A stretch of DNA of 64,000 nt from Micromonospora radicis (GTDB lineage: Bacteria > Actinomycetota > Actinomycetes > Mycobacteriales > Micromonosporaceae), in NCBI RefSeq assembly GCF_003583405.1, contig NZ_QXEC01000001.1, positions 1 through 64,000 on the forward strand. Reading direction: 5' to 3'. Shown piece by piece: positions 1 to 64,000 of this stretch (position 1 is the first letter of the stretch; every line of letters starts with the position of its first letter). A program made the position numbers and the translations under genes. Below the pieces are notes generated by a model. That model saw only the letters and a list, made by a program, of their open reading frames with translations. It was not told the DNA's origin and made no database searches.

Positions 1-1
1 C

Positions 2-622
2 TTAGACGAACCGGGTCGGGTCACCGGCGCCGACCCGGACGATCTCCGGCTCGCCGTCGGAGAAGTCCACCACCGTGGTCGGCTCGGTGCCGCAGTCACC
101 CGCGTCGAGCACCGCGTCGACGGTGTGGTCGAGGCGCTCCTTGATCTCCCAACCCTGGGTCAGTGGTTCGTCGTCGCCGGGCAGCAGCAGCGTGCTGGAG
201 AGCAGCGGCTCGCCCAACTCGTCGAGCAGCGCCCGGGTGACCGGGTGCTCCGGGATGCGTACGCCGACGGTGCGCTTGCGCGGGTGCAGCAGCCGGCGCG
301 GCACCTCCCGGGTGGCCGGCAGGATGAAGGTGTAGCGGCCCGGGGTGGCGGCCTTCACCGCCCGGAACACCGCGTTGTCGAGCTGCACGAACTGGCCGAG
401 CTGGGCGAAGTCACGGCACACCAGGGTGAAGTGGTGGCCGGCGTCGAGCTGGCGGATCTCCCGGATCCGGTCCATGCCGTCCTTGTTGCCGAGCTGGCAG
501 CCGAGCGCGAAACAGGAGTCCGTCGGGTAGGCGATCAACCCGTCCCGGCGCACGAGGTCGACCACCTGCCCGATGAGACGCGGCTGCGGGTTGTCCGGGT
601 GCACGTCGAAGTACCTCGCCAT
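2..622 (-). CDS. Sua5/YciO/YrdC family L-threonylcarbamoyladenylate synthase-like protein
   Basis: Single YrdC-fold protein of 206 residues, the size of stand-alone YrdC rather than the longer Sua5. The family condenses threonine, bicarbonate and ATP to threonylcarbamoyl-AMP for the t6A37 modification of ANN-decoding tRNAs in the cytoplasm. The N-terminal YPTDS motif (residues 32-36) and the central KRTVGVRIPEHP stretch are typical. I chose the ATG at 620-622, giving MARYFDVHP, over an in-frame GTG nine codons upstream because the extra residues look non-conserved. It is monocistronic, and the next gene is divergent. It could be the YciO paralogue whose role is less clear; family call is firm, exact role less so. 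Confidence 0.85.
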   Translation of the reverse strand: MARYFDVHPDNPQPRLIGQVVDLVRRDGLIAYPTDSCFALGCQLGNKDGMDRIREIRQLDAGHHFTLVCRDFAQLGQFVQLDNAVFRAVKAATPGRYTFILPATREVPRRLLHPRKRTVGVRIPEHPVTRALLDELGEPLLSSTLLLPGDDEPLTQGWEIKERLDHTVDAVLDAGDCGTEPTTVVDFSDGEPEIVRVGAGDPTRFV

Positions 623-709
623 GGGCGGCAGCTTAGAGCCCGCGCCCACGGCTGTCGCGTTGCCGACACTTCCTCAGCTCGGTGCAGGTCGACAGCCATC
701 GTTGTCTGT

Positions 710-1096
710 ATGGGTGTGCGCGGCTACGGCGACCTGCTCCGTTACCCCGTGATGCCGGCTCCGGTCCGGCTCACCGTGCTCGTGTTCGGGCTGCTCATGC
801 TGCTGTTCGCCCTGGCCACCGTCCATCGGCTGGTCACCGACGGCGGCTCGCTGGGTGCCGCCGTCTTCTTCGCCGTACTGGCCGTCGCGTCGGCGCTGGT
901 GACCGCCGCCCTGGCCGGTCGCCGCGTCTGGGCGCCCTACGCCACGTACGCCCTGGCGGGTCTGCTGGCCGCCGCCTCGCTCGGCCTGTTCGGCGCGATC
1001 ACCTGTGTCGGTCTGGCCCTGCTGGCCTGGGTGCTGTGGGCGTTGAACGCCCGCGCCTCCCGCGACTGGTTCGGCAACCGCCGCCGGCTGCGCTGA
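710..1096 (+). CDS. Small four-helix hypothetical membrane protein
   Basis: Predicted 128-residue protein with about four hydrophobic segments covering most of its length (roughly residues 18-38, 45-66, 72-90 and 95-110) and a short basic tail ending RRRLR. No family is recognised. The start is uncertain: ATG at 710 gives MGVRGYGDL, while an ATG at 752 (MPAPVRLTV) would begin right before the first helix; neither has a good ribosome site. It lies between the divergent YrdC gene and the rRNA methyltransferase, with no obvious functional link. Confidence 0.6.
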   Translation: MGVRGYGDLLRYPVMPAPVRLTVLVFGLLMLLFALATVHRLVTDGGSLGAAVFFAVLAVASALVTAALAGRRVWAPYATYALAGLLAAASLGLFGAITCVGLALLAWVLWALNARASRDWFGNRRRLR

Positions 1097-1207
1097 CCGC
1101 GTCGCCTTGGTACCGGGCCGGGGCCACCGCTACGGTGTCTGATGATCCCGCAGCTGGCCAGCCCGGGCCGATCAGGCGGTGGGCGCAGCGAGGAGACTAC
1201 CGGCACC

Positions 1208-2029
1208 GTGGCGAGAACGTTGAGGATCACCACCCGCAACGCGACCTTCCAGCAGTGGCAGGCGCTGTTGACCAACCGCACCAAGCGGCAACGCGCGGGC
1301 GAGTTCCTGGTCCAGGGGGTCCGGCCGATCAGCCTGGCCGTCGAGCACGGCTGGCCGGTCCGCACCCTGCTCTACCCCGACGGGCCGGCCCTGTCCCGGT
1401 GGGGCCGCGGCATCCTCGATCGGGCCGGTGCCGGCACCCGGGTCGCGGTGGCGCCGGAGCTGCTGCGGGAACTCGGCGGCAAGGACGACGAATCGCCGGA
1501 GTTGCTCGCCGTCGTCGGCCTGCCGGCGGACCGGCTGCAACGCATACCCCGTACGCCGGACCTGCTGGTGATGGTCTTCGACCGGCCGACCACCCCCGGC
1601 AACATCGGTACGCTGGTCCGCTCGGCGGACGCCTTCGGCGCCGCGGGCGTGGTCGTCACCGGTCACGCCGCCGACCCGTACGACCCGAAGGCGGTGCGGG
1701 CCAGCACCGGCTCGTTGTTCGCGGTACCGGTGGTGCGGGTGCCCAGCCATCGGGAGGTGCTCGACTGGGCGGGCACGCTGCGCGCCGCGCGGGTGCCCGT
1801 CGAGATCCTGGGCACCGACGAGCACGGGGACGTGGCGGTCGCCGACCACGACCTCACCGGCCCGAAGATCGTCGTGGTGGGCAACGAGACACACGGCCTC
1901 AGCGCCGCCTGGCGCGAATCCTGCGACCGGATGGTGCGCATCCCGATCGCCGGCGCCGCCAGCTCACTCAACGCCGCCGCGGCCGCGACCGTCGTGCTCT
2001 ACGAGGCGGCGCGGCAGCGGGCCGGGTAA
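1208..2029 (+). CDS. TrmH/SpoU family RNA 2'-O-methyltransferase
   Basis: A 273-residue SPOUT-class enzyme that transfers methyl from S-adenosylmethionine to a ribose 2'-OH in rRNA or tRNA. All three SpoU motifs are visible: NIGTLVRSADAFGA near residue 132 (motif 1), VVVGNETHGLS near 224 (motif 2) and the IPIAGAASSLNAAAA stretch near 243-258 (motif 3, forming the knotted SAM site). An N-terminal substrate-binding segment (R..R..EFLVQGVRPI) resembles the L30e-like domain of rRNA-targeting members. GTG at 1208 was preferred because GAGGAG lies 11 bases upstream; an in-frame ATG at 1142 has no site. The substrate nucleotide cannot be told from sequence. Confidence 0.88.
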   Translation: MARTLRITTRNATFQQWQALLTNRTKRQRAGEFLVQGVRPISLAVEHGWPVRTLLYPDGPALSRWGRGILDRAGAGTRVAVAPELLRELGGKDDESPELLAVVGLPADRLQRIPRTPDLLVMVFDRPTTPGNIGTLVRSADAFGAAGVVVTGHAADPYDPKAVRASTGSLFAVPVVRVPSHREVLDWAGTLRAARVPVEILGTDEHGDVAVADHDLTGPKIVVVGNETHGLSAAWRESCDRMVRIPIAGAASSLNAAAAATVVLYEAARQRAG

Positions 2030-2294
2030 TCAGGTCGTCCGGGGCCCGCGTCGTGGGTACCGCCAGCGCCGCCAACCAGGACTACCTGCGTTCCCTGGGC
2101 GCCGTACCGGTCGTCTACGGTGACCAGCTGCCCGACCAGCTCCGGAAGCTCCTGCCGGACGGTGCCGACGCCGTACTCGACGGTGCCGGCGGTGCGGCGC
2201 TCACGCTGTCGCTCACCCTGTGCGCCGACCGCTCCCGGATCCTCACCCTCTGGAGACCGGCCACGGCCGCGGCAAGGTGGTCCTCGTCGGATGA
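2030..2294 (+). pseudogene. Remnant of a zinc-type/quinone oxidoreductase-like gene with internal deletion
   Basis: From about 2032 one frame reads GARVVGTASAANQDYLRSLG and then GADAVLDGAGG, the cofactor-binding part of the medium-chain (QOR-like) NADPH oxidoreductase family. Near 2250 this frame loses similarity. A different frame then reads LETGHGRGKVVLVG and stops at 2292-2294, which is the usual extreme C-terminus of that family. The N-terminal catalytic domain is absent and a middle block is missing with a frame change. It begins one base after the methyltransferase stop. This is a decayed fragment and should not make a working enzyme. Confidence 0.6.
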
Positions 2295-2525
2295 AGCGGC
2301 GGGCCGCAGCTGCGTGCCCGGCTGCCGGAGATCGCCCGGGCGGAGGTGGCCGGAGTGCGCATCGCGGTGGTGCACGAGACCGGCCCGGCCGGCGGCTACG
2401 CGACGTACCTGACCGCCGAGCCGGCCGGTGGTCGGCGCGGCGCGGTCACCCTGCACGAGGTGCCGCGATGGCTCGGGTTCCCGCAGCGGCGTCCGGCCCG
2501 GCACCGTCGTGCGGGGTCGTCCGGC

Positions 2526-3263
2526 TCAGCCCGGGGCGAGCAGACAGAACTCGTTGCCCTCCGGGTCGGCGAGAACCGTCCACGGGATGTCGTCGCGGCC
2601 CAGGTCGACGGCGGTGGCGCCGAGGGTACGCAGGCGGGCCGCCTCGGCCGCCGGGTCGTCACCGGGGTACGGGCGGACGTCGAGGTGGACGCGGTTCCAC
2701 CCGGTCTTCACGTCGGGGCTGCGGACGAACCGCAGATGCGGGCCCACGCCCTGGGCGGAACGCAGTACCGCCTCGTGGTCGGTCACCTCGTGCGGGGTCC
2801 AGTCCATGGCCTGGTCCCAGAAGCGGGCCATGGCCCGCGGATCAGCGCAGTCGACCACCACCGCGGCGATCGGTCCGGTGTCCCGGTACCGCGGTCGGGG
2901 CTCCCGTACGCAGAACTCGTTGCCCTCCGGGTCGGCCAGGACCGTCCACGGCACGTCACCCTGGCCGATGTCGGCGGGGGTCGCACCGAGATCCGTCAGG
3001 CGCGCGACCAGCTCCGCCTGCTGGGCCGTCGAGGTGGTGGCGAGGTCGACGTGCACGCGGTTCTTCACCGTCTTGGGTTCCGGGGAGGCGACGAGGTCGA
3101 TGCAGACGGCGACGGGATCGGGATAGTCGAACCCTTCGGGTTCGAGGTTGGTCACGCCCGGCTCCTCGCTGGAGACCTCCCAGCCGAGCGCCTCCGCCCA
3201 GAAGGCACCCAGCGTGGAGTCGTCCCGAGCCTTCATGTTGATCTGCACGAGCCGCGTCGCCAT
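2526..3263 (-). CDS. Tandem VOC (glyoxalase/bleomycin-resistance fold) domain protein
   Basis: Protein of 245 residues made of two vicinal-oxygen-chelate domains (about 1-118 and 122-245). Each ends in the same signature, IPWTVLADPEGNEFCLL in the second domain and VPWTVLADPEGNEFCV in the first, so the gene looks like a tandem duplication. The fold normally provides a metal site or a ligand pocket for small molecules; the substrate cannot be inferred. Start ATG at 3261-3263 (MATRLVQINMK) matches the family start; an in-frame GTG 11 codons upstream is less likely. It is convergent with the remnant at 2030-2294 and appears monocistronic. Confidence 0.8.
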   Translation of the reverse strand: MATRLVQINMKARDDSTLGAFWAEALGWEVSSEEPGVTNLEPEGFDYPDPVAVCIDLVASPEPKTVKNRVHVDLATTSTAQQAELVARLTDLGATPADIGQGDVPWTVLADPEGNEFCVREPRPRYRDTGPIAAVVVDCADPRAMARFWDQAMDWTPHEVTDHEAVLRSAQGVGPHLRFVRSPDVKTGWNRVHLDVRPYPGDDPAAEAARLRTLGATAVDLGRDDIPWTVLADPEGNEFCLLAPG

Positions 3264-3403
3264 GCCGACGATCTTAGTGGCAGTCCGACCGACCAAGATC
3301 AGCGGCGTGGTCCCTCGGGCAGGTGGAGGGCAGCCATCGACGGTGCTCCGGACGGCTGCCCCTGAGCGGTCCGGCCCTACGACCCGGAACCGGTCGCTGC
3401 CGG

Positions 3404-3757
3404 TCAGGCGGCGGGGGAGACCGTCGCCGGCTGCTCGTCCTCGGCGTCGTCCGTCTCCGCTGTCGGCTTGTCCGCCTCGACAGCGGGTTGGACGGTGGCT
3501 TCGGTGGCGGGTTCGACGGCGGCGGCTTCGGCGGTCGGGGTGGCCGTCGGGTTGACCCAGGAGAACTCGATCTCGATCGAGTACTCGTCCTTGCCCTCCT
3601 GCTCGATCTCCAGCTCGCAGTACACCTGGTCGGCGACGGTGATCGTGCCGGCCGCACCGTAGAAGACCTGCCCGGTCTCCAACTGGCTGGCCACCTGACG
3701 CAGCCAGGCGGCCAGATCCGCCCGCGACACGGTCCGGGCGTCCTCGTAGATATCCAT
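3404..3757 (-). CDS. Amphi-Trp domain protein with acidic low-complexity tail
   Basis: A 117-residue protein. The first ~70 residues (MDIYEDARTVSRADLAAWLR ... EYSIEIEFSW) match the small amphi-Trp domain, named for an amphipathic helix and a terminal Trp, whose function is unknown. The remaining ~45 residues are a Thr/Ala/Glu/Pro-rich acidic tail ending ATVSPAA, longer than in the core domain. No signal peptide or membrane segment. It is flanked by unrelated genes on the same strand. Confidence 0.75.
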   Translation of the reverse strand: MDIYEDARTVSRADLAAWLRQVASQLETGQVFYGAAGTITVADQVYCELEIEQEGKDEYSIEIEFSWVNPTATPTAEAAAVEPATEATVQPAVEADKPTAETDDAEDEQPATVSPAA

Positions 3758-3831
3758 GCCGTCATGCTGACATCCGGCGACCGGAACACGCCCGCAGGGT
3801 GCCCGACCGAAACGCGCGGTCGGCGAGGAGG

Positions 3832-4518
3832 TCAGGCGTCGACGGCCGCGGCGGTGATCTCCCGTCGCCGTACCCCCGCGATCATCGCGGTGCCGACCGC
3901 CATCACCACGCCGGCCATCAGCAGGGCGATTGCGCCGTCGACCCGCAGGGTCAGGAGCGCGGCGGCCAGCGCGCCCAGGCCCATCGCGAAGATCGCCCCG
4001 AACCGGCGCAGCCAGGCCGACCCGGCGCCGCCGGCCACCCGGCTGTCGGCGGAGAGGTTCACCATGGTCATCGTGACCACCACGGTCGACAGGTCGCGGA
4101 TGCCGACGTGTCTGACCGCGGCGGCCTGGGCACCGAGGACCAGGGCGAGTAGCCCGGTGGTGACCAGCATCGCGAACTCGCCCGGCGGGCCGGTGCCGAG
4201 CCAGAGCGCGGCCAGGGCCAGCGTCAGCGCGCTACCGCCGACCAGGACGGCCAACGCGGCCCGGGGCAGCTTCGCCGGCCCGGACCCGGTGCGGGTCAGT
4301 CGGGCGGCCAGCACCGCGCCGAGCATGAAGGCGAACAACGCCACCAGATTGTTCAGGACCGGCAGGCCGGAGGCGCCGGCCAGGCCGAAGCCGATGAACA
4401 GGACGTTGCCGGTCATGTTTCCGGTGAAGACGCGGTCCAGGGCGAGGTAGCTGACGCCGTCGATCGCACCGGTGGCCACCGTGAGTACCAACAGCGGGCC
4501 CTCGTACCCCTTGATCAT
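3832..4518 (-). CDS. DUF1275 (YoaK-like) integral membrane protein
   Basis: A 228-residue protein with about six transmembrane helices. The N-terminal block VATGAIDGVSYLALDRVFTG followed by NMTGNVLFIGFGLAG is the DUF1275 signature (D-x-x-S-x-L-x-x-x-x-F-x-x-N-M-T-G-N). The family is widespread in bacteria and has no established function; a transport role is only a guess. The ATG at 4518 sits 44 bases from the convergent-free upstream gene and has a CGGAAGGGA ribosome site. Confidence 0.82.
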   Translation of the reverse strand: MIKGYEGPLLVLTVATGAIDGVSYLALDRVFTGNMTGNVLFIGFGLAGASGLPVLNNLVALFAFMLGAVLAARLTRTGSGPAKLPRAALAVLVGGSALTLALAALWLGTGPPGEFAMLVTTGLLALVLGAQAAAVRHVGIRDLSTVVVTMTMVNLSADSRVAGGAGSAWLRRFGAIFAMGLGALAAALLTLRVDGAIALLMAGVVMAVGTAMIAGVRRREITAAAVDA

Positions 4519-4563
4519 GTCCCTTCCGTCCGGCTCCGCCCCTGGTCAACCACCCCGCGAAGT

Positions 4564-6612
4564 CTACGCACGCCCGCGCACCGCCACGCCCTGCTCGCCG
4601 ACGTGCGGTGCTGGTTCCGGCCGGAGGGGCTCAGCGGGCAGGTGCGGGTCGACGAAGATCGTCCGTAGCGGTGCGGCGGGGCGCAGCGCCAACAGCGCCT
4701 GGACCAGCGCGATGACGGCGCTGGCCGACCAGGCCTGCGGCGAGCAGGCGCTCGGATAGACCCCGGGGTGGGGATGGGCGTCGCCGCGGGGCAGTCCGCT
4801 GAGCACCTCCGGCAGCCGGTGCTCGGCGAACAGCGCGGAGGCGGCGAACATGCCCTCGGCCAGCCGGTGCAGCTGCGCCCAGCAACCGTACCGGGCCAGG
4901 CCGAGGCCGATGGTGCCCGCCTCGACCGGCCAGACGCTGCCCCGGTGGTAGCTGAACGGGTTGTACGCCGGGTGCGTGGCGGACAGGGTCCGCACGCCCC
5001 ACCCGCTGAACATGTCCGGCGCCAGCAACCGCCGCGCCACCAGCGGCGCGATCCCGGGCGGCACGATCCCGGTGGCGAGCAGGTGCCCGTCGTTGGAGTT
5101 GACCGACCGGACCGGCTGCTTGTCCGGCCCGAGGGCCATCGCGTAACAGCCCAGGTCGGGCAGCCAGAAGGCGCGGTGGAAACGGCGGCGCAGGGCGCGG
5201 GCGCGGGCGGCCAGGCGGACGGCGACGACAGGACGACCGGCCGCGGCGTACGTGCCGGCGGCGTGTCGCAGCGCGGCGTACCAGTACGCCTGCACCTCGC
5301 TGGTGGCGATCGGATTCGGTACCACCCGGCCGTGCTCGTCGACGATGGCGGTGTCCGAGTCCTTCCAGCCCTGGTTCTTCAGCCCGCCCCGGGACCGGCG
5401 GTGGTACTCGAGGAAGCCGTCGTGGTCGAGGTCGGCGTAGTGGTCGAGCCAGGACAGCGTCCGGTCGGCGGCCGGCAGCAGCTGCCGTACCGTGTCGAGG
5501 TCGCCCGTCCAGGCGTAGTACTGCCCGAGGAAGACCAGGAAGTCCGGCGCGGTGGACCAGTCGCCGTGGTAGTGGCTGAACGGGTCGACACCGAGTTCGG
5601 ACAGCGGCCCGTGACGGGCCTCGTGCAGCGGCTTGCCGGGTTCCTCGTCGCGCCAGTCGTCGACGCGGCGGCCGAGGTGGCGGGCGTTGAGCCGGAGGCT
5701 GTCCGCGAGCATCGCCGGTCCGGCCAGCAGCGCCTGCCAGGACGCGGTCATCGTGTCCCGGCCGAAGATCTCCTGGTAGATCGGCAGGCCGGCGATGGGT
5801 GCGGTGGGGCCGGCGTCCTCGCCGAGCGGCAGCCCGGCCAGGTCCTCCCGGGCGCACCGCCAGGCCGCGGTGACGTCGAAGTTGCTGCTGGTCAGCCGGA
5901 CAAGTTCCCGGTCGAGCCGGCGCCGGGCCGCCGCGGCGGTGTCACCCGGGTCGGTGAAGTCCGGCGGCGGCGCGACGAGCCGTCGGCCGTCGAAGACGGG
6001 TTCGACGGCGAACTCGGTCCGGCTGCGTCCGCCCGGCGGCAGCACCACGTCGACGGTGAACGTGCCGTCGGCGTACCGGATCGGCGCCGGGGCCCGGACC
6101 CGGACCGCGACCGCTCGGTCGAGCCCGTCGCACCGGTACGTCAACAGCAGTTCCGCGGCGGCGGGATCCCAGTGGGCGTCGACGGCGCCGGCCTGGACGC
6201 GGTGGCCGGTCTCGGCTTCGCCGGTGTCGGCGAAGTCGGCGGCGAGCCGCACCCGCAGGCACAGTTCCAGCGGCTGCGCGGCGTAGCTGAACAGGGTCAA
6301 CCTGGTCCGCAGCCCGGCGGCCACGAAACGCTCCACCGACAGGTACGCCGCCCGCGACGGCAGCGTCTCCCCGTCACCGACCTCGGCGTAGGAGAGTTGG
6401 GCGTGACCCTGCACGGTCGCGGTGCTGAACGGTACCGGTTCGTGGCCGTCGACGGTGATCCGCTCCAGGCTGAGTACCCGGGTGTTGCGGGCGAAGAAGC
6501 CCTGCGGGTCGGCGCCGGTGATCCGGCCCCGGACGTCGGTGACCAGGGTGCTCCAGCCGCTCGCCACGTAGAGCAGGTCCGGGCGCACGCGCAGGTTCCG
6601 CACCCGGCTCAT
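4564..6612 (-). CDS. Glycogen-debranching-type amylo-alpha-1,6-glucosidase family protein
   Basis: A 682-residue cytoplasmic protein. Residues 1-210 form the N-terminal beta-sandwich of bacterial glycogen-debranching enzymes (GWSTLVTDVRGRITG, then GFFARNTRVLS). Residues ~260-650 form an (alpha/alpha)-toroid with IYQEIFGRDTMTASWQALLA, YHRRSRGGLKNQGWKDS and YHRGSVWPVEAGTI, motifs shared with GH63/GH133-like glucosidases. It probably hydrolyses alpha-glucosidic branches or a related glucoside; the exact substrate is not shown. It stands alone, 45 bases downstream of nothing cotranscribed. Actinobacterial homologues of this length are common. Confidence 0.8.
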   Translation of the reverse strand: MSRVRNLRVRPDLLYVASGWSTLVTDVRGRITGADPQGFFARNTRVLSLERITVDGHEPVPFSTATVQGHAQLSYAEVGDGETLPSRAAYLSVERFVAAGLRTRLTLFSYAAQPLELCLRVRLAADFADTGEAETGHRVQAGAVDAHWDPAAAELLLTYRCDGLDRAVAVRVRAPAPIRYADGTFTVDVVLPPGGRSRTEFAVEPVFDGRRLVAPPPDFTDPGDTAAAARRRLDRELVRLTSSNFDVTAAWRCAREDLAGLPLGEDAGPTAPIAGLPIYQEIFGRDTMTASWQALLAGPAMLADSLRLNARHLGRRVDDWRDEEPGKPLHEARHGPLSELGVDPFSHYHGDWSTAPDFLVFLGQYYAWTGDLDTVRQLLPAADRTLSWLDHYADLDHDGFLEYHRRSRGGLKNQGWKDSDTAIVDEHGRVVPNPIATSEVQAYWYAALRHAAGTYAAAGRPVVAVRLAARARALRRRFHRAFWLPDLGCYAMALGPDKQPVRSVNSNDGHLLATGIVPPGIAPLVARRLLAPDMFSGWGVRTLSATHPAYNPFSYHRGSVWPVEAGTIGLGLARYGCWAQLHRLAEGMFAASALFAEHRLPEVLSGLPRGDAHPHPGVYPSACSPQAWSASAVIALVQALLALRPAAPLRTIFVDPHLPAEPLRPEPAPHVGEQGVAVRGRA

Positions 6613-6686
6613 CCGTACCCCCTGACCTGCGATGCCGGCGACGGGCGGCGGTGGTTACCCCGGCGCGCCCGCGATACGCCCCGGCG

Positions 6687-7376
6687 TCACCGCTCGATCT
6701 CGATGCCGAGCGCCGTCGCCAGGGTGTACGACAGGGCGGTGAGGTCCGCGCCGGCCACGATCGCCCCGGCCATGCTGGTCACCCCGCCGATCCCGGCCAG
6801 GTCACAGTTGGTGAACCGGGTGCCGGTCAGGGTCGCCTGGGAGAACTGCGCCCCGCTCAGGTCACAGTCGGTGAACCGGGCCCCGGTCAGGTCCGCCTGC
6901 TGGAAGTCGGCCCGGGTCAGGTTGCAGCCGTCGAACACCACCCGGGTGAAGTCGGTGAACCGGAACGACGACAGGTCCAGCCGGCACTGCGACACCGTCA
7001 CGTCCCGCAACGCGCCGTTGATCCAGTGCAGTCCGGTCATCCGGGCGGTGGCCACCCGGACCCGGTTCATGGCCGACTTCTCCGCCCGCAGGTTCGCCAG
7101 GTTGGTCTGCTCGAACAGGCAGTCGGTGACGGTGGCCCCGTCGAGCCGGGCGCCGCTGAGATCCGCGCCCCGGAACCGGCACTGGGTGAACTCGACGGCC
7201 TCCGCGTACTGCCCCGACAGGTCGAGGTCGAAGAAGCCCCGCCGCTGGAAGCTCGCCTCGTCGGTCAGGCCGCGTTCGTCGAGGTCGGCAAGCTCCAGCG
7301 CGGCCGGCGGCCGGGGCTTCTCCGGAGCCCGCCAGCGTCCGGCGGAACCAGCACCACGAGAGGTACGCGCAGCCAT
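6687..7376 (-). CDS. Pentapeptide-repeat protein
   Basis: A 229-residue protein whose region from about residue 45 to 210 is built of A(D/N)LXX-type pentapeptides, for example FRGADLSGARLDGATV, LTRADFQQADLTGARFTDCD and LSGAQFSQATLTGTRF. Such repeats fold into a right-handed quadrilateral beta-helix. Some members mimic DNA and protect gyrase from quinolones (Qnr, MfpA), but nothing here indicates that. The first 25 residues are a basic, Pro-rich leader. No signal peptide. Divergent from the PPOX gene. Confidence 0.85.
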   Translation of the reverse strand: MAARTSRGAGSAGRWRAPEKPRPPAALELADLDERGLTDEASFQRRGFFDLDLSGQYAEAVEFTQCRFRGADLSGARLDGATVTDCLFEQTNLANLRAEKSAMNRVRVATARMTGLHWINGALRDVTVSQCRLDLSSFRFTDFTRVVFDGCNLTRADFQQADLTGARFTDCDLSGAQFSQATLTGTRFTNCDLAGIGGVTSMAGAIVAGADLTALSYTLATALGIEIER

Positions 7377-7479
7377 CCTCGTACGCTATCCGCTCGCGCG
7401 GTCGACGGCGGACCGCCACCCGGGTGGATGCTGGTGACAGGCGCGCCCAGCAGGTGGGCGCTTCGGGGAGGCAGCCGCC

Positions 7480-8076
7480 ATGGGAAAGACACATCCGCAG
7501 ATCACCGACCGCCTCCGGGCCTTCATCGAGGCGCAGCCGATGTTCTTCACCGCGACGGCGCCGCTCGCCGCCGACGGCACCGTCAACCTCTCGCCGAAGG
7601 GGCTGACCGGATCGTTCGCGGTCCTCGACGAGCTGACCGTGGCGTACCTCGACTTCGCCGGCAGCAACGCCGAGACCATCGCCCACCTGCGGGAGAACGG
7701 CCGGATCACGCTGATGTGGTGCGCCTTCCAGGGGCCGCCGAACATCCTGCGGATCCACGGGCGCGGTGAACCGGTGTTCCGTGACGACCCGAGGTGGCCG
7801 GGGTTGGCGGCGCACTTCCCGGACATCGACTCCCGCCAGCACGGGCTGCGGGCCATCATCGTGGTCCGCGCCGAGATGGTCCGGGACAGCTGCGGCTACG
7901 CGGTACCGCTGATGGCCTACGAGGGTGACCGTGACCTGCACGGCCGGCGGTTCGCCCGGGAGGACGACGAGTCGCTCAGCGCCTACTTCGCCGGCAAGGA
8001 GTACATCGCCGCCAGCATCGACGGCCTGCCGGGCCTGCCGCTTCCGCTGCCACCCACGCCCGTTACGAGCACGTAG
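7480..8076 (+). CDS. Pyridoxamine 5'-phosphate oxidase family (PPOX-like) flavin-binding protein
   Basis: A 198-residue split-barrel protein. The N-terminal stretch MFFTATAPLAADGTVNLSPK is typical of the stand-alone PPOX-like family, which binds FMN or related cofactors and often reduces small substrates. Start ATG at 7480 follows GGGGAGGCAGCCGCC. The last residues (PPTPVTST) overlap a methyltransferase remnant in another frame, so the natural C-terminus may have been changed by a deletion. Substrate unknown. Confidence 0.8.
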   Translation: MGKTHPQITDRLRAFIEAQPMFFTATAPLAADGTVNLSPKGLTGSFAVLDELTVAYLDFAGSNAETIAHLRENGRITLMWCAFQGPPNILRIHGRGEPVFRDDPRWPGLAAHFPDIDSRQHGLRAIIVVRAEMVRDSCGYAVPLMAYEGDRDLHGRRFAREDDESLSAYFAGKEYIAASIDGLPGLPLPLPPTPVTST

Positions 8077-8333
8077 CCGCGCCTCGGCCCGGTGGCCTGC
8101 GCCGGATCCAGCGGCTGGTGGACGCGACCGTCTGGCCGCTGCTGGTGGGCGGCTGCCACACCGGCCGGGACACCGCCGCGGCGATCGCCGCCGCCGGCTT
8201 CGTCGTCGAGGTGCTGCACCGCTTCCGGTTCCCGGAGACCGGCCCCGCCGGCCCGGCGGCCCCCCACATCCGGGGCCGCGCCCGCAACCCGCCCGCGCCC
8301 GCGACCGGGCCGGGTGACCAGCCGTTCGCCTGA
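8064..8333 (+). pseudogene. C-terminal remnant of a class I SAM-dependent methyltransferase
   Basis: A frame open through the PPOX stop reads HARYEHVAAPRPGGLRRIQR and then VDATVWPLLVGGCHTGRDTA, followed by AAGFVVEVLHRFRFPE. This is the C-terminal third of the UbiE-like methyltransferases common in actinobacteria (…RPGLRRLQRLVDATVWPLLAGGCHTGRDT…). The SAM-binding N-terminal part is gone. The remnant overlaps the end of the PPOX gene in a different frame, suggesting a deletion joined the two. A GTG at 8118 could start a 71-residue peptide, but a function is unlikely. Confidence 0.6.
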
Positions 8334-8420
8334 TTGCGTCCGCTGGTTACGGTGCTCATGCTCGGGCCAGTCGGGGTGGCCGGCCCGCCGCGCGGGCCGG
8401 AACAGTACGGGGAGTCGTGG

Positions 8421-9002
8421 ATGGGCAGGGGCGTCACGCTGAGCATCGCCGCTGGGCTGCTCTGTCTGCTGGCGGTAGTCGTGATCGGTGGGGCGCTGGT
8501 CGCCTACAACCGGTTGGTGCGCCGCCGTAACCAGGTGCTGGCCTCCTGGGCGCAGATCGACGTCCAGCTCAAACGCCGTTACGACCTGGTGCCCAACCTG
8601 GTGGAGACGGTACGCGGCTACGCGTCGCACGAACGCGCCACGCTGGACGCGGTGGCCGCGGCCCGGAGCACCGCGATCGCCGCGGCCGGCACCCCGGGGG
8701 CCGCCGACCGGGCCGACGCGGAGAACGTCCTCACCCACGCCCTCGGTCGACTCTTCGCCCTCGCCGAGGCGTACCCGGAGCTGAAGGCGAACCAGAACTT
8801 CGCCGCGTTGCAGGGCGAACTGGCCCGCACCGAAGACAAGATCGCGTACGCGCGGCAGTTCTACAACAGCGCCGTGCAGACGTTCAACACCAGCGTGCAG
8901 ACCATCCCCACCAACCTGATCGCCGGGATCGCCGGGTTCCGCCCGATGGACTTCTTCCAGGCCGTCGACGGCGAACGTGCGGCCGTCCAGGTGCGGTACT
9001 GA
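8421..9002 (+). CDS. LemA family membrane-anchored protein
   Basis: A 193-residue protein with one N-terminal helix (residues ~6-30) followed by the LemA coiled helical domain: YNRLVRRRNQVLASWAQIDV, KRRYDLVPNLVETVRGYA and YPELKANQNFAALQGELA, ending at NTSVQTIPTNLIAGIAGFRP. LemA proteins sit with the N-terminus outside and the helical domain associated with the membrane; their role is unclear. ATG at 8421 follows GGGGAG. It is 13 bases upstream of a large membrane protein, a pairing seen in many genomes. Confidence 0.88.
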   Translation: MGRGVTLSIAAGLLCLLAVVVIGGALVAYNRLVRRRNQVLASWAQIDVQLKRRYDLVPNLVETVRGYASHERATLDAVAAARSTAIAAAGTPGAADRADAENVLTHALGRLFALAEAYPELKANQNFAALQGELARTEDKIAYARQFYNSAVQTFNTSVQTIPTNLIAGIAGFRPMDFFQAVDGERAAVQVRY

Positions 9003-9015
9003 CGGCCGGAACACG

Positions 9016-10866
9016 ATGGACCCTCGACTCCTGCTCGATCTGGCGGTGGGCGGGGCCGCCCTCGGTGGCTGGTTCGCCGCGTACGGCGCCGTCCGGCTGG
9101 CCACCCGGCCGGCCGACCCGACGCCCGCACCGGCCACCATGGAACTCGGTGCCGAACCCCCGGCCCTGGTCAGCCTGCTGGTCAACCGCTGGACGGTCAC
9201 CGAGGACGCGGCCGAGTCGACGTTGCTCGACCTCGCCGCCCGGGGCTTCGTCGAGCTGCGCCAGCCGGGCGACGACCCGCGGCAGACCACCCTGCACCTG
9301 CCCCCGGTGCCGCCCGACGACAGTGCGCTGCGCCCGTACGAGCGTCGGGTGCTCGACCGGGTGCGCGGCCTGGCGGTCGACGGGGTGCTGCCGCTGACCG
9401 CGTTGACCTTCCGTGACCCGGCCCGGGCGAAGTCGTGGAACAAGCGGCTGCGCGCGCAGGTGGTGGCCGACGCCAGGGCGGCGGGGCTGTCCCGGCGCCG
9501 CTTCGGCCCGACGGTGACCACGGCGCTGTCCGCCGCCGCGTTGCTCGCCGGCGTCGTCGTCGGCCTCGCCGCCGCCCACTACGGCAGCTGGCGCGGCACG
9601 GAGGACAACCCGGGTCTGGCCGCCGGGGTCTTCACCTTCGCGGTGCTGTCCGCCATCGCCGGTGCGACGCCCGGTGAACGCGACACGCCGCTGGGCCGTC
9701 AGCTGGCGGCGCGCTGGCTCGGGGTACGCGCCTGGCTGCGCGGGCACGAGCAGTTCGACGAACTGCCGCCGGCCGCGGTGGCGATCTGGGACCGCTACCT
9801 GGCCTACGGTGCCGCCGTCGGCGCCACCCGGCTGACCAGCGCCGTGCTCGACCTCGGGATGGGGGACCGGAGTCTGGTCTGGTCGTCGTACGGCGGCACC
9901 TGGCACCGCGTGCGGGTGCGTTACCCACGCGGGTCGCGGTACGGCAAGACGATGCCGAAGCTGCTGTTCAGCGCGGCGATCAGCGGCGCGGTGGGCGGCT
10001 TCGCGCTGAAACTCTTCGGCCCGTCGGCCGACCTCTTCTCGACCGGCAGCTATCCGGGCGCGCGGACCTTCGCCCTGGTCGCCGCCGGTATCGTCGCGGG
10101 CGCCGTGCTGCTGCTCGCCTCCGGCGGCTACACCCTGGTACGCGGCCTGGCGGATCTGCTCACCGAGCGCACCGTCACCGGCGAGGTGCTCTGGGTGCAG
10201 GTGTGGAAGTCGACCTCCCAGGGGGAGAACCAGCCGGCCCGACCGTGGCTGCACTACCTGGCGGTGGACGACGGCAGTGGCGATCGCACCACCGCCTGGG
10301 GGCTGCCCAGCCAGTGGGCCGGCGACTGCCACGACGGGGACACCGTGACGCTCCGGGTGCGTCCCTGGACCCGGCGGGTGGTCGGCTTCGCGGTGGTCGG
10401 GCACGGCCGCTCGCGGAGCTTGGCGGAGGCGACCGTACCGGAGACCACGGGGGTGGCGGCGGCCCGCGCGGGCGCACCGTCGGTCACGCCGCAGGCGTTG
10501 TTCCCGCCCGAGGAGGTCGGCCAGGCGGTGGGGCTGCCGGTCCGCCCGGCCGAGGCGGTGGATCTGCCCGGCCCGCTGACCGGTGTCCAGTTCCGGGCGG
10601 CCGGCGACGGTGCCGCCGTGCTGGCGGTGCAGACCGTCGCCGGTACGGCGGGGCAGTGGATCTGGCGGCTCAACGCCCGGGGCCAGGAACTGCCCGGCGT
10701 CGGCGACGGGGCGTACCTGGCGGGGGAGCGGGCCGTGCTGCGGGTCGGCGACCGGGTGGTGTTGCTGACCCTGCTCGGCGTCGCCCGAGGCCGGGCGGCC
10801 TATCTGCCGTGGCTGCTGGCGCAGGCCGCCGCCCGGGCGGCGGGCCGCGACGAGGCGGTCAGCTGA
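9016..10866 (+). CDS. DUF2207-like multi-pass membrane protein (LemA partner)
   Basis: A 616-residue protein with a N-terminal helix (~8-25), a soluble winged-helix-like part (SLLVNRWTVTEDAAESTLLD, LAARGFVELRQPGD), then two hydrophobic pairs at about 175-235 and 325-385, and a long soluble C-terminal domain. The order and the neighbour LemA recall DUF2207 proteins. The function is unknown; an envelope role is inferred from topology and context. ATG at 9016 is 13 bases after the lemA stop, so the two are likely one transcript. Confidence 0.65.
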   Translation: MDPRLLLDLAVGGAALGGWFAAYGAVRLATRPADPTPAPATMELGAEPPALVSLLVNRWTVTEDAAESTLLDLAARGFVELRQPGDDPRQTTLHLPPVPPDDSALRPYERRVLDRVRGLAVDGVLPLTALTFRDPARAKSWNKRLRAQVVADARAAGLSRRRFGPTVTTALSAAALLAGVVVGLAAAHYGSWRGTEDNPGLAAGVFTFAVLSAIAGATPGERDTPLGRQLAARWLGVRAWLRGHEQFDELPPAAVAIWDRYLAYGAAVGATRLTSAVLDLGMGDRSLVWSSYGGTWHRVRVRYPRGSRYGKTMPKLLFSAAISGAVGGFALKLFGPSADLFSTGSYPGARTFALVAAGIVAGAVLLLASGGYTLVRGLADLLTERTVTGEVLWVQVWKSTSQGENQPARPWLHYLAVDDGSGDRTTAWGLPSQWAGDCHDGDTVTLRVRPWTRRVVGFAVVGHGRSRSLAEATVPETTGVAAARAGAPSVTPQALFPPEEVGQAVGLPVRPAEAVDLPGPLTGVQFRAAGDGAAVLAVQTVAGTAGQWIWRLNARGQELPGVGDGAYLAGERAVLRVGDRVVLLTLLGVARGRAAYLPWLLAQAAARAAGRDEAVS

Positions 10867-10875
10867 GCGAGCGTA

Positions 10876-10903
10876 TTGACTTTTGCCAGCTGTGTAAAAA
10901 GAT
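10876..10903 (+). promoter_or_regulatory. Candidate promoter of the CopC-like gene
   Basis: TTGACT at 10876-10881, a 16-base spacer and AAAGAT at 10898-10903. The AT-rich run stands out against the GC-rich surroundings and lies 44 bases before the chosen start. The -10 is a weak match, so this is tentative. Confidence 0.35.
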
Positions 10904-10946
10904 GGACGCGTATCGACCAAAGCTGCGTCGTCGTGAGGATGAAGCG

Positions 10947-13055
10947 ATGCGTCCACTCCCTCGGACCCCGGTGCGTGCCCTCTCCGGCCTGCTCGCGCTG
11001 GTCCTCGCCACGGCGGTCGCGGTGCTCGCCGCCGCCCCACCGGCAGCGGCCCACGGGGGTCTGGCGATGTCCACCCCGAAGGCCGACGCCACGGTGGACG
11101 AACCACTGACGACGGTGCAGCTCTACTTCACCGAGCAGGTGGCCGGCAACGCCTACTTCGCGGTCACCGCGCCCGGCGGCGCCCGGGTCGACAACGGCTG
11201 GACCCACGGGGCAGCCGCGCCGCTGGACCAGCCGGTGCGGGAGTACTTCCTGGTCGACGGCGTCTTCGAGCCCCGCGAGTACACCACCGGTTTCCCGGCG
11301 GTGGTGAACCTGGCACACCTGCCGTCGGCCGGGCAGTACACGGTGAGCTATCTGTCGGTGGCCTCGGACGGCGAGCCGGTGCGGGGCACGATGAGCTTCC
11401 GCTACACCGGCCCGGTGACCCCGGCACCGGCCGGTTGGAACCCACCCACCGACCAACCCGACCCCGCCCTGCTGGCCGCCGCCGACCAGCACGGGCACGA
11501 TTCGGGCTCCTCGCCGGCACCCCCCGCCCCGCCGGGGTCGCCACCAGCGGCAGCCGGGCCGGCCCCGGCCGCCGACGGCGGCCTCGGTGCGGGCGCCTGG
11601 GCCGCGATCGTCGTGGCCGTCGTGGCCGCGTTGGTCGGCCTCCTGCTCTGGCGTCGGCGGCCCCTCGCCGTGGCTCGGTTCTTCGGTCGGGCTCCGGCGC
11701 CCGTCGCGCGCGGCCGGCGGACCGGCCCGCCGGCCCGGGCGAGGAAGAACGCGGCCGCGCGGGCCGGCAAGGCGACCCGCACCGGGGGCGCCGCCGCCCC
11801 GACCGGCACGGCGGCGGGTCGTGGCAACGCGACCGGCACGACCGCGGGTCGTGGCAACGCGACCGGCACGACCGCGGGTCGTGGCAGGGGCTCGGGTGCC
11901 GGCGGCACCTCGGGCACCGGCCGCCGCAACGTGGTACCGGCCGCCCGCCGGGGCGGCGCGGCGGTCACCGCCAGCGTCGTACCGGCCACCGCCAGCGCGC
12001 CGCCGGTCAGCGAGGTCGCCGCCGGGCAACCGACCCCGGCCGGCGGCGTGGTCACGGCCGACGGGCCCGACCCGCGGCCGGCCGAGGTCACCCCGGCCTC
12101 CGGGCTGGACGGTGCCGAGGCGGCGCCCGGCTCCGGGGTGGGCAACGCGCGGCTCGCCCTGCTCGTCGGCGGGTTGGTGATCACCCTGCTGGCCGGATTC
12201 GGGCTCGGTCGGCTCGGGGCCACCGAACAACAGGTCACCGAAGGGGCGCGGCCCGGCGGCGGCCTGCCCGTCGCCGGATCGGCCGGGGACGGGCACCAGC
12301 ACGCGCCGGGCACCGGAGCGCATTCGCATGCCGGCGACGGCACGGACCAGACGCAGACCACCGGGGCGTGGGTCAGTGCCGCCGGGTACACCCTGCAACC
12401 GGTGCAGCGGTCCCAGCCGCCCGGCACCCCCGTCGACTACCAGTTCCGCATCGTCGACGCCAACCGGCAGGCGGTGACCGAGTTCGCGGTCGTCCACGAG
12501 AAGCCGCTGCACCTCATCGTGGTGGGTCGTGATCTCAGCGGCTACCAGCACCTGCACCCGACGATGACCGGCGAGGGGCTCTGGAGCGTGCCGCTGGACC
12601 TGCCCCGGGCCGGCGACTACCGGGTGTACGCCGACTTCACCGTCGGCGCCGCCGACGGCCGGCAGCTGCCGTTGGTGCTGGGCGTCGACCACCAGGTGCC
12701 GGGGGTGTACACGTCCGCGCAGCTGCCGCCGCCCCGTCCGGAGGCCACCACCGGGCCGTTCACCGTGTCGATGGAGGGTACGCCGACGATCGGGCTGAGC
12801 GCCCCGGTCGTGCTGCGGGTCGCCGACGGATCCGGCCCGGCGGCGCTGGAGCCGTACCTGGGCGCGTACGGGCATCTGGTGGTGGTCCGCGAGGGCGATC
12901 TGGGCTATGTGCACGTGCACCCGGAGCCGGAGCTGGTCGACGGGGCGGTCAAGTTCTGGCTGACCGTGCCGAGCGCCGGCCGGTACCGGGCGTTCTTCGA
13001 CTTCCAGGTGGAGGGGAAGGTGCACACCGCCGACTACACGATCGACCTGAGCTGA
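10947..13055 (+). CDS. CopC-domain membrane protein with long linker and second extracytoplasmic domain
   Basis: A 702-residue protein. A Sec signal (1-35) ends AAA before His36, so the mature protein would begin with His as in the copper chaperone CopC; residues 36-165 carry the CopC/YcnJ N-domain (HGGLAMSTPKADATV). A helix at ~214-236 is followed by a ~165-residue basic, Gly/Thr/Ala-rich linker, a second helix at ~402-422, a His-rich stretch (DGHQHAPGTGAHSHAGDG) and a beta-rich C-terminal domain (470-702) with HLHP and HVHPEPE motifs. Copper handling at the envelope is inferred. ATG at 10947 has GAGG 8 bases upstream; an in-frame ATG at 10902 lies within the presumed promoter. Confidence 0.7.
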   Translation: MRPLPRTPVRALSGLLALVLATAVAVLAAAPPAAAHGGLAMSTPKADATVDEPLTTVQLYFTEQVAGNAYFAVTAPGGARVDNGWTHGAAAPLDQPVREYFLVDGVFEPREYTTGFPAVVNLAHLPSAGQYTVSYLSVASDGEPVRGTMSFRYTGPVTPAPAGWNPPTDQPDPALLAAADQHGHDSGSSPAPPAPPGSPPAAAGPAPAADGGLGAGAWAAIVVAVVAALVGLLLWRRRPLAVARFFGRAPAPVARGRRTGPPARARKNAAARAGKATRTGGAAAPTGTAAGRGNATGTTAGRGNATGTTAGRGRGSGAGGTSGTGRRNVVPAARRGGAAVTASVVPATASAPPVSEVAAGQPTPAGGVVTADGPDPRPAEVTPASGLDGAEAAPGSGVGNARLALLVGGLVITLLAGFGLGRLGATEQQVTEGARPGGGLPVAGSAGDGHQHAPGTGAHSHAGDGTDQTQTTGAWVSAAGYTLQPVQRSQPPGTPVDYQFRIVDANRQAVTEFAVVHEKPLHLIVVGRDLSGYQHLHPTMTGEGLWSVPLDLPRAGDYRVYADFTVGAADGRQLPLVLGVDHQVPGVYTSAQLPPPRPEATTGPFTVSMEGTPTIGLSAPVVLRVADGSGPAALEPYLGAYGHLVVVREGDLGYVHVHPEPELVDGAVKFWLTVPSAGRYRAFFDFQVEGKVHTADYTIDLS
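11801..11886 (+). repeat. 30-bp in-frame tandem repeat in the CopC-protein linker
   Basis: Two exact 30-base units at 11821-11850 and 11851-11880 (each encoding GRGNATGTTA in rotation), preceded by a degenerate 20-base partial copy and followed by a short one. The repeat keeps the frame and lengthens the basic linker between the two helices. Confidence 0.85.
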
Positions 13056-13177
13056 CCCGACGCTCTACGGTGATCAATCGGTGGGATTCCCCGAGCTGGC
13101 ATTCTGGCATGGGAGCGTGCACATAGGACTCCGCAGGGCTGTTTCAGGGATATTTCCGGCGAGTATTGATGAAGGTC

Positions 13178-13206
13178 TTGACGAGGGTTGTTAACGCTAA
13201 CAGCAT
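13178..13206 (+). promoter_or_regulatory. Candidate promoter of the GH43 gene cluster
   Basis: TTGACG at 13178-13183, 17-base spacer, CAGCAT at 13201-13206. The -35 is good and the -10 weak. A LacI-type palindrome fills the spacer, consistent with steric repression. Confidence 0.45.
13189..13202 (+). promoter_or_regulatory. LacI-family-type operator TGTTAACGCTAACA
   Basis: Inverted repeat TGTTA/TAACA around a central CG, the classic LacI-family half-site arrangement. It lies between the -35 and -10 of the candidate promoter, 41 bases before the GH43 start. No intact LacI-family gene is in the window, so the cognate regulator is elsewhere. Control by arabino-oligosaccharide is inferred from the downstream enzymes. 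Confidence 0.65.
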
Positions 13207-13242
13207 TAAGGCTTCGTAACGCCCGTGTCTGGAGCTGATGTC

Positions 13243-15696
13243 ATGCCTGCGTTCGCCGCATCCACCATCTCCGATCCGCAAGCCCGTCGTCGCGCCCGCC
13301 GGCGCTGGATCCCGACCGTCCTGACCGGAGTGCTCGTCGCCGCCGGGCTGACGTTGCCCGGTACCGCCGCACAGGCCGCCGAGGACTGGTCGCCCCGCTC
13401 GTCGTACACCTCGACCGACCGGGGAGACGGCAGCTACACCGTGCCGCTGCTGCGCTCCGACGTGCCGGACATCGGCGTGGAACGCGTCCCCGCCGCCGAG
13501 AACGACGAGGGCCGGGACATCTACTACATGATCAGCACCACCATGCACCTGAGCCCCGGTGCGCCGATCATGAAGTCGTACGACCTGGTCAACTGGGAGA
13601 TCGTCAACTACGTGTTCGACCGGGCCAGCATCGGCGACTCGTTCTCGCTACGTAACGGGCAGAACTCGTACGGCCAGGGCCAGTGGGCGTCCTCGCTGCG
13701 CTACCACGACGGCATGTTCTACGTCGCGTTCAACACCAACAACCTGGGTGGCGCGTACATCTACCGCACCGACGACATCGAGCACGGTGCCTGGCAGCGG
13801 ACGGCCCTCGGTCGCGGCCTGCACGACCCGTCGCTCTTCTTCGACCTCGACGGCACGCCGTACATCTTCTACGGCAACGGCAACATCAGCGCGGTACGAC
13901 TCAACGCCGGGCTGACCGCCGTGGTGCAGGACTACCCGAACGTCTTCACCGCGAACAACTACGCGGGGCAGCCGTTCATCGGCGGCCTGTTCGAGGGCGC
14001 CCAGTTCTACTACATCGACGGCTACTACTACGCCGTCATCATCACCTGGCCCTCCGGGCAGGGCCGTCAGGTCGTCATGCTCCGTTCGCCGGAACTGCTC
14101 GGCCGCCACACCTCCGCGGGTGGGGTGAACACCTACGAGGCCCGGGGCGTGCTCAACTCCAACGGCTTCGCCCAGGGCAGCCTGGTCCCGATCGCCGGTG
14201 CGGACGGCGCGACCAACTGGTACGGCATGTTCTTCCGGGACACCTTCCCGATCGGCCGCATCCCCGCGCTCATCCCCGCCACCTGGTCCGGCGGCTGGCC
14301 GACCTTCGGCACCAACGGTGTGGTGCCGGTGGAGGGCGCGTTCGCCAAGCCGATCGCGCTGAGCCCGGAGCAGGAGCGGTTCGAACGGCAGAAGAGCGTC
14401 GTCGCCTCCGACGACTTCGCCAACGACGCCCCGCACAAGGCGTACCGCGACGAGGAGTGGACCACGTCGGACCCGGCGATCGCCGCGGAGATCGCCCCCA
14501 ACGGGTCGCGGCTGGACATGGCGTGGGAGTGGAACCACGCCCCCGACAACCGGTACTGGTCGCTGACCGACCGGGACGGCTGGCTGCGACTGACCACCGG
14601 CAAGGTGGTCACCGGCCAGTACGTCTACACGAAGCTGTCGAACCGCGCGGAACTGGCCTGGTTCGAGGAAGCCCGCAACACGCTCTCGCAGCGGACGTTC
14701 GGGCCACGGCAGTCGGCCGAGACCAGGATGGACATCTCCGCGATGCGCGACGGTGACGTGGCCGGGCTGGCCGCGTACAACCGGGGTTTCTCGTACGTGG
14801 CGGTCAAGCGGACCGGCGGGGTGAACACGCTCGGCGTGGTCAACCGGGGGCAGCCCTTCGCGGTCGACCTCGACCAGGCGACGCTGGAGAACTTCCTGCC
14901 GGGCACCACGGTGTCGCTGGGGGACGCGACCGAGGTGCACGTCAAGGCCGACCTGGACTTCGCCTCGCCGACCGGGCAGCTCTGGACCACGTTCTACTAC
15001 AGCCTCGACGGGCTGACGTGGACGCAGCTGGGCAACCGGGTCGGGCCGCAGACCCTGGACGGCAGCCTCGCCCACTTCATGGGGCACCGGGTCGGCCTGT
15101 TCAACTACGCCACCCAGCAGAGCGGCGGGCACATCGACTTCGACCACTACCTGCTCAGCGACACGCTGACCGCGCAGAACCGGCCACTGGACACCGGGGC
15201 CCTCGACGCGGCCATCGCGTACGCGGCCACGCTCGACGAGTCGGCGTACCCGGCCGACGCCTGGGCCGCGATGGACGCCGCGCTCGCGGCGGCGACGTCG
15301 GCGCGGGCCGGTCAGTTCGGCACCCAGAACCAGATCGACGCCCCGGAACGCGCCCTCAGCTTCCAACTCGCCCGGCTCGGCGTGCTCCGCGGCGACCCGC
15401 CGCAGCTCCCGGTGACCGTCACCGCGCAGGCGCGGTGTGTGGCCGGCAAGGCGTACGTGGCGGTGCAGGCGCGCAACGACCACGACGCGCCGGTGGCCGT
15501 GGTGCTGGAGACGGCGTACGGCCAGCGGTCGGTGGCGCAGGTGGCACCGGGTGCCAACGCCTTCCAGCAGTTCGCCGTCCGGACCGCCGCGGTTCCGGCC
15601 GGTACGGCGACCGTCCGGGTCACCGGGACGGTCGACGCCAGCGCCGTGACGACCGTCCGCGCCGCCGGATACCCCGCCGCCAGCTGCGGCGGCTGA
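13243..15696 (+). CDS. Secreted GH43 family glycosidase (xylosidase/arabinofuranosidase type) with C-terminal modules
   Basis: An 817-residue secreted protein. Signal peptide about 1-45, ending AAQAAED. Residues ~60-385 are a five-bladed GH43 propeller with SDVPDIGVERV (Asp73/Asp76 in the base position), DIYYMISTTMHLSPGAPIMK and DLVNWEIVNYV, resembling GH43 subfamily 12. A beta-sandwich typical of C-terminal xylosidase domains follows (~395-650), then a FIVAR-like helical segment (~660-715) and a ~95-residue module (722-815) shared with the next gene. It likely removes arabinose or xylose from hemicellulose side chains. ATG at 13243 follows GGAG by 8 bases. Confidence 0.85.
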   Translation: MPAFAASTISDPQARRRARRRWIPTVLTGVLVAAGLTLPGTAAQAAEDWSPRSSYTSTDRGDGSYTVPLLRSDVPDIGVERVPAAENDEGRDIYYMISTTMHLSPGAPIMKSYDLVNWEIVNYVFDRASIGDSFSLRNGQNSYGQGQWASSLRYHDGMFYVAFNTNNLGGAYIYRTDDIEHGAWQRTALGRGLHDPSLFFDLDGTPYIFYGNGNISAVRLNAGLTAVVQDYPNVFTANNYAGQPFIGGLFEGAQFYYIDGYYYAVIITWPSGQGRQVVMLRSPELLGRHTSAGGVNTYEARGVLNSNGFAQGSLVPIAGADGATNWYGMFFRDTFPIGRIPALIPATWSGGWPTFGTNGVVPVEGAFAKPIALSPEQERFERQKSVVASDDFANDAPHKAYRDEEWTTSDPAIAAEIAPNGSRLDMAWEWNHAPDNRYWSLTDRDGWLRLTTGKVVTGQYVYTKLSNRAELAWFEEARNTLSQRTFGPRQSAETRMDISAMRDGDVAGLAAYNRGFSYVAVKRTGGVNTLGVVNRGQPFAVDLDQATLENFLPGTTVSLGDATEVHVKADLDFASPTGQLWTTFYYSLDGLTWTQLGNRVGPQTLDGSLAHFMGHRVGLFNYATQQSGGHIDFDHYLLSDTLTAQNRPLDTGALDAAIAYAATLDESAYPADAWAAMDAALAAATSARAGQFGTQNQIDAPERALSFQLARLGVLRGDPPQLPVTVTAQARCVAGKAYVAVQARNDHDAPVAVVLETAYGQRSVAQVAPGANAFQQFAVRTAAVPAGTATVRVTGTVDASAVTTVRAAGYPAASCGG

Positions 15697-15713
15697 CGCC
15701 CCGCCCGAGCTGT

Positions 15714-15741
15714 CCCGGGGCCGGTGCACGCCGGCCCCGGG
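15714..15741 (+). terminator. Intercistronic GC hairpin after the first GH43 gene
   Basis: Perfect 11-bp stem (15714-15724 with 15731-15741) and a 6-base loop, 18 bases past the stop. No U-tract follows, and the next gene starts 38 bases later, so it may be an attenuator or mRNA stabiliser rather than a full terminator. Confidence 0.6.
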
Positions 15742-15778
15742 ATGTCGATGACCCCCACCACCACTAGGAGGACATCTC

Positions 15779-18193
15779 GTGACACAGCGTCGACGAAGTG
15801 CGACCCGCCGTCGGGTCGCCGCGATCGCGGCGGCCGGCGTCCTGCTGGCCGGCTTCGGGTCCGCGGCACCGGTCCAGGCCGCCGACACGAACCTCGTCGT
15901 GAACGGCGGATTTGAGGACGGCCTCGTCGGTTGGTTCGTCAACAACGGCAACGCGACCGACGGTGCCATCCTGTCGTCCACCACCGACGCCTACTCCGGG
16001 TCGAGCGCGGTGCTGGTCACCAACCGGGCGACCACCGGCTCCGGGCCGATGCAGGACCTCTCCGGCAAGGTGCAGGCGGGACAGACCTACACCCTCAGTG
16101 CCCGGATCAAGTACGAGAACGCGGCCTCGCCCGCCACGAAGCAGTTCTTCGCCACCATGCACTACGGCGGCGGCACCTACACCAATCTGGTCAGCGTGAC
16201 GGCGACCCGGGGCCAGTGGGCGCACTTCAACGGGCAGTTCACCATCCCGGCGAGTCAGGGCGTCGGCACCGCGCGACTGTTCTTCGAGACCCCGTGGACG
16301 AGCACCCCGGCCGCCGACCCGAACCTGCACCTGATGGACTTCACGCTCGACGACGTGTCGGTGGTCGGCGCCGCGCCGCCCGCGCCGCCGTCGAAGACCA
16401 TCGAGGTGGTCGGCAAGCTGCCCGGGGAGCACAACCCGTTGATCGGGCACAAGTTCGGCGCCGACGGGTACGGCTTCGTGCACGACGGTCGGGTCTACAT
16501 GTACATGACGAACGACACCCAGGGGTACGCGCCGGACCCCACCACCGGTGTCTCGCCGGGCATCAACTACGGCGACATCAACCAGATCACCGTGATCTCC
16601 ACGACCGACATGGTCAACTGGACCGACCACGGTGAGATCCAGGTCGCCGGGCCCAACGGCGTGGCCCCGTTCACGAACAACTCGTGGGCACCCGGCATGG
16701 CCAAGCAGGTGGTCGACGGGCAGGAGAAGTTCTTCCTCTACTACGCCAACGGCGGCGGCTCCAGCAACGTGATCACCGGTGCCTCGCCGGTCGGCCCGTG
16801 GACCAGCGAGCGCACCAGCACGCTCATCGACAGCCGTACCCCCGGCACCGAGGGCGTCGCCTGGCGGTTCGACCCGGCCCCGCTGGTGGACGACGACGGG
16901 GAGGCGTACCTCTACTTCGGTGGCGGCCCGGCCGCCACGAGCATGCCGCCGGCCGAGCGGTTCAACAACCCGAAGAACCTGCGGGCGATCAGGCTGGGCG
17001 ACGACATGGTGTCGACGGTGGGCAGCGCGGCGGTGGTGGACGCGCCGGTGGCCTTCGAGGCGGCCCAGGTGTTCAAGCGGGACGGCAGGTACTACCTGTC
17101 GTACTCGTCGCACTTCGGCGGCAGCGACTTCGGCGGCCCGCAGACCCCGCTGCCCGGCTACCCGGGCGGCGGCCAGATCGGCTACATGATCTCCGACGAC
17201 CCGATGGTCTGGCCGAAGGAGACCTACGCGGGGGTGCTGTTCCCGAACCAGTCGCAGTTCTTCGGCGCCGGCACCGGCGGCAACAACCACCAGTCGGTCT
17301 TCGAGTACGAGGGCAGGTACTACTTCACGTACCACGGCCCGACGCTGAACAAGCGGATCAACGGCAACACCACCCAGGGCTACCGCAGCCCGCACATCCA
17401 GGAGCTGGCGTTCAACGCCGACGGCACGATCCGGCAGGTCGTCGGCGACTACGCCGGTGTCGACCAGGTCCGCGACTTCGACCCGTACCGGGTCTTCGAG
17501 GCGGAGACCTTCGGTTGGAGCAAGGGAGTGGCGACCGCCAAGGTCGACGGCGGGTCGGCCGAGTTCGGCGGCACGGCACCGAACCTGGTGGTCCGCGACA
17601 TCGACAACGGCGACTGGACGGCGCTGTCGTCGGTGGACTTCGGTGCCGGCGCCGGGAGCCTCACGGCGAAGGTGCGGCCGTTGGCGGCCGGCGGCACGAT
17701 CCAGCTCCGGCTCGGTGCCGCCGACGCACCCGTGGTGGCCACCATCCCGGTGGACGCGCCGCTGGGCCAGTGGACGGAGCTGACCACCGGGCTGACCGGG
17801 GTCAGCGGCGTGCACGACGTGTACTTCACCTACGCCGGGCCCGCGGGTGCCGACCTGTTCGAGATCGACACCTGGGCCTTCGCCGCCGGCACCGGTGCCG
17901 AACTGCCCGTCGAGGTCAGCGCCCAGGCCCGCTGCGTGGCCGGCAAGGCGTACGTGGCGGTGCAGGCCCGCAACGGTCATGACGGGCCGGTGGACGTCGT
18001 GCTGGAGAGCGCGTACGGCCAGCGGTCGGTGTCGGACGTCGCGCCGGGCGCCAACGCCTACCAGCAGTTCGCCTCCCGGACCGCGTCGGTGGCCGCCGGC
18101 TCGGCGACCGTCCGGGTCACCGGTGCGGTCGACGGCCGGTCGGTGACGACCGTGCGTACCGCGGAACATTCCGCCGCCGGCTGCGGCGACTGA
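15779..18193 (+). CDS. Secreted modular GH43 enzyme (CBM4/9 - GH43 - CBM6 - shared C-module)
   Basis: An 804-residue secreted protein. Signal 1-34 ends PVQAAD. A carbohydrate-binding domain of the CBM4/9 type (~35-195) begins with NLVVNGGFEDGLVGWF. The GH43 propeller spans ~205-560 (HNPLIGHKFGADGYGFVHDG, WAPGMAKQVVDGQEKFFLYY, PLVDDDGEAYLYFGGGP). A CBM6-like domain follows (~565-705, RVFEAETFGWSKGV). The last ~95 residues repeat the module of the preceding gene at roughly three-quarters identity. GTG at 15779 has a perfect AGGAGG site. Arabinan or arabinoxylan is the likely substrate. Confidence 0.87.
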   Translation: MTQRRRSATRRRVAAIAAAGVLLAGFGSAAPVQAADTNLVVNGGFEDGLVGWFVNNGNATDGAILSSTTDAYSGSSAVLVTNRATTGSGPMQDLSGKVQAGQTYTLSARIKYENAASPATKQFFATMHYGGGTYTNLVSVTATRGQWAHFNGQFTIPASQGVGTARLFFETPWTSTPAADPNLHLMDFTLDDVSVVGAAPPAPPSKTIEVVGKLPGEHNPLIGHKFGADGYGFVHDGRVYMYMTNDTQGYAPDPTTGVSPGINYGDINQITVISTTDMVNWTDHGEIQVAGPNGVAPFTNNSWAPGMAKQVVDGQEKFFLYYANGGGSSNVITGASPVGPWTSERTSTLIDSRTPGTEGVAWRFDPAPLVDDDGEAYLYFGGGPAATSMPPAERFNNPKNLRAIRLGDDMVSTVGSAAVVDAPVAFEAAQVFKRDGRYYLSYSSHFGGSDFGGPQTPLPGYPGGGQIGYMISDDPMVWPKETYAGVLFPNQSQFFGAGTGGNNHQSVFEYEGRYYFTYHGPTLNKRINGNTTQGYRSPHIQELAFNADGTIRQVVGDYAGVDQVRDFDPYRVFEAETFGWSKGVATAKVDGGSAEFGGTAPNLVVRDIDNGDWTALSSVDFGAGAGSLTAKVRPLAAGGTIQLRLGAADAPVVATIPVDAPLGQWTELTTGLTGVSGVHDVYFTYAGPAGADLFEIDTWAFAAGTGAELPVEVSAQARCVAGKAYVAVQARNGHDGPVDVVLESAYGQRSVSDVAPGANAYQQFASRTASVAAGSATVRVTGAVDGRSVTTVRTAEHSAAGCGD

Positions 18194-18234
18194 CCTTCCC
18201 ACCCCTGGTCCCACGAACGACTACGGAGTAGCTG

Positions 18235-18867
18235 ATGGACACATGGAATCGGAAGCGACTGCTGGCGGCGGGTGCCGCCGGTGCCCTGCTGGTCGGGGCG
18301 GTGGCGATGCCGTCGGCGGCGTCGGCGGAGCCGGGCGGCAGTGCCGACGTGGCGGTGACGGTCGACATCGAGGAGATCAGCGAGCCGGGTGTGCTGGCGC
18401 TGACGATCGCGGGCGACTCGGTGGCGCTGACCGAGGACGGGTCGACGCTGCTGGTCCGCCAGTTCGTCGGCACCCTGCCGACGGTGACGGTGACCGACAC
18501 CCGGACGGCGGACGAGGTGCCGGAGAACGCCGCCTGGGCGGTGCTGGGCAGCGCGACCGACTTCGTCGGTGCCGCCGGCCAGGAGCCGATCGGCGCGGGG
18601 CACCTGGGCTGGCGGCCGCGGCTGATCGACGGCGGCGACACCGGCCTGGTCAGCGAGGGCGAGGAGGTCGTCACCGTCCTCGACGAGCCGACCCAGCCGG
18701 GCAACAACGTCGGTCTGGTCGACCAGGAACTGCTGGTGTCGACGTTCGACTCGGGTGCGGTGGCCGGTGACGCGTACTCGGTGGACGCGGAACTGTTCCT
18801 GCGTACGGAGGCGGACGTGGCCGCCGGTGCGTACACCTCGACGTTGACCCTGTCCCTGTTCGAGTGA
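18235..18867 (+). CDS. Secreted WxL-like surface protein
   Basis: A 210-residue protein with a signal peptide (1-31, ending ASAEPGG). The body has VTVTDTRTADEVPENAAWAV, then ATDFVG and AGHLGWRPRL, the spaced DTR / W / DF / W-P-L pattern seen in WxL-type cell-wall-binding proteins. There is no membrane anchor or sortase motif. In Firmicutes WxL proteins are held at the wall with DUF916 partners; the next gene is such a partner. It sits 41 bases behind the second GH43 gene with GGAG upstream of ATG. Function as a surface scaffold for the hydrolases is inference. Confidence 0.6.
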   Translation: MDTWNRKRLLAAGAAGALLVGAVAMPSAASAEPGGSADVAVTVDIEEISEPGVLALTIAGDSVALTEDGSTLLVRQFVGTLPTVTVTDTRTADEVPENAAWAVLGSATDFVGAAGQEPIGAGHLGWRPRLIDGGDTGLVSEGEEVVTVLDEPTQPGNNVGLVDQELLVSTFDSGAVAGDAYSVDAELFLRTEADVAAGAYTSTLTLSLFE

Positions 18868-18873
18868 TGCGCC

Positions 18874-18907
18874 GGTGGGGGTCGTCCCGTGCGGGACGAC
18901 CCCCACC
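18874..18907 (+). terminator. Intercistronic 15-bp hairpin after the WxL-like gene
   Basis: Perfect 15-bp stem (18874-18888 with 18893-18907) with a GTGC loop, starting 6 bases past the stop. No U-tract. The next gene has its GGAGG site 21 bases on, so read-through is probable and the hairpin may set relative expression. Confidence 0.6.
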
Positions 18908-18941
18908 ACCGCACCGCCGCTGTCGTCGGAGGACCGCCGTG

Positions 18942-20048
18942 ATGATTCGTCCCGCGCCCGGAGTGCCCGCCGCACCGAGGTTGTTGCCGCGGCTGCTGGC
19001 CGCGTTGGCGGCGCTGGTGGTCGTCGGGTCGGTGACGCCGGCCGGCGCCGCGGCACAGCCGGCCGGTCCGACGGTGACCTGGGCGGTGCAGCCGGCGAAC
19101 CAGCAGGGGCCGGACGGCCGGCGGTGGGTGGAGCTGACGCTCGACCCGGGCCAGGTGGTGACCGAGCACCTGGCGGTGCGCAACTTCGGTGCCGCGCCGG
19201 TGGTCTTCTCCCTCAAGGCGGCCGACGGCTATCTCACCGACAAGGGACGGTTCAACATGCTGTCCTCCGACCGGGTGTCGGTCGACGGCGGGACCTGGAT
19301 CGAGGTCCAGGAGAAGGTGACGGTCGGGGCCAGGGAAACGCGGGTGGTGCCGTTCACGATCAGGGTGCCGGTCGACGCGTCGCCGGGGGACCATCCGGCG
19401 GGGATCGCGGCGTCGGTGGTCAGCGCCAGTGGCGCGGTGGCGGTGGAGAGTCGGGTCGGGTTCCGGGTGATGCTGCGCGCCAGCGGCACGGTCACCGCCG
19501 CGCTCTCCGCAGAGGGCCTCGCCGCGACCTACCGGCGGTCGTGGAACCCGTTCACCGCCGGCACCCTCCGGGTCACCTACACGGCGAGCAATACCGGCAA
19601 CGTCGCGGTGACCGGCACCGGTCGGGTCCGCACAGAGGAACTGTTCGGCCTGGTCACCCGGGACGGGCCGGGGGAGGTGGCGGAGACGCTGCCCGGTGGG
19701 GAGCGGCAGGTCGAGGCAGCCGTCGGTGGCGTCTGGGGGTTGGGGCGGGTGACGACCGGCGTCGAGGTGACCCCCGCCGTCGTCGGCGGTGATCCGGCCG
19801 TCGTCGGCGGTGATCCGGCCGTCGTCGGCGGTGATCCGGCCGGCGCGCAGCTCCGACCGGCGGTGGCCACCGTGACGGTGTGGGTGCTGCCCTGGCCACA
19901 GCTGGCCCTCGTGGTGGTCCTCGCCGCCCTGGTCCTGCTCTGGCGGGGCGTCACCCGCCGTCGGCGCCGCCGCCTCGCCCGACTGCTCGCCGAAGCCCGC
20001 GACGAGGGGCGTGCGGAGGCCCGGACGACGGCGCTCACCGGCGGCTGA
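18942..20048 (+). CDS. DUF916-like WxL-partner membrane protein
   Basis: A 368-residue protein with a signal peptide (1-36, ending GAAAQPAG). Then comes a beta-rich domain starting VTWAVQPANQQGPDGRRWVE and containing GQVVTEHLAVRNFGAAPVVF, the layout of the WxL peptidoglycan-binding (DUF916) family. A Pro/Val linker holds three VVGGDPA repeats, followed by one helix (~317-340) and a very basic cytoplasmic tail. It probably anchors the WxL-like protein at the cell surface. ATG at 18942 and GTG at 18939 are both served by GGAGG at 18928. Confidence 0.68.
   Translation: MIRPAPGVPAAPRLLPRLLAALAALVVVGSVTPAGAAAQPAGPTVTWAVQPANQQGPDGRRWVELTLDPGQVVTEHLAVRNFGAAPVVFSLKAADGYLTDKGRFNMLSSDRVSVDGGTWIEVQEKVTVGARETRVVPFTIRVPVDASPGDHPAGIAASVVSASGAVAVESRVGFRVMLRASGTVTAALSAEGLAATYRRSWNPFTAGTLRVTYTASNTGNVAVTGTGRVRTEELFGLVTRDGPGEVAETLPGGERQVEAAVGGVWGLGRVTTGVEVTPAVVGGDPAVVGGDPAVVGGDPAGAQLRPAVATVTVWVLPWPQLALVVVLAALVLLWRGVTRRRRRRLARLLAEARDEGRAEARTTALTGG
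19776..19838 (+). repeat. Three exact 21-bp in-frame tandem units
   Basis: Units at 19776-19796, 19797-19817 and 19818-19838 encode AVVGGDP three times in the juxtamembrane linker of the DUF916-like protein. Identical copies suggest recent expansion. Confidence 0.9.
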
Positions 20049-20125
20049 CCCGGCCGGGCACCCCGGTCGCGGCGTTTCTGGTGAGTCAACGCAACCAACT
20101 CGGCTCCGCTGACGTCGAACCCGGC

Positions 20126-21010
20126 ATGAGTACTTCGCGATACGGGCGACTGGCCGTCGTACCCCTGCTGTTGCTGACCTCGACGGCCTGCGGCCCGCAG
20201 GCCGGCGCCGCCGGTGCCGGAGGTTCCGGCACCCCCGAGATGTCCTACTCCGCGGACACCGTGGTGTTCCGGATGGGCTACGTCGGCGGTTTCACGACGC
20301 CGGCCATGCTGGCCGCCCGACTCCCCGTGATCAGCGTCTACGGCGACGGTCGGGTGATCACCGAGGGCCCGATCACCATGATCTACCCGGGCCCCGCGCT
20401 ACCCAACCTCCAGGTCGGCACGGTCGGCGCCGACGAGGTGCAGAACCTGGTCAAGTTGGCCCGCGACGCGGGCGTCGGCAGCGTCACCGACTTCGGCGAA
20501 CCGCCGGTCGCCGACGTGCCGTCGACCCGGTTCACCGTGCTCGGCCCGAACGGGGTCGAGCAGACGGAGGTGTCGGCCCTGGCCCAGTCGGCCGACATCC
20601 CGCAGTCGGGCCTGACCGCCGACCAGCTGGCGGCCCGGGAGAAGCTGCGGGCCTTCGCCGAGTCGCTGACCGCGGAGTCGGGCCCGCTCGCCGCGGCACA
20701 CCCGACCACCCAGCCGTACGCGCCGACCGCCGTCGCCGCCGTCGCCGAGCCGTGGGTCGCCAACACCGAGGCCGGCGGGCAGCCCGAGGTGGCCTGGCCG
20801 GGGCCGACGCTGCCCGGCGCCGAGCTGAACAAGGATCTGGGGCTGGGCTGTGTGACGGCCACCGGTGACGCGGCGCAGCAGGTGCTCGCGGCCGCCGCGA
20901 ACGCCAACACGGCGACCCCGTGGACCTCGGACGGCAAGCGTTGGACGCTCATCCTGCGGCCGCTGCTGCCCGACGAGACGGACTGCGCCGACCTCGCCGC
21001 CAACCGCTGA
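20126..21010 (+). CDS. Hypothetical lipoprotein
   Basis: A 294-residue protein with a lipoprotein signal: hydrophobic segment then TSTACG, with Cys22 as the acylated residue. The mature part has a beta-rich portion (VVFRMGYVGGFTTPAMLAAR, VISVYGDGRVITEG) resembling hypothetical actinobacterial lipoproteins, but no named domain is recognised. A strong hairpin follows the stop. It is not obviously linked to the upstream surface genes, from which it is separated by 77 bases. Confidence 0.7.
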   Translation: MSTSRYGRLAVVPLLLLTSTACGPQAGAAGAGGSGTPEMSYSADTVVFRMGYVGGFTTPAMLAARLPVISVYGDGRVITEGPITMIYPGPALPNLQVGTVGADEVQNLVKLARDAGVGSVTDFGEPPVADVPSTRFTVLGPNGVEQTEVSALAQSADIPQSGLTADQLAAREKLRAFAESLTAESGPLAAAHPTTQPYAPTAVAAVAEPWVANTEAGGQPEVAWPGPTLPGAELNKDLGLGCVTATGDAAQQVLAAAANANTATPWTSDGKRWTLILRPLLPDETDCADLAANR

Positions 21011-21016
21011 TCGAGA

Positions 21017-21050
21017 GCCGGGCGGCCGGCGTACCATCCGGCCGCCCGGC
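21017..21050 (+). terminator. Terminator hairpin after the hypothetical lipoprotein
   Basis: Perfect 13-bp GC stem (21017-21029 with 21038-21050), 8-base loop, followed by CCGTTCTCTC. Position 7 bases past the stop supports a terminator. Confidence 0.75.
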
Positions 21051-21108
21051 CCGTTCTCTCGTCGGGTGCCCCCGCCCGGCTTGCCCCGACGGTCTAGGCT
21101 GCCGCGCG

Positions 21109-21636
21109 ATGAACGCGCCGTCCCGCATCCTGATCTACGGGGTTCACGGCTCCGGCAAGTCCACCCTCGCCGAGCTGCTCGCCCTGCGCCTCGGGGTGCC
21201 CTGGTACCCGGTCGACGACCTGCTCTGGGAGCCGGGCTGGGTCGAGGTGCCGGTCGCGGTGCAGCGCAGCCGGATGGAGGCGATCTGCCGCCGGGAGCGC
21301 TGGATCCTCGACGGGGCGTACCACGGCTGGCGGGACGTGCCGCTGGGCCGCGCCGATCTGGTGATCGGCCTCGACTACCCGCGCGGGATCTCCTTCCGGC
21401 GGCTGGCCCGGCGCACCATGCGCCGGCTGTCCACCGGGGAGCAGATCTGCAACGGCAACCGTGAGACGCTCGGCAGCGTACTGTCCGGCGACTCGATCCT
21501 GGTCTGGCACCTCACCCAGTACGGGCGGGAACGGCGTCGGATGCGGGCCTGGCACGCCGACCCGTCCGGGCCGCCGGTGCTGCTCTTCGACACCCCGGCC
21601 GCGCTGGACCGCTGGCTCGCCGGTCTGCCCCGCTGA
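21109..21636 (+). CDS. P-loop adenylate-kinase-like NTPase
   Basis: A 175-residue P-loop protein. Walker A is GVHGSGKST at residues 11-19, and the mid-region RRERWILDGAYHGWRDVPLG followed by ADLVIGLDYPRG resembles the FlaR/AdK-like topology-modulation and shikimate-kinase-like group. It should bind ATP and may phosphorylate a small substrate, which cannot be named. The ATG at 21109 lacks a strong ribosome site. Convergent with the response regulator. Confidence 0.78.
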   Translation: MNAPSRILIYGVHGSGKSTLAELLALRLGVPWYPVDDLLWEPGWVEVPVAVQRSRMEAICRRERWILDGAYHGWRDVPLGRADLVIGLDYPRGISFRRLARRTMRRLSTGEQICNGNRETLGSVLSGDSILVWHLTQYGRERRRMRAWHADPSGPPVLLFDTPAALDRWLAGLPR

Positions 21637-21672
21637 GTCCCACCGTCCGCCGCGTCCACCGTCGGCGGTGGT

Positions 21673-22308
21673 TCAGAGCCCCTGCTCGCGGGCCACGCTG
21701 ATGGCCTGCGCCCGGTCGGCGACCTGAAGTTTGGCGAAGATGTTGGACACGTGGTTGCGGACGGTCTTGGTGCTCAGGCCCAGCCGCGCCGCGATCTGCG
21801 GGTTCGTCAGGTGCTGCGCGATCAGCGTGAGGATCTCCCGTTCCCGGGCGGTCAGCTCGGGAAACGCCGGCTCGGTACGGGCCAGCCCGGCGAAGTAGCC
21901 CATCAACCGGGTGGCGATGGCGGGACCGAAGATCGCCTCGCCGTCGGCCACCACCCGCACCGATCGGATGATCTCCGCGCGGCGGGCACCCTTGAGCACG
22001 TAACCGCGCGCCCCGGCGCGCAACGCCGCGAAGACCGAATCGTCGTCGTCGGCCATCGACAGGACCAGCACCCGCACGTGCGGGCTCATCCGGACCAGCC
22101 GCTCGGTGGCCGCGATGCCACCCATGCCGGGCATGGTCAGGTCCAGCAGCACCACGTCGGGCTGGAGCCGACCCGACACGGCCAGCGCCTCCTCGCCACT
22201 GGCGGCCTCGCCGCACACCTCGATGTCGGTACTGGTCGCCAGCAGCGCCCGCAGTCCGGCCCGGAACGGCGCGTGGTCGTCAACCAGCAGCACGCGGATC
22301 TGCTCCAT
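21673..22308 (-). CDS. NarL/LuxR-family response regulator
   Basis: A 211-residue regulator. Receiver domain 1-120 with acidic pocket Asp10/Asp11, phospho-acceptor Asp56 (VVLLDLTMPGM) and the conserved Lys near 106 (GYVLKGA). LuxR HTH at ~145-205 (ELTAREREILTLIAQHLTNP, STKTVRNHVSNIFAKL). It will bind DNA when phosphorylated by the adjacent kinase, whose stop lies 29 bases inside this gene. Translational coupling is likely. Target genes are not shown by the sequence. Confidence 0.92.
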   Translation of the reverse strand: MEQIRVLLVDDHAPFRAGLRALLATSTDIEVCGEAASGEEALAVSGRLQPDVVLLDLTMPGMGGIAATERLVRMSPHVRVLVLSMADDDDSVFAALRAGARGYVLKGARRAEIIRSVRVVADGEAIFGPAIATRLMGYFAGLARTEPAFPELTAREREILTLIAQHLTNPQIAARLGLSTKTVRNHVSNIFAKLQVADRAQAISVAREQGL

Positions 22309-24409
22309 CGTCCTCCTTCGTGCCGGTGAGCAGGGTCGCCGTCACCCGGGTACCGGCGTTCGGGGTCGAGGTGACCACGCACGACCCACCGAGTTCCTCG
22401 GCTCGTTCCCGCATCGAGTGCATGCCGACGCCGTCCGGTCGACCCGGCTCGCGGCCCCGACCGTCGTCCCGCACCTGCAGGTGCAGCATCCCGCCGTCGA
22501 CCCGCAGCCGCAGTTCGATCGTGTCGGCGTGGGCGTGCCGGCGGGCGTTGTTCAACGCCTCCACCGCGATCCGGTACGCGGCGACCTCGGCGGCGGCCGA
22601 CAACGCCGGCAGCGTCGCCGGGGCGTCGAACCGCACCCGCGGTCCGTCGGCCGGACCCGCCGCGATGTGTGAGCGTAGCGCCCCGGTCAGGTCCATGGTG
22701 TCCAGCGCGGGCGGCCGCAGCCCGTTGACCAGTCGCCGAACGTCGGCGACGGCGGTACGGGCGTCGACCACGATCTCCTCCAGCAGCCGCCGGGCCGACT
22801 CACCCGGCCCGATCTCCTGGGCCGCCTCGGCGCGCATGGTCAGCCCGGCCAGGGTCGGCCCGAGCCCGTCGTGCAGGTCCCGCCGCAGCCGCCGCCGCTC
22901 CTCCTCCCGGGCGAGCACCAGCTGTTCGCGGGAGCGTTGCAGGTCGGCCGCGAGGCTCTGGGCCCGGTCCAGGGCCCGCACCGCCTGCACGGCCACGCCG
23001 ATGTGCCGGGCCAGGTCCCGCAGCAGCCGCAGTTCCCGGGCACCGAGCGTGCTCTCCCCGGCCCGCGGCCCGAGCAGCAGGTGCCCGACCGGTTCACCGG
23101 CGGACAGCGGCAGCCGCACCGGCTCGGCGGGCGGCACCCCCAACCGGTACGACCGGCCGTCCACCGTCGCGATCTCCACGTACGACAGTTGCAGCGCCTC
23201 CCGGACCGTCCGGGTGCTGGTGGCCAGCACGGCGGCGGCGTCCGGGGTCTGCTCCAGCCGTTCGCCCAGCCGGGCCAGCACCGCGTACGGGTCGTCCCGT
23301 TCGCCGTACACCAGCAGGTTGACCCGCCGTTGCAGCCAGTGGCGCAGGGGCGCGACGAGCAGCGCGGCCACCGCCGCGCCGACGAACGACACCGGCAGGC
23401 TCGCCGAACTGTCGAAACCGGCCCCGAGCAGGCCGACGACCAGCACGTACACGCCGCCGACGCCCGTGGACAGGGCGACGAACACGACGGTACGGCTGAT
23501 CAGCAGGTCGATGTCGAACAGCCGGTGCTGCCGGATGGCGATGCCGATCGCGATCGGGATCAGCGCGGCGCTGATCCCACCGGCGAGATCCCAGAACACG
23601 CTGCCGTACGGGAAGACGCCCGGCCGTCCGTCGGTCAACCCGGCCACCAGCCGGGCGGCCACCACCGCGACCGACAACGCGACTGCGTACCCGAACCACC
23701 TGACCTGCTCGCGGCGTACCCCACGGGCCCGGCGGGCCTGCCACACGACGGCGCCGCCGGCCGCCAGGAAGACCACCGCGCTGGTCAGCGTGGCCACCGC
23801 GGCGGTCAGGTCGGCGACCGGCTGCCACCCCGCCAGGCCCAATGGATTGACCGCACCGGCCGGGCTGACCTGCTCGTTGGCGCCGGGCCGCAGCGCACCG
23901 GTGAACATCGCGACGGCACCGGTGAGCACCACCGCCCAGACCGCCGGCCGCCACCGGGCCGACAGCGGCCGGCCGTCGGGGAAGAACACCGGGATCAGTG
24001 CCATCGCCGCGTTCCCGGGCACCCACAGCCAGTTCTGCGGCCAGGCCAGCGCCGTGGCCCACGGCAGCGAACCGGGCGCCACGACCAGCCCGTGCGCCGC
24101 GTACTGACCGCAGGCCTCCTGCAACGCGAAGCAGAACCCGCTGGTCAGCGCCAGCCAGCCGATCGGGTGCTCCGGCCGCTGCGCGGCGATCGTCGCGCCG
24201 ACGACCGCGCTGGTCACCACCAGGAACAGGTGGGTGACGTCGTTGTGGGTGCCACCGTTGGCCGCCGCCAACCCCACCGCGACCACGGTCAGCAGCAGCG
24301 TCGTGGCGCACAACGGCCACGCGGCCCGGCGCGCCCGGGCGAGGTGGACCTCGCGGTCCGGGCGCACCGGCCCGGCGACCGGCTCGTGGGGCGGGTAGTC
24401 GCTGGTCAT
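22280..24409 (-). CDS. Membrane sensor histidine kinase (NarL-type, HisKA_3)
   Basis: A 709-residue kinase. About eight hydrophobic segments occupy residues ~30-345, then a GAF-like region (~360-490). The HisKA_3 dimerisation helix has EEERRRLRRDLHDGLGPTLA with phospho-His near residue 512, and the ATPase domain (~605-700) has ALNNARRHA (N box) and VRDDGRGRE (G1). It phosphorylates the overlapping response regulator. The signal is unknown; the multi-helix sensor region suggests a membrane or hydrophobic cue. Confidence 0.9.
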   Translation of the reverse strand: MTSDYPPHEPVAGPVRPDREVHLARARRAAWPLCATTLLLTVVAVGLAAANGGTHNDVTHLFLVVTSAVVGATIAAQRPEHPIGWLALTSGFCFALQEACGQYAAHGLVVAPGSLPWATALAWPQNWLWVPGNAAMALIPVFFPDGRPLSARWRPAVWAVVLTGAVAMFTGALRPGANEQVSPAGAVNPLGLAGWQPVADLTAAVATLTSAVVFLAAGGAVVWQARRARGVRREQVRWFGYAVALSVAVVAARLVAGLTDGRPGVFPYGSVFWDLAGGISAALIPIAIGIAIRQHRLFDIDLLISRTVVFVALSTGVGGVYVLVVGLLGAGFDSSASLPVSFVGAAVAALLVAPLRHWLQRRVNLLVYGERDDPYAVLARLGERLEQTPDAAAVLATSTRTVREALQLSYVEIATVDGRSYRLGVPPAEPVRLPLSAGEPVGHLLLGPRAGESTLGARELRLLRDLARHIGVAVQAVRALDRAQSLAADLQRSREQLVLAREEERRRLRRDLHDGLGPTLAGLTMRAEAAQEIGPGESARRLLEEIVVDARTAVADVRRLVNGLRPPALDTMDLTGALRSHIAAGPADGPRVRFDAPATLPALSAAAEVAAYRIAVEALNNARRHAHADTIELRLRVDGGMLHLQVRDDGRGREPGRPDGVGMHSMRERAEELGGSCVVTSTPNAGTRVTATLLTGTKEDDGADPRAAG

Positions 24410-24422
24410 CGCGCCGCCGACA

Positions 24423-25142
24423 CTAGACGATCACTCGGCCCGGCGGATCGGACGACCGGCTCGCCTGCCCGAACGCCAACGCCAACCCGGCGACGACCGT
24501 CCAGATCCCGGCGGGCACCAGCGCGATGTACTGCACCGGCGTGAGTTGCGTGGCGGCGACCAGCCCGGCGACCACCGCGCTGAAGACGGCGAACCAGCGG
24601 CTGACCGAGCCGTGCCGGAACCCGCCGACCGCGACCGCCGCGGCGGTCAACCCGATCCCACCCCACAGCCAGGCCATGGTGGCGACGATGGTGAGCTGCG
24701 GGGCGATCACGTCCGGGTCGTACTGGTCGGCGGCGCCGAGGGCGAAGAACAGTTCGGTGGAGATGCCGCCGCCGACCAGCAGCCCGACCAGCACCAACCC
24801 GATGCCGGTCGTGGCCACGGCCGGCACCAGGCTGTCGGCCGGCTCCTGCGCCGCCAGGTAGCGCCGCAGCCCGGCCGCGAAGACCGCCAGGCAGACGATG
24901 GCCACCACCGTCACCACCTGGTGTGCCCAGACGTACCCGGTGCGGTCGGCGACGGCGGCGACGTAGTCGGCGTTGTCGGCGCGGAACTGCTCGGCGGGCG
25001 CGGTCAGGGTGGCCGTGGCGAAGATGCCGACCAGACCGACCAGGCCGCCGAGGGCACCGGTCAACGCCCAGGCCCGTCTCGGGCGTACCGGCTGCGGTGG
25101 CGCGCCGTCGGTCGGACCGGCCGGCGTCGGGGCGGGATACAT
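24423..25142 (-). CDS. Six-helix hypothetical membrane protein
   Basis: A 239-residue protein with a Pro-rich N-terminus (MYPAPTPAGPTDGAPPQPVR) and about six hydrophobic segments. No known family is recognised. It is 13 bases upstream of the histidine kinase on the same strand, so it may be cotranscribed and could feed the sensor, but this is inference from position. ATG at 25142 follows an AGGAGG site. Confidence 0.65.
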   Translation of the reverse strand: MYPAPTPAGPTDGAPPQPVRPRRAWALTGALGGLVGLVGIFATATLTAPAEQFRADNADYVAAVADRTGYVWAHQVVTVVAIVCLAVFAAGLRRYLAAQEPADSLVPAVATTGIGLVLVGLLVGGGISTELFFALGAADQYDPDVIAPQLTIVATMAWLWGGIGLTAAAVAVGGFRHGSVSRWFAVFSAVVAGLVAATQLTPVQYIALVPAGIWTVVAGLALAFGQASRSSDPPGRVIV

Positions 25143-25456
25143 GCTGCTACCTCCTGGGTGGGCGGCTGCCCAAGACCGGGCTGACCGTGTTCGTGGGCCG
25201 CAACGGACGATTCGGCACCGACGATGCCGACCGGCCGACCCGGCGCGCATGGGTCACCCGGTCCCGATCGACCGGGACCGGGCCGGGACCACACCACCGC
25301 GACCACCGGCCCGGCGGGGTGCGGACCGGGCGGCGGCCGACGATCCCGGTCCGGCGGGACGCCGGTCCCTGGTGGCCGGGACACGCTGCCCGCTCTACTG
25401 CCTGCGGGGCGACACCGACCGGTGCCGCCCCGCCCCCGTAACGAAGGGAACCATCG
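25143..25456. other. Divergent intergenic region (314 bp)
   Basis: No convincing reading frame on either strand. It should hold the promoters of the kinase-associated membrane gene and of the lipoprotein operon. The only clear structure is the hairpin at 25404-25433; a looser GGTCCCG/CGGGACC pair lies around 25260-25292. Confidence 0.5.
25404..25433 (+). promoter_or_regulatory. Hairpin in the leader of the lipoprotein operon
   Basis: Two-part stem: GCGGGGCG (25404-25411) with CGCCCCGC (25426-25433), and inside it CACCG (25413-25417) with CGGTG (25420-25424), separated by one A/C mismatch and closed by a 2-base turn. It ends 12 bases before the GAAGGGAA ribosome site. It may be an operator or a translational control element. 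Confidence 0.45.
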
Positions 25457-27595
25457 ATGACACGCGCCTCCCGCCCGGCACGAGGTGTCGACCCGCCCGG
25501 CGGGCGTCCGCGCCGATGGCCGGCGGTCGCGGTGCTGCGTTGGCGGCCGCCGGCCGCGGTGCTGCGTTGGCGGCCGGCGGTCGCGGTGCTGCGTTGGCGG
25601 CCGGCGGTCGCGGTGCTGCTCTGCGCCACCCTCGTCGCCGGTGGCTGTACCGCCGACCGCGACGACCCGCAACCCACCGGCTCGGTCGACCGGGCCGCCA
25701 TCGAGTCCGTCGCCGGTACGCTCCCGGACGACCCGGCCGAGGCCGCCGAGCGACTCGTCGCCCTGATCCACGCCGACGACCCGAGCCGCTCCGCCGCGGC
25801 CACCGCGGAACTGCTGCGCCGCGCCGGACACCCGATCGTGTCCGGGCGGGGGCCGGTGGTGGCCATGCCCGACGGGCTGGCCCTGTACGACGCACCGGTC
25901 TACGTCGAGCTGATCCCGGCGCTGACCGCCGCGACCCGGGCCGAGGACCGGTACCCCGTGGACCGGTTCGCGGTCCTGCTACAGGCCGTCGGGCTGACTC
26001 CGGAGAAGCTGACGTACGGCCAGCTGACCGCGACCATCGCCGGGTGGGCCAAGCAGCCCGAGGCCGTGCCGATCTTCGTTACCGCGGCGGCCGGGGTGCG
26101 GGCCCTGTCGGCCCACCGCCAGCAGGTGATCTTCCCCGGCGCCGACCCGGACACCACGTTCCTCGACCCGCTGCAGACGATCCTGCTGCTCGGGCACGCG
26201 ACCAGCCGGATCAGCGAGGTGCGTGCGCAGGAGCAGCCGCAGGCCGCCGCCCGCCCCGGCCTGGTGGACCGGTTGCTCGGCGGCGGTGTCGCCCGTGCCG
26301 CGTCCCGCGGCGGTGTCGCCCGTGCCGGGTCCGGTGACGGGCCGTGTCAGAGCATCACCCGGTGGACCGGGCCGCCGCCCGACCCGACGGCCAAGGGGAT
26401 CATCGACTCCGCGAAGGGGCGACTCAAGGACGGCCTGGTCAAGCTGCTCCCCAAGGACAAGCAGGACCGGATCGGTCGGGCCGAGGAGGTGTGGGGCAAG
26501 TCCGGCGCGGCGGCGAGCGCGATCCTGCTGCTGTCCGGTACGCGGCTGTCGTTGACCGCCGACAAGACCAGCACCCACTTCAAGCACACCGTCGGCAGCC
26601 GGGCCGAGCACGTCACGCTGACCGCGACGGCGACCTTCGAACTGGAGGTCGACAAGGATCTGCTGCACTGCTACTCGCTGGCCGGGGTGACCATCCCGCC
26701 GGCCGGTCCGCTGAAGGGCTTCACCGTCCGCTGGAGCAGCGTGCAGCCGCAGGCCGGCACCATCCAGGAGGGTGGCACGCAGCTGTTGAAGGCGGTCTCC
26801 GCGGACAGCAGGAAGATGAGCCGGGGGGTGAAGACCGGCAGCGACGGCCGGGCCACCCTGGAACTCAAGCCGCCGGTGGAGGACCCGGACGGCGTGGGGG
26901 AGAAGCTGACCAGGTACGCCACCTTCCTCGCCGCGCTGGACAAGGAGAGCCTGCCGTTCGAACTCGGCGACGCGTACGGCCTGCTCAGCAACCCGGTCGG
27001 GTTCGGCGTCGGCAAGAACTTCGACCTGTTGCGCGACGTGCTGGTCAAGGTGGGCCTGCCGGACCAGAGCATCACCGTCGAGGTCACCTACCACGGCAGT
27101 GACATCGTGCTGGCGCAGGGCGCGAACGAGGTCAACCTGATCCTGGCGAAGCTGCCCAAGGTCTACGTCGACCTGGTCAGCTGCGCCGGCGAGGCCGGCC
27201 CCTTCAAGGGCACCGCCGGCTACGACGGTGCGACCAGCGGGCAGCTGCTGCAGATGGCGGGTGCGGCGACCGGGGTGAAGGTGCCGAAGGACTTCGCCGG
27301 CAGGGCCAACGAGATGACCGTCACGCCGTCGGCCGACCAGTCCGGCCGACACGAGTTCCACATCATGAAGGGCGAGGGCGGCAGTCAGTTCCTCGACGGC
27401 GTACTGCGCTTCTACCCGTTCCTCAACACCCGGGCGGTGGTGCTCGCCGACAACCGCATCGGTCGGCCGGTCGGCGACGTCGAGATCCTGCTCGCCGGCC
27501 ACACCTTCCCGTTCAGCAGGCTGTCCTGGCCGGTCGTACGGGTCGAATCAGACCCGCGTTGCCCCAAGGTGAGGTACTTCCATGACGAGCTGTGA
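25457..27595 (+). CDS. Large hypothetical lipoprotein with repetitive signal region
   Basis: A 712-residue protein of no recognised family. The first ~45 residues are an unusual leader with three AVAVLRWRP-type repeats, then VAVLLCATLVAGGCTAD, giving a plausible lipobox Cys near residue 67. The rest has a helical part (70-260), a linker with a duplicated GGVARA motif, and beta-rich stretches in the C-terminal half with two or three Ig-like features (RAEHVTLTATATFELEV, ITVEVTYHGSDIVLAQG). It overlaps the next lipoprotein gene by 14 bases, so they form an operon. Presumed outer-face, membrane-tethered. Confidence 0.65.
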   Translation: MTRASRPARGVDPPGGRPRRWPAVAVLRWRPPAAVLRWRPAVAVLRWRPAVAVLLCATLVAGGCTADRDDPQPTGSVDRAAIESVAGTLPDDPAEAAERLVALIHADDPSRSAAATAELLRRAGHPIVSGRGPVVAMPDGLALYDAPVYVELIPALTAATRAEDRYPVDRFAVLLQAVGLTPEKLTYGQLTATIAGWAKQPEAVPIFVTAAAGVRALSAHRQQVIFPGADPDTTFLDPLQTILLLGHATSRISEVRAQEQPQAAARPGLVDRLLGGGVARAASRGGVARAGSGDGPCQSITRWTGPPPDPTAKGIIDSAKGRLKDGLVKLLPKDKQDRIGRAEEVWGKSGAAASAILLLSGTRLSLTADKTSTHFKHTVGSRAEHVTLTATATFELEVDKDLLHCYSLAGVTIPPAGPLKGFTVRWSSVQPQAGTIQEGGTQLLKAVSADSRKMSRGVKTGSDGRATLELKPPVEDPDGVGEKLTRYATFLAALDKESLPFELGDAYGLLSNPVGFGVGKNFDLLRDVLVKVGLPDQSITVEVTYHGSDIVLAQGANEVNLILAKLPKVYVDLVSCAGEAGPFKGTAGYDGATSGQLLQMAGAATGVKVPKDFAGRANEMTVTPSADQSGRHEFHIMKGEGGSQFLDGVLRFYPFLNTRAVVLADNRIGRPVGDVEILLAGHTFPFSRLSWPVVRVESDPRCPKVRYFHDEL
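25523..25620 (+). repeat. 27-bp tandem repeats in the lipoprotein signal region
   Basis: Units at 25523-25549, 25550-25576 (diverged at its start) and 25577-25603, then a partial copy to 25620. They insert WRP between hydrophobic AVAVL blocks. Because a repeated Trp/Arg leader is unusual for a lipoprotein signal, the true start may also lie further downstream. Confidence 0.85.
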
Positions 27596-28526
27596 GCTGC
27601 GCGGGCCCCTCCCGCGACACCGCCTCGGCGCCTGGCGGCGGGCGGCCGTCGCCACCGGCCTGGCGACCCTGCTCGCCCTGACCGCCTGCACCGGTAGCGA
27701 CGCCCACCCGGACGGTTTGGCGTCCATCCCACCGGCCCCCGGGGCCGCCGCGCCGTCCGACGCCGCGCCGGCCAGCTTCCCCGGCCTGTACGTCACCGCG
27801 GACGTGGTGCCGGTCGCGGAGTCCGCCCGCCACGTGGTCCTGGCCAGTGGGCGTGCCTGCCCGGAGCTGTCCGAGATGCTGTCCGCCGGACAGTGGCAGC
27901 GGGTCGCCCGGCTCTCCTTCGGCAAGCTCGGCGAACCGGAACTCGCGCTGCTGACCGGCTTCGGCGGCATCCCCGGCGACCTGCTGCGGCGCGGGGACCG
28001 GCTGGTCTTCGCCGGACTGGAGGGCGGGGCGGCCTGCACGGCGACGGTCAGCGAGGTGACCCGGGGGGAGGTCACCGTGACCGGCGCGGGGCTGCCCGGC
28101 GCGGCGGCCGGCTGGGTGGCGACGACCCGCTGCTACCGGTCCAGCTCCGACGGCACCCTGACCGTGAGCCTCTACTTCGACACCGAGCAGAAGGTCGGCG
28201 GGCAGGGACAGATCACCCTGGCCCGGGCCGGTGACCGGTACCAGGTGGACGACGACGCCTCGGCGCTCACCCTGACCCTGCTGCGGCACCGGGGCCAGTT
28301 CCTCGACACCATGTCGGCGGCGTACACCGATCGTCGGCCGCCCGCCGGGCTGCGCCAACTCGTCCCCGGTGACTCCTTCACCGGCGCCGCCACCGTGGGC
28401 GACGAGTCGGCCGCCGTACCGGCCGGCACCATCACCCTCGGCGGTCTGGAGGCCGAGACCGGCACCGGCGGTGCGGTCTCGCTGTCGTTGCCGTTCGCCT
28501 GCCCGAGCCTGATCGAGGTCCGGTAG
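27582..28526 (+). CDS. Hypothetical lipoprotein, coupled to the preceding gene
   Basis: A 314-residue protein. The N-terminus (MTSCELRGPLPRHRLGAWRR) is basic, followed by a hydrophobic segment and ALTACTG, a lipobox with Cys near residue 36. The mature part is beta-rich with conserved-looking Cys residues and no recognised domain. The ATG at 27582 lies inside the upstream gene, overlapping its last 14 bases, which argues for coupled translation and a common function. Confidence 0.68.
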   Translation: MTSCELRGPLPRHRLGAWRRAAVATGLATLLALTACTGSDAHPDGLASIPPAPGAAAPSDAAPASFPGLYVTADVVPVAESARHVVLASGRACPELSEMLSAGQWQRVARLSFGKLGEPELALLTGFGGIPGDLLRRGDRLVFAGLEGGAACTATVSEVTRGEVTVTGAGLPGAAAGWVATTRCYRSSSDGTLTVSLYFDTEQKVGGQGQITLARAGDRYQVDDDASALTLTLLRHRGQFLDTMSAAYTDRRPPAGLRQLVPGDSFTGAATVGDESAAVPAGTITLGGLEAETGTGGAVSLSLPFACPSLIEVR

Positions 28527-28547
28527 CCGTCGTCGTGCCGCCGCCGG

Positions 28548-29609
28548 TCACCCGTCGAGGCGTACCTCCCGCATCGCGGGCAACGGTTCCAGCCAGGCGA
28601 GGTGGCCGTCGGCGACGGCGATGGTCCGGCTGCCGGTGGGATCGGTGGCGGTCAGGCCGATGCCCGGCCGGCCCGACGGCGCGACCCGCTGGTCGTCTTC
28701 GAGCGCCAGGTGCAGCAGCGGTCCGCCGTCGCCGAAGGCCGCCACGGCCGCGTCGAACGCCGGGCGTCGGCCGACGGGCACGTGGATCCGGGTCGCGGTG
28801 TGTACGACCAGCCGCGGCAGGCCGGCGGGGAGGCTCGCCACGACGTCGGCGCCGATGTCCACGACGTCACCACGGCGGACCCGCGGTGGGTCGGCGGCCA
28901 CCGCGTCGAGCGCCGCCTGCAACAGCGCCGCCTGGTGGGCGTTCTCCGGCCACACCAGCGCGCGTAGCCAGGCCCGGTCGTCGGCGTCGGTGACATCGGG
29001 CGGGTCGAGGTCCACCCCGACGACCTCGGCGATCTCCGGCATCTTGCCGACGTCGGGCAGCAGGTGGGCGTCCGGCACGTCGACGTGCAGCCACACCGAC
29101 GCGTCGGGCTGGCCGTAGCCGGTGCCGCCCAGGGTGAAACCGTACCGGTCGGCGCGCAGGTTGAGGCCCGCGCTGCACCCCACCTCCACGACGCAGACCG
29201 GTGCCGGCGTGGCCCGCCGCAGCAGCGCCAGCCCGATCCGGGTCACCAGGGCCCGCTGGACGTGGTTGGTCTGCACCAGTCGGCTGCCGAGCAGCGCCGT
29301 GATCTCCGGGGCGTACGCCGCACAGAACCGGGTGAAGGCCGTAGCGGTGTCGCCGTCGACCGGCCGGGCACGCGCACCGACGACCGACGGGTAGTACTCG
29401 GCCAGCGTGTCGACGGTACCGGCCAGCAGCAGCTGGTGGACGGCGCCGAAGAGCGCGAACGTCGGCTGCTGACCTGGTCGGGTGCCCGCCGCTAGTTCGA
29501 GCAGCGCGCGGTCCTGCGCCACCACCGAGAGCAGGTGGCGGTACAGCGGCGAACTGTCGAAGCCCCGCGCCGTCCGGAACACTTCCGCGATCTCCCCAAC
29601 CTCGCCCAT
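28548..29609 (-). CDS. DUF2332 family protein
   Basis: A 353-residue protein matching DUF2332, a family with a methyltransferase-like fold: SSPLYRHLLSVVAQDRALLE at the start, then VCVVEVGCSAGLNLRADRYG as the glycine-rich loop. Catalysis is not established for the family. The C-terminal WLEPLPAMREVRLDG is typical. ATG at 29609 is followed by MGEVGEIAEVFR. Monocistronic; separated from the protease by a strong terminator. Confidence 0.85.
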   Translation of the reverse strand: MGEVGEIAEVFRTARGFDSSPLYRHLLSVVAQDRALLELAAGTRPGQQPTFALFGAVHQLLLAGTVDTLAEYYPSVVGARARPVDGDTATAFTRFCAAYAPEITALLGSRLVQTNHVQRALVTRIGLALLRRATPAPVCVVEVGCSAGLNLRADRYGFTLGGTGYGQPDASVWLHVDVPDAHLLPDVGKMPEIAEVVGVDLDPPDVTDADDRAWLRALVWPENAHQAALLQAALDAVAADPPRVRRGDVVDIGADVVASLPAGLPRLVVHTATRIHVPVGRRPAFDAAVAAFGDGGPLLHLALEDDQRVAPSGRPGIGLTATDPTGSRTIAVADGHLAWLEPLPAMREVRLDG

Positions 29610-29692
29610 GCCCCGACGCTAGACGACCCCCACCCGTTCCTCCGGTTCCCGTCCTACTCTCCGGCGCCGCTTCCTCGGCCGCTGTCGAGCGG

Positions 29693-29740
29693 CACCCGGC
29701 GCTGCCCACGGCTCGGGTGGCCGGTGGGCAGCGCCGGGTG
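29693..29740 (-). terminator. Terminator of the subtilisin gene
   Basis: Perfect 17-bp inverted repeat (29693-29709 with 29724-29740) with a 14-base loop, 15 bases beyond the protease stop. Very stable, no U-tract, as is common in actinobacteria. Confidence 0.78.
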
Positions 29741-29755
29741 GGCCGCTAGAGAGAG

Positions 29756-30970
29756 CTAGAGGTTGCGCTTGTTGAGCAGTCGGTTCGGGGTACCGGAGAG
29801 GCTGCCGCCGACCACGCCGGTGGTGGCGTTGTTCACGATCCAGTTGTGCACGGTGGCCTGGCTGGCGTCGCCGTAGGTGGCCTTGTAGAGCGCGGCGACC
29901 CCGGCGGCGTGCGGCGTCGCCATCGACGTGCCGTTGAGGCTGGAGGTGGTGGAGGTGGGGTACGTGGAGACGATGGCCGAGCCGGGGGCGTAGATGTCGA
30001 CGCAGGAACCGATCGAGGAGTAGCTGGCCCGCGCGTCGGTGTTGGTGGTGGCGGCGACGACCAGCGCGGCGGTGAGGTTACGCGGCAGTCGGTCGCACGA
30101 GTTGCCGCCGGTGTTGCCGGCGGAGGCGGCCAGGAACACGCCGCTGTTCATCATGTTGGTCAGCGCGGTGGCCAGGGTGGAGCTGTAGGTGTAGTTCCAG
30201 GAGGCGTTGGCCACGGCGGGCTTGCTGGCGTTGCGGGTCACCCAGTCGACGGCGCCGACGGCGGCGGAGAGGGTGCCGCCACCGGAGCAGTTGAGCCACT
30301 TCACGCCGTACAGCCGGACGTTCTTGGCCACGCCGTGGCTGGTGCCGCCGATGGTGCCGGCGACGTGCGTGCCGTGGCCGTTGCAGTCGGTGTTGTTGCT
30401 GTCGATCGAGTTGTACGCGAACGTCGCCCGCCCGCCGAAGTCGGGGTGGCTGGCCTGGATGCCGCTGTCGATGACGTAGGCGTGCACCCCGCTGCCGGTG
30501 GAGTTGTAGGTGTAGCTGCGCGACAGCGGCAGGTTGGTCTGGTCGATGCGGTCCAGGCCCCAGGACGGCGGGTTGCTCTGGGTGGCGTCGACCACGTCGT
30601 ACTGGATGACGTCGCGTTCGATGCTGAGCACGTTGGCGTTGTGTGACAGTTCGGTGACCTGTGCGGCGGTGAGCCGGGCCGCGAAGCCGTTGACCGCCCG
30701 GCTGAAGTAGGCGCTGGGGGTGGTGCGCAGGGCGCGGGCGGGCGCGGTCGCGTCGGTGCCCGGCTTCATGGTGACGACGTACGCCCCGGGGATGACCGTG
30801 ACGTCGGTGGCGGCCTGCGGGGTGGTGATCGGCAGGGCGGCGGCCCGGTACGGTCCGCCGGCGGCCATCGCCGGTTGCGGCAGGGTGAGCAGGGCGGCGA
30901 CGACGGCGGTGGCGGTGATGCCGGCGGCGACCGCGACGCGGCGCAGGCGCGGTGGGCGTGCTTGTGACAC
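29756..30970 (-). CDS. Secreted S8 subtilisin-like serine protease with I9 propeptide
   Basis: A 404-residue pre-pro-protease. Signal ~1-36 (ending AMAAGG), I9 inhibitor-type propeptide to ~125 (GAYVVTMKPGTDATAPARAL, VLSIERDVIQYDV), then the catalytic domain. The triad is Asp168 (AYVIDSGIQASHPDFGG), His202 (NGHGTHVAGTIGG) and Ser349 (NGTSMATPHAAGVAALYKA). It resembles the proteinase K-like aqualysin group and has no C-terminal extension. The GTG at 30970 was chosen because GAGGAGG lies 6 bases upstream; an upstream ATG would start inside the leader. Confidence 0.93.
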   Translation of the reverse strand: MSQARPPRLRRVAVAAGITATAVVAALLTLPQPAMAAGGPYRAAALPITTPQAATDVTVIPGAYVVTMKPGTDATAPARALRTTPSAYFSRAVNGFAARLTAAQVTELSHNANVLSIERDVIQYDVVDATQSNPPSWGLDRIDQTNLPLSRSYTYNSTGSGVHAYVIDSGIQASHPDFGGRATFAYNSIDSNNTDCNGHGTHVAGTIGGTSHGVAKNVRLYGVKWLNCSGGGTLSAAVGAVDWVTRNASKPAVANASWNYTYSSTLATALTNMMNSGVFLAASAGNTGGNSCDRLPRNLTAALVVAATTNTDARASYSSIGSCVDIYAPGSAIVSTYPTSTTSSLNGTSMATPHAAGVAALYKATYGDASQATVHNWIVNNATTGVVGGSLSGTPNRLLNKRNL

Positions 30971-30988
30971 GAAGCCTCCTCGAGAGCC

Positions 30989-31009
30989 GATCATCCGACA
31001 TGGATGATC
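30989..31009 (-). promoter_or_regulatory. Inverted repeat in the protease leader
   Basis: Arms GATCATCC (30989-30996) and GGATGATC (31002-31009), perfect over 8 bp with a 5-base centre. It lies between the candidate promoter and the ribosome site, a suitable operator or translational-control position. Confidence 0.45.
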
Positions 31010-31025
31010 ACTGACGCTGAGAGGC

Positions 31026-31055
31026 TATATAGATGTACGCAAACATAGAAGTCGA
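31026..31055 (-). promoter_or_regulatory. Candidate promoter of the subtilisin gene
   Basis: On the minus strand, TCGACT (31055-31050), an 18-base spacer and TATATA (31031-31026). The -10 is a strong AT-rich match in a GC-rich context. It would give a leader of about 50 bases. Confidence 0.45.
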
Positions 31056-31095
31056 GGGATGTTACAGCTTGGTGTCGCCTGCTCCGCTGCCGTTG

Positions 31096-32028
31096 TCACA
31101 CCCCGCGGCGCAGCCGGCCGGTCGGCTCGTCGGCCAACCGCGATGCCCGCCGGCTGAGCGTGTCGACCTCGCCGCGCAGCCGGCGTACCGCCCTCTCGTC
31201 GCCCGGCCCGACCGCCGTGACCTCGTCCAACAGACGGGCGTAGTCGCCGGCCAACCGCAGGTACGCCGGGCGCACCCTGGCCCCCGCCCGGCCGCCGAAC
31301 CGCTGGTCCAGGTCGACGATCTGCTGGGCGAGCGCGGCGGTCGCGGCGGTCAGCGCGGCCCGCCCGTCGGCGTGCCCCACCCGCCGGGCCTGCCGCGCCT
31401 CGGCCAGCCGACCGGCCCGCCGCCCGATCAGCCACAGCGTCGTGGTGCCGGCGAGCACCCCACCGACCGCCGCGCCGGCCAGCAGGTACCGGGGAAGGGA
31501 CGGGCTGATCGTGCGCGCCCCGTCGGGGACGAGACCGGCCCGGACCAGCCGGTCGTAGTTGAGTACGACCATCTTCAGCGCCTCCAGCGGCTGGTCGACG
31601 AGGGCGTCGGTGCCCTGGTCGATCGTCGTCTCCACGACGATCGCCCGGCCCAGATCCCGGTTGTCGTGCCGGGGCAGGCGGGAACAGCCGTACGTCGCCC
31701 AGTCCTCGCCCGCTCGACTCATCGCCAGCACGACGGTGCCCGCCGCGGCCCGCTCGGTCTGCCCGCACGCGGACGGCAGGTCGTGCCCGGGCTCCATCAG
31801 CAGGACGACCAGCCGCCGGTTGCCGATGATCCGCTCGGCGGCGCCCCGGTCCAGGTCCACGCCGGGAGCGACGTACACCGCCGAGGAACGGACCTCGCGG
31901 GCGATCGGACCGTCGAGGATCCCGCCGGACCACACCGCCCACCCGGCCAACACCAGGCAACCCAGTACGGCACCGCCGAAGGCGTTGCCGAACAGCCCGC
32001 CGAGCAGGCGACGAAGAGTGGAGATCAT
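31096..32028 (-). CDS. Hypothetical membrane protein, third gene of an unknown operon
   Basis: A 310-residue protein with an N-terminal helix (~15-35), an extracytoplasmic domain (~36-180) containing NRRLVVLLMEPGHDLPSACG, a second helix (~181-203) and a cytoplasmic helical tail of ~100 residues. No family is recognised. Its ATG overlaps the stop of the upstream gene by 4 bases (ATGA). The helix-domain-helix-tail layout mirrors that of the neighbour, suggesting they act as partners at the envelope. Confidence 0.65.
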   Translation of the reverse strand: MISTLRRLLGGLFGNAFGGAVLGCLVLAGWAVWSGGILDGPIAREVRSSAVYVAPGVDLDRGAAERIIGNRRLVVLLMEPGHDLPSACGQTERAAAGTVVLAMSRAGEDWATYGCSRLPRHDNRDLGRAIVVETTIDQGTDALVDQPLEALKMVVLNYDRLVRAGLVPDGARTISPSLPRYLLAGAAVGGVLAGTTTLWLIGRRAGRLAEARQARRVGHADGRAALTAATAALAQQIVDLDQRFGGRAGARVRPAYLRLAGDYARLLDEVTAVGPGDERAVRRLRGEVDTLSRRASRLADEPTGRLRRGV

Positions 32029-33392
32029 GACAGCCTGCCCTGAAGGTAGTTCTCCGGCCGGTAGTCGGGAAGGCCGACGACCCGGGCGGTCTCGTCCAAC
32101 TCCGCCGTCGCGTCGTCGAGTAACTCCCGTACGTGCCGCGCGGGCAGACCCTTCTCCAACGCCGCCCGGGCGGCCTGGAGCTTGCCGATGCCCCGGGTCA
32201 ACGCCGCGTTGCTGCGGGCGTCGGTCAGCAACGACACCTCCAGCGCTAGCGCGGTGAGCCCGGCCAACCGGGCCGGACCGGCACCCTGCCGGGCCCCGCC
32301 CAACCCGGCGAGGACACCGGCGCGGCGCAGCGAACGGGCCGACAGCACCAGGTAACCGGCGACGCAGGCGGTGAAGATCCAGGGCAGCGCCGGCAACGCC
32401 ACCCGCAGCGGGTCGAGCGGCTGGTACGGCAGCGGCCGGTCGAACAGACCCGCGTACCGGATCTCGGTGACCCTTCCCAGGTAGACGCCGAGCACGTTGC
32501 GCTGCGGATAGTCGTACCGGCTGAGCCGGTCACCGAACTGGGCGTAGAAACTCGCCCCGGCCAGCTCCGCGAACTCGTCGGCCGCCGGGCCGTGGTACTC
32601 GATCCACTCGCCGTACATCACCACGATCGGGCGGCCCGGGTCGACCCGGGTCAACGCCGCCCCGTACGCCGGCAGCGCCTCGCCGTACGCCTGCCGGGGC
32701 AGCACGACGTACCAGGCCCCGGCGGGGAACGCCGAACGGGCCGCGTCCTCGGGTACCCCGTCGAGCGTGGCGCCCCGGCCGACGTGCAACCCGTCGGCCC
32801 GCAGGTCGGCCAGTACGGTGGCCAACTCCGTCCCGGACGGCTCCCGCCAGCGCAGGTCGTCGCGGTCGGCCGCGGCCGGTACGTCCCGCAGCTTCGCGAT
32901 CATCGTGACCAGCGGGCCGGTCACGTCGCCGGTGGCGAACTGGGCCCGCCACCCCGTCAGCCGGTCCGGAGTGGCCAGATAGCTGCCGCCGCCGACCTGC
33001 GTACCGATCACCCGCACCGAGGCGTTCTCCACCTCGCGGATCCGCTTGCGCTCGGCCTCGTCGAGGCCGGGCGGCGCGACCAGGATCCGGATGTCGTCGC
33101 CGCCGATCGCCTCCCGTACCTGTTGCTCGTCCCAGTACGCCACGGCACCGGGCAACCGCACCACCGGGTCGGCGGCCACCAGCGCGGTCATCTCCTCGGT
33201 CGAGGGCACCGTGGCGTCGCTCAACTCGCCGGCCGACCCCTCCTCGATGCGTACCGAGGGGGTCGGTGACTGGCCGTAGCTGACGTCGATGCTCTGCCGC
33301 TGGGCCAGCAGGAACACCACCAGGACGAGCCCGGCGAGGCCGAGCAGCGCCCAGCGCAGCAGCCCGAGATGCCGGGCGAGCCGGCCGATCAT
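32025..33392 (-). CDS. Hypothetical membrane protein, second gene of an unknown operon
   Basis: A 455-residue protein. Helix near residues 12-32, a large extracytoplasmic domain (~33-320) with DDIRILVAPPGLDEAERKR and RPIVVMYGEWIEYHGPAADE, a second helix at ~325-345, then a cytoplasmic helical tail with TDARSNAALTRGIGKLQAAR. I recognise no named family. ATG at 33392 and the stop at 32025 both overlap neighbours by 4 bases, so translation is coupled across three genes. Confidence 0.65.
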   Translation of the reverse strand: MIGRLARHLGLLRWALLGLAGLVLVVFLLAQRQSIDVSYGQSPTPSVRIEEGSAGELSDATVPSTEEMTALVAADPVVRLPGAVAYWDEQQVREAIGGDDIRILVAPPGLDEAERKRIREVENASVRVIGTQVGGGSYLATPDRLTGWRAQFATGDVTGPLVTMIAKLRDVPAAADRDDLRWREPSGTELATVLADLRADGLHVGRGATLDGVPEDAARSAFPAGAWYVVLPRQAYGEALPAYGAALTRVDPGRPIVVMYGEWIEYHGPAADEFAELAGASFYAQFGDRLSRYDYPQRNVLGVYLGRVTEIRYAGLFDRPLPYQPLDPLRVALPALPWIFTACVAGYLVLSARSLRRAGVLAGLGGARQGAGPARLAGLTALALEVSLLTDARSNAALTRGIGKLQAARAALEKGLPARHVRELLDDATAELDETARVVGLPDYRPENYLQGRLS

Positions 33393-33694
33393 GCCCGCTC
33401 CCGCCACAACTCGTCGGCCCGCCGCGCGTGCTCGGAGGCCGCCTGCGCCGCCACCACCCCGCCGTGTTCGGCGGCGAGCAGTTCGGCGCGGGCCAGCAGC
33501 CGTTCGGCCTCCGGCACCCGTACGGCGGTGGCGTCCCGGCTGACCGCGGCGCTGTCGATCGCCGCCCGCGCGGTCGACCAGGCTACCCGGGTCTGCCGGG
33601 TACGGGCCAGCCGGCGCGGCAACAGGGTGGTGACGAAGCCGGCCGCCAGCAGCAACACGCCGCCGAAGAGCCAGCTGAGCAGGGATGGTGACAT
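33389..33694 (-). CDS. Small membrane protein with helical tail, first gene of an unknown operon
   Basis: A 101-residue protein: one N-terminal helix (SLLSWLFGGVLLLAAGFVTT) then a charged alpha-helical tail (ARAELLAAEHGGVVAAQAAS). ATG at 33694 has a GGGAG site. It overlaps the second gene by ATGA and likely forms a complex with the two larger membrane proteins. Confidence 0.65.
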   Translation of the reverse strand: MSPSLLSWLFGGVLLLAAGFVTTLLPRRLARTRQTRVAWSTARAAIDSAAVSRDATAVRVPEAERLLARAELLAAEHGGVVAAQAASEHARRADELWRERA

Positions 33695-33878
33695 GTGCTC
33701 CCACCGTCCGAGGGGGTCCGGTACGGCTACCTGTCTAGTCCAACCGCGCCAACCCCGGCACGTCAGCCCCCCTCGACGGTGCCGTCCCGGGCGCCCCAGG
33801 TGGTCGCGTCCGCGCCCGATCGGTGCCGTTCGTCCGGCGGTCCCGTGGGCCGGACCCGGGCGGCATAGGGTGTCGAGC

Positions 33879-34370
33879 ATGTCGGAGATCGTCGAGCTGC
33901 TGGCCTCACCCGCGCACCGGTTCGTGGGCCGACCGGCCGACGGTCCGGCACCCGCGCCGGCCGGGGAACTGGTCGCCGAGATCCAGCTCCGGGCCGAGCT
34001 GGGCATCGTGGGGGACCGGTACTTCGGCAAGCCGGCCCACCGCGAGGCGAGCGTGACGGTGATCGCGGCCGAGTCGTTGCCGCCCGGTGCCGGTCTGGCG
34101 CAGGTCCGCCGCAACATCCTGACCACCGGCATCCCGGTCGACGACCTGGTCGGCGCGGTGCTGGTGCTCGACTCCGGGGCGGGCCCGGTACGCCTGCGGG
34201 TGAACCGCCCGGCGCATCCCTGCGCCTGGATGGACGTCACCATCGGCCCGGGTGCCTGGCGGGGGCTGCGCGGGCACGGCGGCGTCCGCTGCACCCCACT
34301 GACCGACGGCCTGCTGCGGGTCGGCCCGGTGACGGTGGCGATCGAGCGGATCCCGGCCGAACGCGGCTGA
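33879..34370 (+). CDS. MOSC-domain protein
   Basis: A 163-residue protein with the MOSC-type sequence HREASVTVIAAESLPPG, RRNILTTGIPVDDLVG and a Cys-containing NRPAHPCAWMDVTIGPG. MOSC domains, named from MoCo sulfurase C-terminus, bind sulfur via a conserved Cys and act on molybdenum-cofactor or small N-hydroxy substrates. The start ATG at 33879 opens directly on MSEIVELLAS. Substrate unknown. The 3' end overlaps an antisense frame of a decayed lipoprotein. Confidence 0.82.
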   Translation: MSEIVELLASPAHRFVGRPADGPAPAPAGELVAEIQLRAELGIVGDRYFGKPAHREASVTVIAAESLPPGAGLAQVRRNILTTGIPVDDLVGAVLVLDSGAGPVRLRVNRPAHPCAWMDVTIGPGAWRGLRGHGGVRCTPLTDGLLRVGPVTVAIERIPAERG

Positions 34371-34969
34371 CCTGCTGGTTCTGCTGGTTCTGCCGGTCGT
34401 GCCGGTCCTGCCATACGACGCCGCCCCGTTGCGCGATCGTGCCGGATGCCTCCACCGCCGGTTGGGTGATCGTGCCGTCGCCAGCCACGATGGCGCAGCG
34501 GGACGCCGTGATCGACAGGGCGGCGCCGAGGCCGGTGGCCTGCCGGGCGAACACGTGCTCGGGCAGCGCGATGTCGCGCAGGTTGCCGTCGACGAGCAGG
34601 GCGTCCCGGGGGTCCTCCGCCAGCCCTTCGGCGATGGTCGGGAAACGGGGATCACCGAAGGCGACCCCGGCGTGCCGCCGGGAGGGCGCCCGGCCGGTGA
34701 TGTCGTCGCCGAACCGGGGCACGGCGAGCAGCCCGGTCAGGTCGCTGCGGCGGCCGTCGGTCACGGGTACCGCCAGCACCGCCGCTCCGAGCCCGCGCAC
34801 CTCGGCCGGTACCGGTGCCGCCCGCAGCGCAAGCTCCGCCGGTGCCCCGTCGGCGCATCCCGTGACCGTGACCAGGACTGTCAGCGCGATCGTCGCAGTC
34901 CAGCGCCGTCTCGCGCGCCGCCGGTCGTTCCGCGCGCCGCCGGTCGATCTGTCGCGCCGTACCCGTCAT
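34237..34969 (-). pseudogene. Frameshifted lipoprotein gene
   Basis: The ATG at 34969-34967 begins MTGTARQIDRRRAERPAARE, but that frame soon becomes Gly/Arg-rich noise. A second frame, with no start of its own before an in-frame stop at 34966-34968, reads WTATIALTVLVTVTGCADGA, a good lipoprotein signal with lipobox Cys, then VRGLGAAVLAVPVTDGRR and DALLVDGNLRDIALPEHVF. Joining them needs a one-base shift near 34905-34930. The C-terminal end runs antisense into the MOSC gene, so it may also be damaged. Sequencing error must be excluded. Confidence 0.5.
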
Positions 34970-35089
34970 GTGTCCATTGTGATCACCGCAGCCAAACACC
35001 GCTCGTGGGCTCGCCCGCGCGTTCGCGGAACAGTTGATCCACCGCCGGCCCGGGAATCGCCTGCCCGGAAGTGGGTACCGTGGGTGGCG

Positions 35090-35127
35090 TGATTTCAGGG
35101 TGAAATAATTATTTCACCCTGAAATCA
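35090..35127. promoter_or_regulatory. 38-bp perfect palindrome, possible double operator
   Basis: A perfect 19+19 inverted repeat with no spacer, AT-rich against ~72% GC surroundings. It is composed of two ATTTCA-N3-TGAAAT units (35092-35106 and 35111-35125) whose centres are 19 bp apart, about two helical turns. The form suits cooperative binding by two dimers. It lies upstream of the frameshifted lipoprotein on the minus strand and downstream of the XRE gene. Alternatives are a terminator or a cruciform element. Confidence 0.5.
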
Positions 35128-35241
35128 GCGTCCTGAAGGGGACGTCGGGACGTCCCCGGGCACGCCAGCGGCGCGCTTGATCGGGGTAGCCGCTTCGTGC
35201 GGCAGCCGGGGTGTCACGAGTGCGGACCGCGATCTTCAGAC

Positions 35242-35386
35242 ATGCGTGGCGGCGACCAGGGATGCGTGGGGCGACCGCGGATGCGTGGCGGCGACCAGGG
35301 ACGAGGTGAGGGCGGTCCTGGAGGGTCGGCCCGATCTGCCGCTCGGCGGCCCGATCTGCCGCTCGGCGGCTCTGCCGCTCGGCGGC
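35242..35386. repeat. Short direct repeats
   Basis: ATGCGTGGCGGCGACCAGGG occurs at 35242-35261 and 35281-35300 with a degenerate copy between. A 20-bp unit CCCGATCTGCCGCTCGGCGG is repeated at 35330-35349 and 35350-35369 with a truncated third copy to 35386. No gene is supported here. Confidence 0.75.
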
Positions 35387-35410
35387 GGGAGCTGACGTTC
35401 TGGCTGTCGG

Positions 35411-35677
35411 TCAGGATGCCTGGCGGGCGGGAAGGTCGGCCAGCCAGACGTCGGCCAGGTCGCTGAGGGGGACGTCGAGGGCCTGGCTGAGGCCGACCAC
35501 GGTGCCGAACGCCGGTGCGGGCAGGCGACCTGCCTCGATCTTGCGCAGGGTCTCGGGGGAGATGCCGGCCGCCAGGGCCACCTCGACGAGGCTGCGCCCA
35601 GCCCGGGCGGCCCGGAGGGCGGCTCCGAGACGCTGGCCTGCGGCGATCTGTTCGGCGGTGAGTGGCTGGCGGACCAT
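35411..35677 (-). CDS. XRE-family helix-turn-helix regulator
   Basis: An 88-residue single-domain regulator. The Cro/C1-type HTH covers residues ~15-70: AALRAARAGRSLVEVALAAG then ISPETLRKIEAGRLPAP and GLSQALDVPLSDLADVW. It has no ligand domain and should bind DNA as a dimer. It is divergent from methionine aminopeptidase across 78 bases holding a palindrome, so control of that gene and of itself is likely. Confidence 0.88.
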   Translation of the reverse strand: MVRQPLTAEQIAAGQRLGAALRAARAGRSLVEVALAAGISPETLRKIEAGRLPAPAFGTVVGLSQALDVPLSDLADVWLADLPARQAS

Positions 35678-35720
35678 GCGAGCAGGATACCCGCCCGCCG
35701 TGGCGGCCCCATCCTGACGT

Positions 35721-35734
35721 GGTATAAAAATACC
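35721..35734 (+). promoter_or_regulatory. Palindrome over the -10 of methionine aminopeptidase
   Basis: GGTATAAAAATACC, arms GGTAT/ATACC around AAAA, containing the TATAAA -10-like element. It lies 22 bases before the GTG start of the aminopeptidase gene and between it and the XRE regulator, whose own -10 candidate TATCCT is at 35684-35689. A likely XRE operator. Confidence 0.5.
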
Positions 35735-35755
35735 GCCATGGAGGGGGAGGCTGTC

Positions 35756-36661
35756 GTGATCGAGCTGAAGACCGACGAGGAGATCGACCGGATGGCGGTG
35801 ACCGGCCGGTTCGTCGGCGAGCTGCTCGCCGAGCTGAGCGGTGTCGCCGAGGTCGGTGTCAACCTGATGGACCTCGAACACCACGCCCGCCGCCGGATCG
35901 CCGAACGTGGCGCCGAGTCCTGCTACTGGGACTATGCCCCGTCGTTCGGCCGCGGCCCGTTCCGCAATATGCTGTGCCTGTCGGTGAACGACGCGGTGCT
36001 GCACGGCCTGCCGCACGACTACGTGCTGCGCGACGGTGACCTGCTCAGCATCGACATGGCGGTCGGCATCGACGGTTGGGTCGCCGACTCCGCGCTCTCC
36101 GTCGTCGTCGGCGACCCGGACCCGGCCGACCTGACCCTGATCGAGGCCACCGAGGCGGCGCTGGAGGCCGCCATCTCCGCCGCCCAGCCGGGCGGACGGC
36201 TCGGTGACGTCTCCGCCGCGATCGGCGAGGTCGCCCAGTCGTACGGCTACCGGGTCAACGCCGAGTTCGGCGGCCACGGCATCGGCCGCACCATGCACGA
36301 GGCACCGCACGTGCCCAACAGTGGTCGTCCCCGCCGTGGCCTGCGGCTCGATCCCGGCCTCACCATCGCCATCGAACCGTGGCTCTGCCACTCCACCGAC
36401 AAGATCAGGTACGACGAGGACGGTTGGACGATCCGCTCCGCCGACGGTTCCCGTACCGCCCACTCGGAACACACCGTTGCCGTCACCGCGTCCGGTCCAC
36501 GGGTGCTGACCCGCCGCCCCACCGACGGCGCCGCCCCGGCCGACCTGAGCCGGAAGCCCACCGGGCCGGTCGGCGCCGGGGCCGACCGCGACACCAGTCG
36601 CCCACGCGGTGAGGGTGTACGGCACCGAGGACGAGCACCGCGCCGATGGTCGCCCGGCTGA
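35756..36661 (+). CDS. map: Type I methionine aminopeptidase
   Basis: A 301-residue enzyme that removes N-terminal methionine from nascent proteins. All metal and catalytic residues are seen: His83 (LHGLPHDYV), Asp100 (SIDMAV), Asp111 (VADSALS), His174 (GGHGIGRTMHE), Glu207 (AIEPW) and Glu238 (SEHTVAV). I chose GTG at 35756, giving MIELKTDEEIDRM, because GGAGGGGGAGG lies just upstream and homologues begin MIELK; an ATG at 35738 is in frame. After the normal end near VLTRR it carries an unusual ~45-residue Pro/Arg-rich extension, likely from a deletion joining it to foreign sequence. Confidence 0.9.
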   Translation: MIELKTDEEIDRMAVTGRFVGELLAELSGVAEVGVNLMDLEHHARRRIAERGAESCYWDYAPSFGRGPFRNMLCLSVNDAVLHGLPHDYVLRDGDLLSIDMAVGIDGWVADSALSVVVGDPDPADLTLIEATEAALEAAISAAQPGGRLGDVSAAIGEVAQSYGYRVNAEFGGHGIGRTMHEAPHVPNSGRPRRGLRLDPGLTIAIEPWLCHSTDKIRYDEDGWTIRSADGSRTAHSEHTVAVTASGPRVLTRRPTDGAAPADLSRKPTGPVGAGADRDTSRPRGEGVRHRGRAPRRWSPG

Positions 36662-36779
36662 TCGCCCGGTGGTCGGTGGCCTCCTCGACCAGTGAACCGG
36701 GGGCGTCGACGCAGGCCCAGGACGGCGTGCCTCCGGCGGCCGGCAGCAGATCCGCATCACCGGCCGCCGTCAGCGACAA
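36585..36779 (-). pseudogene. Possible hotdog thioesterase-like remnant
   Basis: One frame reads TPSWACVDAPGSLVEEATDH followed by RATIGAVLVLGAVHPHRVGD, which recalls the central part of actinobacterial hotdog thioesterase-like proteins (…FVWAALDCPG… VLGRMTVRV… ). It has no proper start and soon meets Gly/Arg-rich noise that is antisense to the aminopeptidase extension. Weak and unverified. Confidence 0.3.
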
Positions 36780-36827
36780 CCCGACGTCGGTGGGCTGGTC
36801 GTCTGGTCGCCCAGGTAACAGGGCGGG

Positions 36828-37604
36828 TCACTCCAGCGTGGCGGCGATCTCGACGGCTTCGGACACGGTGAAGGGGCCTTCGAGGCGGTAGGTGACGCCG
36901 TCCTGCTCCCAGACCAGGGTGGCGGCCGCCAGGCGGGCGCTCTCCTCGCGTACGACGCCGGTGCGGTCCACGTACGTCACCGGGTGGGGGCCGCCGAGCC
37001 AGACCGCCGGCTGCCCGTCGACCTCGGTCCACTGGGCTCCGGGGCCGCCGGCCTGCTTGAAGAAGACGCCGTCGAGTTGTCCGTCGAAGGCGTCCAGGCG
37101 TACCTCACCGGCTCGGTAGAGCAGGGTGGCCACCCGGTGGCTGCCGGTGCCGTCGGGGTCGGCGACCAGTACCTGCTCGGGTGGGCCGAGCGCGGTCGGT
37201 ACCCGGATCGGGAAGCGGACGAGGCGTTGCGCCTCGGCCAGTCCGGTCGGGCGTTGCGCGGGTAGCGGGGACGGTGAGTCGCCGGGGGGTGTCGGGTCGC
37301 CGGTGGTGCTGATGGTGATGCCGGCGAAGCGCAGCAGCCCGGTGACCGCGTCGGCGAGCGCCGCCCGGCCGGGGGGCAGCAGCGTCACCAGCAGCGCGGC
37401 GAGCGCGGCGGCCAGCGCGTACCGCAGGCGTCGCCGACGCCGACCGGCGGCGGCCGGGGCGCGCCGCGCGGAGCTGGCGGGTCGGGTGGCGGCGGTGCGG
37501 GTGGCGGCGGTCAGGCGGGCGCGGACCTGGGCGGTCACGTCCGGCGGGTCGGGGGTGTCCAGCCAGCCGGACAGTTCGCGTAGCTCCCGCTCAAGGTCAG
37601 CCAT
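36828..37604 (-). CDS. Putative membrane anti-sigma partner (DUF4367-like C-terminus)
   Basis: A 258-residue protein. The N-terminal ~65 residues are cytoplasmic and helical (MADLERELRELSGWLDTPDP), followed by one helix (~72-92) and an extracytoplasmic domain. Its end, TYVDRTGVVREESARLAAAT plus VTYRLEGPFTVSEAVEIAA, resembles DUF4367 domains. It overlaps the ECF sigma gene by 8 bases, the usual place for an anti-sigma factor. No zinc HxxxCxxC motif is seen, so anti-sigma activity is inferred from topology and position. Confidence 0.68.
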   Translation of the reverse strand: MADLERELRELSGWLDTPDPPDVTAQVRARLTAATRTAATRPASSARRAPAAAGRRRRRLRYALAAALAALLVTLLPPGRAALADAVTGLLRFAGITISTTGDPTPPGDSPSPLPAQRPTGLAEAQRLVRFPIRVPTALGPPEQVLVADPDGTGSHRVATLLYRAGEVRLDAFDGQLDGVFFKQAGGPGAQWTEVDGQPAVWLGGPHPVTYVDRTGVVREESARLAAATLVWEQDGVTYRLEGPFTVSEAVEIAATLE

Positions 37605-38172
37605 GCCGGACCTCCTCGACGTCGAGCAGGCCACGCAGTTTCGTCAGGGCCCGGGAGGTACGCGACTTGACGGTGCCCCGGGCCCAGCCGAGCATGGCGA
37701 CCGTCTCGTCCTCGGTGAGGTCGAGGAAGTACCGGCAGACGATCACCTCACGGTCGCGTTCGGGGAGTTGCCGCAGGGCGTGCAGGAGCGCGGCGCGGCG
37801 TTCCCCGGCGAGCAGGGTGCCGGCGGCGTCGTCCTCGGCGGCCTCGGCGCGGGGGCTCAGCTGGGCGGCGCGCAGCACCAGACCCGTGCGGCGGTCGCGG
37901 GAGCGGTGCAGGTTGCGGGTCTCGTTGGCGACGATCGCGAGCAGCCAGGACCGGAACGACGAGTCGCCGCGGTAGCGGGACAACTTCCGGTAGCCCTTCA
38001 CGAACGCCTCCTGGATGACGTCCTCCGCGTCCGAACCGGCGCCGAGCAGCACCGCGGTCCGGTACGCGGACGCGGTGTGCCGGGCGACGAGGAGTTCGTA
38101 CGCCTCCAGGTCGCCGGCCTGTGCCCGGCTGACGAACTCCGCGTCGTCCAGTGTTACCTCCGGTGGGATCAC
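37597..38172 (-). CDS. ECF-type RNA polymerase sigma factor
   Basis: A sigma-70 family protein of 191 residues if started at GTG 38172. Region 2: FVSRAQAGDLEAYELLVARH, then GSDAEDVIQEAFVKGYRKLS and RGDSSFRSWLLAIVANE. Region 4: HALRQLPERDREVIVCRYFL and DLTEDETVAMLGWARGTVKS. An upstream in-frame GTG at 38184 would put the start inside the candidate -10. The sigma promoter GGAACC-N17-GTCA ends so that this GTG would fall at about +1, so the mRNA may be leaderless. It probably regulates itself and the divergent lipoprotein. Confidence 0.9.
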   Translation of the reverse strand: MIPPEVTLDDAEFVSRAQAGDLEAYELLVARHTASAYRTAVLLGAGSDAEDVIQEAFVKGYRKLSRYRGDSSFRSWLLAIVANETRNLHRSRDRRTGLVLRAAQLSPRAEAAEDDAAGTLLAGERRAALLHALRQLPERDREVIVCRYFLDLTEDETVAMLGWARGTVKSRTSRALTKLRGLLDVEEVRHG

Positions 38173-38176
38173 CCCT

Positions 38177-38205
38177 ACTGACACCGGCCGCGCCGTCCAG
38201 GTTCC
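38177..38205 (-). promoter_or_regulatory. ECF-type promoter of the sigma gene
   Basis: Minus strand GGAACC (38205-38200), 17-base spacer, GTCAGT (38182-38177). GGAAC is the usual ECF -35. The predicted start point is close to GTG 38172. Confidence 0.6.
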
Positions 38206-38218
38206 ATGGTTCTTCGAC

Positions 38219-38247
38219 GGAACCGCGCCGGTGTCGGCGGTGTCATC
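38219..38247 (+). promoter_or_regulatory. ECF-type promoter of the beta-propeller lipoprotein
   Basis: Plus strand GGAACC (38219-38224), 17-base spacer, GTCATC (38242-38247). It mirrors the sigma gene promoter exactly, and the ATG at 38253 falls at about +1. A GACACCGGC/GCCGGTGTC inverted repeat (38180-38188 and 38227-38235) flanks both. Confidence 0.6.
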
Positions 38248-38252
38248 CGGTC

Positions 38253-39515
38253 ATGATGGCGAAGACGACGATCACCCGCCGTACCCTGCTGGCCGCCCTC
38301 GGCGGCGTCGGTGCGGCGGCGCTGGCCGGTTGCGATCCGGCCCGGCGCCCGGCGGCGTCCGGCCCGGCCGGGCTGCTGCCGGATCCGCTGCTGGTGGAGT
38401 TCGACGGCGGGCTCGGCCTGCTGCGCGGCGGTGAGCGGCAGCCCATCCCGTCGGCGGTCGCCAGCGCGGACGGCAACATCATCCTCGCGGCGGCGCCCGG
38501 CGACGCCGGCACCGACCTGTGGCGCGTCGACGCCGCCACCGGGGGTGCCTCGCCCCGGGTACGGCTGCCGGGCCGGTGGGTGCCGCAGACCGTCTCCGGC
38601 GACGGTACGCGGGTGGCGTTGACCGGTGAGGCGGTGAGCGTCACCAAGGAACGCCCCGTCGGGCGGGACGTCACGCCGGTGCTGATCGCCGACACCGGTG
38701 GGCCGCGGCGGCAACTGCGACTGCCGGGCAACTTCGTGCCGGAGGCGTTCACTCCCGACCACAGCGGACTGTTCGTGCTGGAGTGGCTGCCGCCCCGGGC
38801 ACCGGACCGCTACCGGGTGCGGGTGGTCGACCTGGCCACCGGCGAGCCGGGGCCGCTGACCACCCGACTCAAGCAGGCGATCCCCGCCGGTGCGGAGGAG
38901 GAGATGCGTGGCGACGGACGGCAGGCGGTGTACGCCCCGAACCGCACCCTGCTTTACACGCTCTACACCCACCAGCCGGAGCACGAGCACACCCGGGACC
39001 GGATCAGCGGGCGGCCGGGCAGCGACGTGCACGCCTTCGTGCACACCCTGCACCTGGGGGAGCGGTGGGCGTACTGCGTGGACCTGCCGGCGCCGTTCGG
39101 GCACGGCCCGGCCGAGGGGCACGCGATGGCGGTCACCCCGGACGGTGCCCGGCTGTACGTCGTCGACATCACCTCGGGTGTCGTCGCGGAGGTCGACACC
39201 GAACAGCTGACCGTCACCCGGGTGGCCAAGATCACCAGCGGGTCCGGGTCGGCGCACGCGGTCACCGACGGTAGGCGGCTCTACGTCGCCACCGGCAGCA
39301 CCGCCTTCGGCGTCGACCTCGCCGACCTCGGCGGCGGCATCGAGTTGACCGCCGGGGAGCCGGTCAACGGGCTGCTGATCAGCCCCGACGGCAGCCGGCT
39401 GTACGTCGGCCGGGACGCGGCGGTGAGCTGGCACGACCCGGCCGGCGGCGCGGAACTCGGCCGGGTCGACGTGCCGGGCCTGGTGGGGCTGCGTGCGTTG
39501 ACCCGGTCGGCCTGA
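38253..39515 (+). CDS. Twin-arginine-type beta-propeller lipoprotein
   Basis: A 420-residue protein. The N-terminus MMAKTTITRRTLLAALGG has a twin-arginine and leads to AAALAGC with lipobox Cys27, so it is probably Tat-exported and lipid-anchored. The rest is a WD40/YVTN-like propeller: blades such as ADGNIILAAAPGDAGTDLWR, MAVTPDGARLYVVDITSG and GLLISPDGSRLYVGRDAA. Substrate unknown. Divergent from the sigma factor, whose promoter motif it shares. Confidence 0.78.
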   Translation: MMAKTTITRRTLLAALGGVGAAALAGCDPARRPAASGPAGLLPDPLLVEFDGGLGLLRGGERQPIPSAVASADGNIILAAAPGDAGTDLWRVDAATGGASPRVRLPGRWVPQTVSGDGTRVALTGEAVSVTKERPVGRDVTPVLIADTGGPRRQLRLPGNFVPEAFTPDHSGLFVLEWLPPRAPDRYRVRVVDLATGEPGPLTTRLKQAIPAGAEEEMRGDGRQAVYAPNRTLLYTLYTHQPEHEHTRDRISGRPGSDVHAFVHTLHLGERWAYCVDLPAPFGHGPAEGHAMAVTPDGARLYVVDITSGVVAEVDTEQLTVTRVAKITSGSGSAHAVTDGRRLYVATGSTAFGVDLADLGGGIELTAGEPVNGLLISPDGSRLYVGRDAAVSWHDPAGGAELGRVDVPGLVGLRALTRSA

Positions 39516-39811
39516 CGGGGTCGCGCCCGACGGCGGACAGTGGGAGCATCGGGGACGAATCCGGCACCCGCCCCGGCTGATCCGAACCGGGTCCGCCATC
39601 GTACGTTAGGGGGACCGGGGGCCGGGCTCGGCCGACGGCGCGACTCGGAACGCCGGAGTGATCTCTGGTCCGAACGGAGGAGTCCGCGGGGGGCACCACC
39701 TCCGGGGCTGCTCGCCGCGAGGTCGGCCCGCCACGACCGGGCCGCCCTCCGGCCGTGCCTGCCCCCGACCGCCGGTCGTCACCGGTTCCGCCGTAGGAAG
39801 GACAGCCCCTT

Positions 39812-40222
39812 ATGACCCCTGCCCTGATCGCCGACAACCTGGGCCGTGCGTTGGACAACCTGGTCGACCGGGTGCCGGGGGCGCAGTTCGCGGTGGTGCT
39901 CTCACCGGACGGCATCATGCTCGGCGCGTCCCGGGGCATCGACGACGAACTCGCCGAGCAGCTCTCCGCCATGGTCTGCGGCCTACAGGCGCTCGGCATG
40001 GCCGCCGCCCAGGTCTGCGGCGAGGGCGAACTGCACCAGGTGGTCGTACACATGTCCCGGGCGTTCCTGTTCCACGCCACCACCGGCAACGGGGCGATCC
40101 TCACCGTCGGCATCGACGGCGAGGCCGAGGTCGGCGACATGGCGTACGAGGTGGCCATGTTCGTCGCCCAGGCCGGTGACCACCTGCCGGTCTACCTGGA
40201 ACCCGCGGTGGCCGACGCCTGA
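39812..40222 (+). CDS. Roadblock/LC7-domain protein
   Basis: A 136-residue protein. The LC7 fold covers nearly the whole chain: ALDNLVDRVPGAQFAVVLSP, DGIMLGASRGIDDELAEQLS and FHATTGNGAILTVGIDG. Such proteins (MglB-like) act with small GTPases in actinobacterial conservons, but no GTPase gene is adjacent. ATG at 39812 follows AGGAAGGACAG. Some 296 bases of upstream DNA carry no gene. Confidence 0.85.
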   Translation: MTPALIADNLGRALDNLVDRVPGAQFAVVLSPDGIMLGASRGIDDELAEQLSAMVCGLQALGMAAAQVCGEGELHQVVVHMSRAFLFHATTGNGAILTVGIDGEAEVGDMAYEVAMFVAQAGDHLPVYLEPAVADA

Positions 40223-40233
40223 GTCGGCCCGGC

Positions 40234-40623
40234 TCACCCGTCGTACGGCGGCACCGGGTCGGCCACCTGCCACAGCTCCGCCGGCAGGTGCGCGATCACG
40301 TCGTCGTACTCAGCGGCGGCCACCGCCGCGCGGATCGTGTCCATCACGGCCCGGATGCCCGCCTGCGCCGCCTCCGGGTCGACGTCGGCCCGCCCGCCGA
40401 CCCGCTGCACGAACACGTCGAGCCCGAAGCTCTCCGCGTCCTCGTGTGGGGCGAACGTGTACGCCCGCAGCCCTTCGGGCAGTTGATCCGCGAGGTCCCG
40501 GGCCTGCCCGCCGTCGATCCGCTCGGCCAGGGTGGTCAGCGTGGCCCGCGCGATGGCCGTGGCCTGCTCGGCCGACCCTCCGGTAAGGCTCGCCACGGAC
40601 TCGATGAACTCGTCGTCGTCCAC
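40234..40623 (-). CDS. DUF2267 family protein
   Basis: A 129-residue protein. EFIESVASLTGGSAEQATAI, TLTTLAERIDGGQARDLADQ and LPEGLRAYTF match DUF2267, a helical family of unknown function. I preferred GTG at 40623, giving VDDDEFIES, with a GAGAAGGGGG stretch upstream. Convergent with the roadblock gene and divergent from the alpha-glucuronidase. Confidence 0.8.
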   Translation of the reverse strand: MDDDEFIESVASLTGGSAEQATAIARATLTTLAERIDGGQARDLADQLPEGLRAYTFAPHEDAESFGLDVFVQRVGGRADVDPEAAQAGIRAVMDTIRAAVAAAEYDDVIAHLPAELWQVADPVPPYDG

Positions 40624-40707
40624 CTCGCCGACCCCCTTCTCGCCACGGATGCCGGGTGTACCCGTGCAGGGGCGCACCAAACGGCGGCCGGAGCTTCCGG
40701 AAGTACC

Positions 40708-40735
40708 TTGACGTATCCATAGAGGTCACTACTAT
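40708..40735 (+). promoter_or_regulatory. Candidate promoter of the alpha-glucuronidase gene
   Basis: TTGACG at 40708-40713, 16-base spacer, TACTAT at 40730-40735. A perfect 10-bp palindrome CTTCCGGAAG lies just upstream at 40694-40703. Confidence 0.55.
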
Positions 40736-40767
40736 CTGCGCATGCGCCGGCTTCGCCAGGACCGCCG

Positions 40768-42873
40768 ATGACCGATATCGAATCGACCGACGTGCATCGT
40801 GCCTGGCTGCCGCCGGAGGTGTGGCGGGCCATCGGCAGCCGGCACACCCTGGTCTCCGGCACCGGCCTGCTGGTCGACACCGTGGCCGCCGAGGTGCAGC
40901 GCGCCGCCGCCCGCCACGGCGGCACGCTCCGCCGCACCACCGAAACTCCCGACCAGGCGCCGGCCGACCTGGTGCTCGCGCTGACCGCCACCCTGCCGGG
41001 CCGCCGACCGCCGGCCGCCGGGCCGGGCGTCGACCTGGCCGCGTTGGGAGCACTCGGTCCCGAGGGGTACGTCGTCGCCCGGCACGGCGCGGCGACCGTG
41101 CTGCTGGCCGACGCCCCGGCCGGGCTGCTGTACGGGCTGTTCCACCTGGTCCGCCTCGGCGAGACGGCGTTCAGCGGTGCGGCGGCGTTCAGCGGTGCTG
41201 CGGCGCCCGACAGCGCGGCGGCGTTCGGCCCGCCGCGGGTGTTCCGGCCCGCCATGGCGCGGCGGATGCTCGACCACTGGGACAACGTCGACGTGCACCC
41301 GGTGATGGGGCAGGTCGAACGCGGCTACTCCGGCGGGTCGATCTTCTGGCGGGACGGCGCACCCGCCGCCGGCCGGTCCCGGATCACCGCGTACGCCCGG
41401 CTGCTGGCCGCCTGCGGGATCAACGCCGTGTCGGTGAACAACGTCAACGTGCACGCCACCGAGGCGCGGCTGCTCACCGACCGGCTCGACGACGTCGCCG
41501 ACCTCGCCGACCTGCTGCGCCCGTACGGCATCCGGGTGCACCTGGCGGTCACCTTCGCCGCGCCGGTCGTCCTCGGCGGCCTGCCCACCGCCGACCCGCA
41601 CGACCCGGCGGTACGCCACTGGTGGGCGCAGACCACCCGCCGGGTCTACGCCCGGCTGCCCGACTTCGGCGGGTACCTGGTCAAGGCCGACTCGGAGGGC
41701 CAACCGGGGCCGTTCAGCTACGGCCGCGACCACGCCGACGGGGCGAACCTGCTGGCCGACGCCCTCGCGCCGGAGGGCGGCGTGGTGCACTGGCGGGCCT
41801 TCGTCTACAACCACCGGCAGGACTGGCGGGACCGGCGCACCGACCGGGCGCGCGCCGCGTACGACCACTTCGCCCCGCTCGACGGCCGGTTCCGGGACAA
41901 CGTGATCGTGCAGGTCAAACACGGGCCGGTGGACTTCCAGACCCGGGAGCCGGTCTCCCCGGTCGTCGCCGCGATGCCCGGCACCCGGCTGGCCGTGGAG
42001 TTGCAGGTCACCCAGGAGTACACCGGCCAGCAGAAGCACGTCTGCCACCTGGCGCCCTGGTGGAGCGAGATCCTGCGGTTCGCCCCCTGGGGTGCCGACG
42101 GGCGCACCGTCGCAGACGTGGCGGCCGACGGCGGGGGACTGGTCGCCGTGTCCAACGTGGGCGACGACCCGTTCTGGACCGGACACCCGCTGGCCCAGGC
42201 CAACCTGTACGCCTTCGGCCGGCTCGCCTGGGATCCTCGGCTGGACCCGTCGGCCCTGCTGGACGAGTGGATCGACCTGACCTTCGACCCGGCGCGCAGC
42301 GCCGACCCGCAGCTGCTGCGCCGCACCCTGCACGAGATCATGGACGACTCCTGGCGCACCTACGAGCGGTACACCGCCCCGTTGGGCGTGGGCTTCATGG
42401 TCCGCCCCGGCCACCACTACGGCCCCGACGTCGACGGCTACGAGTACACCGCCTGGGGCACCTACCACTTCGCCGACCGCGACGGCGTCGGCGTGGACCG
42501 CACCCGCGCCACCGGCACCGGGTTCACCGGCCAGTACCCGTCGCCCTGGTCGGAGGTGTACGAGTCACTCGACCGGTGCCCCGACGAGCTGCTGCTCTTC
42601 TTTCACCACGTCCCCTACCACCACGTACTGCACTCCGGTCGTACCGTCGCGCAGCACATCTACGACACCCACTTCGACGGGGTGGCGGAGGTGGCGGCGA
42701 TGTGCCGGCGGTGGGAGCGGCTCGCCGGGCTGGTCGACCCGGCCCTGCACGCCCGGGTCACCGAGCGTCTCGCCGAGCAGCTGCGCTGCGCGCGGGAGTG
42801 GTGCGACCAGGTCAACGCCTACTTCCACCGCAAGTCCGGGGTACCCGACGCGCAGGGCCGACCGCTGCACTGA
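40768..42873 (+). CDS. GH67 family alpha-glucuronidase
   Basis: A 701-residue enzyme that removes 4-O-methyl-glucuronic acid from the non-reducing end of xylo-oligosaccharides. No signal peptide, so cytoplasmic. Catalytic residues: Glu310 in KADSEGQPGPFSYGR (acid), Asp372 in PLDGRFRDN and Glu394 in TREPVSP (base). N-terminal domain with LLADAPAGLLYGLFHLVRLG, then the TIM barrel (GGSIFWRDG, GIRVHLAVTFAAPVVLGG). A duplicated FSGAAA occurs near residue 135. It completes the xylan pathway with the GH3, GH39 and GH10 enzymes nearby. Confidence 0.92.
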   Translation: MTDIESTDVHRAWLPPEVWRAIGSRHTLVSGTGLLVDTVAAEVQRAAARHGGTLRRTTETPDQAPADLVLALTATLPGRRPPAAGPGVDLAALGALGPEGYVVARHGAATVLLADAPAGLLYGLFHLVRLGETAFSGAAAFSGAAAPDSAAAFGPPRVFRPAMARRMLDHWDNVDVHPVMGQVERGYSGGSIFWRDGAPAAGRSRITAYARLLAACGINAVSVNNVNVHATEARLLTDRLDDVADLADLLRPYGIRVHLAVTFAAPVVLGGLPTADPHDPAVRHWWAQTTRRVYARLPDFGGYLVKADSEGQPGPFSYGRDHADGANLLADALAPEGGVVHWRAFVYNHRQDWRDRRTDRARAAYDHFAPLDGRFRDNVIVQVKHGPVDFQTREPVSPVVAAMPGTRLAVELQVTQEYTGQQKHVCHLAPWWSEILRFAPWGADGRTVADVAADGGGLVAVSNVGDDPFWTGHPLAQANLYAFGRLAWDPRLDPSALLDEWIDLTFDPARSADPQLLRRTLHEIMDDSWRTYERYTAPLGVGFMVRPGHHYGPDVDGYEYTAWGTYHFADRDGVGVDRTRATGTGFTGQYPSPWSEVYESLDRCPDELLLFFHHVPYHHVLHSGRTVAQHIYDTHFDGVAEVAAMCRRWERLAGLVDPALHARVTERLAEQLRCAREWCDQVNAYFHRKSGVPDAQGRPLH
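41170..41205 (+). repeat. 18-bp in-frame duplication in the GH67 gene
   Basis: Two copies of an 18-base unit encoding FSGAAA at 41170-41187 and 41188-41205 differing at one base, placed at the edge of the N-terminal domain. Confidence 0.8.
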
Positions 42874-42894
42874 GCGTGGCCGCCGCGGGGTGGT

Positions 42895-44139
42895 TCAGGC
42901 CGACCGGCGGTGGGCCTGGACGGCTCGGCTCATCCGGGTGACCGCCTCGGTGAGGATCTCCGGTGTGGTGGCCAGGTTCAGCCGGACGAAGCCGGTGCCG
43001 CCGGGACCGAACACGTGCCCGGAACTGAACGCCACCCGACCCCGATCGAGGAACATCTTCGCCGGCCCGTCGAGGTCGCTGGCCAGCCCCGGCTCGCCGT
43101 CCGGCTGCTCGGTGGGCACCCCCAGCCGGGTGCAGTCCAGCCAGGCCAGGAAGGTGCCCTCCGGCCGGTGGTAGGTGATCTCGGGCAGCTGCTCGGCCAG
43201 CAGCTCGCCCAGCCGGGCGCGGTTGGCGTCGAGGCCGGTGAGCAGCAGGTCGAGCCACTGCTCACCGGCGCGGAACGCGGCGGTGTGCGCGATCACGCCC
43301 AGGTGACTGGGGCCGTGACTGACCTCCTCCGGCATCCGCCGCAGGTCGTCGGCGGCCCGTGGCCCGGCCACCACGAGGGCGGCCTTCAGGCCGGCGAGGT
43401 TCCACGCCTTCGACGCGGAGGTCAACGCGAACGCGTTCTCGGCACCGGGCACCGTCAGGTACGGGGTGAACTGCGCGCCGGGCAGCACCAGTGGCGCGTG
43501 GATCTCGTCGGAGACCACCCGCACCCCGTACCGGTCGGCCAGCTCCGCGAGGACCGCCAGTTCGTCCCGGCGGTGCACCACCCCGGTCGGGTTGTGCGGG
43601 TTGCAGAGCAGGAACGCCGGCCGCCGGCCGTGCGCACGGGCCTGCCGGAACGCGTCCTCCAACACGGCCGGATCCATCCGCAGGTCCGCACCGAGCGGTG
43701 CGTCGACCACCCGCCAGCCGGCGTGGGCGAGGAAGGCGTAGAAGGGCGAGTACACCGGGGGGCAGACCACCACCGCGTCGCCCGGGTCGGTGACCAGCCG
43801 CAACACCTCGACCGCGCCCATCATCACGTCGGGCACGATCGTGGTGTGCGCGACCCGGAAGTCCGGCCACCCCCACCGGCGGGCCGCGAAGCTCCCCACC
43901 GCCTCGGCGAACTCCGTGCCGCACGCGTAGCCGGTGTCCCCGAGGTCGATCGCCCGGTGCAGCGCCTCGGCCACCGGCGCCGCCAACGGCACGTCCTGCT
44001 CGGCCACCCAGAGCGGCAGCACGTCCGGGGCGTACGTCCGCCACTTGACGCTGGTGCGCTGCCGCAGCTCGGCCAGCGTCAGCGCGGTGAGCGGATCGTC
44101 GGCCTGACGGCCGGCAGGGCCGGGGACGGGACTCGCCAT
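42895..44139 (-). CDS. MalY/PatB-type PLP-dependent aminotransferase
   Basis: A 414-residue fold-type I PLP enzyme. It resembles cystathionine-lyase-like MalY/Pat[74 protein letters not shown] and [12 protein letters not shown] with Lys244 as the Schiff-base lysine. The family cleaves C-S bonds or transaminates. ATG at 44139 opens MASPVPGP. Fronted by 58-bp tandem repeats. Confidence 0.87.
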
Positions 44140-44556
44140 GGCGCCCACCCTAGACGAGTGGCCACGGCCTCTCGGTGGTCGACGGGCGGAGCCCAGCGCC
44201 CTGTGGGCGCTGTCGAGCTGAGAGCTTGGGTGGATCGCGTGTCGGTTGGGGGTGTGGTGGGTGGGCGCTGTCGAGCTGAGAGCTTGGGTGGATCGCGTGT
44301 CGGTTGGGGGTGTGGTGGGTGGGCGCTGTCGAGCTGAGAGCTTGGGTGGATCGCGTGTCGGTTGGGCGTGTGGTGGGTGGGCGCTGTCGACCTGATTGCG
44401 TCGGTGGATCGCGTGGCGCAAGGTGTCGGGCGGCACCGGGCGCGGCCGAAGGTCCGGCGGTCCGGCGGCAGGTCGGGTGTGATAGCGCAAACGATTCAGC
44501 TCGACAGGGCCGATGGAGGACATCCAGCGGCCCGGTACCCCTTCGGACGGTCGGGG
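44140..44556. other. Intergenic region dominated by 58-bp tandem repeats (417 bp)
   Basis: Contains the repeat array at 44203-44425; the remaining ~130 bases up to the EamA remnant hold no gene or clear signal that I can support. Confidence 0.5.
44203..44425. repeat. 58-bp tandem repeat, about 3.5 copies
   Basis: Copies begin near 44204, 44262, 44320 and 44378, each opening with GGGCGCTGTCGAGCTGAG (the last reads GACCTGATTG) and containing GGTGGATCGCGTGTCGG. The first three copies are almost identical. Unit length and lack of spacers exclude a CRISPR array. The array lies 64 bases upstream of the aminotransferase start, where it could affect expression. Confidence 0.88.
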
Positions 44557-44960
44557 TCAGCGGCGGGTCGCCAGGACCACGCCGGTGAGGCAGAGCACGC
44601 CGCCGAGCAGGGCGAGCGTCGCCGGTACCTCGCCCAGCAGCGCCCAGGACAGCAGTACGGTCACCGGCGGCACCAGGTAGGTCGCCGCGGTAGAGCACCC
44701 CCACGGTGGCCGGTGCCGGTGCGGCGGTGAACTCCGCGAGCAGCGTGGGCGCGAACGGCAGCAGCGCCACCGTGCCGGCCAGCGCACCCAGCCAGGTCAT
44801 CCGCACCGCGTCCATCCGGGCCAGCAGCAGCTTCTGCAGCAGCAGGCCGAAGGCGTACAGCACGGCGGAGAGCACCGCCAGCGCCACGCCGAGCCGGTCG
44901 GCGTGCCCGGTGAATCCACCGGCGGCGATCAGGGCCACCCCGACGAACCTGATCGAAGCC
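44557..44960 (-). pseudogene. EamA-type transporter remnant, N-terminal half missing
   Basis: One frame reads GVALIAAGGFTGHADRLGVA and LAVLSAVLYAFGLLLQKLLL, then VRMTWLGALAGTVALLPFAP, the second half of an EamA/DMT permease. After VGVLYRG this frame ends, and another reads AATYLVPPVTVLLSWALLGE to the normal C-terminus at 44557. The usual YLGVFPTALAFTTWAYAL-like linker is missing. The first five helices are absent; the sequence stops at the LysR remnant. Non-functional. Confidence 0.65.
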
Positions 44961-45224
44961 TGCACCGCCGCCGGGTTCAGCCCGATCTTCGGCGTCGAGG
45001 CCCACGACTACCCGACCGCGATCGCCTTCGTCGGCGCCGGCATCGGACCCACCGTGCTGCCCGCGCTCGCCGCCGCCCGGCTACCCGACGGCGTCACCAG
45101 CGCCCGACTGCTCCGCCCCACCCCGATCCGGTCGATCCAGGTGGTCGTGCCCGACGCGGTCGCGCACACCCCACCGGTACGGACCGCCGTCGCCGCCCTC
45201 CGCGAGGCCGCACGACCACGCTGA
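44950..45224 (+). pseudogene. LysR-type regulator remnant (effector-domain C-terminus only)
   Basis: The frame LIEACTAAGFSPIFGVEAHD then YPTAIAFVGAGIGPTVLPAL and PTPIRSIQVVVPDAVAHTPP is the C-terminal effector domain of a LysR regulator and stops at 45222-45224. The DNA-binding half is absent. LysR genes are often divergent from EamA exporters; here the two 3' parts lie back to back with both 5' parts and the shared promoter deleted. Confidence 0.65.
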
Positions 45225-45235
45225 CCCGGCGTGCC

Positions 45236-45937
45236 TCAGCGGGCCTCGCCCGTCGGCGCGGTGAACTCCGCCCGCACCACGGCGATCATCGGTTCGGCGC
45301 CCCGGACCAGCGCCAACGCCAGCACCGAGGCCAACGCGGCCGGCGCCGCCTCCGAGGTGACCACGGCGAGCGCCGTCGCCGCGACCAGCAACCCGGCGGT
45401 ACCGACCGCCACCACCGGGGTACGCAGCACGAAGTAGCCGCCGAGCCGGAGCACGTCGCGCCAGCGGAAACTGAACAGCGAGGTGATCACCAGCGCGTTC
45501 GCCCCGACCGCCGCCACCCCGACGGCGACCAGCAGCAACGGCACCGCCCACCAGCGCGGCAACCCGGCCGCCGACAGGTTCGCCAGGTTGACCGCGAGCA
45601 CGACCAGCCAGCCCAGCATCGGCACCCACACCAGCAGCGCGCCGACCAGGTTGGCCCGGTAGCCGCGCCAGAACAGCCGCGCCGGAGCCAGCTCGGTCAG
45701 GTCGAGCCGCTGGTGGTGCAGCGCGTACAGCGCGGCGGAGAGCGCCGGGCCGAGCGGCACCGCGCAGCCGGCGGCCAGCGGCAGGTTGCTGACGTGACGT
45801 TCCAGCGCGAACAGCACGACCAGACCGGGCGCCGCGCAGGCCAGCAGCAGCAGTTCGACGACGAGCAGCGTGTAGACCAGCGCGGCGACCCGCGACAGCG
45901 GTCCGGCCCCGAACTCGTGCCGCGTCGCCGCACTCAC
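45236..45937 (-). CDS. DUF624 (YesL-like) membrane protein
   Basis: A 233-residue protein with about five helices, LVYTLLVVELLLLACAAPGL and LSAALYALHHQRLDLTELAP, matching DUF624/YesL. Such genes accompany sugar ABC transporters and glycosidases, but their role is unknown. GTG at 45937 overlaps the GH39 stop by GTGA, so it is the last gene of that operon. Confidence 0.75.
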   Translation of the reverse strand: MSAATRHEFGAGPLSRVAALVYTLLVVELLLLACAAPGLVVLFALERHVSNLPLAAGCAVPLGPALSAALYALHHQRLDLTELAPARLFWRGYRANLVGALLVWVPMLGWLVVLAVNLANLSAAGLPRWWAVPLLLVAVGVAAVGANALVITSLFSFRWRDVLRLGGYFVLRTPVVAVGTAGLLVAATALAVVTSEAAPAALASVLALALVRGAEPMIAVVRAEFTAPTGEAR

Positions 45938-47445
45938 GACGTCAGGCCCAGCAGGCGGCGGTCGTCGGCCCAGGGCGGCGTCTCGTCGGTCACCGGGCTC
46001 ACCTCGGCCAGCGTCACCTCGTGCCGGGACAGGTGCAGGTCCAGGTCGACCCGGCCGCCGCGCACCGGCAGCGACGCGTGCCGGCGGGCCGGTTCGGTCG
46101 CCTCCCGCAGCAGGTCGAGTTGTCGCGGCGTGGGTGCGGCGGGCCGGCCCAGCTCGCACCAGGCCCGCCGGAGGTTGCCGTCCTCCTCGCTGACCGAGCG
46201 CCGCAACAGGAACGCGGTCCGGGCACCGGGGACCGGCAGCGACAGCCGTACGGTGTGCCGGTCGACCGGGTCGGCGTCGGTGACGTCGACCGGCGCCCAG
46301 GCCAGCACGCTGATCCGGCCGGTGTCGTCGCGGGTGACCAGGTGGTCCGGCCCCCGGGCGAGCACCCGGTCACCGAGGCGACTCAGGAACGCGTACAGGT
46401 GGAAGGTGGGTTTGCGCAGTTGCCGGTGGGTGAGCAGGCCGAAGCCGCCGTGCAGCGGGGTGGTCGGTACGCCCTGCTCCTCGAACACGTCGCTGAACGT
46501 CCAGTACGCGAACGAGTCGACCAGGTCACCGCCGCCGACCAGCACGGGGGCCAGGTAGGCGGCGTGCAGGGCGGTGTCGTGGATCGGGTTGTCCGGCCGG
46601 TACGAGGAGTTGAACTCGGTGATGTGCACCGGCAGGTCGGCCAGCGGCGTGCCGGCGAGCTGCCGGCGTGGGGCGGCGAACTGCGCCAGCAGCCGGTCCG
46701 CCGGAGCGAGCGTCTGGTGGACCCCGAACGGTACGTGCTGCGCCGGGCCGGAGGTGTACGCGTGCCGGCTGACGAAGTCGATCGGCACCGACCGGTCGGT
46801 GACGTACCCGGCGAAGCGGGGCAGCCAGTCGTCGTCGGCGCCGGGGGACAGCGCCGGCCCGCCGACCTGTAGTCCGGCGTCGACCTCCTTGACCGCGTGC
46901 GCGGTCACCTCGTACAGCCGGTGGTAGGCGTCGGCGTCCGCGCCCGCCCAGAAGTCGGTCAGGTCCGGCTCGTTCCACACCTCGATCGGCCAGCCCCGCA
47001 CCTCGGCCAGGCCGTACCGGTCCACCAGGTGACCGACCACCGCCCGGACCAGTGCCGCCCACTCGGTGTGCGACCGGGGCGGGGTGACGTTGCCCTGCCA
47101 CCAGAACACCGTCTGGTCGCCGCTGGCCAGCCCCGACGGCATGAACCCCAGCTCGACGAACGGCCGCACCCCCAGTTCCAGGTACGCGTCGACGACCTGG
47201 TCGACGTAGCCGAAGGCGTGCCGGACGTGCCGTCGACCCCGGTACTCGTACGGGCGGTGCACGCCGACCTGGTCGCTGAGCAGTCCGTGACCGCGGATGT
47301 GCCGGAAACCGATCTCGCGTTGGACCAGGGCCAGCGAGTCCTGGTAGTCGCGGCGCAGCGCCAGGTCGAACCGGCCGGTGCCGACGGCGTACCGCCAGGC
47401 GTCGGGGAACTCGCCGCAGGGCTGCTCGGCAACGGTGATGCGCAT
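45934..47445 (-). CDS. GH39 family beta-xylosidase
   Basis: A 503-residue cytoplasmic enzyme. TIM barrel with HIRGHGLLSDQVGV and WWQGNVTPP, the acid/base Glu159 in the WNEPD motif and the nucleophile Glu277 in HITEFNSSY. C-terminal beta-sandwich from ~360. It releases xylose from xylo-oligosaccharides imported by the adjacent transporter. ATG at 47445 opens MRITVAEQPCG. Confidence 0.9.
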   Translation of the reverse strand: MRITVAEQPCGEFPDAWRYAVGTGRFDLALRRDYQDSLALVQREIGFRHIRGHGLLSDQVGVHRPYEYRGRRHVRHAFGYVDQVVDAYLELGVRPFVELGFMPSGLASGDQTVFWWQGNVTPPRSHTEWAALVRAVVGHLVDRYGLAEVRGWPIEVWNEPDLTDFWAGADADAYHRLYEVTAHAVKEVDAGLQVGGPALSPGADDDWLPRFAGYVTDRSVPIDFVSRHAYTSGPAQHVPFGVHQTLAPADRLLAQFAAPRRQLAGTPLADLPVHITEFNSSYRPDNPIHDTALHAAYLAPVLVGGGDLVDSFAYWTFSDVFEEQGVPTTPLHGGFGLLTHRQLRKPTFHLYAFLSRLGDRVLARGPDHLVTRDDTGRISVLAWAPVDVTDADPVDRHTVRLSLPVPGARTAFLLRRSVSEEDGNLRRAWCELGRPAAPTPRQLDLLREATEPARRHASLPVRGGRVDLDLHLSRHEVTLAEVSPVTDETPPWADDRRLLGLTS

Positions 47446-47474
47446 CGTCGTCCCTCGCTCCGGGTACGCGGGCA

Positions 47475-47508
47475 GCCGGTCCGGTCGCGCCGACACGACC
47501 GGACCGGC
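47475..47508 (-). terminator. Hairpin between binding-protein and GH39 genes
   Basis: Perfect 13-bp stem (47475-47487 with 47496-47508) with an 8-base loop, starting 9 bases past the binding-protein stop. Such hairpins often protect the 3' end of binding-protein mRNA and reduce downstream expression. Confidence 0.6.
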
Positions 47509-47516
47509 CCCGCCGG

Positions 47517-49157
47517 TCAGTTGTTCTGGTCGCGGTAGCGCTGGTACGCCTCGTTGACGGTGCTCAGGTACGAGTCCATGTTCTTGCCCTTCAGCTCGCC
47601 GACGTAGGCGTCCCACTGGGCGAAGTCCCGCTGCCCGAGGACGAACTGGAGGGTGGCCTGGTAGACGTGGTCCTTCAGCGGGGTCTCCCAGAGCGACACC
47701 TGTTCCCGCTCCTCGTCACTGAGCGGGTACGGCGGCGGCGGTGACTTCGGCGGCCGGGCGTTCATCACCTGCTGGAACTCCTGCTCCTCCGCGGAGAAGA
47801 ACGCCTGCACCAGCTCGGGTTTGCCGCCGTAGGAGAACACCCCGTTGGCGAAGCCGAAGTCCTTCTGCAGGTGCTTGGGCGCTCCGGCGTTGAGGCCGAT
47901 CATGTCGACGTCGGGAGCGAGGGTGTGCTTGCCGGAGCCGTCCTTGACGAAGGTCTGCCCCTCGACCCCCCACCTGGCGAACTCCTGTCCCGCGTCGGAG
48001 TACCAGAGCCAGTCGACGAACTGCATCATGGCCACGAAGTTCTTGCTGTCCCGGGCCTTCGAGGAGATCATCATGCCGTTCTCCAACCGGCTGGCCGGGT
48101 TGATCTCACCGGCCGGCCCGACCGGCAGCGGGATCTTGGTGACCTTCGCCTTCGGGTTGGTCGCCGCCAGGTCCGGCCGGTAGTCGTTCACCAGCGCCTG
48201 CGCGTTGCCGCTGATCACGAAGGACCGGCTGTTGGCCAGCTTCTGCCGGGCCAGGTCGTCGGTCTGGGTGAAGCTCTCCGGGTCGAGCAGCTTCTCCGCG
48301 ACCAGCCGGTTGAGGTACTGCAACATCTGCCTGTACTGCTCGGTGGCGCCGGTGTACTCGAACCTCTGCGCGTTCGCGTTCCAGCTCACGTGCTGGAAGT
48401 TCCAGCCCGCGCCCTGAAGGCCGTACGACAGGGCCAGCAGGTTCAGCAGGTTGCCGGCCGGGTTGGGCTGGCTGTACCGGTCGGAGAACGGGATGGTGTC
48501 CGGGTACGCCGCCTTCATCGCCTTGAGCATGGTGTAGACGTCGTCCCAGGTCTTCGGCACGGCCAGGTTCAGCTCGTCGAGGATGTCGGTGCGGACCACC
48601 AGCGAGTACTCGTGCCAGGGCTTCTCGTGCAGGCCGGGCAGGAGGTAGAACTTGCCGTCGGCCTGGCGCAGGGTGTCCAGCTCCGGCTGCAGGTTCCACT
48701 TCTCGATCTTGTCCTTGAGGTTCGGCATCAGGTCGAGGTAGTCGCTGACCGGCAGGATCGCCCCCGAGGAGACGTACGCGTGCACGTCCGGCGGGTACGT
48801 CTTCGGGATCAGCAACGGCGCGTCACCGGCGCCGATGAGCAGGCTGCGCTTCTGGTTGTAGTCGCTCAGCGGCACCGCCACCGGCTCCAGCGTGACGTTG
48901 GTCCGGGACGTCAACTCGGACCAGAACAGCCAGTCGTTCTTGAGCGGATAGTTCGGATGGTTGTTGTAGAGGACGGAGAAGGAGACCGGCTCGGTGGCCT
49001 TGAACTGCGTACCGACGGCGTAGTCCGCCATCGCGCCGGCCCGGTTCTCCGACAGGTCCTGCGAGTCGGCGGAGTCACCGCTACAGGCGGCGACGCTGGA
49101 GACGGCCAGCAGGGCGGCTGCGGCCATCGCCAGGTGGCGCCACGATCTGCGGAACAT
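47517..49157 (-). CDS. Lipoprotein sugar-binding protein of an ABC importer
   Basis: A 546-residue Lpl/YtcQ-type family 1 binding protein. Signal with SSVAACSGD, lipobox Cys25. Typical segments are VSFSVLYNNHPNYPLKNDWL, YNQKRSLLIGAGDAPLLIPK and KTWDDVYTMLKAMKAAYPDT. The C-terminal YVGELKGKNMDSYLSTVNEA is standard. It would collect xylo-oligosaccharides outside; specificity is inferred from neighbours. Separated by 46 bases from the permease upstream. Confidence 0.9.
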   Translation of the reverse strand: MFRRSWRHLAMAAAALLAVSSVAACSGDSADSQDLSENRAGAMADYAVGTQFKATEPVSFSVLYNNHPNYPLKNDWLFWSELTSRTNVTLEPVAVPLSDYNQKRSLLIGAGDAPLLIPKTYPPDVHAYVSSGAILPVSDYLDLMPNLKDKIEKWNLQPELDTLRQADGKFYLLPGLHEKPWHEYSLVVRTDILDELNLAVPKTWDDVYTMLKAMKAAYPDTIPFSDRYSQPNPAGNLLNLLALSYGLQGAGWNFQHVSWNANAQRFEYTGATEQYRQMLQYLNRLVAEKLLDPESFTQTDDLARQKLANSRSFVISGNAQALVNDYRPDLAATNPKAKVTKIPLPVGPAGEINPASRLENGMMISSKARDSKNFVAMMQFVDWLWYSDAGQEFARWGVEGQTFVKDGSGKHTLAPDVDMIGLNAGAPKHLQKDFGFANGVFSYGGKPELVQAFFSAEEQEFQQVMNARPPKSPPPPYPLSDEEREQVSLWETPLKDHVYQATLQFVLGQRDFAQWDAYVGELKGKNMDSYLSTVNEAYQRYRDQNN

Positions 49158-49203
49158 GGCGGGTCCTTTCGGGGGGTGGTGGGTGCGGGGGTGGACACGC
49201 TGG

Positions 49204-50121
49204 TCATCCCTTGACGGCGCCGAGCATGATGCCGCGGACGAAGTACCGCTGGACGAAGGGATAGACCAGCAGGATGGGCAGGGTGGTGAGCACGATGGTC
49301 ACGGCCTTGAGCGTCGCCTCGGCCTGCACCTCGTTGGCCTCCGAGATGGCCCCGACGTTCTCCGCGCCGGTGGCCCCGGCGATCAGGTTGCGCAGGTAGA
49401 CGGTGACCGGCCAGAGTTCCTGCCGGTCCAGGTAGAGAAACGCGGCGAACCAGGAGTTCCAGAAGGCCACCGCGTAGAAGAGCACCATGGTGGCGACGAT
49501 GGCCTTCGACAGCGGCAGCACGATCCGCCAGAGAATCCCGTACGTGTTGAGCCCGTCCACCGCCGCGGCCTCCTCCAGATCGCCCGGCAGGCTCTCGAAG
49601 AACGCCTTCATCACCAGCAGGTTGAACACGTTGATCGCGTTCGGCAGGGCGATCGCCCAGACGCTGTTCTTCAACCCCAGGCTGGTGACCAGCACGTAGT
49701 TGGGGATCAGCCCGCCGGTGAAGAACATGGTGAAGACCGCGATGCCGACCAGCGCGCCGCGCCCCTTGAGCTGCTTCTTCGACAGCACGTACGCGTAGCA
49801 GGTGGTCAGCACGATCGAGACGACCGTGGCGGTGACCGTGTAGAACACGGTGTTGCGGTAGTTCGTCCAGAACAGCGAGTCGGACATCAGCAGCTGGTAG
49901 GTGTCCAGCGTGAACCCGCGCGGCACCAGGTTCACCTCACCGGCGATGAGGTACGACTCGTGGCTCATCGAACGGGCCACGATGTTGACGAACGGGTAGA
50001 GCGTCACCAGCACCACCAGGGTCAGCACGATCCCGTTGACGACGCGGAAGACCCGGTAGCCGCGGGTGTCCTGGATGCCGCGCCGCCGGGGACGCGGCCT
50101 CGGCTCGGCCTCGATGCTCAC
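49204..50121 (-). CDS. Carbohydrate ABC transporter permease (LplC/YtcP type)
   Basis: A 305-residue permease with six helices and the EAA loop EEAAAVDGLNTYGILWRIVL. The start GTG at 50121 overlaps the upstream permease stop (GTGA). An FTMFFTGGLIPNYVLVTSLG stretch is typical of the YtcP branch. Confidence 0.92.
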   Translation of the reverse strand: MSIEAEPRPRPRRRGIQDTRGYRVFRVVNGIVLTLVVLVTLYPFVNIVARSMSHESYLIAGEVNLVPRGFTLDTYQLLMSDSLFWTNYRNTVFYTVTATVVSIVLTTCYAYVLSKKQLKGRGALVGIAVFTMFFTGGLIPNYVLVTSLGLKNSVWAIALPNAINVFNLLVMKAFFESLPGDLEEAAAVDGLNTYGILWRIVLPLSKAIVATMVLFYAVAFWNSWFAAFLYLDRQELWPVTVYLRNLIAGATGAENVGAISEANEVQAEATLKAVTIVLTTLPILLVYPFVQRYFVRGIMLGAVKG

Positions 50122-51110
50122 CACAGGCTCGTCCCCACCGTGCGGCGGGCGATCAGGTTCGCCGACAGCACCAGGATCAACCCGATCACCGCCTCGAACA
50201 GGCCGATCGCGGCGGCGTAACTGAAGTTGCTGGACGCGAAACCGACCCGGAACAGGTAGGTGGAGATGACGTCCGCCGTCGGGTACGTCAGCGGGTTGTA
50301 GAGCAGCAGGATCTTCTCGAACCCGACCGCCATGAAGGTGCCGATGTTGAGGATCAGCAGCGTCACCATGGTCGGCCGGATGCCGGGCAGCGTCACGTGC
50401 CAGGTCTGGCGCCACCGGTTGGCGCCGTCGATGCGGGCCGCCTCGTACAGGTTGTCGTCGATGGTGGTGAGCGCGGCCAGGTAGAGGATGGTGCCCCAGC
50501 CCACCGTCTGCCAGACCTCCGAGGAGACGTAGATGGTGCGGAACCACTCCGGACGTTGCAGGAACGGGATCGCCTCCCCGCCACCGGCCCGGACCAGCTG
50601 GTTGATCGTGCCGTCCATGGAGAGCAGCTGCATGACCATCGCCGCCACGATCACGATGGACAGGAAGTGCGGCAGGTACGACACCGACTGCACGAACCGC
50701 TTGAGCCGGCGCGCGCGTACCTCGTTGAGCAGCAGCGCCAACACGATCGGCAGCGGGAAGCAGAACAGCAGGGTCAACGCGCCCAGCGCCAGGGTGTTGG
50801 TGAAGACGTTCCAGAACGTCGGGTCGCCGAGGAACATCTTGAAGTACCGCAACCCCACCCAGTACTCGCCGAAGATGTTGCCGCCGGGCTGGAACCGGCG
50901 GAAGGCGATCACGTTGCCGAGCATCGGCAGGTACCGGAAGATCAGGAAGAACAGCAGCGGCAGGATCGCCAACGAGTACAGCTGCCAGTCGCGCCGCAGC
51001 GCCCGGCGCCAGGTCCGGCGCGGCGGACGCGGCGGCGCCGGGGGTACCGGTGCCCCGCGCGGCACCTGGTCCTCGGCGGCCGGTGGGGCCACCCGGACCG
51101 GGCCGCTCAC
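50118..51110 (-). CDS. Carbohydrate ABC transporter permease (LplB type)
   Basis: A 330-residue permease with six helices and EAA loop EAARIDGANRWRQTWHVTLP. The Pro-rich N-terminus precedes WQLYSLAILPLLFFLIFRYL. GTG at 51110 overlaps the GH3 stop by GTGA. No ATPase is encoded in the operon; an unlinked MsmK-type ATPase would be needed. Confidence 0.92.
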   Translation of the reverse strand: MSGPVRVAPPAAEDQVPRGAPVPPAPPRPPRRTWRRALRRDWQLYSLAILPLLFFLIFRYLPMLGNVIAFRRFQPGGNIFGEYWVGLRYFKMFLGDPTFWNVFTNTLALGALTLLFCFPLPIVLALLLNEVRARRLKRFVQSVSYLPHFLSIVIVAAMVMQLLSMDGTINQLVRAGGGEAIPFLQRPEWFRTIYVSSEVWQTVGWGTILYLAALTTIDDNLYEAARIDGANRWRQTWHVTLPGIRPTMVTLLILNIGTFMAVGFEKILLLYNPLTYPTADVISTYLFRVGFASSNFSYAAAIGLFEAVIGLILVLSANLIARRTVGTSLW

Positions 51111-53521
51111 CGCCTCTCCTGCGGCACCACGTCCGCCCGGCTGACCAGTTCCCGCCGGTGACCGACCTCCCGCTCGTCGCCGACCAGCGTCAGGGCCAGC
51201 CGGGCGGCGAAGTCGTCGCTGGAGCGGCCCAGCCGAAGCTCCACCGCGCCGGGCTCGACCACCCGCCGGCCGTGTACGCCGACGAACGAGGTGACGTCGG
51301 CGGGTACCGCGAAGGTGACCCGGGCGGCGGCGCCCGCCGGCAGCGGCACCCGCGCGTACCCGACCAGGCGGACCACCGGGCGGGTGGTCTGCGCCACCGG
51401 GTCGTGCAGGTAGAGCTGCACCACCTCGGTGCCGGCCCGCGGCCCGGTGTTGCGGACCGTCACCCCGACGCGCACCGTGCCGTCGACCGGCCAGTCCACC
51501 GGCGTACCGGTGCCGCCGGCCGCCTCGCCGCCGGCCACGTCACCGCCGGCCACGTCACCGCCGGCCGCCTCGGCGTCGGTCCAGTCGAAGGTGGTGTACG
51601 TCAGCCCGTGCCCGAACGGGAAGGCCGGCGTGGGGTCCACCGAGGACACCTCGCTGCGGTGGCCCAGGATGGGGGAGAGGTACGTGCGGGGCAGCCCGCC
51701 GCCGTCGCGGGGCACGCTGACCGGCAGCCGCCCGGACACCTCCACCGCACCGGTGAGCACCTCGGCCAGCGCCTGACCGCCGAACTGGCCGGGGAAGAAC
51801 GCCTGGACGATCGCGGTGGCGTCGTCCACCTCCGGACCCAGGGCGTACGGGCGACCGGCGAGCACCACCAGCACCACCGGCGTACCGGTGGCCAGCACCG
51901 CCCGGACCAGCTCGGCCTGCACACCGGGCAGCCGCAGGTCGACCGCGTCGCACCCCTCGCCGGAGGTGCCCCGACCGAACATGCCCGCCCGGTCACCGAC
52001 GGCCAGTACGCAGACGTCGGCGGCGGCTGCCGCCTCGACCGCCACGGCGATGCCGGAGGTGTCCTCGCCGGTGACGGCGCAGCCCGGTACGCTGGTCAGC
52101 TCGGCACAGCGCCGCCGCAGCTCCGCGTGCAGCGACGGGATCCGCACCCCGACCCCGTGCTCCGGATACCGCACCCCGATGTGCAGCGGGAACGAGTAGC
52201 AGCCGAGCATCGCCATCGGGTCGTCGGCGACCGGACCGACCAGTGCGATCCGCCGGCCGGTGCGCAACGGCAGCAGCCCGTCGCGGTTGCGCAGCAGGAT
52301 CACCGAGCGGCGGGCCAGCCGCAGCGCCACCTCCCGGTCGGCCTCGTCGTCCAGGCACAGCTCGTCGACGTCGGCCGGCAGCGCCCGCCAGTCCTCGTCC
52401 AGCAACCCCAGTTGGATCTTCTGGACCAGCACCCGGCGCAGCGCCCGGTCGACCAGCGCCTCGTCGACGGCGCCGGAGCGTACCGCCGCCACCAGCGGCG
52501 GGCCGTAGGCGTCCACCGTGGGCAGTTCCACGTCGATGCCGGCGCGCAGCGCGAGCCGGGCGGCGTCGGCGGCGTCGGCGGCGACACCGTGCAGGCGTTG
52601 CAGGAACCGGACGGCGTAGTAGTCGGCGACCAGCACCCCGTCGAATCCCCACCGGTCGCGCAGCAGCTCGGTCAGCAGTTCCTCGTCGGCGGCCGCCGGC
52701 ACCCCGTCGACCTCGGCGTAGGAGTTCATCACCGAGCGCGCCCCGCCGAGGCGCAGCGCCATCTCGAACGGGGGCAGGATCACGTCGGCCAACTCCCGCC
52801 GGCCCATCGACACCGGGGCCTGGTTCCGTCCGCCCCGGGTGGCCGAGTAGCCCGCGAAGTGCTTCAACGTGGCGACCACACCGGCGTGTTCCAACCCCCG
52901 CACGTACGCCGCGCCGACCGTGCCGACCAGGTACGGATCCTCGCCGATGGTCTCCTCCGTACGGCCCCACCGGTAGTCGCGGGTCACGTCCAGCACCGGC
53001 GCCAGCCCCTGGTGGACCCCGGCGGCGCGCATCGAGCGCCCGATCCGGCCGGCCATCTCCTCGACCAGGTCGGGGTCGAAGGCAGCGCCCCAGCACAGCG
53101 GTGCGGGATGCACGGTGGCCCGCCAGGCGGCGAAGCCGGTCAGGCACTCCTCGTGCACCTGCGCCGGGATGCCGAACCGGCTGGCCGCCACGATCTGCGC
53201 CTGCGACGCGGCCAGGGAACGGGCGCCCTGCACCGGATCCACCGGCGCGGTCCCGAACGGCCGGGTCAGCTGCCCCAACCCGTGCCGGATCGCCGTCGAC
53301 CAGGGCGGGGTGTACTCCATCATGTCGGTCTGGTGTGGGGCCACGCCTCCGCCGGCGGCGTCGGCGCCGACCCAGAGACCGACCAGTTGGGCGACCTTCT
53401 CCGCCAGCGACATCAGCGGGATGAGCGCGTCGGCCCGCTCGTCGGGCCGCAGTGCCGGATCACGCCAACGGTCGTCGTCCGGTGCCGCCGGCGGATCGTC
53501 CACGGGCAGCTGACTTGTCAT
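51107..53521 (-). CDS. GH3 family beta-glucosidase/beta-xylosidase
   Basis: An 804-residue cytoplasmic enzyme. (beta/alpha)8 domain with HFAGYSATRGGRNQAPVSMG and the nucleophile Asp300 in GVLVADYYAVRFL; alpha/beta sandwich with ALVGPVADDPMAMLGCYSFP and GGRPYALGPEVDD-like motifs; fibronectin III-like C-terminal domain (VRNTGPRAGTEVVQLYLHDP). A Gly/Ala insert with AGGDVAGG repeats lies near residue 650. ATG at 53521 follows GGAGGGG. First gene of the import operon; xylo-oligosaccharide is the likely substrate. Confidence 0.9.
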   Translation of the reverse strand: MTSQLPVDDPPAAPDDDRWRDPALRPDERADALIPLMSLAEKVAQLVGLWVGADAAGGGVAPHQTDMMEYTPPWSTAIRHGLGQLTRPFGTAPVDPVQGARSLAASQAQIVAASRFGIPAQVHEECLTGFAAWRATVHPAPLCWGAAFDPDLVEEMAGRIGRSMRAAGVHQGLAPVLDVTRDYRWGRTEETIGEDPYLVGTVGAAYVRGLEHAGVVATLKHFAGYSATRGGRNQAPVSMGRRELADVILPPFEMALRLGGARSVMNSYAEVDGVPAAADEELLTELLRDRWGFDGVLVADYYAVRFLQRLHGVAADAADAARLALRAGIDVELPTVDAYGPPLVAAVRSGAVDEALVDRALRRVLVQKIQLGLLDEDWRALPADVDELCLDDEADREVALRLARRSVILLRNRDGLLPLRTGRRIALVGPVADDPMAMLGCYSFPLHIGVRYPEHGVGVRIPSLHAELRRRCAELTSVPGCAVTGEDTSGIAVAVEAAAAADVCVLAVGDRAGMFGRGTSGEGCDAVDLRLPGVQAELVRAVLATGTPVVLVVLAGRPYALGPEVDDATAIVQAFFPGQFGGQALAEVLTGAVEVSGRLPVSVPRDGGGLPRTYLSPILGHRSEVSSVDPTPAFPFGHGLTYTTFDWTDAEAAGGDVAGGDVAGGEAAGGTGTPVDWPVDGTVRVGVTVRNTGPRAGTEVVQLYLHDPVAQTTRPVVRLVGYARVPLPAGAAARVTFAVPADVTSFVGVHGRRVVEPGAVELRLGRSSDDFAARLALTLVGDEREVGHRRELVSRADVVPQERR
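51513..51572 (-). repeat. Four 15-bp units in the GH3 gene
   Basis: Units at 51513-51527, 51528-51542, 51543-51557 and 51558-51572, the middle two identical, encode the Gly/Ala-rich AGGDVAGGDVAGGEAAGG insert before the fibronectin-like domain. Confidence 0.85.
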
Positions 53522-53593
53522 GCGCACCCCTCCGGCCGCGCCCGGCAGGTCGTCCCGGCGGTTCCACCAACCGTCGCGGAGCACGGCGATCAT

Positions 53594-53604
53594 CGAAATT
53601 TTCG
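53594..53604 (-). promoter_or_regulatory. CGAAATTTTCG operator candidate before GH3
   Basis: 11-bp palindrome, about 20-30 bases downstream of the predicted start point of the GH3 operon, flanked by TTTCGGAAA-like sequence. Similar CGAAA-N-TTTCG boxes occur before the LacI remnant and the xylanase. Confidence 0.6.
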
Positions 53605-53629
53605 GAAACCGATTCGTTACCGTGTCGGG

Positions 53630-53659
53630 AACCTAAGGGCGTCGATGAATCCGTGTCAA
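53630..53659 (-). promoter_or_regulatory. Promoter of the GH3-transporter operon
   Basis: Minus strand TTGACA (53659-53654), 18-base spacer, TAGGTT (53635-53630). A perfect -35 and a good -10, giving a leader of about 100 bases. Confidence 0.65.
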
Positions 53660-53782
53660 GGGCCGGGAATGCACTGTCCAGCCCTAAGATGTCGAGCGGG
53701 TAAGCGATTGCCGGTGCGTCGTGCCGACCGGCAGCGCATCGACCGATGTCAGCGGCGATCGTGCTGCGCGTGCTAGAGTTTG

Positions 53783-53795
53783 CCGAAACTTTCGG
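53783..53795 (+). promoter_or_regulatory. CCGAAACTTTCGG operator candidate before the LacI remnant
   Basis: 13-bp palindrome 20 bases before the ATG of the LacI-family remnant; a TAGAGT -10-like element lies at 53774-53779. Autoregulation would be expected from an intact LacI gene. Confidence 0.6.
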
Positions 53796-53814
53796 AACCG
53801 TTGCCGAGGAGCGG

Positions 53815-54052
53815 ATGACGGAGAGCCGCTCGCCCTCGGCGCTCGGCGCCACGACAATCGCGACCATCGCCCAGGAGGTCGGGGTCTCGGCGGCGACGGT
53901 CTCCAAGGTCCTCAACGGCCGTGCCGACGTCGCCGCGGCGACCCGGGCCCGGGTCGAGGCGGTCGGCGCCACCACCGGGGTCGACGTGGTGCCGAGCTGG
54001 TGTCCGGGAGAGCACCGCACCCGCCCCGACGGCCCTGACCCACCGGTGGTGA
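53815..54052 (+). pseudogene. LacI-family regulator with internal deletion
   Basis: The ATG at 53815 (GAGGAG site) begins MTESRSPSALG and then the LacI HTH: TTIATIAQEVGVSAATVSKV and LNGRADVAAATRARVEAV. After ~46 residues the frame is lost. A third frame then reads VRESTAPAPTALTHRW and stops at 54050-54052; RESTAP is the typical C-terminus of LacI proteins. Some 270 residues of ligand-binding core are missing and the frame is broken. The gene sits 7 bases before the esterase, as if once in the same operon. Confidence 0.72.
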
Positions 54053-54058
54053 TCAGCC

Positions 54059-55096
54059 ATGCCCCTGTTCGACCTGCCCCTGGACCAGCTGCGTACGTAC
54101 GCCCCCGAGGTCACCGAGCCCGCCGACTTCGACGAGTTCTGGCAGCGCACGCTGCACCAGGCGGCGGCGGCGGCCGTGCCGGTGCTGGTCGACGTCCGTC
54201 CCGAACCCACCGACCTGCGCCTGGTCGACACCTTCGACGTCACCTTCGCCGGTTTCGCCGGTGACCCGGTACGTGCCTGGTACACCCGCCCGTCGGCGCT
54301 GCCCGACCCGCTGCCGGTGGTCGTCGAGTACGTCGGCTACGGGCGCGGCCGGGGCCTGCCGCACGAGCGGCTGACCTGGTCCGCCGCCGGCTACGCGCAC
54401 CTGCTGATGGACGCCCGCGGGCAGTCCGGGCAGTACGGCGTCGGCGACACCGTCGACCCGCACGGCAGCGCGCCCGGCGGGCCGGCACCGGTGACCCGGG
54501 GCATCCTGTCGCCCGAGGGCTACTACTACCGGCGACTGGTCACCGACGCGGTATGCGCCGTCGCGGCGGCCCGGTCCCTGCCCGGGGTCGACCCGGACCG
54601 GGTGGTCGTCGCCGGCAACAGCCAGGGCGGTGGGCTGGCCCTGGCGGTCGCCGGGCTGGTGCCGGACCTGGCCGCCGTGCTGTCCACCGCGCCGTTCCTC
54701 TGCCACCCGCAGCGGGCCGTCGAACTCACCGACGTCGGCGCGTACGGCCAGATCGTCACCTACCTGGCGGTGCACCGGGAGGCGGAGGCGGCGGTCGCGC
54801 GCACCCTGTCCTACGTCGACGGGGTCACCTTCGCGCGGCGGGCCCGGGCCCCGCTGCACATGGGCGTCGGGCTGCGCGACGTGGTCTGCCCGCCGAGCAC
54901 CGGTTTCGCCGCGTACAACCAGTACGGCGCCGCCCACGACGGCCCGGCACCGGGGCGCACCATGCACGTCTACCCGTTCAACGGTCACGAACACGGCGAG
55001 GCGCTGCACGTTCGACGCCAACTGCGCTGGCTGTCCGGCGTACTCGCTGAGTCGGACCGGGTGTCGGCGACGCGCGACGCGACGATCTCTGGGTGA
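54059..55096 (+). CDS. CE7-type acetyl xylan esterase / cephalosporin deacetylase
   Basis: A 345-residue alpha/beta-hydrolase of the CE7/AXE1 family. LPVVVEYVGYGRGRGLPHER, the nucleophile Ser188 in VAGNSQGGGLAL, PFLCHPQRAVELTD and the catalytic His in YPFNGHEHGE. No signal peptide, so it deacetylates imported xylo-oligosaccharides in the cytoplasm. Directly behind the LacI remnant and ahead of the xylanase operator. Confidence 0.9.
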   Translation: MPLFDLPLDQLRTYAPEVTEPADFDEFWQRTLHQAAAAAVPVLVDVRPEPTDLRLVDTFDVTFAGFAGDPVRAWYTRPSALPDPLPVVVEYVGYGRGRGLPHERLTWSAAGYAHLLMDARGQSGQYGVGDTVDPHGSAPGGPAPVTRGILSPEGYYYRRLVTDAVCAVAAARSLPGVDPDRVVVAGNSQGGGLALAVAGLVPDLAAVLSTAPFLCHPQRAVELTDVGAYGQIVTYLAVHREAEAAVARTLSYVDGVTFARRARAPLHMGVGLRDVVCPPSTGFAAYNQYGAAHDGPAPGRTMHVYPFNGHEHGEALHVRRQLRWLSGVLAESDRVSATRDATISG

Positions 55097-56851
<1,755 letters not shown>

Positions 56852-56899
56852 GTGCAACGAACGGCCCCTGCTTGACGAATCGCCCCCGGCCGGTCCCAC

Positions 56900-56960
56900 G
56901 TTGATCATGAGGTTGGCGGCAGTCGAGGAGATCGACTTCGCCGCCAACCTCATGATCAAC
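56900..56960. terminator. 61-nt hairpin repeat element after the xylanase
   Basis: A perfect 21-bp stem (56900-56920 with 56940-56960), arms beginning GTTGATCATGAGGTTGGCGG, with an inner AGTCGA/TCGACT stem. It lies between converging genes 49 bases past the xylanase stop and works as a bidirectional terminator candidate. I recall similar intergenic elements in Micromonosporaceae, but this was not checked. Confidence 0.6.
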
Positions 56961-56982
56961 CAGGTTGGGGTGGTGCTGGGGC

Positions 56983-58587
56983 TCAGCAGCGGCTGATCGT
57001 CGAGTTGCTCAGGGTGATGTTGCTGATGGTCAGGTTGGTCGTGCAGGGGCTCTCCAGGATCCGGCTGTTCACCAGCGTGAAGTTGCGCAGGCCGATGTCC
57101 CGGTTGCCGGGGAACTCGGCGCGGGCGGCCAGCCGCAGCTCACCGCCGCCGCTGATCGTGCCGCCGCCGGCCGCGACATCCACCCCGGTGCAGTTCTCGA
57201 TCAGGATGGCGTTGTTGCCGGTGTTGGCGATGTCGACCCGGTTGACCGCGAGCCCACCGGACTCCGAGACGCAGAAGATCCCCCGACCGCCGCCGCGGGC
57301 CCGCACCGTACCGACCCGGATGTTGGTCGGGTAGGCGTTGCCGACGCGCCCGGCCCGGTTGGCGATCCGGAACGCCGCGTAGCCGGTGCCGCTGCCCGCG
57401 TTCTCCGCGTCGACCGTGGTCACCGTGGCGTTGATGGTCTGGTTGAGCAGTAGCCCGGACTCGCCGACGTTGCGGGCGGTCACCGTGCCGATCGTCAACC
57501 CGTCCACACCGTACGTCTCCACCGCGTGCGAGCCGGCACCGGAGACGTACACGTCGTCGATGCGTACGTTGCGGGTCCACTGGCTGGTGTCGCCCCGGTT
57601 GTCGATGCGTACGCCCAACCCGCCGGAGAGCCGCATCTCGATCCGGCCCAGCACCACGTCGGTGACGTTGCGCAGGAAGATCCCGTACAGCGGGGCACCG
57701 GTGACGGTGAGGTTCTGCACCTCGACCTGGGTGGTGCCGCGTGAGTAGATCGGCGCCTGATCGCCGCTGCCGGATCCGGTCACGTTGATCGTGCCGCACA
57801 CGTCGATCGTGGTGTAGCTGGGCAGCGAGATGCGGGAACCGGCGCTGATGCTGCCGGAGCCGCGTACCACCACCCGCTGCTTGCTGGTCCGCCCGGCGGG
57901 CAGGGCGTTCACCGCGGCCTGCACGGCGGCCCGCATGTCGCCGCCGGTGTGGTGGACCGCGCCACCGGCGGTGCGGGCGGTCCACGTCGAGCCGTTGAGC
58001 ACCGCCTCGGTCTGGAACGCGCCGCTGCCGCAGCCGGCGGCGGCACCGACCGGCACCAACCGCCACTGCTGGTTGGCGCCGCCGACGTCCGGGTACTGCG
58101 AGATCATCGCGCCGTCGGCGGTCGACCAGCCCCACAGGTCGAGCGCCTTGTTGGAGTGCCGGTTGACCAGCCGAACGTGACCGCCGTCGGAGTCGGCCAG
58201 CCGGAAGTGCTGACGGGTGTTGCCGCTGGCCGCGGTGTTCTGTACCAGTTGGACGCCGTCGTTGGCGTTGGGCAGTTCGAGGACCTTTCCGCTGTGCACC
58301 GAGCGGATCTGGTGGTAGCCGCCGCCCACGTCGACGAAGCGCCACTGCTGCACGACGGCGTCGTTGCGGGTGAACTGGTTGATCGGGGCGTTGTCGGCGG
58401 TCGACCAGTTCCACACGTCCATCGCCTTGCCGCTGTGCCGGTTGACGATGACGTAGCTGGCGTTGGGGTCGACGGTGGCGGCCCGGGCGGCCGGTGCCGC
58501 GACGGCGCCGGCCACGCCGAGCAACGCGAGCGCGACCACGAGCACCAGGGCCTGTCGGAGTCGTCTGGGGAGTGCCCTGAACAGCAT
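56983..58587 (-). CDS. Secreted ricin-type lectin plus parallel beta-helix protein
   Basis: A 534-residue protein. Signal ~1-37 ending ARAATVD. A ricin-type beta-trefoil with YVIVNRHSGKAMDVWNWSTA and QQWRFVDVGGGYHQIRSVHS-type Q-W repeats spans ~40-175. The rest is a right-handed parallel beta-helix (NVTDVVLGRIEMRLSGGLGV, VDGLTIGTVTARNVGESGLL) like pectate lyases and GH28 proteins. Substrate is a plant or microbial polysaccharide, not definable. ATG at 58587 follows GGAGGAAACGC. Confidence 0.8.
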   Translation of the reverse strand: MLFRALPRRLRQALVLVVALALLGVAGAVAAPAARAATVDPNASYVIVNRHSGKAMDVWNWSTADNAPINQFTRNDAVVQQWRFVDVGGGYHQIRSVHSGKVLELPNANDGVQLVQNTAASGNTRQHFRLADSDGGHVRLVNRHSNKALDLWGWSTADGAMISQYPDVGGANQQWRLVPVGAAAGCGSGAFQTEAVLNGSTWTARTAGGAVHHTGGDMRAAVQAAVNALPAGRTSKQRVVVRGSGSISAGSRISLPSYTTIDVCGTINVTGSGSGDQAPIYSRGTTQVEVQNLTVTGAPLYGIFLRNVTDVVLGRIEMRLSGGLGVRIDNRGDTSQWTRNVRIDDVYVSGAGSHAVETYGVDGLTIGTVTARNVGESGLLLNQTINATVTTVDAENAGSGTGYAAFRIANRAGRVGNAYPTNIRVGTVRARGGGRGIFCVSESGGLAVNRVDIANTGNNAILIENCTGVDVAAGGGTISGGGELRLAARAEFPGNRDIGLRNFTLVNSRILESPCTTNLTISNITLSNSTISRC

Positions 58588-58682
58588 GCGTTTCCTCCAG
58601 GGGAGCGGTGGTGGTGTGCGTACCGGGACGGCGCCCGGACGGCGGGTGTGTCGCCCGGGCGCCGACGGTGCGGTCTCGCGGG

Positions 58683-60023
58683 TCAGGCCAGCGAGCAGGG
58701 GACGGCGTTGAGGGTGAAGGCGGTCGGGGCGGCGGCGTTGCCGCCGTGGTCGGCCTGGAAACCGATGGTGACCGAGCCACCGGGGGCGATGGCGGCGTTG
58801 TACGAGACGTTGCGGGCGGTCACCGCACCCGAGGTGGGGGAGTAGGTGGCGTTCCAGCCGCCGGTGATGCGCTGCCCGGTGGGCAGGGTGAAGGCCAGGC
58901 TCCAGCCGTTGACCGCCGTGGCGCCGGTGTTGGTGATGGTCACCGACGCGGTCAGCCCGGTGTTCCAGGCGTTTACCGCGTACCCGATCCGGCAGCCCGT
59001 GCCCGGCGGCGGGGTCGGGGTCGGCGGCAGTGTCGGACTCGGCGTCGGGGTCGGCGGTACGGTCGGCGACGGGGTGGACGTCGGCGGCGGGCTGGTCGGT
59101 GCGGTGGTGTCCAGGCCGAAGAAGCGGATGGCCTGCGCGGCGTCGACCGGCAGGTTGTGCGACACGCCCTGCATGCTGATCGCCTCCACCGGCGCCTGCC
59201 CGCCCGAGCCGCCGTAGCGGGTCCGGGTGTAGCCGGCCTGCGGGCTGTCGGTGAACGTGGGCGTCTGGCTCAGGCCGTGTACGTTGGTCCACTGCTTGAT
59301 CTGCTCACCGAAGTTGGGGTAACGCAGCACGTCGTCGTTGGTGCCGTGCCAGGTCTGCATCCGCGGGCGCGGGCCGGAGTAACCCGGGTACGCGTTGCGG
59401 ACCAGGTCACCCCACTGTTGCGGGGTACGTACGAGTTGCCCGTTGGCGCACTCGCTGTTCCACTCGGAGCCGTTGCTGGTGGCGAAGCAGCCGAACGGTA
59501 CGCCGGAGAAGGCGGCCCCGGCGGCGAACACGTCCGGGTAGAGGCCGAGCAGTACGTTTGTCATCATCGCCCCGGACGAGACGCCGGTGGCGAAGATGCG
59601 GGTCGGGTCGACCGGGTAGCGCTGCCGGACGTGGTCGACCATGGACATGATGCCGACCGGGTCACTGCCGCCACCGCGCCGCAACGCCTGCGGCGAGGAG
59701 ACGTCGAAACACTGGCTGCTGCGGGTGACCGACGGGTACACCACGAGGTAGCCGTACCGGTCGGCCAGGGCCGCGAACTGGGTGCCGGAGTGCAGCGCCG
59801 GGCCGGTGCCGGTGCAGTAGTGCACCGCGACCAGCAGCCCCGGCCGGGGCGCGAGCCGGTCCGGCACGTACAGGTACATGCGTAGGTTGCTGGGGTTGGT
59901 GCCGAAGTTGGTCACCTCGGTCAGCGTGGCCGCCGACGCCGGTGCCGGGATCGACAACGCCGCCAGCGCGGTCAGGATGACCGCCGCGAGGGCGGCGCAG
60001 CACAGTCTGATCGCGTTCTTCAT
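58683..60023 (-). CDS. Secreted CE1/PHB-depolymerase-type esterase with CBM2
   Basis: A 446-residue secreted esterase. Signal ~1-32 ending ASAATL. Nucleophile Ser149 in GVSSGAMMTNVLLGLYPD, upstream LLVAVHYCTGTGPALHSGTQ as oxyanion region, and QGVSHNLPVD with the catalytic His. A TPTPSPT linker joins a CBM2 (GCRIGYAVNAWNTGLTASVT). The family includes acetylxylan and feruloyl esterases and PHB depolymerases; the CBM2 and neighbours favour acetyl or feruloyl xylan. ATG at 60023 has GGGAG upstream. Confidence 0.87.
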   Translation of the reverse strand: MKNAIRLCCAALAAVILTALAALSIPAPASAATLTEVTNFGTNPSNLRMYLYVPDRLAPRPGLLVAVHYCTGTGPALHSGTQFAALADRYGYLVVYPSVTRSSQCFDVSSPQALRRGGGSDPVGIMSMVDHVRQRYPVDPTRIFATGVSSGAMMTNVLLGLYPDVFAAGAAFSGVPFGCFATSNGSEWNSECANGQLVRTPQQWGDLVRNAYPGYSGPRPRMQTWHGTNDDVLRYPNFGEQIKQWTNVHGLSQTPTFTDSPQAGYTRTRYGGSGGQAPVEAISMQGVSHNLPVDAAQAIRFFGLDTTAPTSPPPTSTPSPTVPPTPTPSPTLPPTPTPPPGTGCRIGYAVNAWNTGLTASVTITNTGATAVNGWSLAFTLPTGQRITGGWNATYSPTSGAVTARNVSYNAAIAPGGSVTIGFQADHGGNAAAPTAFTLNAVPCSLA

Positions 60024-60203
60024 CGGGAGGGCTCCCTGGGACGGGGGTGGACAGGGCGGTGCTCCGATCGAGGGCTGCCCGGTGCCCGATCTCGTCCGGC
60101 TCAGGAACATCGACGATTATCGTTGGCGCAGGGGGGTGGTGACAAGACGCCGGGCCCGTGTCGCGGGGCAGCCGACCCCGGCGAGGATCCTTATCCTCGG
60201 TCC

Positions 60204-61862
60204 ATGCGGGATCGTCGGGTCGTACTGCTCTGGACCGTGTTCACGCTGACCGCGCTGGTCTCCGTCGCGCTCGTACTGCGACGCCCCGACCACCTGTCCG
60301 ACCTGCACATCTACCACGGCGCGCTGGTCGACCTGCGGGCCGGGCGACCCCTCTACGAGTACGCGGCGGCCAACGGTGGACCGTTCACCTATCCGCCGTT
60401 CGCCGCGCTGGTGCTCTGGCCGATCACCGCCGTACCGCTCGGCGTGGCCGAGGCGATCTGGTTGGCGGCGACCTGCCTGGCGGTGATCGCCGTCGCCGTG
60501 CCGATCGGCCGCACCCTCGCCACCACGGGAGCCGGCCGCCAGGCGGATCCGGCAACCGCAGCCGGCCGTCGGCCCGATCCCGGTACGGCAGCCGGCCGGC
60601 CGCTGGCCGTCGCGGCGGTGGCCGCCGTACTCATGCTCTCCGCACCGGTGCAGAGCAACCTGCGCTTCGGTCAGGTGAGCATCTTCATCGTGCTGATGGC
60701 CCTGCTCGACGCCGTCGGCCGTCCCTCGCGTACCCGGGGAGTCCTGGTCGGCGTGGCGGCGGCGATCAAGCTCACCCCGCTGCTGTTCGTGGCCTACTTC
60801 CTGGTCTGCGGACGGTACCGGGACGCCGCCCGTGCGCTGGCCGCCTTCGTCGGCTGCGCCACTCTCGCCCTGGTCGTGCTGCCCCGGGAGAGCCTCACCT
60901 ACTGGGCGGGCACCGTGGCACAGACCTCCCGGATCGGCAACCTGGCCTCGCTGGGCAACCAGTCCGTACACGGCATGCTGCTGCGCCTCGGCCTGGACCC
61001 GGCGTACCTGCCGGTGGTCTGGGCGGTGCTGGTGGCCGGCATCTGCGCGGTGGCGTTGCTGCGGGCCCGGCAACTGGCCGCCCGGGGTCTGCCCGGGCAC
61101 GCCGCGGTGCTCGTCGGCTGCGCCACCGTGGCGGCCTCCCCGGTCTCCTGGACCCACCACCAGGTGTGGCCGGTGCTGGCCGCGATGCTGCTGGTCGGCG
61201 CCGCCGGGGTGACCCGCCGGGTGGCCGGTGCCGCGCTGCTGGCGTCGATGGTGATCTCGCTGGGAGTGGCGCTGGGGCCGGTCTCGATGCGCCCCGGCGT
61301 GCAGTTCCTGCTGGAGAACGCCCGCGCCCTCGGCGTGGTCGCGCTGTGTCTGGTGGGCTTCGGCGCCGTCGCGGTGGTCGCCGGCCGGCCGGAGCCCCGC
61401 GCCGCGTCGCGGCGGGCGTGGCTGCGGGTGGGCGTCGCCGCCGCCGGGGTACTGGCGTTCTTCGCCGTGCAGCCGCTGCCGGCGGGCGCCGACCCCACCT
61501 TCAAGGCGTACCGGATGCAGGACGTGGTCAACCCGCGCTACTTCTTCGTCTGCCGGGACGCGACCCAGTGCGCCCGGTTCGGCACGGCGGCCCCGGTCAC
61601 CTTCGGCACCCGCACCGAGAAGACCAAGGTACGCGTCAACGGGGTGGTCTCCGACCGGGTGGACCGGCTGGAGTACCACTCCGCGCCCGGTGGCCCGCCG
61701 CGCGCCATCCCGCTGCTGGCGGCCTACCCCGGCGTGCGCACCTTCTCGTTCCGCTCGGCGACGATGGCCCACGGCCGGTTGGTGGCCTACGACGCCGACG
61801 GGCACGAACTCGCCACCTACGACGAGGAACTCGCCGCCGCCCTGCGCGCCCGGCACCGGTGA
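60204..61862 (+). CDS. GT87/DUF2029-type membrane glycosyltransferase
   Basis: A 552-residue protein with about ten helices and the signature DLHIYHGALVDLRAGRPLYE followed by PFTYPPFAALVLWP of the GT87 (DUF2029) mannosyltransferases that use polyprenyl-phosphate sugars. A short linker has AGRQADPATAAGRRPDPGTAAGR repeats split across ~130-150. The C-terminal ~130 residues form a soluble domain not seen in core members. Acceptor unknown. ATG at 60204 gives MRDRRVVLLW. Confidence 0.78.
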   Translation: MRDRRVVLLWTVFTLTALVSVALVLRRPDHLSDLHIYHGALVDLRAGRPLYEYAAANGGPFTYPPFAALVLWPITAVPLGVAEAIWLAATCLAVIAVAVPIGRTLATTGAGRQADPATAAGRRPDPGTAAGRPLAVAAVAAVLMLSAPVQSNLRFGQVSIFIVLMALLDAVGRPSRTRGVLVGVAAAIKLTPLLFVAYFLVCGRYRDAARALAAFVGCATLALVVLPRESLTYWAGTVAQTSRIGNLASLGNQSVHGMLLRLGLDPAYLPVVWAVLVAGICAVALLRARQLAARGLPGHAAVLVGCATVAASPVSWTHHQVWPVLAAMLLVGAAGVTRRVAGAALLASMVISLGVALGPVSMRPGVQFLLENARALGVVALCLVGFGAVAVVAGRPEPRAASRRAWLRVGVAAAGVLAFFAVQPLPAGADPTFKAYRMQDVVNPRYFFVCRDATQCARFGTAAPVTFGTRTEKTKVRVNGVVSDRVDRLEYHSAPGGPPRAIPLLAAYPGVRTFSFRSATMAHGRLVAYDADGHELATYDEELAAALRARHR

Positions 61863-61871
61863 CCGGCACCG

Positions 61872-62042
61872 TCACTGCTCGTCGTCGAGGACCTCGGTCT
61901 CGTCGTCGTGGGAGAAGGTCACCGCCAGGTGCTCGTCGGGCTGCGGCGCCTGGGCCGGGTTGTGGTGCGGGTCGCCGTCGGGGGAGAACAGCACCGGGTC
62001 GACCTTCGCGCTCTTCTCCTGATCTTCCTCCGGCTCGGTCAC
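61872..62042 (-). CDS. 56-residue acidic hypothetical protein
   Basis: GTG at 62042 with GAGGAG 10 bases upstream opens VTEPEEDQEKSAKVDPVLFS and ends HDDETEVLDDEQ. It is acidic with no membrane segment. Small, but the site and composition support a real gene. Convergent with the glycosyltransferase. Confidence 0.6.
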   Translation of the reverse strand: MTEPEEDQEKSAKVDPVLFSPDGDPHHNPAQAPQPDEHLAVTFSHDDETEVLDDEQ

Positions 62043-62214
62043 CGACCCACTCCTCACCTCGTCGTCGCTGCATCCCGACGCTACGGGCGCGCCCATCGGC
62101 GCCGCCGTGGCGAGCGCCGGCACCACCCGATCGAGGCGCCGTCGCCGGCCACGGCAGGTGGCCTGCCGTCGAGGTTGTGCAGCAAACTGCTGCCGGTCGG
62201 GCAGCAGCAGCGCG

Positions 62215-63324
62215 TCACGGCCGCAGCAACACCGGGCCGGCGTCGATCCGGGTCCGGAACAGTGCGTACGGCTTGCGGCGCAGGTCGCGGCCACCGTTGA
62301 ACGGCGGCTGCCGGTGCACCTGGTTGGCGATCACGTACAGGTGCCGGTCGGTGGCCACGCTCAACGTGTCCGGCCAGAGCAGCCGCGCGTCGTGCACCAC
62401 CGTCTCGTACTCGCCGTCCGGTCGCCGACGCAGCACCGCGTTGTGCTCGTAGTTGGTGAGGTAGAGCCGACCGGCGTCGTCGGACTCCAGGCCGTCGGCT
62501 CCGCCGCCCTTGTCGCCCTCGTCGACCACCGTGGCGGCCACCTCGGCCTCGCCGAGCGTGCGGTCGACAAGTGCGTCGGTGGCGACGCTGTACCAGCGGC
62601 GCGTGGCCAGGGCGCAGTAGTACAGCCGGGCGCCGTCGGCGGAGATGGCGATGCCGTCGGCGCCGACGCCCACCGGCTGCGGCGCCCCCTGCGCCGGCCG
62701 GGCCAGGAACGGGCGACCCTCGACCACCGGCCGGAAGTCCGCCAGCGGCGCGGCCTTGGTCGAGGGGTGGTCGTCGAGCCGGCGCCACGACACACCGGTG
62801 GCCAGGTCGACCACGATGATCGCGTTCGGCGCGCCGTCGGCGGAGTCGGTGATGTACGCGATCCCGGCCTCCCCGCGCCGCAGGTCGAACCGTACGTCGT
62901 TGAGGTAGCTGGTGGGCAGCGCCACGTCGGGCGGGAAGGTGATGACCTGGGCGACGGTGTCGGTGCTCAGGTCGACGCGGACCAGCTTCGGGCCACCGGG
63001 GGCGGTGGGTTCGAACATCGGGCTGCCGGTGTCCAGCGCCCACAGCCGGTCGGCCGGATCGACCACGACGCTCTGCACCGAGACGAACGCGGACTCGTCG
63101 GTGTTGCCCGACGGGGTGTTCCACCGCAGGTCGGGGAAGGGCACCTCGCGTCCCCGACGCAGCTCGACCACGGTCGCCGGAACCGGGTCACCCCAGCGGG
63201 GGAAGTTGACGAAGATCCGGCCCCGGTGCGAGACGGTCACGCCGGTGGGCATGGCCTTCCGGAACCGGTGTACGACCTCCAGCGTGCCGACCGGTTCGTC
63301 GGTGGGCAGTCCGGTCCACATCAT
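62215..63324 (-). CDS. Royal-jelly/yellow or SMP-30-like beta-propeller protein
   Basis: A 369-residue protein without signal peptide. VEVVHRFRKAMPTGVTVSHR-like start, then RLWALDTGSPMFEPTAPGGP, DVRFDLRRGEAGIAYITDSA and GADGIAISADGARLYYCALA, matching the major-royal-jelly/yellow propeller and related lactonase-like proteins. Enzyme activity is not established. AGGAGG precedes two ATGs at 63324/63321. Confidence 0.8.
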   Translation of the reverse strand: MMWTGLPTDEPVGTLEVVHRFRKAMPTGVTVSHRGRIFVNFPRWGDPVPATVVELRRGREVPFPDLRWNTPSGNTDESAFVSVQSVVVDPADRLWALDTGSPMFEPTAPGGPKLVRVDLSTDTVAQVITFPPDVALPTSYLNDVRFDLRRGEAGIAYITDSADGAPNAIIVVDLATGVSWRRLDDHPSTKAAPLADFRPVVEGRPFLARPAQGAPQPVGVGADGIAISADGARLYYCALATRRWYSVATDALVDRTLGEAEVAATVVDEGDKGGGADGLESDDAGRLYLTNYEHNAVLRRRPDGEYETVVHDARLLWPDTLSVATDRHLYVIANQVHRQPPFNGGRDLRRKPYALFRTRIDAGPVLLRP

Positions 63325-63529
63325 TCGACCTCCTGTCGCACACGGTCACATTCATGTGCCTCATAGTTATAGTCGCAGATAAACCGGGGCGTTCCCGGCC
63401 AGCGGTCAGCCATCCGACCGAACCGGTGGAAACGGATTCGTCACCCAACCGTCACATGTCCGCGCGGTGCCCGCCACCTGACCGGTGCAGGGTGGGTGCC
63501 CGACCGATCCGACGTGGGAGGAGGCCGGC

Positions 63530-64000
63530 ATGGCCGTCGTCCTGGACGACCACCTGGTCACCCTGACCTGTGACAACTGCGGGGACACCGTCACCGGCCC
63601 GCGCCCACCCGCCGACGGCGAGGTGGTCTGGACGCTGCTCTCCGAGCACGGCTGGGGCGGCTCGCCACTGGCCGCCGGCCCGCACCGCTGCGCGCACTGC
63701 ATCCGGCTCGGCCCGGCCGCCGGCGGCGTACCCGGCGGAATCCTCGGCATCGAGCACATCGACGGCGTGACGGTGGTGACCGTCGCCGGTGACGTGGACC
63801 TCGACACCGGCGACACGCTGCGCCTGGCCCTGCGGCACGCCGCCGACATGGGCGGTGACGTCCTGATCGACCTCGGTCGTACCGACCTGCTCGACTCCAC
63901 CGCCCTCGGCCTGCTGGTCCGCGCCCACCGCACCGCCGCCGAACGGGGCGCCCGCGTCTGCGTCGCGGTCACCTCGCCCCTGATCCGCCAGGTGCTACAG
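63530..64000 (+). CDS. Zinc-ribbon plus STAS-domain protein, 3' end outside the window
   Basis: Partial gene of 157 codons. The N-terminal ~58 residues hold two CxxC pairs (Cys14/Cys17 and Cys54/Cys57) in LTCDNCGDTV and HRCAHCIR, a likely zinc ribbon. A STAS domain follows from ~72 (DGVTVVTVAGDVDLDTGDTL) with Ser123 in LLDSTALGLLVRAH at the phosphorylation site of SpoIIAA-type antagonists. It may respond to an anti-sigma kinase. ATG at 63530 follows GGAGGAGG. Confidence 0.75.
   Translation, partial: MAVVLDDHLVTLTCDNCGDTVTGPRPPADGEVVWTLLSEHGWGGSPLAAGPHRCAHCIRLGPAAGGVPGGILGIEHIDGVTVVTVAGDVDLDTGDTLRLALRHAADMGGDVLIDLGRTDLLDSTALGLLVRAHRTAAERGARVCVAVTSPLIRQVLQ

Follow-up and report, generated by a model that had tools for sequence, protein, structure and literature searches.

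The window analysed here, a stretch of 64,000 nucleotides from Micromonospora radicis, raises the question of why two GH43 enzymes that end in the same C-terminal module are encoded ahead of a WxL-like and a DUF916/WxLIP-like protein, and what that module does. All four genes were confirmed, between positions 13243 and 20048 on the forward strand; a promoter/terminator scan found nothing. The best reading takes the module for a tag by which the enzymes dock to a surface adaptor; this is likely but unproven.

The first enzyme, P0001, spans 13243..15696. It begins at an ATG at 13243, in a frame that is already open from a GTG at 13225 (823 aa), and consists of an export-signal-like N-terminus, GH43 and GH43_C2 domains (Pfam), and the module at its C-terminus. 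The second, P0002 (15779..18193, 804 aa), likewise has an export-signal-like N-terminus, followed by CBM4_9, GH43 and CBM6 domains and then the module. Both GH43 catalytic domains clear the Pfam cut-off, with 91.3 and 93.3 bits vs 32.2. The solved structures nearest to P0001 are HiAXHd3 (3zxj) and the bifunctional GH43-CE protein in 6mly; those nearest to P0002 are 3c7e/3c7g, deposited as endo-1,4-beta-xylanase and known as the arabinoxylan arabinofuranohydrolase BsAXH-m2,3. Because these nearest relatives are arabinoxylan-type or xylanase entries, arabinoxylan appears to be a more likely substrate of P0001 and P0002 than arabinan. An arabinan specificity, as implied by the 'arabinan-type' label that a previous, sequence-only reading had given the pair, finds no support in these structures.

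That reading had also noted a common C-terminal module on both GH43 proteins, which it could not place in a known family, and on both points we agree. The two copies, of 94 residues each, lie at 15412..15693 and 17909..18190; they are 74% identical over 94 residues, and the module-containing regions of P0001 and P0002 align with a BLASTP E-value of 5e-41, far above chance. In the source genome, only P0001 and P0002 match the module (E <= 0.01), and neither Pfam nor NCBIfam yields a convincing family for it. The structural model of copy 1 (mean pLDDT 96.7) is an Ig-like sandwich, all strands and no helix. A Foldseek comparison of the module gave no match at E <= 0.001, and a second structural comparison (VIA) returned generic Ig-like matches alone, the best with a Z of 9.7. 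De novo designed proteins match the module profile weakly, which we take as generic Ig-like similarity. Among distinct modules, 84/85 end at most 9 residues before the stop. No description of the module was found in the open-access literature, where absence is weak evidence, nor was any report there of WxL together with Micromonospora.

Downstream of the GH43 pair, as previously claimed, are a WxL-like protein (P0003, 18235..18867, 210 aa) and a DUF916/WxLIP-like protein with a probable membrane anchor (P0004, 18864..20048, 394 aa as translated), the latter overlapping the stop of P0003 by 4 bases. P0003, the proposed adaptor, matches no Pfam family, including PF13731 (WxL), which itself matches 17/43 aligned WxL-like family members at E <= 0.1 (best 2.1e-6). 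With a signal-peptide-like start, judged by eye, and one domain, covered by the small-WxL profile over residues 25-210 of a 211-residue frame, P0003 fits the single-domain architecture of the small WxL protein CscB, i.e., a signal peptide plus a domain of ~180 residues. Its calculated pI of 4.05, the floor of the calculator, is acidic, as for CscB. The two strict W-x-L motifs are missing. The counterpart of the first is W-A-V (residues 101-103, 18535..18543), and that of the distal motif, as given in PMC5817068, is L-S-L (206-208, 18850..18858), with the Trp replaced; W-x-V and L-x-L are found in 27/27 aligned close relatives. The sequence D-T-R (88-90, 18496..18504) corresponds to the D-x-R found ahead of the first WxL motif of CscB, a feature given as D-x-R-G in PMC1534035; in a comparison over D-x-R only, it is present in 27/27 aligned close members. 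The P0003 model has a mean pLDDT of 78, with residues 1-49 below 50, and gave no match to the PDB at E <= 0.001.

P0004 resembles PF06030 (WxLIP_PGBD) over 19092..19409, with an E-value of 1.2e-4 and 22.6 bits, under the curated cut-off of 27.3, and its family profile matches EfmWxLIP1 chains with E about 4e-5 (3.6e-5). For the second WxLIP domain, DUF3324/HBD, a Pfam search of P0004 gave nothing at E <= 1. The real start may be Met27 (18942), counted from which the protein is basic (pI 10.6). A hydrophobic C-terminal segment (core at 19902..19943) followed by a basic tail, as expected of a WxLIP (CscA), is read from the sequence as the probable membrane anchor.

The four genes had been seen as a unit whose co-occurrence might be followed across Micromonosporaceae. 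Instead, the constant pair consists of the module and the small WxL protein, and the system extends beyond that family. Among P0003 homologues with >=50% identity in the family draw, a module lies directly upstream in 38/38 cases, the broken homologue in G112 (two pieces) being counted once; among remoter homologues, a module lies within 20 kb in 0/68. For the named loci fetched by the WxL profile alone, where the 80 best-ranked candidate stretches out of 242 were kept, a module gene is adjacent in 78/78, and the DUF916-like gene adjoins the pair in 57/78; of the remaining 21 loci, at least L238 is cut by a contig end. The f8 and class draws, counted for matches above an E-value gap only, give a module neighbour for 14/14 small-WxL matches with E <= 5e-51 (10 upstream, one of them a partial module match, 3 divergent and 1 downstream) and for 27/27 WxL matches with E <= 4e-46, respectively. 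Next below the gap in f8 comes G564 (E 2e-30), a protein of the large type whose 14 kb stretch contains no module. Partial WxL matches, of which G714 has four at short frames and G753 has one (C66), are left out of the 27; two of the G714 pieces, at contig ends, adjoin a module. At six f92 loci of the class draw the gene order is WxL-P0004-module, and the pairing was found in three gene orders. These samples (38, 78, 14 and 27) overlap.

The 78 bodies beside small WxL genes form 12 BLAST clusters: two of GH43 proteins, with 32 and 25 loci, and ten of smaller size. Because 57/78 bodies are GH43, the variety of carriers rests on 21 loci. These include GH127, nuclease, carboxypeptidase, tannase-like and phosphatase proteins, and the domains seen in the smaller clusters are nuclease/nucleotidase, M14, ThuA with galactose-oxidase-like, GH127, purple acid phosphatase, DUF6351 and LVIVD. 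Carrier domains in f8 are GH20, GH30+GH43, GH127 and ThuA+GSDH. By a crude pattern, export-signal-like starts are present in 61/78 module frames and 71/78 small WxL genes. Within a genome, the small WxL copies share a mean identity of 92% and their modules 55%, on bodies from different clusters (43 pairs); the pattern is one of a uniform adaptor and varied clients. Within genomes, over 43 pairs that leave out seven 'Micromonospora sp.' loci, module and WxL divergence are uncorrelated (rho -0.07, p 0.65). The corresponding distances give a rho of 0.27 for all pairs and of 0.12 for pairs with different body clusters.

The reverse linkage fails, in that modules also occur in genomes without the small WxL protein. 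A close small WxL is lacking in 13/40 module-bearing genomes of a 150-genome draw, a match to the wider WxL profile in 6/15 of those re-tested, and the adaptor in 7/12 module-bearing genomes of the f8 draw. The docking complex suggested by the sequence-only reading has strong genomic support in the linkage (38/38, 78/78, 14/14 and 27/27, with several enzyme families and three gene orders), and the counter-argument named there, a module found broadly in genomes lacking the WxL pair, receives a mixed answer. Among the neighbours of adaptor-less modules in L112, L114, L115, L116, L121, L123 and L124, no obvious anchor was seen. In L121, L123 and L124, the module genes are followed by proteins of 418-549 aa that have no Pfam family.

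A comparison of modules with and without the WxL pair points to residues that may form the contact. One f92 locus has the WxL/DUF916 pair in six genomes and lacks it in four. Where it is missing, columns 14, 15, 51 and 54, out of 32 that are conserved in the module, erode, whereas the fold columns and both cysteines persist; rows with >25 gaps, among them the partial module of G006, were dropped from the column alignment. Aromatics at both 15 and 51 are kept in 11/11 modules with the pair and in 0/8 without it, an aromatic being present at 51 in 3/8 of the latter and at 15 in 4/8. The loss of 15 and 51 points to a pair-dependent contact. The residues concerned are Tyr15 (15454..15456) and Phe51 (15562..15564) in module 1, and Tyr15 (17951..17953) and Tyr51 (18059..18061) in module 2. 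They are probably exposed, and we predict that they are part of the docking contact.

This contrast amounts to few events, namely 2 changes on the gene 1 tree and 1 on the gene 2 tree, and gene 2 of G837 (L327) is weak evidence because of its long branch and odd composition. A relaxation of constraint was also sought in the ratio of module to body divergence. The ratios, 2.22 with vs 2.68 without the pair for gene 1, and 2.26 vs 1.34 for gene 2, gave no consistent signal, and so the column-wise result alone was used. Nor is the aromatic signature a universal contact, because it is mostly missing in f8 genomes with the adaptor (aromatic 51 in 9/51) and in G108/G145 (0/6). In the draft genome G655, six modules carry the signature and the small WxL protein was not found.

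Computation shows that the module exists, that it sits at the C-terminus of different proteins, that close small WxL genes in the samples examined always have it nearby, and that specific module residues are lost at loci without the WxL pair. In the arrangement that we infer, and that we hold to be reasonably probable, secreted enzymes ending in the module would bind P0003 directly and non-covalently, and P0003 would be kept at the cell surface by the membrane-anchored P0004, and perhaps also by peptidoglycan, in the order tag-WxL-WxLIP-membrane. At this locus, two putatively arabinoxylan-debranching GH43 enzymes would thereby be retained on the surface; at other loci and in other genomes, the same type of adaptor would hold other hydrolases. 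The tag would take the role of the covalently fused C-terminal WxL domain of large WxL proteins.

Module proteins in genomes with no detected WxL (6/15 tested, and G655) would also be expected if the module attached to the wall or a wall polymer itself, with the small WxL protein acting not as a receptor but as an assistant, i.e., a chaperone, stabiliser or regulator. That the module keeps its fold columns and its two cysteines when the pair is absent fits this idea, and the near-uniform small WxL of each genome would suit a general assistant. We nonetheless consider it unlikely, given that columns 15 and 51 are lost without the pair, and that 57/78 loci adjoin a gene for a DUF916-like protein, a type for which WxL binding is assumed in Firmicutes. 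The module might instead be an ordinary carbohydrate-binding domain or Ig-like spacer, its linkage to WxL reflecting inherited operon structure. Its fold, with generic structural matches only, is compatible with that, as are a weak CBM_35 similarity in 7/83 module members (Pfam, best E 0.0015) and the predominance of glycoside hydrolases among the carriers. Nucleases, a carboxypeptidase and a phosphatase are nevertheless among them, the module is nearly always at the extreme C-terminus, and its association with WxL is constant across different bodies and three gene orders; we therefore give this explanation little credence.

Conceivably, the direct partner of the tag is instead the DUF916/WxLIP-like membrane protein, and the small WxL only completes that site. 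In favour of this, the model proposed for WxLIP in Firmicutes has one domain that binds the wall or WxL and another, facing outward, that binds partners (PMC10599100). The module is, however, tied more tightly to WxL (78/78) than WxL is to P0004 (57/78, with at least L238 among the rest cut by a contig end), and G107 has four small WxL loci and at least one P0004 match (12 of 50 candidates scored). Direct binding to P0004 is thus very improbable, and docking to P0003 is the reading we retain.

The docking system proposed here has counterparts among known systems. Firmicutes Csc clusters comprise CscA (DUF916/WxLIP), CscB (small WxL) and CscC (large WxL). Csc/WxL surface complexes are proposed, partly for plant polysaccharide use (PMC1534035, PMC9772566, PMC10599100). 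In Enterococcus, WxL and WxLIP are predicted to form a complex (PMC10599100), and PMC5817068 cites an interaction in vitro. The M. radicis locus shares with these clusters an acidic small WxL-like gene beside a basic DUF916-like one with a C-terminal hydrophobic segment. It differs in that the enzymes end in an Ig-like module rather than a fused C-terminal WxL2 domain, in that adaptors which hardly vary within a genome would serve different enzymes there, in that the strict W-x-L motifs are not kept, and in its actinobacterial host. Like the cohesin-dockerin pairs of cellulosomes, it would combine a small terminal module on diverse enzymes with a surface partner. Dockerins are helical and calcium-binding, whereas the module is all-beta by model, and none of the 25 families that Pfam lists for 83 modules is a dockerin. 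In Bacteroidota, the type IX secretion C-terminal domain, of ~80-100 residues, is likewise Ig-like and forms the very end of diverse cargo proteins. The module shares its fold, position and variety of carriers, but is set apart by Gram-positive hosts and by linkage to WxL/DUF916-like genes.

A wider, tentative and rather doubtful possibility is that the module and the small WxL constitute an unrecognised plug-and-socket of Actinomycetes, analogous to dockerin-cohesin, which assembles multienzyme complexes on the cell surface or close to it and explains the complex of Cellulosimicrobium cellulans. If the docking reading is right, one small tag would mark the secreted proteins kept on the surface in several actinobacterial families, and genome sequences would reveal their sets of surface enzymes. 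Such docking would represent a second, non-covalent use of WxL-type platforms, a compact tag-adaptor pair for enzyme display, and a candidate answer to how a dockerin-less actinobacterial enzyme complex coheres. C. cellulans F16 forms such a dockerin-less multienzyme complex, the 'hemicellulosome', whose key subunit, seen at ~200 kDa, is ThuA-GSDH-PKD-CBM6-PKD; monomeric forms of this subunit, one of them released by proteinase K, are without the C-terminal ~500 residues (PMC4562250). In f8, a protein at L179 beside a small WxL has a similar makeup, with ThuA, GSDH, PKD and CBM6 domains and the module as its C-terminus.

The sequence-only reading had described two GH43 proteins with a common C-terminal module, followed by a WxL-like and a DUF916-like gene, and this arrangement is real. 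The four genes are consecutive on the + strand (13243-20048): P0001, a GH43 enzyme with GH43_C2 (13243-15696); P0002, a CBM4_9-GH43-CBM6 enzyme (15779-18193); P0003, a small WxL-like protein of 210 residues with a signal-peptide-like start (18235-18867); and P0004, a WxLIP-like protein of 394 residues with a C-terminal hydrophobic segment (18864-20048), whose gene shares 4 bases with that of P0003. Intergenic gaps of 82 and 41 bases elsewhere in the row suggest one operon; a pattern scan for promoters and terminators at the row found none. The nearest solved structures are 6mly and HiAXHd3 for P0001 and 3c7e/3c7g for P0002; HiAXHd3 and 3c7e/3c7g are arabinoxylan arabinofuranohydrolases. Between GH43_C2 and the module of P0001, a stretch at 15145-15369, perhaps a helical linker, shows weak, sub-threshold similarity to part of lacto-N-biosidase LnbX (E 2e-5). 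Upstream of the row, a long frame (10203-13055) appears by eye to resemble a CopC-type copper protein.

The modules of P0001 and P0002, of ~94 residues each, are 74% identical, and Pfam and NCBIfam searches of the module gave no convincing family. The structural model is a seven-strand sandwich (pLDDT 96.7), with which structure searches returned generic Ig-like matches only. Cys9 and the C-terminal Cys are both present in 80 of 83 module sequences, both absent from 3 and never found singly, a pattern that suggests a disulfide. At most 9 residues separate the end of the module from the stop in 84 of 85 distinct cases, the remaining one being a broken gene, and at most 7 do so in 143/144 at the named loci described below. 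Two partial copies occur in one locus of genome family f8 (L300).

That the module is a docking tag, as had been proposed, is well supported as a prediction from comparative genomics; our confidence is slightly lowered because 57 of 78 neighbouring bodies, i.e., the carrier proteins apart from the module, are GH43. In the predicted mechanism, the module would dock on the small WxL-like adaptor, itself tethered to the membrane by the WxLIP-like protein. Among 150 genomes of the family, P0003 matches were found in 59, the module in 40 and P0004 in 91. A module lies upstream of all 38 P0003 homologues of at least 50% identity, at a distance of at most 170 bp in 37; the other is a broken gene (G112), with the module ~210 bp off and 450 bp from the second piece. 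None of the 68 remoter P0003 matches in these genomes has a module within 20 kb. Counted by genome, the module is present in 27/27 with a close P0003 versus 13/123 without (Fisher 2.8e-20, genomes being treated as independent despite kinship).

Named genomes were scanned with the WxL profile alone. In the best 80 of 242 candidate stretches, representing 78 loci, the module is directly upstream of the small WxL gene in 78/78; the hosts are Micromonospora, Verrucosispora, Plantactinospora, Catellatospora, Dactylosporangium, Phytohabitans, Actinoplanes/Paractinoplanes, Acrocarpospora, Nonomuraea, Streptosporangium, Planotetraspora, Herbidospora and another Micromonosporaceae. In a 100-genome draw from f8, a module gene adjoins all 14 small WxL matches with E <= 5e-51 (upstream in 10, including one ~1 kb away and one partial module; divergent in 3; downstream in 1), and G464 has one additional small WxL gene with a neighbouring module gene. 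In a class-wide draw of 264 genomes, this holds for 27/27 matches with E <= 4e-46 (20 upstream, 5 of them taken from match tables alone; 6 in the order WxL-P0004-module, from family f92; 1 divergent). These counts are among the matches listed, beyond which there may be weaker ones, and the family, named, f8 and class samples share species and loci. The linkage is one-sided: every close small WxL gene examined adjoins a module gene, and the module is wider in distribution than the WxL-P0004 pair. Near-identical small WxL copies in the same genome may break assemblies, so that copy numbers in draft genomes may be underestimates; two small WxL matches of G714 (L322, L323) end at contig ends. Proteins of 418-549 aa with no Pfam family directly follow module genes at L121 (7910-9268), L123 (8183-9436) and L124 (7328-8974), in genomes with no WxL match, and are possibly another partner.

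Might the association simply be a single inherited operon? From sequence comparison, we conclude that it is not. BLAST clustering (>=30% identity across 40% of the shorter) divides the 78 bodies into 12 groups, with GH43 clusters of 32 and 25 and ten others totalling 21; two share an Exo_endo_phos domain, one is without a Pfam family and one without a catalytic domain (clusters b0, b2, b3 and b9 were named from domain searches on the same loci). Micromonospora zingiberis has four small WxL genes, adjoining GH43 enzymes, a DUF6351 protein, an M14 peptidase and a nuclease/nucleotidase, and one P0004 match among the matches listed. Within one genome, small WxL copies are on average 92% identical versus 55% for their modules (43 pairs, excluding seven 'Micromonospora sp.' loci); between Micromonospora species, for bodies of the same cluster, the values are 85% and 72% (328 pairs). 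That is, the adaptor is uniform per genome, and the modules follow their enzymes. On the WxL tree, many branches of which are weak, body labels change 23 times, versus 39.5 with shuffled labels and 12 for genus.

Family f92 offers a natural experiment. Its locus encodes two module proteins, of ~1600 and ~1060 residues; the WxL-P0004 pair directly precedes them in L306, L307, L309, L310, L311 and L308 (cut by a contig end), and is missing from L324-L327. Flanking gene families are largely common to both kinds of locus (the simple gene caller missed genes in L309 and L311), and the presence or absence of the pair requires two changes on the tree of gene 1 bodies and one on that of gene 2. Among 32 module columns conserved with the adaptor, 14, 15, 51 and 54 drop by more than 35 points in f92 loci without the pair, and column 57 drops to 0.75; the scoring pools aromatics, so that Leu in place of Phe54 is scored as a change. 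The cysteines, Asn22, Gly37, Gly64 and hydrophobic core columns are kept. Aromatics at both 15 and 51 occur in 11/11 f92 modules with the pair versus 0/8 without. Among fetched modules elsewhere, the figures with adaptor are 58/61 in f1 (close WxL) and 8/10 in f90 and f113 together, and without adaptor 0/19 in f1 and 1/15 in others; [Y/F]51-Q52-x-F54 is present in 82/82 modules from f1, f90, f92 and f113 genomes with adaptor. Judging by how the conserved core residues alternate, 15 and 51 would point outward on neighbouring strands. There are counter-cases, however: f8 genomes with adaptor have aromatic 51 in 9/51 modules and both aromatics in 3/51, G108 and G145 have the aromatics in 0/6, and G655, where the adaptor was not found, has both in 6/6.

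P0003 is predicted to be a distant WxL relative: PF13731 (WxL) recognises 17 of the 43 family members that were aligned, P0003 itself giving no match, and P0003 keeps D-x-R and the first Trp. All 27 close members have W-x-V and L-x-L, so we do not count P0003 among WxL proteins proper. The P0004 family profile matches solved EfmWxLIP1. The remoter homologues carry the WxL-like domain as a C-terminal fusion to a longer protein (23/23, in 20 fetched stretches, L132-L151); it is the close, stand-alone form that accompanies the module. There are also stand-alone forms that are remote and lack a module, e.g., on contig C4 of the M. radicis genome itself, where a small remote WxL-like frame of 199 aa lies at 145922-146410 (E 4e-6). 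At a second pair in this genome (C67:51102-52673, L151), a larger frame whose C-terminus is a WxL-like domain adjoins a P0004 homologue, and the module is absent from the fetched 12 kb.

For Enterococcus, PMC10599100 predicts a WxL-WxLIP complex and PMC5817068 cites an interaction in vitro; the former argues that the WxLIP hydrophobic helix enters the host membrane, not the bacterial one. PMC1534035 proposed that Csc clusters are surface complexes for plant polysaccharides, and Firmicutes hold over 91% of 938 WxL sequences (PMC9772566). PMC4562250 describes a complex of Cellulosimicrobium cellulans F16 in which 27 proteins were identified and which contains neither cohesin nor dockerin. The domains of the key subunit are ThuA-GSDH-PKD-CBM6-PKD; the C-terminal ~500 residues are missing from its monomeric forms, in one case following proteinase K, and the authors call the mode of assembly unclear. 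An f8 protein with ThuA, GSDH, PKD and CBM6 carries a terminal module and adjoins a small WxL gene. The F16 complex may be a lead for module-type assembly. Finally, P0004 contains a threefold AVVGGDP repeat (19776-19838), which precedes the C-terminal hydrophobic segment by ~20 residues.
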